From assembly GCA_030615855.1 (NCBI GenBank), contig JAUWYL010000034.1, positions 1-8,059 of the forward strand: a DNA stretch of 8,059 bases. The letters are read 5' to 3'. The stretch is from a bacterium (GTDB taxonomy: Bacteria > UBP18 > UBA7526). Position numbers and translations under genes: made by a program. The number at the start of each line of letters is the position of its first letter. Position 1 is the stretch's first letter. This document shows positions 1 through 8,059 of this stretch, piece by piece. The notes under the pieces are model-generated. The model worked only from the letters and a program-made list of their open reading frames with translations. It made no database searches and was not told the origin of the DNA.

Positions 1-368
1 TAGATAAGAAGAGATTTGAGACCATTATTCTTGGTTGGTCTCTTTCCAGGGACCCAGACTCCTATGACATCTGGCATTCGTCAAAGACAAAGGAGGGAGA
101 GTTCAACTTCATCTCCTATAAGAATGAGGAGCTCGATCGCCTGCTCCTTGAGGGCCGGAGGACCTTTGACAGAGATAAGAGGAAGAGGATCTATCACAGG
201 ATCCATGAAATTTTGGCAGAGGAACAGCCCTGTATCTTCCTCTATGTTCCGGATGCCCTGCCCATGGTTCATGCCAGATTCAAGGGCATAGAGCCCGCCC
301 CCTTGGGGATCGGTTATAACTTCATAAAGTGGTATGTTCCCAAGGAAGAGCAGAAGTATACCCAATAA
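1..368 (+). CDS. ABC transporter substrate-binding protein, family 5 (peptide type), C-terminal fragment
   Basis: This is an open frame without a start inside the window. Codons are in phase from base 3, giving 121 residues up to TAA at 366-368. The fragment has the C-terminal signature of peptide/nickel-type (SBP_bac_5) binding proteins: a GWS stretch followed by DPDSYD about 20 residues in, then YKNEELDRLL, a helix rich in basic residues (RDKRKRIYHRIHEIL) and EEQPCIFLY. These correspond to the segments that close lobe I over the ligand in DppA/OppA proteins. In the family this protein is exported (periplasmic or lipid-anchored) and delivers peptides to the permease. Two permeases and two ATPases of the matching type follow directly, which supports a dppA-like role. 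The ligand cannot be told from this end of the protein, and the signal peptide lies outside the window. Confidence 0.9.
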   Translation, partial: DKKRFETIILGWSLSRDPDSYDIWHSSKTKEGEFNFISYKNEELDRLLLEGRRTFDRDKRKRIYHRIHEILAEEQPCIFLYVPDALPMVHARFKGIEPAPLGIGYNFIKWYVPKEEQKYTQ

Positions 369-381
369 GCAATACGTGAGA

Positions 382-431
382 AGTAACCAGTAACCAGTTT
401 ACAGTTTCTTTTTCGCTGGTTACTGTAAACT
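382..431 (+). repeat. Overlapping inverted repeats in the binding-protein/dppB gap
   Basis: The 91-bp gap contains AGTAACCAG twice (382-390 and 389-397), with its reverse complement CTGGTTACT at 416-424. It also has AGTTTACAG at 396-404 with its reverse complement CTGTAAACT at 423-431. The two 9-bp stems overlap at both ends, so they compete or nest rather than forming one hairpin. A pyrimidine run lies in the loop and no T tract follows, so this is not a normal intrinsic terminator. It could reduce transcription or shape mRNA ends between the binding protein and the permeases, as is common where the binding protein must be made in excess; that role is inference. Confidence 0.6.
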
Positions 432-449
432 ATCCCGAATATAATATTT

Positions 450-455
450 GGAGAG
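450..455 (+). promoter_or_regulatory. Ribosome binding site deciding the dppB start
   Basis: GGAGAG lies 4 bases before the ATG at 460, with its GGAG core 6 bases away. It supports the ATG over the in-frame TTG at 448, which overlaps this Shine-Dalgarno site and has no good one of its own. Confidence 0.7.
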
Positions 456-459
456 AAAG

Positions 460-1431
460 ATGCTTCGTTATTTATCCCGAAGATTATTACAGATGATTCC
501 CTTGTTAATCGGGATAACCATTATCTCCTTTGCTGTTATTCACTTAGCGCCTGGTGAGCCGACAGATCTGGTAACCGATCTCCAGCCCAAGGTCTCCGCC
601 CAGGCAGCGGAGAGACTGAGGCATCTCTATGGATTGGATAGACCTCTTCATATCCAGTATCTGGATTGGCTGAGGAGGCTGGTTAAGTTAGACATGGGAA
701 GGTCCTTTCTCGATAATCGATTGGTGAGTTTAAAGATCTTAGAAAGACTTCCCATTACCATAACCATAAACGTTTTATCTCTACTACTCATCATTATCGT
801 TGCCCTTCCCATAGGTATCGTCTCTGCCACCCGACAGTACTCCCTATTCGATAGAGCAAGTACGCTATTCGTCTTTTTAGGCTTCGCTACTCCTACCTTC
901 TGGCTGGCATTACTATTAATGATTCTCTTTGGGATAAAGTTAGGCTGGCTCCCCATCTCTGGCTTAAGATCCCTCTCTGCTGCTTCCTTTTCTTTCGGGG
1001 GGAGATTATTAGATATGGCCAAACACTTAATCTTACCGGTCTTTGTCTCTGCTTTTGGAGGATTGGCCAGCTTCTCAAGATATATGAGATCCAATATGCT
1101 TGAGGTCATCCATCAGGATTATGTTAGAACTGCCCGAGCAAAGGGACTCTCTGAGAGAGCAGTCATCTACAAGCACGCCCTACGCAATGCCCTTTTACCC
1201 ATTGTCACTATCTTAGGGCTTTCGGTTCCGGCCTTGATTGGAGGAAGTGTAATCTTTGAATCCATATTTGCTATCCCGGGAATGGGGAGGCTCTTCTATG
1301 AATCGGTTATGGCTCGGGATTATCCGGTAATCATGGGAGGATTGGTCATCGGAGCGATTCTAACATTATTAGGGAATTTAATCGCAGATATAACCTATGC
1401 CTATGTCGATCCCAGGATAAGATATCGGTGA
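460..1431 (+). CDS. dppB: Peptide ABC transporter permease, DppB/OppB type
   Basis: A 323-residue inner-membrane permease of the binding-protein-dependent transport family, close to the usual DppB length. The N-terminus [20 protein letters not shown] and the following APGEPTD are typical of DppB/OppB. I see about six membrane segments near residues 12-30, 101-122, 135-157, 188-205, 243-265 and 291-312. The EAA loop that contacts the ATPases is at about 224-242 ([20 protein letters not shown]). The C-terminal [10 protein letters not shown] is also family-typical. The start is the ATG after GGAGAG. It is the second gene of the dpp-like operon and pairs with the DppC-type subunit to form the channel. 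Its stop codon TGA lies inside the first unit of a CGGTGAN heptamer repeat. Dipeptide versus oligopeptide specificity cannot be told. Confidence 0.95.
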
Positions 1432-1467
1432 ACGGTGATCAGTGGTCGGTGAACGGTGATTGGTAGT
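1426..1467 (+). repeat. CGGTGAN heptamer tandem repeat at the dppB stop
   Basis: Six 7-bp units run without a break from 1426. The order cggtgaa, cggtgat, cagtggt is followed by cggtgaa, cggtgat, tggtagt, so there is also a 21-bp higher unit repeated twice. The dppB stop codon (1429-1431) lies in the first unit, so the repeat supplies the last codon and the stop. Confidence 0.85.
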
Positions 1468-1476
1468 AAATAGGAA

Positions 1477-1500
1477 AATACGTGAATACGTGAATACGTT
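1477..1500 (+). repeat. Three tandem AATACGTK octamers
   Basis: AATACGTG at 1477-1484 and 1485-1492 is followed by AATACGTT at 1493-1500. In a shifted phase this is the reverse complement of the ACGTATTC/ACTTATTC octamers found before dppF, so the gap contains the same word family in both orientations. Confidence 0.8.
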
Positions 1501-1510
1501 AAAAGTTGCT

Positions 1511-1617
1511 CGGTTACGGTCAGGGTTAAGATGCCCGTTTCGTTTAGGGGTTACGTAGTTCGTCTTTAAAGACGTAACTTTTAGACGTTACCGATACGGG
1601 CTTCGTTGCCGTAACCC
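1511..1617. repeat. About 107-bp imperfect palindrome between dppB and dppC
   Basis: The centre is a perfect 14-bp palindrome, CGTCTTTAAAGACG (1561-1574). Further out, GCCCGT (1533-1538) matches ACGGGC (1596-1601), and GGTTACGG (1512-1519) matches CCGTAACC (1609-1616). Intervening bases match only partly, with small indels. No coding frame is seen. It could fold as a long RNA or DNA hairpin, or be a small non-autonomous foldback element; no target duplication was identified. Confidence 0.7.
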
Positions 1618-1683
1618 TTTGATGTAACCTGTATTTTGTATCCTTATTTTCTTATTTCTGAGTGTTAACGAAGAAACAAGGTT

Positions 1684-1698
1684 CTGCGCGTAGCGCAG
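1684..1698. repeat. Short perfect hairpin with GTA loop
   Basis: CTGCGC (1684-1689), loop GTA, then GCGCAG (1693-1698). About 20 bp upstream is TAACGAAG (1666-1673). Related TARCGMRG cores recur before dppF and before panB, so this looks like one member of a dispersed family of tiny hairpins. Confidence 0.6.
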
Positions 1699-1700
1699 GT

Positions 1701-1748
1701 TCTTATTTTCTTATTCACTTATTAACCTATCAACTTATTCACTTATTT
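1701..1748 (+). repeat. Six-unit octamer array upstream of dppC
   Basis: Six contiguous 8-bp units fit the consensus WCTTATTM, with one divergent copy (ACCTATCA at 1725-1732). The array ends 2 bp before the GAGG that serves as the dppC ribosome binding site. Two similar looser units occur at 1641-1656. The same array type stands before dppF and panC. Confidence 0.85.
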
Positions 1749-1761
1749 TTGAGGATGAATG

Positions 1762-2610
1762 ATGCAGGAAGAGAGACTTTCGAGAATAATCTGGAGAAGA
1801 TTTAAGAGAAATAAGCTTGCTGTGGGTGGCGGCATCCTGGTATTGCTTTTATTTATTATTGCTTTTCTTGCCCCCTTGCTCTCTCCATATGATCCAGGCG
1901 AGATTAATGTCAAGAATATCCTTCTTTCCCCAAGTAAGGCCCATCTCTTAGGAACGGATGAGCTAGGAAGGGACATTCTCTCCCGGATGATCTGGGCTTC
2001 CCGCATCTCTTTGAAAGTAGGCTTTGTTGCCATGGGGATTGCCATCCTCATCGGGATAATCCTGGGTGCTCTTGCCGGCTACTATGGAGGGAGGATAGAC
2101 AATCTCATCATGCGCTTTGTAGACATCATGCTCTGCTTCCCTACCTTTTTTCTCATCTTAGCAGTAATCGCTATCTTAGAGCCCTCTATTACCAATATTA
2201 TGGTTGTTATCGGTATCACCTCCTGGCCAGGGATTGCCCGGCTATTACGGGCTGAGTTCTTAAGCCTTAAAGAGCGGGAATTCGTCGCTGCCGCCCGTGC
2301 CTTAGGGGCAAGTGATAGAAGGATCATCTTTAGACATATTCTTCCCAATGCCCTGGCTCCAGTAGTGGTCGCTGCTACCTTAGGAGTAGCGGGTGCTATT
2401 CTAACAGAATCTGCCCTCTCCTTCTTAGGCATTGGAGTTCAGCCACCTATACCCAGCTGGGGGAATATCCTGACAAGTGGAAAGGCATATATTGACCTCG
2501 CCTGGTGGTTATCCCTCTTTCCGGGAATAGCAATCCTTGTCACTGTTCTGGGATATACCCTTTTGGGAGAGGGTCTAAAGGATGCCCTCAATCCCAGGCT
2601 GGAGAGATAG
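1762..2610 (+). CDS. dppC: Peptide ABC transporter permease, DppC/OppC type
   Basis: A 282-residue membrane subunit, normal for the family. The N-terminal basic helix (RRFKRNKLA) runs into the first membrane segment (about 21-40), followed by the LAPLLSPYDP motif. GTDELGRDILSR at about 64-75 is characteristic of DppC/OppC. Further hydrophobic segments lie near 87-107, 124-138, 146-155, 199-215 and 252-269. The EAA loop is at about 177-195 (AARALGASDRRIIFRHILPN), and the C-terminus LGEGLKDALNPRL is canonical. Two ATGs stand in tandem at 1759 and 1762. GAGG at 1751-1754 is 7 bases from the second and 4 from the first, so I chose 1762, but the alternative adds only one Met. The gene is separated from dppB by 330 bp of repeats, yet abuts dppD. 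Confidence 0.95.
   Translation: MQEERLSRIIWRRFKRNKLAVGGGILVLLLFIIAFLAPLLSPYDPGEINVKNILLSPSKAHLLGTDELGRDILSRMIWASRISLKVGFVAMGIAILIGIILGALAGYYGGRIDNLIMRFVDIMLCFPTFFLILAVIAILEPSITNIMVVIGITSWPGIARLLRAEFLSLKEREFVAAARALGASDRRIIFRHILPNALAPVVVAATLGVAGAILTESALSFLGIGVQPPIPSWGNILTSGKAYIDLAWWLSLFPGIAILVTVLGYTLLGEGLKDALNPRLER
2601..2606 (+). promoter_or_regulatory. Ribosome binding site of dppD inside the end of dppC
   Basis: GGAGAG lies within the last codons of dppC, 5 bases before the ATG at 2612. It fixes the dppD start and implies translation coupled to dppC, whose stop codon ends one base before that ATG. Confidence 0.75.
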
Positions 2611-2611
2611 A

Positions 2612-3574
2612 ATGTTACTCGAAGTGAAGAACCTCTCCACTTATTTTTATACAGAGGATGGGCTATCGAGAGCAGTGGATGGGGTGGATTTTGAGATAGG
2701 AGAAAGGGAGGTCCTGGGATTGGCAGGGGAGAGTGCCTGCGGAAAGACGGTGACCGCTTTATCTATCTTGAAGCTCGTCCCTCCACCAGGCAGGATCGTA
2801 AGGGGAGAGGTCCTTTATAAAGGTAGAGATTTACTAAAATATTCTGTAGATGAGATGAGAGAGATAAGGGGGAGAGAGATATCCATGGTCTTTCAGGAGC
2901 CCACCACCTCCCTCAACCCGGTCTTCACCATTGGGGATCAGATCATAGAGACCCTAATTCTTCATCAACAATTGAAGAGAAAGGAGGCCCAGAAAAAAGC
3001 GGTCCAATTACTTAACCTCGTTAATATCCCTTCACCAGAATCGAGGATCCATGACTACCCCCATAACTTAAGTGGAGGGATGAAACAGAGGGTCATGATT
3101 GCCATGGCCCTATCCTGTAATCCTTTCCTCTTAATCGCTGATGAGCCAACTACTGCCCTGGATGTTACCATCCAAGCCCAGATTTTAGAATTACTTAAAG
3201 AATTACAGAAAAGACTCAAAATGAGCATCCTGCTCATCACCCATAACTTAGGCATCATCTCGCAGGTTTCGGATAGAGTAGCCATCATGTATGCTGGGAG
3301 GATAGTAGAGCAGGGGACGACAGAAAAGATACTTAAAAGGCCTCTTCATCCCTATACTAAGGGATTATTGGAATCCATTCCCAGAATGGAGACTACCCAG
3401 AAACGCCTGCCAACTATTGAGGGTATGGTTCCCAAGCCAATCCAGTGGCCCTCAGGGTGTAGATTCCATCCCAGATGTCCTGTGAAATTATCTATGTGCG
3501 GTGAGAAGGAGCCGGAGATGAGAGAATTTACCCCGGGCCATAAAGTAAGATGCCACTTAGTCAGTGATCGGTGA
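2612..3574 (+). CDS. dppD: Peptide ABC transporter ATP-binding protein, DppD type
   Basis: A 320-residue cytoplasmic ATPase that powers import through DppB/DppC. Visible motifs are Walker A GESACGKT (39-46), Q-loop FQEP with Gln95, signature LSGGM (153-157), Walker B LLIADE (173-178) and the switch His211. The C-terminal oligopeptide-transporter extension contains HPYTKGLLESIP and CRFHPRCP. Its four cysteines 283, 289, 296 and 314 have the spacing CX5CX6CX17C; in some characterised DppD proteins such cysteines hold a [4Fe-4S] cluster. The start at 2612 is set by GGAGAG; an upstream ATG at 2582 would overlap dppC by 29 bp and give a non-family N-terminus. The last residues SDR and the stop are written by the CGGTGAN heptamer repeat, so the extreme C-terminus looks repeat-derived. 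Confidence 0.95.
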   Translation: MLLEVKNLSTYFYTEDGLSRAVDGVDFEIGEREVLGLAGESACGKTVTALSILKLVPPPGRIVRGEVLYKGRDLLKYSVDEMREIRGREISMVFQEPTTSLNPVFTIGDQIIETLILHQQLKRKEAQKKAVQLLNLVNIPSPESRIHDYPHNLSGGMKQRVMIAMALSCNPFLLIADEPTTALDVTIQAQILELLKELQKRLKMSILLITHNLGIISQVSDRVAIMYAGRIVEQGTTEKILKRPLHPYTKGLLESIPRMETTQKRLPTIEGMVPKPIQWPSGCRFHPRCPVKLSMCGEKEPEMREFTPGHKVRCHLVSDR

Positions 3575-3582
3575 TCGGTGGT
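3562..3582 (+). repeat. Heptamer repeat running through the dppD stop
   Basis: Three contiguous 7-bp units (cagtgat, cggtgat, cggtggt) cover the last coding bases, the stop codon TGA (3572-3574) and 8 bp beyond. The units match those at the dppB stop. Confidence 0.8.
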
Positions 3583-3590
3583 GAAGAAAG

Positions 3591-3614
3591 AAAATACGAA
3601 AATACGAAAATAAG
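3591..3614 (+). repeat. AAAATACG octamer triplet
   Basis: AAAATACG at 3591-3598 and 3599-3606, then AAAATAAG at 3607-3614. It is followed to 3640 by almost pure purine sequence, which flips abruptly to the pyrimidine-rich array at 3640/3641. Confidence 0.75.
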
Positions 3615-3639
3615 GGAAAGGAAGGTAAGGCGGAAGGGG

Positions 3640-3687
3640 ACTTATTCACTTATTAACGTATTCACTTATTCACTTATTAACTAATTC
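3640..3687 (+). repeat. Six-unit octamer array upstream of dppF
   Basis: Six contiguous 8-bp units fit the consensus ACTTATTM, with variants ACGTATTC (3656-3663) and ACTAATTC (3680-3687). The array ends 11 bp before the GAGG used by dppF. It is the same family as the arrays at 1701-1748 and 6131-6170. Confidence 0.9.
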
Positions 3688-3689
3688 CA

Positions 3690-3707
3690 AGCGTTAGCGA
3701 GGTAGCG
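3690..3707 (+). promoter_or_regulatory. dppF ribosome binding site embedded in a TAGCGAGG repeat word
   Basis: The segment AGCGTTAGCGAGGTAGCG contains TAGCGAGG (3695-3702), related to the TAACGAAG and TAGCGCAG words at 1666, 1691 and 5107. Its GAGG (3699-3702) is 5 bases from the dppF ATG and is the only plausible Shine-Dalgarno site. The repeat word therefore seems to provide the translation signal. Confidence 0.6.
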
Positions 3708-4658
3708 ATGCCGTCTTTATTAAGAGTAGAGGATATTAAGAAGTATTTTCCCGTAGAAAGAGGAATATTTAAAAAAGAGGTGGCCCGGATAAGGGCGGTG
3801 GATGGGATAAGTTTCTCTTTAGATAAAGGAGAGACCTTAAGTCTGGTAGGGGAATCTGGCTGTGGGAAGACGACTGTAGCAAGGTTAATCCTCAGGCTCC
3901 TTGAGCCAACGAGTGGAGCTATCTACTTCAAGGGGCAAAATATTTCAACTCTTGATAGGAAAGAAATGTTCAAAGTTCGGGGGCTAATGCAGATTATATT
4001 CCAGGACCCCTTTGGCTCCCTCAATCCTCGTCAGAGGGTGGGTGATATTATTGGGGAAGCACTCTCTATCCATAATTTGGCCCAGGATAGGAGAAGAGAA
4101 AGGATTGGCGAACTATTGAGAACTGTGGGACTGGAGGAGGAGTGCATCTGGCGCTATCCTCACCAGTTTAGTGGTGGCCAAAGGCAGCGAATTGGAATCG
4201 CTAGGGCTTTAGCAGTAGAGCCAGAACTCATGGTCTGCGATGAACCCATCAGTGCTCTGGATGTCTCTATTCAGGCTCAGATTCTGAATCTACTTAAAGA
4301 ATTACAGGAAAGATTTGATCTTTCCTTCATCTTCATTGCCCATGATTTAGCGGTAGTCAAGCATATCAGTCACAGAGTAGTCATAATGTATTTGGGAAAG
4401 ATTGTGGAACTGGCCGAAACAGAAGAGCTCTATAGTAATCCTCTTCATCCCTATACCAAGGCCCTCCTTTCTGCTATTCCTACCATAGAGAAAAGAGAAA
4501 GGATTGTTCTCAGAGGAGAGATTCCCGACCCTTCCCATCCTCCGAAAGGCTGTCGTTTCCATACCAGATGCCCCATAGCAAAACCAGAATGCAGCGAAAG
4601 AGAACCAGCACCCAAAGAGGTCACTAAAGGCCATCTCGTCTCTTGTTATTTGTTTTAG
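3708..4658 (+). CDS. dppF: Peptide ABC transporter ATP-binding protein, DppF type
   Basis: A 316-residue ATPase, partner of the DppD-type subunit. The N-terminal KKYFPVERGIFKKEVARIRAVDGISF is typical of DppF/OppF. Motifs are Walker A GESGCGKT (48-55), Q-loop IIFQDP with Gln99 followed by SLNPR, signature FSGGQ (154-158), Walker B LMVCDE (174-179) and His212 in FIAHDL. The C-terminal extension has HPYTKALLSAIP, GCRFHTRCP, and cysteines 282, 288, 295 and 313, with exactly the CX5CX6CX17C spacing seen in the DppD partner. It starts at the ATG after GAGG. It lies 133 bp after dppD, the gap consisting of repeats, and probably ends the transporter operon. No clear intrinsic terminator follows it before the panB promoter region. 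Confidence 0.95.
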   Translation: MPSLLRVEDIKKYFPVERGIFKKEVARIRAVDGISFSLDKGETLSLVGESGCGKTTVARLILRLLEPTSGAIYFKGQNISTLDRKEMFKVRGLMQIIFQDPFGSLNPRQRVGDIIGEALSIHNLAQDRRRERIGELLRTVGLEEECIWRYPHQFSGGQRQRIGIARALAVEPELMVCDEPISALDVSIQAQILNLLKELQERFDLSFIFIAHDLAVVKHISHRVVIMYLGKIVELAETEELYSNPLHPYTKALLSAIPTIEKRERIVLRGEIPDPSHPPKGCRFHTRCPIAKPECSEREPAPKEVTKGHLVSCYLF

Positions 4659-4830
4659 TTTGTGTTTCTTTAATTCGCGTTCATTCGCGTTCTCTTTATT
4701 CGTGACAATTCGTGTTTGTTTATAGCGTAATTGCCCAACAGTTCGTGTTGATTCGTGTCCTCTTAATTCGTGTTGTTTCGTGTTTGTTTATTACATTTTC
4801 GCCCACCAGTTCGTGTTGTTTCGTGTTTAC
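4659..4830 (+). repeat. TTCGTGT-word region with two 61-bp direct repeats
   Basis: The 172 bp after dppF consist mostly of ATTCGTGT-like and ATTCGCGT-like words in a single orientation. Within it, 4698-4758 and 4766-4826 are 61-bp direct copies separated by 7 bp. I count 49 of 61 identical bases with no gaps. Each copy has TTCGTG words at both ends and a central GTTTAT...GCCCA.CAGTTCGTG segment. No coding frame or hairpin terminator is evident. It is immediately upstream of the panB-side promoter. Confidence 0.8.
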
Positions 4831-4831
4831 C

Positions 4832-4860
4832 TTGCATTTAAAATAAAAGTATGGTATTAT
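4832..4860 (+). promoter_or_regulatory. Sigma70-type promoter of the panB leader
   Basis: TTGCAT (4832-4837) and TATTAT (4855-4860) are separated by exactly 17 bp of A/T-rich sequence. The -10 matches 5 of 6 consensus bases and the -35 matches 4 of 6. Transcription would begin near 4867, giving a leader that runs into the terminator at 4987-5019. It is the best promoter candidate for panBC. Confidence 0.65.
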
Positions 4861-4866
4861 TAATTG

Positions 4867-5019
4867 TACCGCTTGGATCCGGCTTTAGACGGACTGGGAC
4901 GGAAGTAATTAGTTGGTTAGATGGTTAGTTAGCTAGTTGGTTAGAAAAGTCCTAACAAACCAGCAAACCACCCAACTATTTTAGTGGCCTTCTGTCTTAA
5001 GCGGCAGAAGGCTTTTTTT
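4867..5019 (+). ncRNA. Structured panBC leader RNA, candidate attenuator or riboswitch
   Basis: A roughly 150-nt segment lies between a good promoter and an intrinsic terminator. Pairings seen: TCCG/CGGA (4878-4881 with 4890-4893); an imperfect long hairpin with TAGTTGG (4910-4916) opposite CCAACTA (4972-4978) and 4932-4944 opposite 4952-4964 with two mismatches; and two pairings that compete with the terminator. These are 4895-4905 with 4989-4999 (11 consecutive pairs, 3 of them G-U), and CCGCTT (4869-4874) with AAGCGG (4999-5004). Competing terminator and antiterminator states are the hallmark of transcription attenuation. Location before panB suggests sensing of a pantothenate-pathway compound. 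A pan RNA motif is known upstream of pantothenate genes in other bacteria, but I do not recognise its consensus. It could instead be an independent small RNA. Confidence 0.5.
4987..5019 (+). terminator. Intrinsic terminator in the panB leader
   Basis: GCCTTCTG (4987-4994) pairs perfectly with CAGAAGGC (5005-5012) across a 10-nt loop, and seven T residues follow (5013-5019). It stands about 150 bp before panB and after the promoter, so it would stop transcripts before the gene unless bypassed. Confidence 0.85.
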
Positions 5020-5022
5020 ATG

Positions 5023-5155
5023 GACACGGATCTACACGGATAAAATAAACGGATGGGCACAGATAAATCCGTGGCAATGCTTAACTATTTATGCTCTCTA
5101 GGATGCTAACGAAGTGCATCCTGTAATCCGTAACAAATCCGTGACTATCCGTGTC
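5023..5155. repeat. ACACGGAT / ATCCGTGT foldback repeat before panB
   Basis: The left half carries GACACGGAT (5023-5031), ACACGGAT (5034-5041) and ACGGAT (5049-5054). The right half carries the inverse words ATCCGTG (5067-5073), ATCCGTA (5126-5132), ATCCGTG (5138-5144) and ATCCGTGTC (5147-5155). The outermost words are perfect 9-bp inverted copies. The right end abuts the panB Shine-Dalgarno sequence. No convincing second promoter was found in the segment. Confidence 0.75.
5100..5122. repeat. Small hairpin with TAACGAAG core
   Basis: AGGATGC (5100-5106) and GCATCCT (5116-5122) are perfect inverted 7-bp arms around TAACGAAGT. The core is identical to the TAACGAAG at 1666-1673. The inverse TTCGTT stands in a comparable small stem at 1596-1612. 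Confidence 0.7.
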
Positions 5156-5156
5156 G

Positions 5157-5162
5157 GGAGGG
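5157..5162 (+). promoter_or_regulatory. Ribosome binding site of panB
   Basis: GGAGGG, part of a longer GGAGGGAG, has its GGAGG core 6 bases before the ATG at 5168. It fixes that start against an in-frame ATG at 5114 that lies inside the small hairpin. Confidence 0.8.
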
Positions 5163-5167
5163 AGAAA

Positions 5168-6010
5168 ATGGAAAAGATGACAATTACTAAATTGAGGGAA
5201 ATGAAAGAAAAAGGGAAGAAGATTGTGATGCTCACCTGTTACGACTATCCCACGGCCTTAATCATGAATGAGGTGGGGATCGATATTCTCTTAGTTGGTG
5301 ATTCCCTGGGCATGGTCGTCTTGGGATATGAGGATACCTTGCCGGTGACTATGGAGGATATGATAAGGTATACCCAGGCCGTGGCAAGGGGGAATAAGAA
5401 CCCTCTCCTGGTGGCGGATATGCCTTTCCTGTCTTATGAAGTTAGTAAGAATGAGGCCATTAAGAATGCGGGAAGACTAATTAAGGAGGCCGGGGTCCAG
5501 GCGGTGAAGACCGAAGGGGGCAAGGAGATGGCGGAGATTATAAAGGCCATCGTTGATGTTAAGATCCCGGTTATGGGTCATATCGGACTTACTCCCCAAT
5601 CAGTCCATAAGTTAGGGGGATTCAAGGTTCAGGGTAAAACCGCTCCCCAGGTAAAAAAATTGATTGAGGATGCCCAGGCCTTAGAAGAGGCGGGGGTCTT
5701 CTCTATTGTATTAGAATGCGTTCCTGCTGAAGTAGCAAGGATGATTACCGAAAGGGTTAAGGTGCCTACCATTGGTATCGGCGCTGGCCCTTATTGCGAT
5801 GGCCAGGTTCTGGTAACCCACGATCTATTGGGATTATTTGATAGATTCGTTCCCAAGTTTGTAAAGCAGTATGCCGATTTAAGAAAAATTCTAAGAGAAG
5901 CCTTTACAAAATTCAAGGAAGAGGTAGAAAGGGGAGAGTTTCCTTCCCGAGAACATTCCTTTAAGATAAAGGAAGAAGAACTTGCGAAAGTCAAGGATGA
6001 GAAACGGTGA
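5168..6010 (+). CDS. panB: 3-methyl-2-oxobutanoate hydroxymethyltransferase (ketopantoate hydroxymethyltransferase, EC 2.1.2.11)
   Basis: A 280-residue cytoplasmic enzyme of pantothenate synthesis. It transfers a hydroxymethyl group from methylenetetrahydrofolate to 2-oxoisovalerate, giving ketopantoate. The TIM-barrel family motifs are complete: MLTCYDYPTA (21-30), VGDSLGMV with metal-ligand Asp45, ADMPF with Asp84, VKTEGG with Lys114 and Glu116, MGHIGLTPQS with His138, VLECVP with Glu183 as the probable catalytic base, and TIGIGAGPYCDGQVLV (201-216). The C-terminal GEFPSREHSF is also typical. The start after GGAGGG gives the usual N-terminus; the longer frame from 5114 would add 18 residues derived from repeats. 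panC follows in the same direction. Control by the upstream leader terminator is likely. The gene ends in CGG TGA, the first unit of a degenerate heptamer repeat. Confidence 0.97.
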   Translation: MEKMTITKLREMKEKGKKIVMLTCYDYPTALIMNEVGIDILLVGDSLGMVVLGYEDTLPVTMEDMIRYTQAVARGNKNPLLVADMPFLSYEVSKNEAIKNAGRLIKEAGVQAVKTEGGKEMAEIIKAIVDVKIPVMGHIGLTPQSVHKLGGFKVQGKTAPQVKKLIEDAQALEEAGVFSIVLECVPAEVARMITERVKVPTIGIGAGPYCDGQVLVTHDLLGLFDRFVPKFVKQYADLRKILREAFTKFKEEVERGEFPSREHSFKIKEEELAKVKDEKR

Positions 6011-6032
6011 AACGGGGAATGGGTGAATCGGA
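6005..6032 (+). repeat. Degenerate heptamer repeat at the panB stop
   Basis: cggtgaa at 6005-6011 contains the stop codon (6008-6010). It is followed by looser 7-bp derivatives (acgggga, atgggtg, aatcgga). The sequence to 6060 remains purine-rich. This is the same arrangement as after dppB and dppD, but more decayed. Confidence 0.55.
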
Positions 6033-6059
6033 GAAAGTGGGAAATTGAGAAAGTAGGAG

Positions 6060-6077
6060 TAAATCCCGCGGGATTTA
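6060..6077. repeat. Perfect 18-bp palindrome in the panB/panC gap
   Basis: TAAATCCCGCGGGATTTA is its own reverse complement. It sits where the gap turns from purine-rich (left) to pyrimidine-rich (right). With no loop it is better suited to a dimeric DNA-binding protein site or a cruciform than to an RNA hairpin with a normal loop. The binding protein, if any, is unknown. Confidence 0.75.
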
Positions 6078-6130
6078 ATTTCTAATATCTAATTCCTAAT
6101 TTTCAATAACCGAATAGAGAATTTTCACTG

Positions 6131-6170
6131 ACTTGTCAACTTATTAACTTATTAACTTATCAACTTGTTA
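6131..6170 (+). repeat. Five-unit octamer array upstream of panC
   Basis: Five contiguous 8-bp units fit ACTTRTYA: ACTTGTCA, ACTTATTA twice, ACTTATCA, ACTTGTTA. The array ends 2 bp before AGAGG (6173-6177), which lies 5 bases from the panC ATG. It belongs to the same family as the arrays before dppC and dppF. Confidence 0.9.
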
Positions 6171-6182
6171 ACAGAGGTTTAA

Positions 6183-7028
6183 ATGAAAATAATCAAAAAG
6201 ATTAAAGAGATGCAGAAGATAGCGGATGGGGTAAGAATGAAAGGAAAAATCATCGGCCTTGTTCCTACTATGGGCTACTTTCATAAAGGGCACCTGAGCC
6301 TGATGAGGCAAGCAAGAAGAAAAAGCGATTTATTGGTCGTCTCCATCTTTGTCAATCCCACCCAGTTTGGTCCAGGAGAAGATTTTAAGAGTTATCCCCG
6401 CGATTTAAGACGCGACCTCCGATTGGCAAGAGAGATTGGAGTTGATGTTATCTTTTCCCCTGCAGTAAAAGAGATGTATCCCAAAGGATTCCTTACCCAT
6501 GTTGATGTGGGGGAGGTTGGCTCCATCTTGGAAGGGGCCTCACGGCCAGGACACTTCAGAGGGGTGGCTACGATAGTGGCTAAGTTATTCAATGCCGTAA
6601 AGCCCCATCTTGCCTACTTCGGCCAGAAGGACTTCCAGCAGTCAGTGGTCATTAAGAAGATGGTAGAAGACCTTGATATGGATGTGGAGATTGTTGTCTT
6701 ACCCACCATAAGGGAGAAGGATGGCCTGGCCACAAGTTCCAGGAATGTTTATCTAACAAAAAAAGAGAGGAAGATAGCCCCTGTTCTCTATAAATCTTTG
6801 AAATTGGCTGAAAAACTGATAAAAGAAGGGGAGAGAGATAGCAGAGAGATTATTAGAAGTATGGAGGAGTTAATAGAAAAAGAGAAGTTAATAAAATTAG
6901 AATACATCGCTATCACTGACCCTGGAACTTTAAAAGAAATAAGAAGAGTAAAAAGAGAAGTGAACGTTTCTCTTGCAGCAAAGATAGGCCGAGCCAGACT
7001 CATTGACAATATTACCATCAAGATTTGA
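6183..7028 (+). CDS. panC: Pantothenate synthetase (pantoate-beta-alanine ligase, EC 6.3.2.1)
   Basis: A 281-residue cytoplasmic ligase that joins pantoate to beta-alanine using ATP through a pantoyl-adenylate. It has the nucleotidyltransferase-fold motifs in order: LVPTMGYFHKGHLSL with the HxGH signature (His34, His37), SIFVNPTQFGPGEDF (54-68) with Asn58 and Gln61, YPRDL, GASRPGHFRGVATIVAKLFN (118-137), AYFGQKDFQQ (144-153), and the KMSKS-like loop IREKDGLATSSRN (176-188). Length and start are normal for the family. AGAGG 5 bases upstream supports the ATG at 6183. It follows panB by 172 bp, so the two are probably co-transcribed despite the repeat-filled gap. panD, which makes beta-alanine, and a ketopantoate reductase are not in the window. 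Confidence 0.97.
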   Translation: MKIIKKIKEMQKIADGVRMKGKIIGLVPTMGYFHKGHLSLMRQARRKSDLLVVSIFVNPTQFGPGEDFKSYPRDLRRDLRLAREIGVDVIFSPAVKEMYPKGFLTHVDVGEVGSILEGASRPGHFRGVATIVAKLFNAVKPHLAYFGQKDFQQSVVIKKMVEDLDMDVEIVVLPTIREKDGLATSSRNVYLTKKERKIAPVLYKSLKLAEKLIKEGERDSREIIRSMEELIEKEKLIKLEYIAITDPGTLKEIRRVKREVNVSLAAKIGRARLIDNITIKI

Positions 7029-7053
7029 CATCCCCTATGAAGTGTGTTACTAT
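7025..7053 (+). promoter_or_regulatory. Sigma70-type promoter of hflK overlapping the panC stop
   Basis: A perfect TTGACA (7025-7030) includes the panC stop codon TGA. TACTAT (7048-7053) follows after a 17-bp spacer, matching 4 of 6 of the -10 consensus including the key first, second and last bases. Transcription would start near 7060, about 36 bp before the hflK ATG. Confidence 0.65.
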
Positions 7054-7095
7054 ATGCCGAGATCAAGAACTGACCTGATAAGGAGGAGTTAAGTT

Positions 7096-8059
7096 ATGGA
7101 ATATCGTACACCCGAAGACGTAGTTGATGAGTTTAAGAAAAAGTTTATTGATTTTATGGGGAAGAAAAATCTCGGTGACTTTAAAAAGTTTGCGCCATTA
7201 ATTGTGGTAGTATTATGGCTTTTATCAGGTATTTATATTATTGGACCGGATGCCCAAGGGGTGGTGAGAAGGTTTGGTAAGATGGTCAGGATAACCGGAC
7301 CCGGACCACATTACCGCATCCCCTGGCCAATTGAGGCGGTAGATAAACCAAAAGTTAAAGAGATAAAGAGGTTAGAAGTTGGGTTTAAAACTGTATATCC
7401 CGGACCACCAGCAAGATATCAATTTATCCAGGCAGAGTCAATAATGTTAACCGGGGATGAGCAGATAGTGGATGCCCAGATTACAGTCCAGTATCAGATA
7501 AAAGATGCTGCAGATTATCTATTCAATGTCAGAGATTTGGAAGGGCCCGGGGGAGCACTCAAGGATGTGGCAGAAGTGGCTCTGAGACAGGTTGTTGGTC
7601 AGAGGCCAATCGATGATGTCCTCATAGAAGAAAAGCTTCAAATTGAGATTGATACCACGAAGTTTTTGCAGCAAATAATGGATGGCTATAATAGTGGGCT
7701 GCGAATAATTGAGGTGAAATTGCAGACTGTCCGTCCGCCCGAAGCGGTAGTAGCTGCATTTAACGATGTAGTTAGTGCCAAGGAGGATAGAGAGAGGCTT
7801 ATCAAGCAGGCTGAAGGATATCGTGAGGATATAATCCCCAAGGCCAGAGGTGAGGCAGAGAGTAGGATTAGGGCGGCAGAAGCCTATAAGGAAGAGAGAG
7901 TAAAACATGCTCAGGGCTCTGCCAAGAAGTTCCTGACGGTCTTAAAAGAATATAATAAGGCAAAAGTTGTAACCAGAAAAAGGTTATATTTGGAAACTAT
8001 GGAGCAGGTTTTACCTCAGGTTCAAAAGTTTATTATTGATAGAGATATTGGCAGTGGCG
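7096..8059 (+). CDS. hflK: HflK-type SPFH/prohibitin-family membrane protein, C-terminally cut by the window end
   Basis: The open frame runs from ATG 7096, preceded by AGGAGGAG (7081-7088), to the end of the window; 321 codons are present and no stop is reached. A short soluble N-terminus is followed by one membrane segment (about 33-50, LIVVVLWLLSGIYIIG). The SPFH domain then starts with PDAQGVVRRFGK (51-62) and TGPGPHYRIPWPIE. Further HflK-like landmarks are LTGDEQIVDAQITVQYQI (118-135) and ALRQVVGQRPIDDVL. A charged, Ala/Glu-rich helical region (about 228-290) should form a coiled coil, and ends in a YLETMEQVLP-like motif. In characterised bacteria HflK and HflC form a membrane assembly that encloses and modulates the FtsH protease. 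An hflC gene would be expected just beyond the window. The N-terminus is short compared with proteobacterial HflK, so the hflK/hflC assignment rests on motifs only. Confidence 0.9.
   Translation, partial: MEYRTPEDVVDEFKKKFIDFMGKKNLGDFKKFAPLIVVVLWLLSGIYIIGPDAQGVVRRFGKMVRITGPGPHYRIPWPIEAVDKPKVKEIKRLEVGFKTVYPGPPARYQFIQAESIMLTGDEQIVDAQITVQYQIKDAADYLFNVRDLEGPGGALKDVAEVALRQVVGQRPIDDVLIEEKLQIEIDTTKFLQQIMDGYNSGLRIIEVKLQTVRPPEAVVAAFNDVVSAKEDRERLIKQAEGYREDIIPKARGEAESRIRAAEAYKEERVKHAQGSAKKFLTVLKEYNKAKVVTRKRLYLETMEQVLPQVQKFIIDRDIGSG

Follow-up and report, generated by a model that had tools for sequence, protein, structure and literature searches.

The window analysed here, an 8,059-nucleotide stretch from a bacterium of the candidate phylum UBP18, carries panB and panC on its forward strand, preceded by a leader (4866–5019) that contains a hairpin of the pan-motif type and an intrinsic terminator (Table 1). 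Searches at genome scale were run on the 1.38-Mb draft genome, which comprises 45 contigs. Upstream of the leader lies an oligopeptide-type ABC transporter operon that ends at 4658. The gap between the terminator and panB (5023–5155) holds a 19-nt inverted repeat (GACACGGATCTACACGGAT and ATCCGTGACTATCCGTGTC, 84% complementary), and the intergenic regions (4674–4828) are rich in further low-complexity repeats. Within the phylum, panB was found in two of six genomes, the window's own and G003. The closest relative of the window's panB, at 91% identity, is at locus L032 of bacterium UBP18_UBA7526, which provides the only sister leader with panB.

Table 1. Coordinates of features at the panBC locus (positions in the window)
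Feature	Position	Strand	Basis or remarks
Promoter	4832–4860	+	Weak −35 TTGCAT at 4832–4837 (3/6 consensus); extended −10 TGGTATTAT at 4852–4860
Putative second-pairing partner CCGCUU	4869–4874	+	With AAGCGG at 4999–5004; sequence; without family support
Single pan-motif hairpin (RF01749 type)	4869–4906	+	Covariance models, MFE fold
Antiterminator 5′ strand, made up of the lower part of the pan 3′ strand and the conserved pan tail (UGGGACGGAAG)	4895–4905	+	Pairing with 4989–4999
Internal hairpin separating pan from terminator	4908–4981	+	Fold −19.0 kcal/mol; low-complexity GGTTAG-type repeats
Intrinsic terminator: hairpin 4986–5013 and T run	4986–5019	+	Terminator scan; −16.3 to −17.9 kcal/mol
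Antiterminator 3′ strand: terminator 5′ arm and part of its loop	4989–4999	+	Pairing with 4895–4905
panB, 3-methyl-2-oxobutanoate hydroxymethyltransferase	5168–6010	+	TIGR00222, 360.8 bits, cut-off 207.6 (NCBIfam)
panC, pantoate--beta-alanine ligase	6183–7028	+	TIGR00018, 348.4 bits, cut-off 212.8 (NCBIfam)

A single pan hairpin at the start of the leader

An earlier note on this DNA had described a promoter and two GACGGA words in this region, and had been unable to match the leader to the known pan motif. The coordinates given there all held good. For the promoter, the −35 element is poor but the −10 is extended, and the latter has a kept counterpart in L032 (TGATAGTAT). A consensus promoter scan of the window did not return the site. 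Transcription is predicted to start at around 4866–4868, and the pan hairpin begins a few bases from that point. In the MFE fold of this hairpin, positions 4869–4876 and 4878–4881 pair with 4890–4898 and 4900–4902 around a loop at 4882–4889, leaving A4877 and A4899 bulged, as they also are in both covariance-model alignments. Both GACGGA words are present and sit in the 3′ strand of this stem. The hairpin fits the pan consensus CYGCYYGGAUCC...GGACYGGGACRG, and, as expected of a pan member, it stands upstream of pantothenate synthesis genes, with panB and panC 3′ of it.

Covariance models overturned the failure to match the motif. The Rfam comparison proposed at that stage did return pan, with RF01749 aligning at 4833–4906 with 28.7 bits (E = 0.0039, the best match of the genome), but the score falls under the gathering score of 36.2 bits, a curation threshold rather than a biological feature. 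In the window alignment the upstream half of RF01749 falls on promoter sequence, and the score plausibly stays below the cut-off because a model that takes in a further, upstream hairpin was matched to a window with just one. Rfam matches in the window other than pan were judged to be due to chance. The same is probably true of two pan-model matches in phylum genome G004 (16.6 and 15.6 bits), of which the one inspected adjoins genes for CBS-domain membrane proteins.

Leaving out the window, we aligned the scored hairpins of 46 pan leaders of other genomes and made a single-hairpin covariance model from them. It placed the motif at 4869–4906 (32.7 bits; E = 3.9e-8 across the loci searched); over the whole genome this site was the only match (E = 4.1e-6). 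Neither bulged A varies across the 46 leaders; 95.6% of their stem pairs are standard, and 49 cells changed on both sides where shuffles gave 12.8. In place of the tandem arrangement found in most, not all, members, the window has a single match. The leader at 4866–5019 is thus a member of the pan family.

Competing pairings in the window

Between the pan hairpin and panB, three elements drawn in the earlier note were recovered: an intrinsic terminator, placed there at 4987–5019; a long internal hairpin; and an 11-pair complementarity between the two antiterminator strands. The terminator stem has 11 pairs, the longest among 8 terminator-like sites in the window, a number to be set against 8.1 expected by chance. 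On the plus strand, the stretch from 4658 to 4986 has no other terminator-like site, as might be expected if this terminator ended the ABC transporter operon and panB had a promoter downstream of it. We judged that arrangement highly improbable, as the promoter ahead of the terminator is conserved in the sister species, and as the terminator itself stands 330 nt past the operon and directly follows the pan motif, whose strand is matched by the terminator 5′ arm.

The 11 consecutive pairs formed by this match (8 Watson–Crick and 3 G–U; −12.5 kcal/mol) are real, and the same pairing relation is found in other pan leaders. Because the pan tail and the lower part of the pan 3′ strand serve as the antiterminator strand, the antiterminator opens the lower pan pairs, so that pan and antiterminator are mutually exclusive; by computation, the leader thus has the attenuator feature of exclusive terminator and antiterminator structures, with the sensor strand lying in the antiterminator. 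Taken alone, the 11-pair run is modestly beyond chance, being reached by 3–5% of dinucleotide shuffles of the leader; it is the recurrence of the pairing in other pan leaders that carries conviction. The terminator arm of the window pairs with its own pan strand at −14.5 kcal/mol, a value equalled by 2.4% of background terminators and by none of 60 swapped ones, which ranks it with the best of the leaders. On its own, the window makes a case for a switch that is suggestive, not proven. The spacer from pan to terminator, which contains the internal hairpin, is 79 nt in the window compared with about 10–25 nt in most pan leaders. The internal hairpin is missing from L032, and was rejected as a dispersed element, the rest of the genome yielding a single weak, partial match (81% over 37 nt).

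We folded growing prefixes of the window RNA, taking the pan and terminator states from dot-bracket structures. The pan hairpin was in the MFE structure up to 4994, the antiterminator had a probability of 0.98–1.0 in prefixes ending at 4999–5008, and from 5012 the terminator had formed and the pan hairpin was back. The thermodynamic end state of the full leader was always pan plus terminator, so timing or a ligand would have to drive any switch. In the prefix ending at 5004, the antiterminator was joined by a second pairing (4869–4874 with 4999–5004), which the earlier note had likened to the P1 stem of a riboswitch and which, on the strength of this fold, might be an essential part of the switch. 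The pairs do exist, but we rejected them as a pan-family feature: the six-pair run was present by chance in 12% of shuffles, AAGCGG was absent from the terminator loops of all other pan leaders examined, and matched leaders were no better than swapped ones (3.93 versus 3.82). The pairing is also absent in L032. A P1-like role is thus very unlikely; at most, the second pairing may extend the antiterminator locally.

In the sister leader L032, the promoter, CCGCCUGGAUCCGGCUUUAGACGGA and GGCCUUCUGUCUUAA are retained, and exactly the 10 nt that separate the two GACGGA words in the window are absent, probably deleted between the direct repeats. The disrupted pan stem scores 10.3 bits, and a matching terminator 3′ arm is missing. 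The leader's AGACGGAAG is still able to pair with CUUCUGUCU. Within L032:2086–2262, the arm GGCCUUCUGUC is predicted to pair with the pan remnant or, alternatively, to cover the GGGAGG ribosome-binding site of panB. This one sequence could represent decay, or a change from termination to translation control.

Terminator arms and downstream genes in other pan leaders

Our comparison set comprised 158 other pan leaders, mostly from a group around Carboxydocella (Firmicutes), with 22 from a group around a Chloroflexi genome. Counting the window, an intrinsic terminator follows pan at a distance of at most 130 nt in 138 of 159 leaders, usually 9–25 nt after the pan end, and the 5′ arms of these terminators are of CCUUYCGG, CCUUCUG or UCCUUCUG types, the complement of pan tails. 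For 55 representative leaders that share few 8-mers, the terminator arm paired with its own pan strand at −12.58 kcal/mol compared with −10.55 kcal/mol under permutation (z = −6.4; 0 of 20,000 permutations), with the z-scores being optimistic because leaders share ancestry. Unrelated terminators (n = 209) paired with the pan strand at a mean of −8.5 kcal/mol. Within the Chloroflexota subset alone, own-leader pairing was not significant (z = −1.2, n = 8). Compensating cases, in which an unusual tail goes with an equally unusual arm, include L232 (tail AGACAGGU with arm GCCUGUCU), L140 (tail CAGAGGGA with arm UCCUUCUG) and L241 (tail CGGAAAGCGU with arm GUGCUUUUCG). Agreement across 55 dissimilar leaders with different pair types would be hard to explain otherwise.

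When the search was left free, the 18-nt stretch that best pairs with the terminator arm was centred between 30 nt before and 10 nt after the pan end in approximately 33–36 of the 55 leaders, and within the last 10 nt of pan in 23 of them. The match of the terminator arm to the pan strand would account for the GAAGG tail, which is conserved though unpaired in the Rfam model. In prefix folds of the other leaders, the expected number of antiterminator pairs was 6.3 before the 3′ arm was made and 1.3 afterwards, compared with 4.5 when downstream parts were swapped; at least 5 such pairs before the 3′ arm were seen in 35 of 55 leaders, versus 38% after swapping. The trend seen in the window is thus present in these leaders too, but weaker.

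The gene following pan in 82 leaders was most often a Rossmann/DUF2520 oxidoreductase (39), then panB (11), panC (8), ECF-type transporters (6) and S58 peptidases (5), with panD, PanS-type transporters and a type III pantothenate kinase as single or double cases. That one motif stands ahead of genes for synthesis, transport and a kinase, with pantothenate as their likely common compound, would narrow the effector to pantothenate or a later product such as CoA.

The Rossmann/DUF2520 gene (L114, L116, L157 and about 36 more) plausibly encodes a non-canonical ketopantoate reductase. The S58 peptidase (PF03576) genes follow pan in L251, L252, L255, L260 and L267 of the Chloroflexota set; some members of this family release N-terminal β-alanine, a pantothenate precursor, and those after pan may be an unrecognised source of it. 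Pan leaders also precede OPT-family transporter genes (L186 and L207), the substrate of which might be a pantothenate-related compound. Near the start of ECF-type transporter genes, pan hairpins occur in L221, L225, L234 and L246, in none of which a clearly pan-matching terminator was found, and L221 and L225 have a ribosome-binding-site-like GGGAGG inside the pan tail; this suggests that the same sensor is used there for translational control.

A proposed attenuator and its relation to known systems

We consider it probable that the leader is a pan-motif transcription attenuator for panBC, most likely of the OFF type. In the nascent RNA, the pan hairpin (4869–4902) would fold first. Once the polymerase had passed around 4999, the terminator 5′ arm would invade the lower half of pan and form the antiterminator (4895–4905 with 4989–4999), allowing transcription to run on into panB. 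If pan were instead held closed, most likely by the bound end product (pantothenate or CoA) or by a protein sensing it, the 5′ arm would be free to pair with its own 3′ arm, the terminator would form and panBC would be off. An attenuator for pantothenate synthesis, as put forward in the earlier note, is the best-supported reading of the leader, its main alternative pairing being backed by the 158 other leaders. Computation yielded the pan hairpin and the terminator, the exclusive pairings with their counterparts in other leaders, and the prefix-fold order; we infer that termination is regulated in the cell, in the OFF direction and by such an effector. The leader is thus a real, functional-looking pan attenuator, whose mechanism is seen again in other pan leaders.

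How pan would be held closed can be read in more than one way. The motif could tentatively be a metabolite-binding OFF riboswitch for pantothenate or CoA that keeps the terminator arm from reaching the conserved 3′ strand of pan, with the window carrying a minimal single-hairpin version. It is a serious possibility that the hairpin binds a regulatory protein that steers the same choice between terminator and antiterminator, with no small molecule binding the RNA; this is compatible with all the pairing results, suits a simple bulged stem and is proposed in the main text of PMC2864571. The single hairpin of the window means that strictly dimeric tandem binding is not required, and no candidate protein is linked to the motif, the genes after pan in the 82 leaders being mainly for synthesis and transport. 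A third reading dispenses with the signal, the hairpins setting a fixed read-through. The complete-leader fold, always pan plus terminator, and the broken pan stem tolerated in the sister species are consistent with it; a two-A bulged stem found across phyla, with strong covariation and matched terminator arms, is more than such a device needs, and we regard constitutive attenuation as rather unlikely.

In the main text of Weinberg et al. 2010 (PMC2864571), pan was classed as an RNA and as cis-regulatory, with riboswitch status undecided, and a dimeric protein-binding motif was suggested, most pan RNAs being tandem. In Paenibacillus riograndensis, a panB-panC-panD operon carries a pan element in its 5′ UTR according to an RNA-seq study (PMC5670726), and a 2022 review called the lack of a CoA-sensing riboswitch class a notable blind spot (PMC9971707). 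The leader in the window resembles the pan motif of that main text (RF01749, PMC2864571) in its two conserved bulged A's, its place upstream of panB and panC and its predicted location in a 5′ UTR, and differs in having one hairpin rather than a tandem and a score below the Rfam gathering score. It also has an explicit terminator/antiterminator platform, where the main text of PMC2864571 describes none for pan. The motif itself was known; new here is its occurrence in UBP18, outside the phyla that the main text reported for pan in 2010.

Known since 2010, pan is still an orphan regulatory RNA: we found neither a ligand nor an assigned expression platform for it in the open-licence literature, nor, the 2010 supplements aside, a description there of terminators matching the pan strand. 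The leader-by-leader match of terminator arms is a concrete, mutable prediction of how pan acts, and its added value is a testable expression platform.

Protein-responsive attenuators of the trp/TRAP and pyr/PyrR type stand before biosynthesis genes and set a site in the leader RNA in competition with an antiterminator, and the window shows the same kind of competition; unlike in those systems, we know of no binding protein for pan. OFF riboswitches of the FMN, lysine and SAM-I type also use an antiterminator/terminator platform, in which closure of the sensor frees the terminator. The window differs from them in having one bulged hairpin as its sensor, where they have a multi-helix aptamer, and in that its effector is putative; it resembles them in that a conserved sensor strand is common to the sensor fold and the antiterminator.
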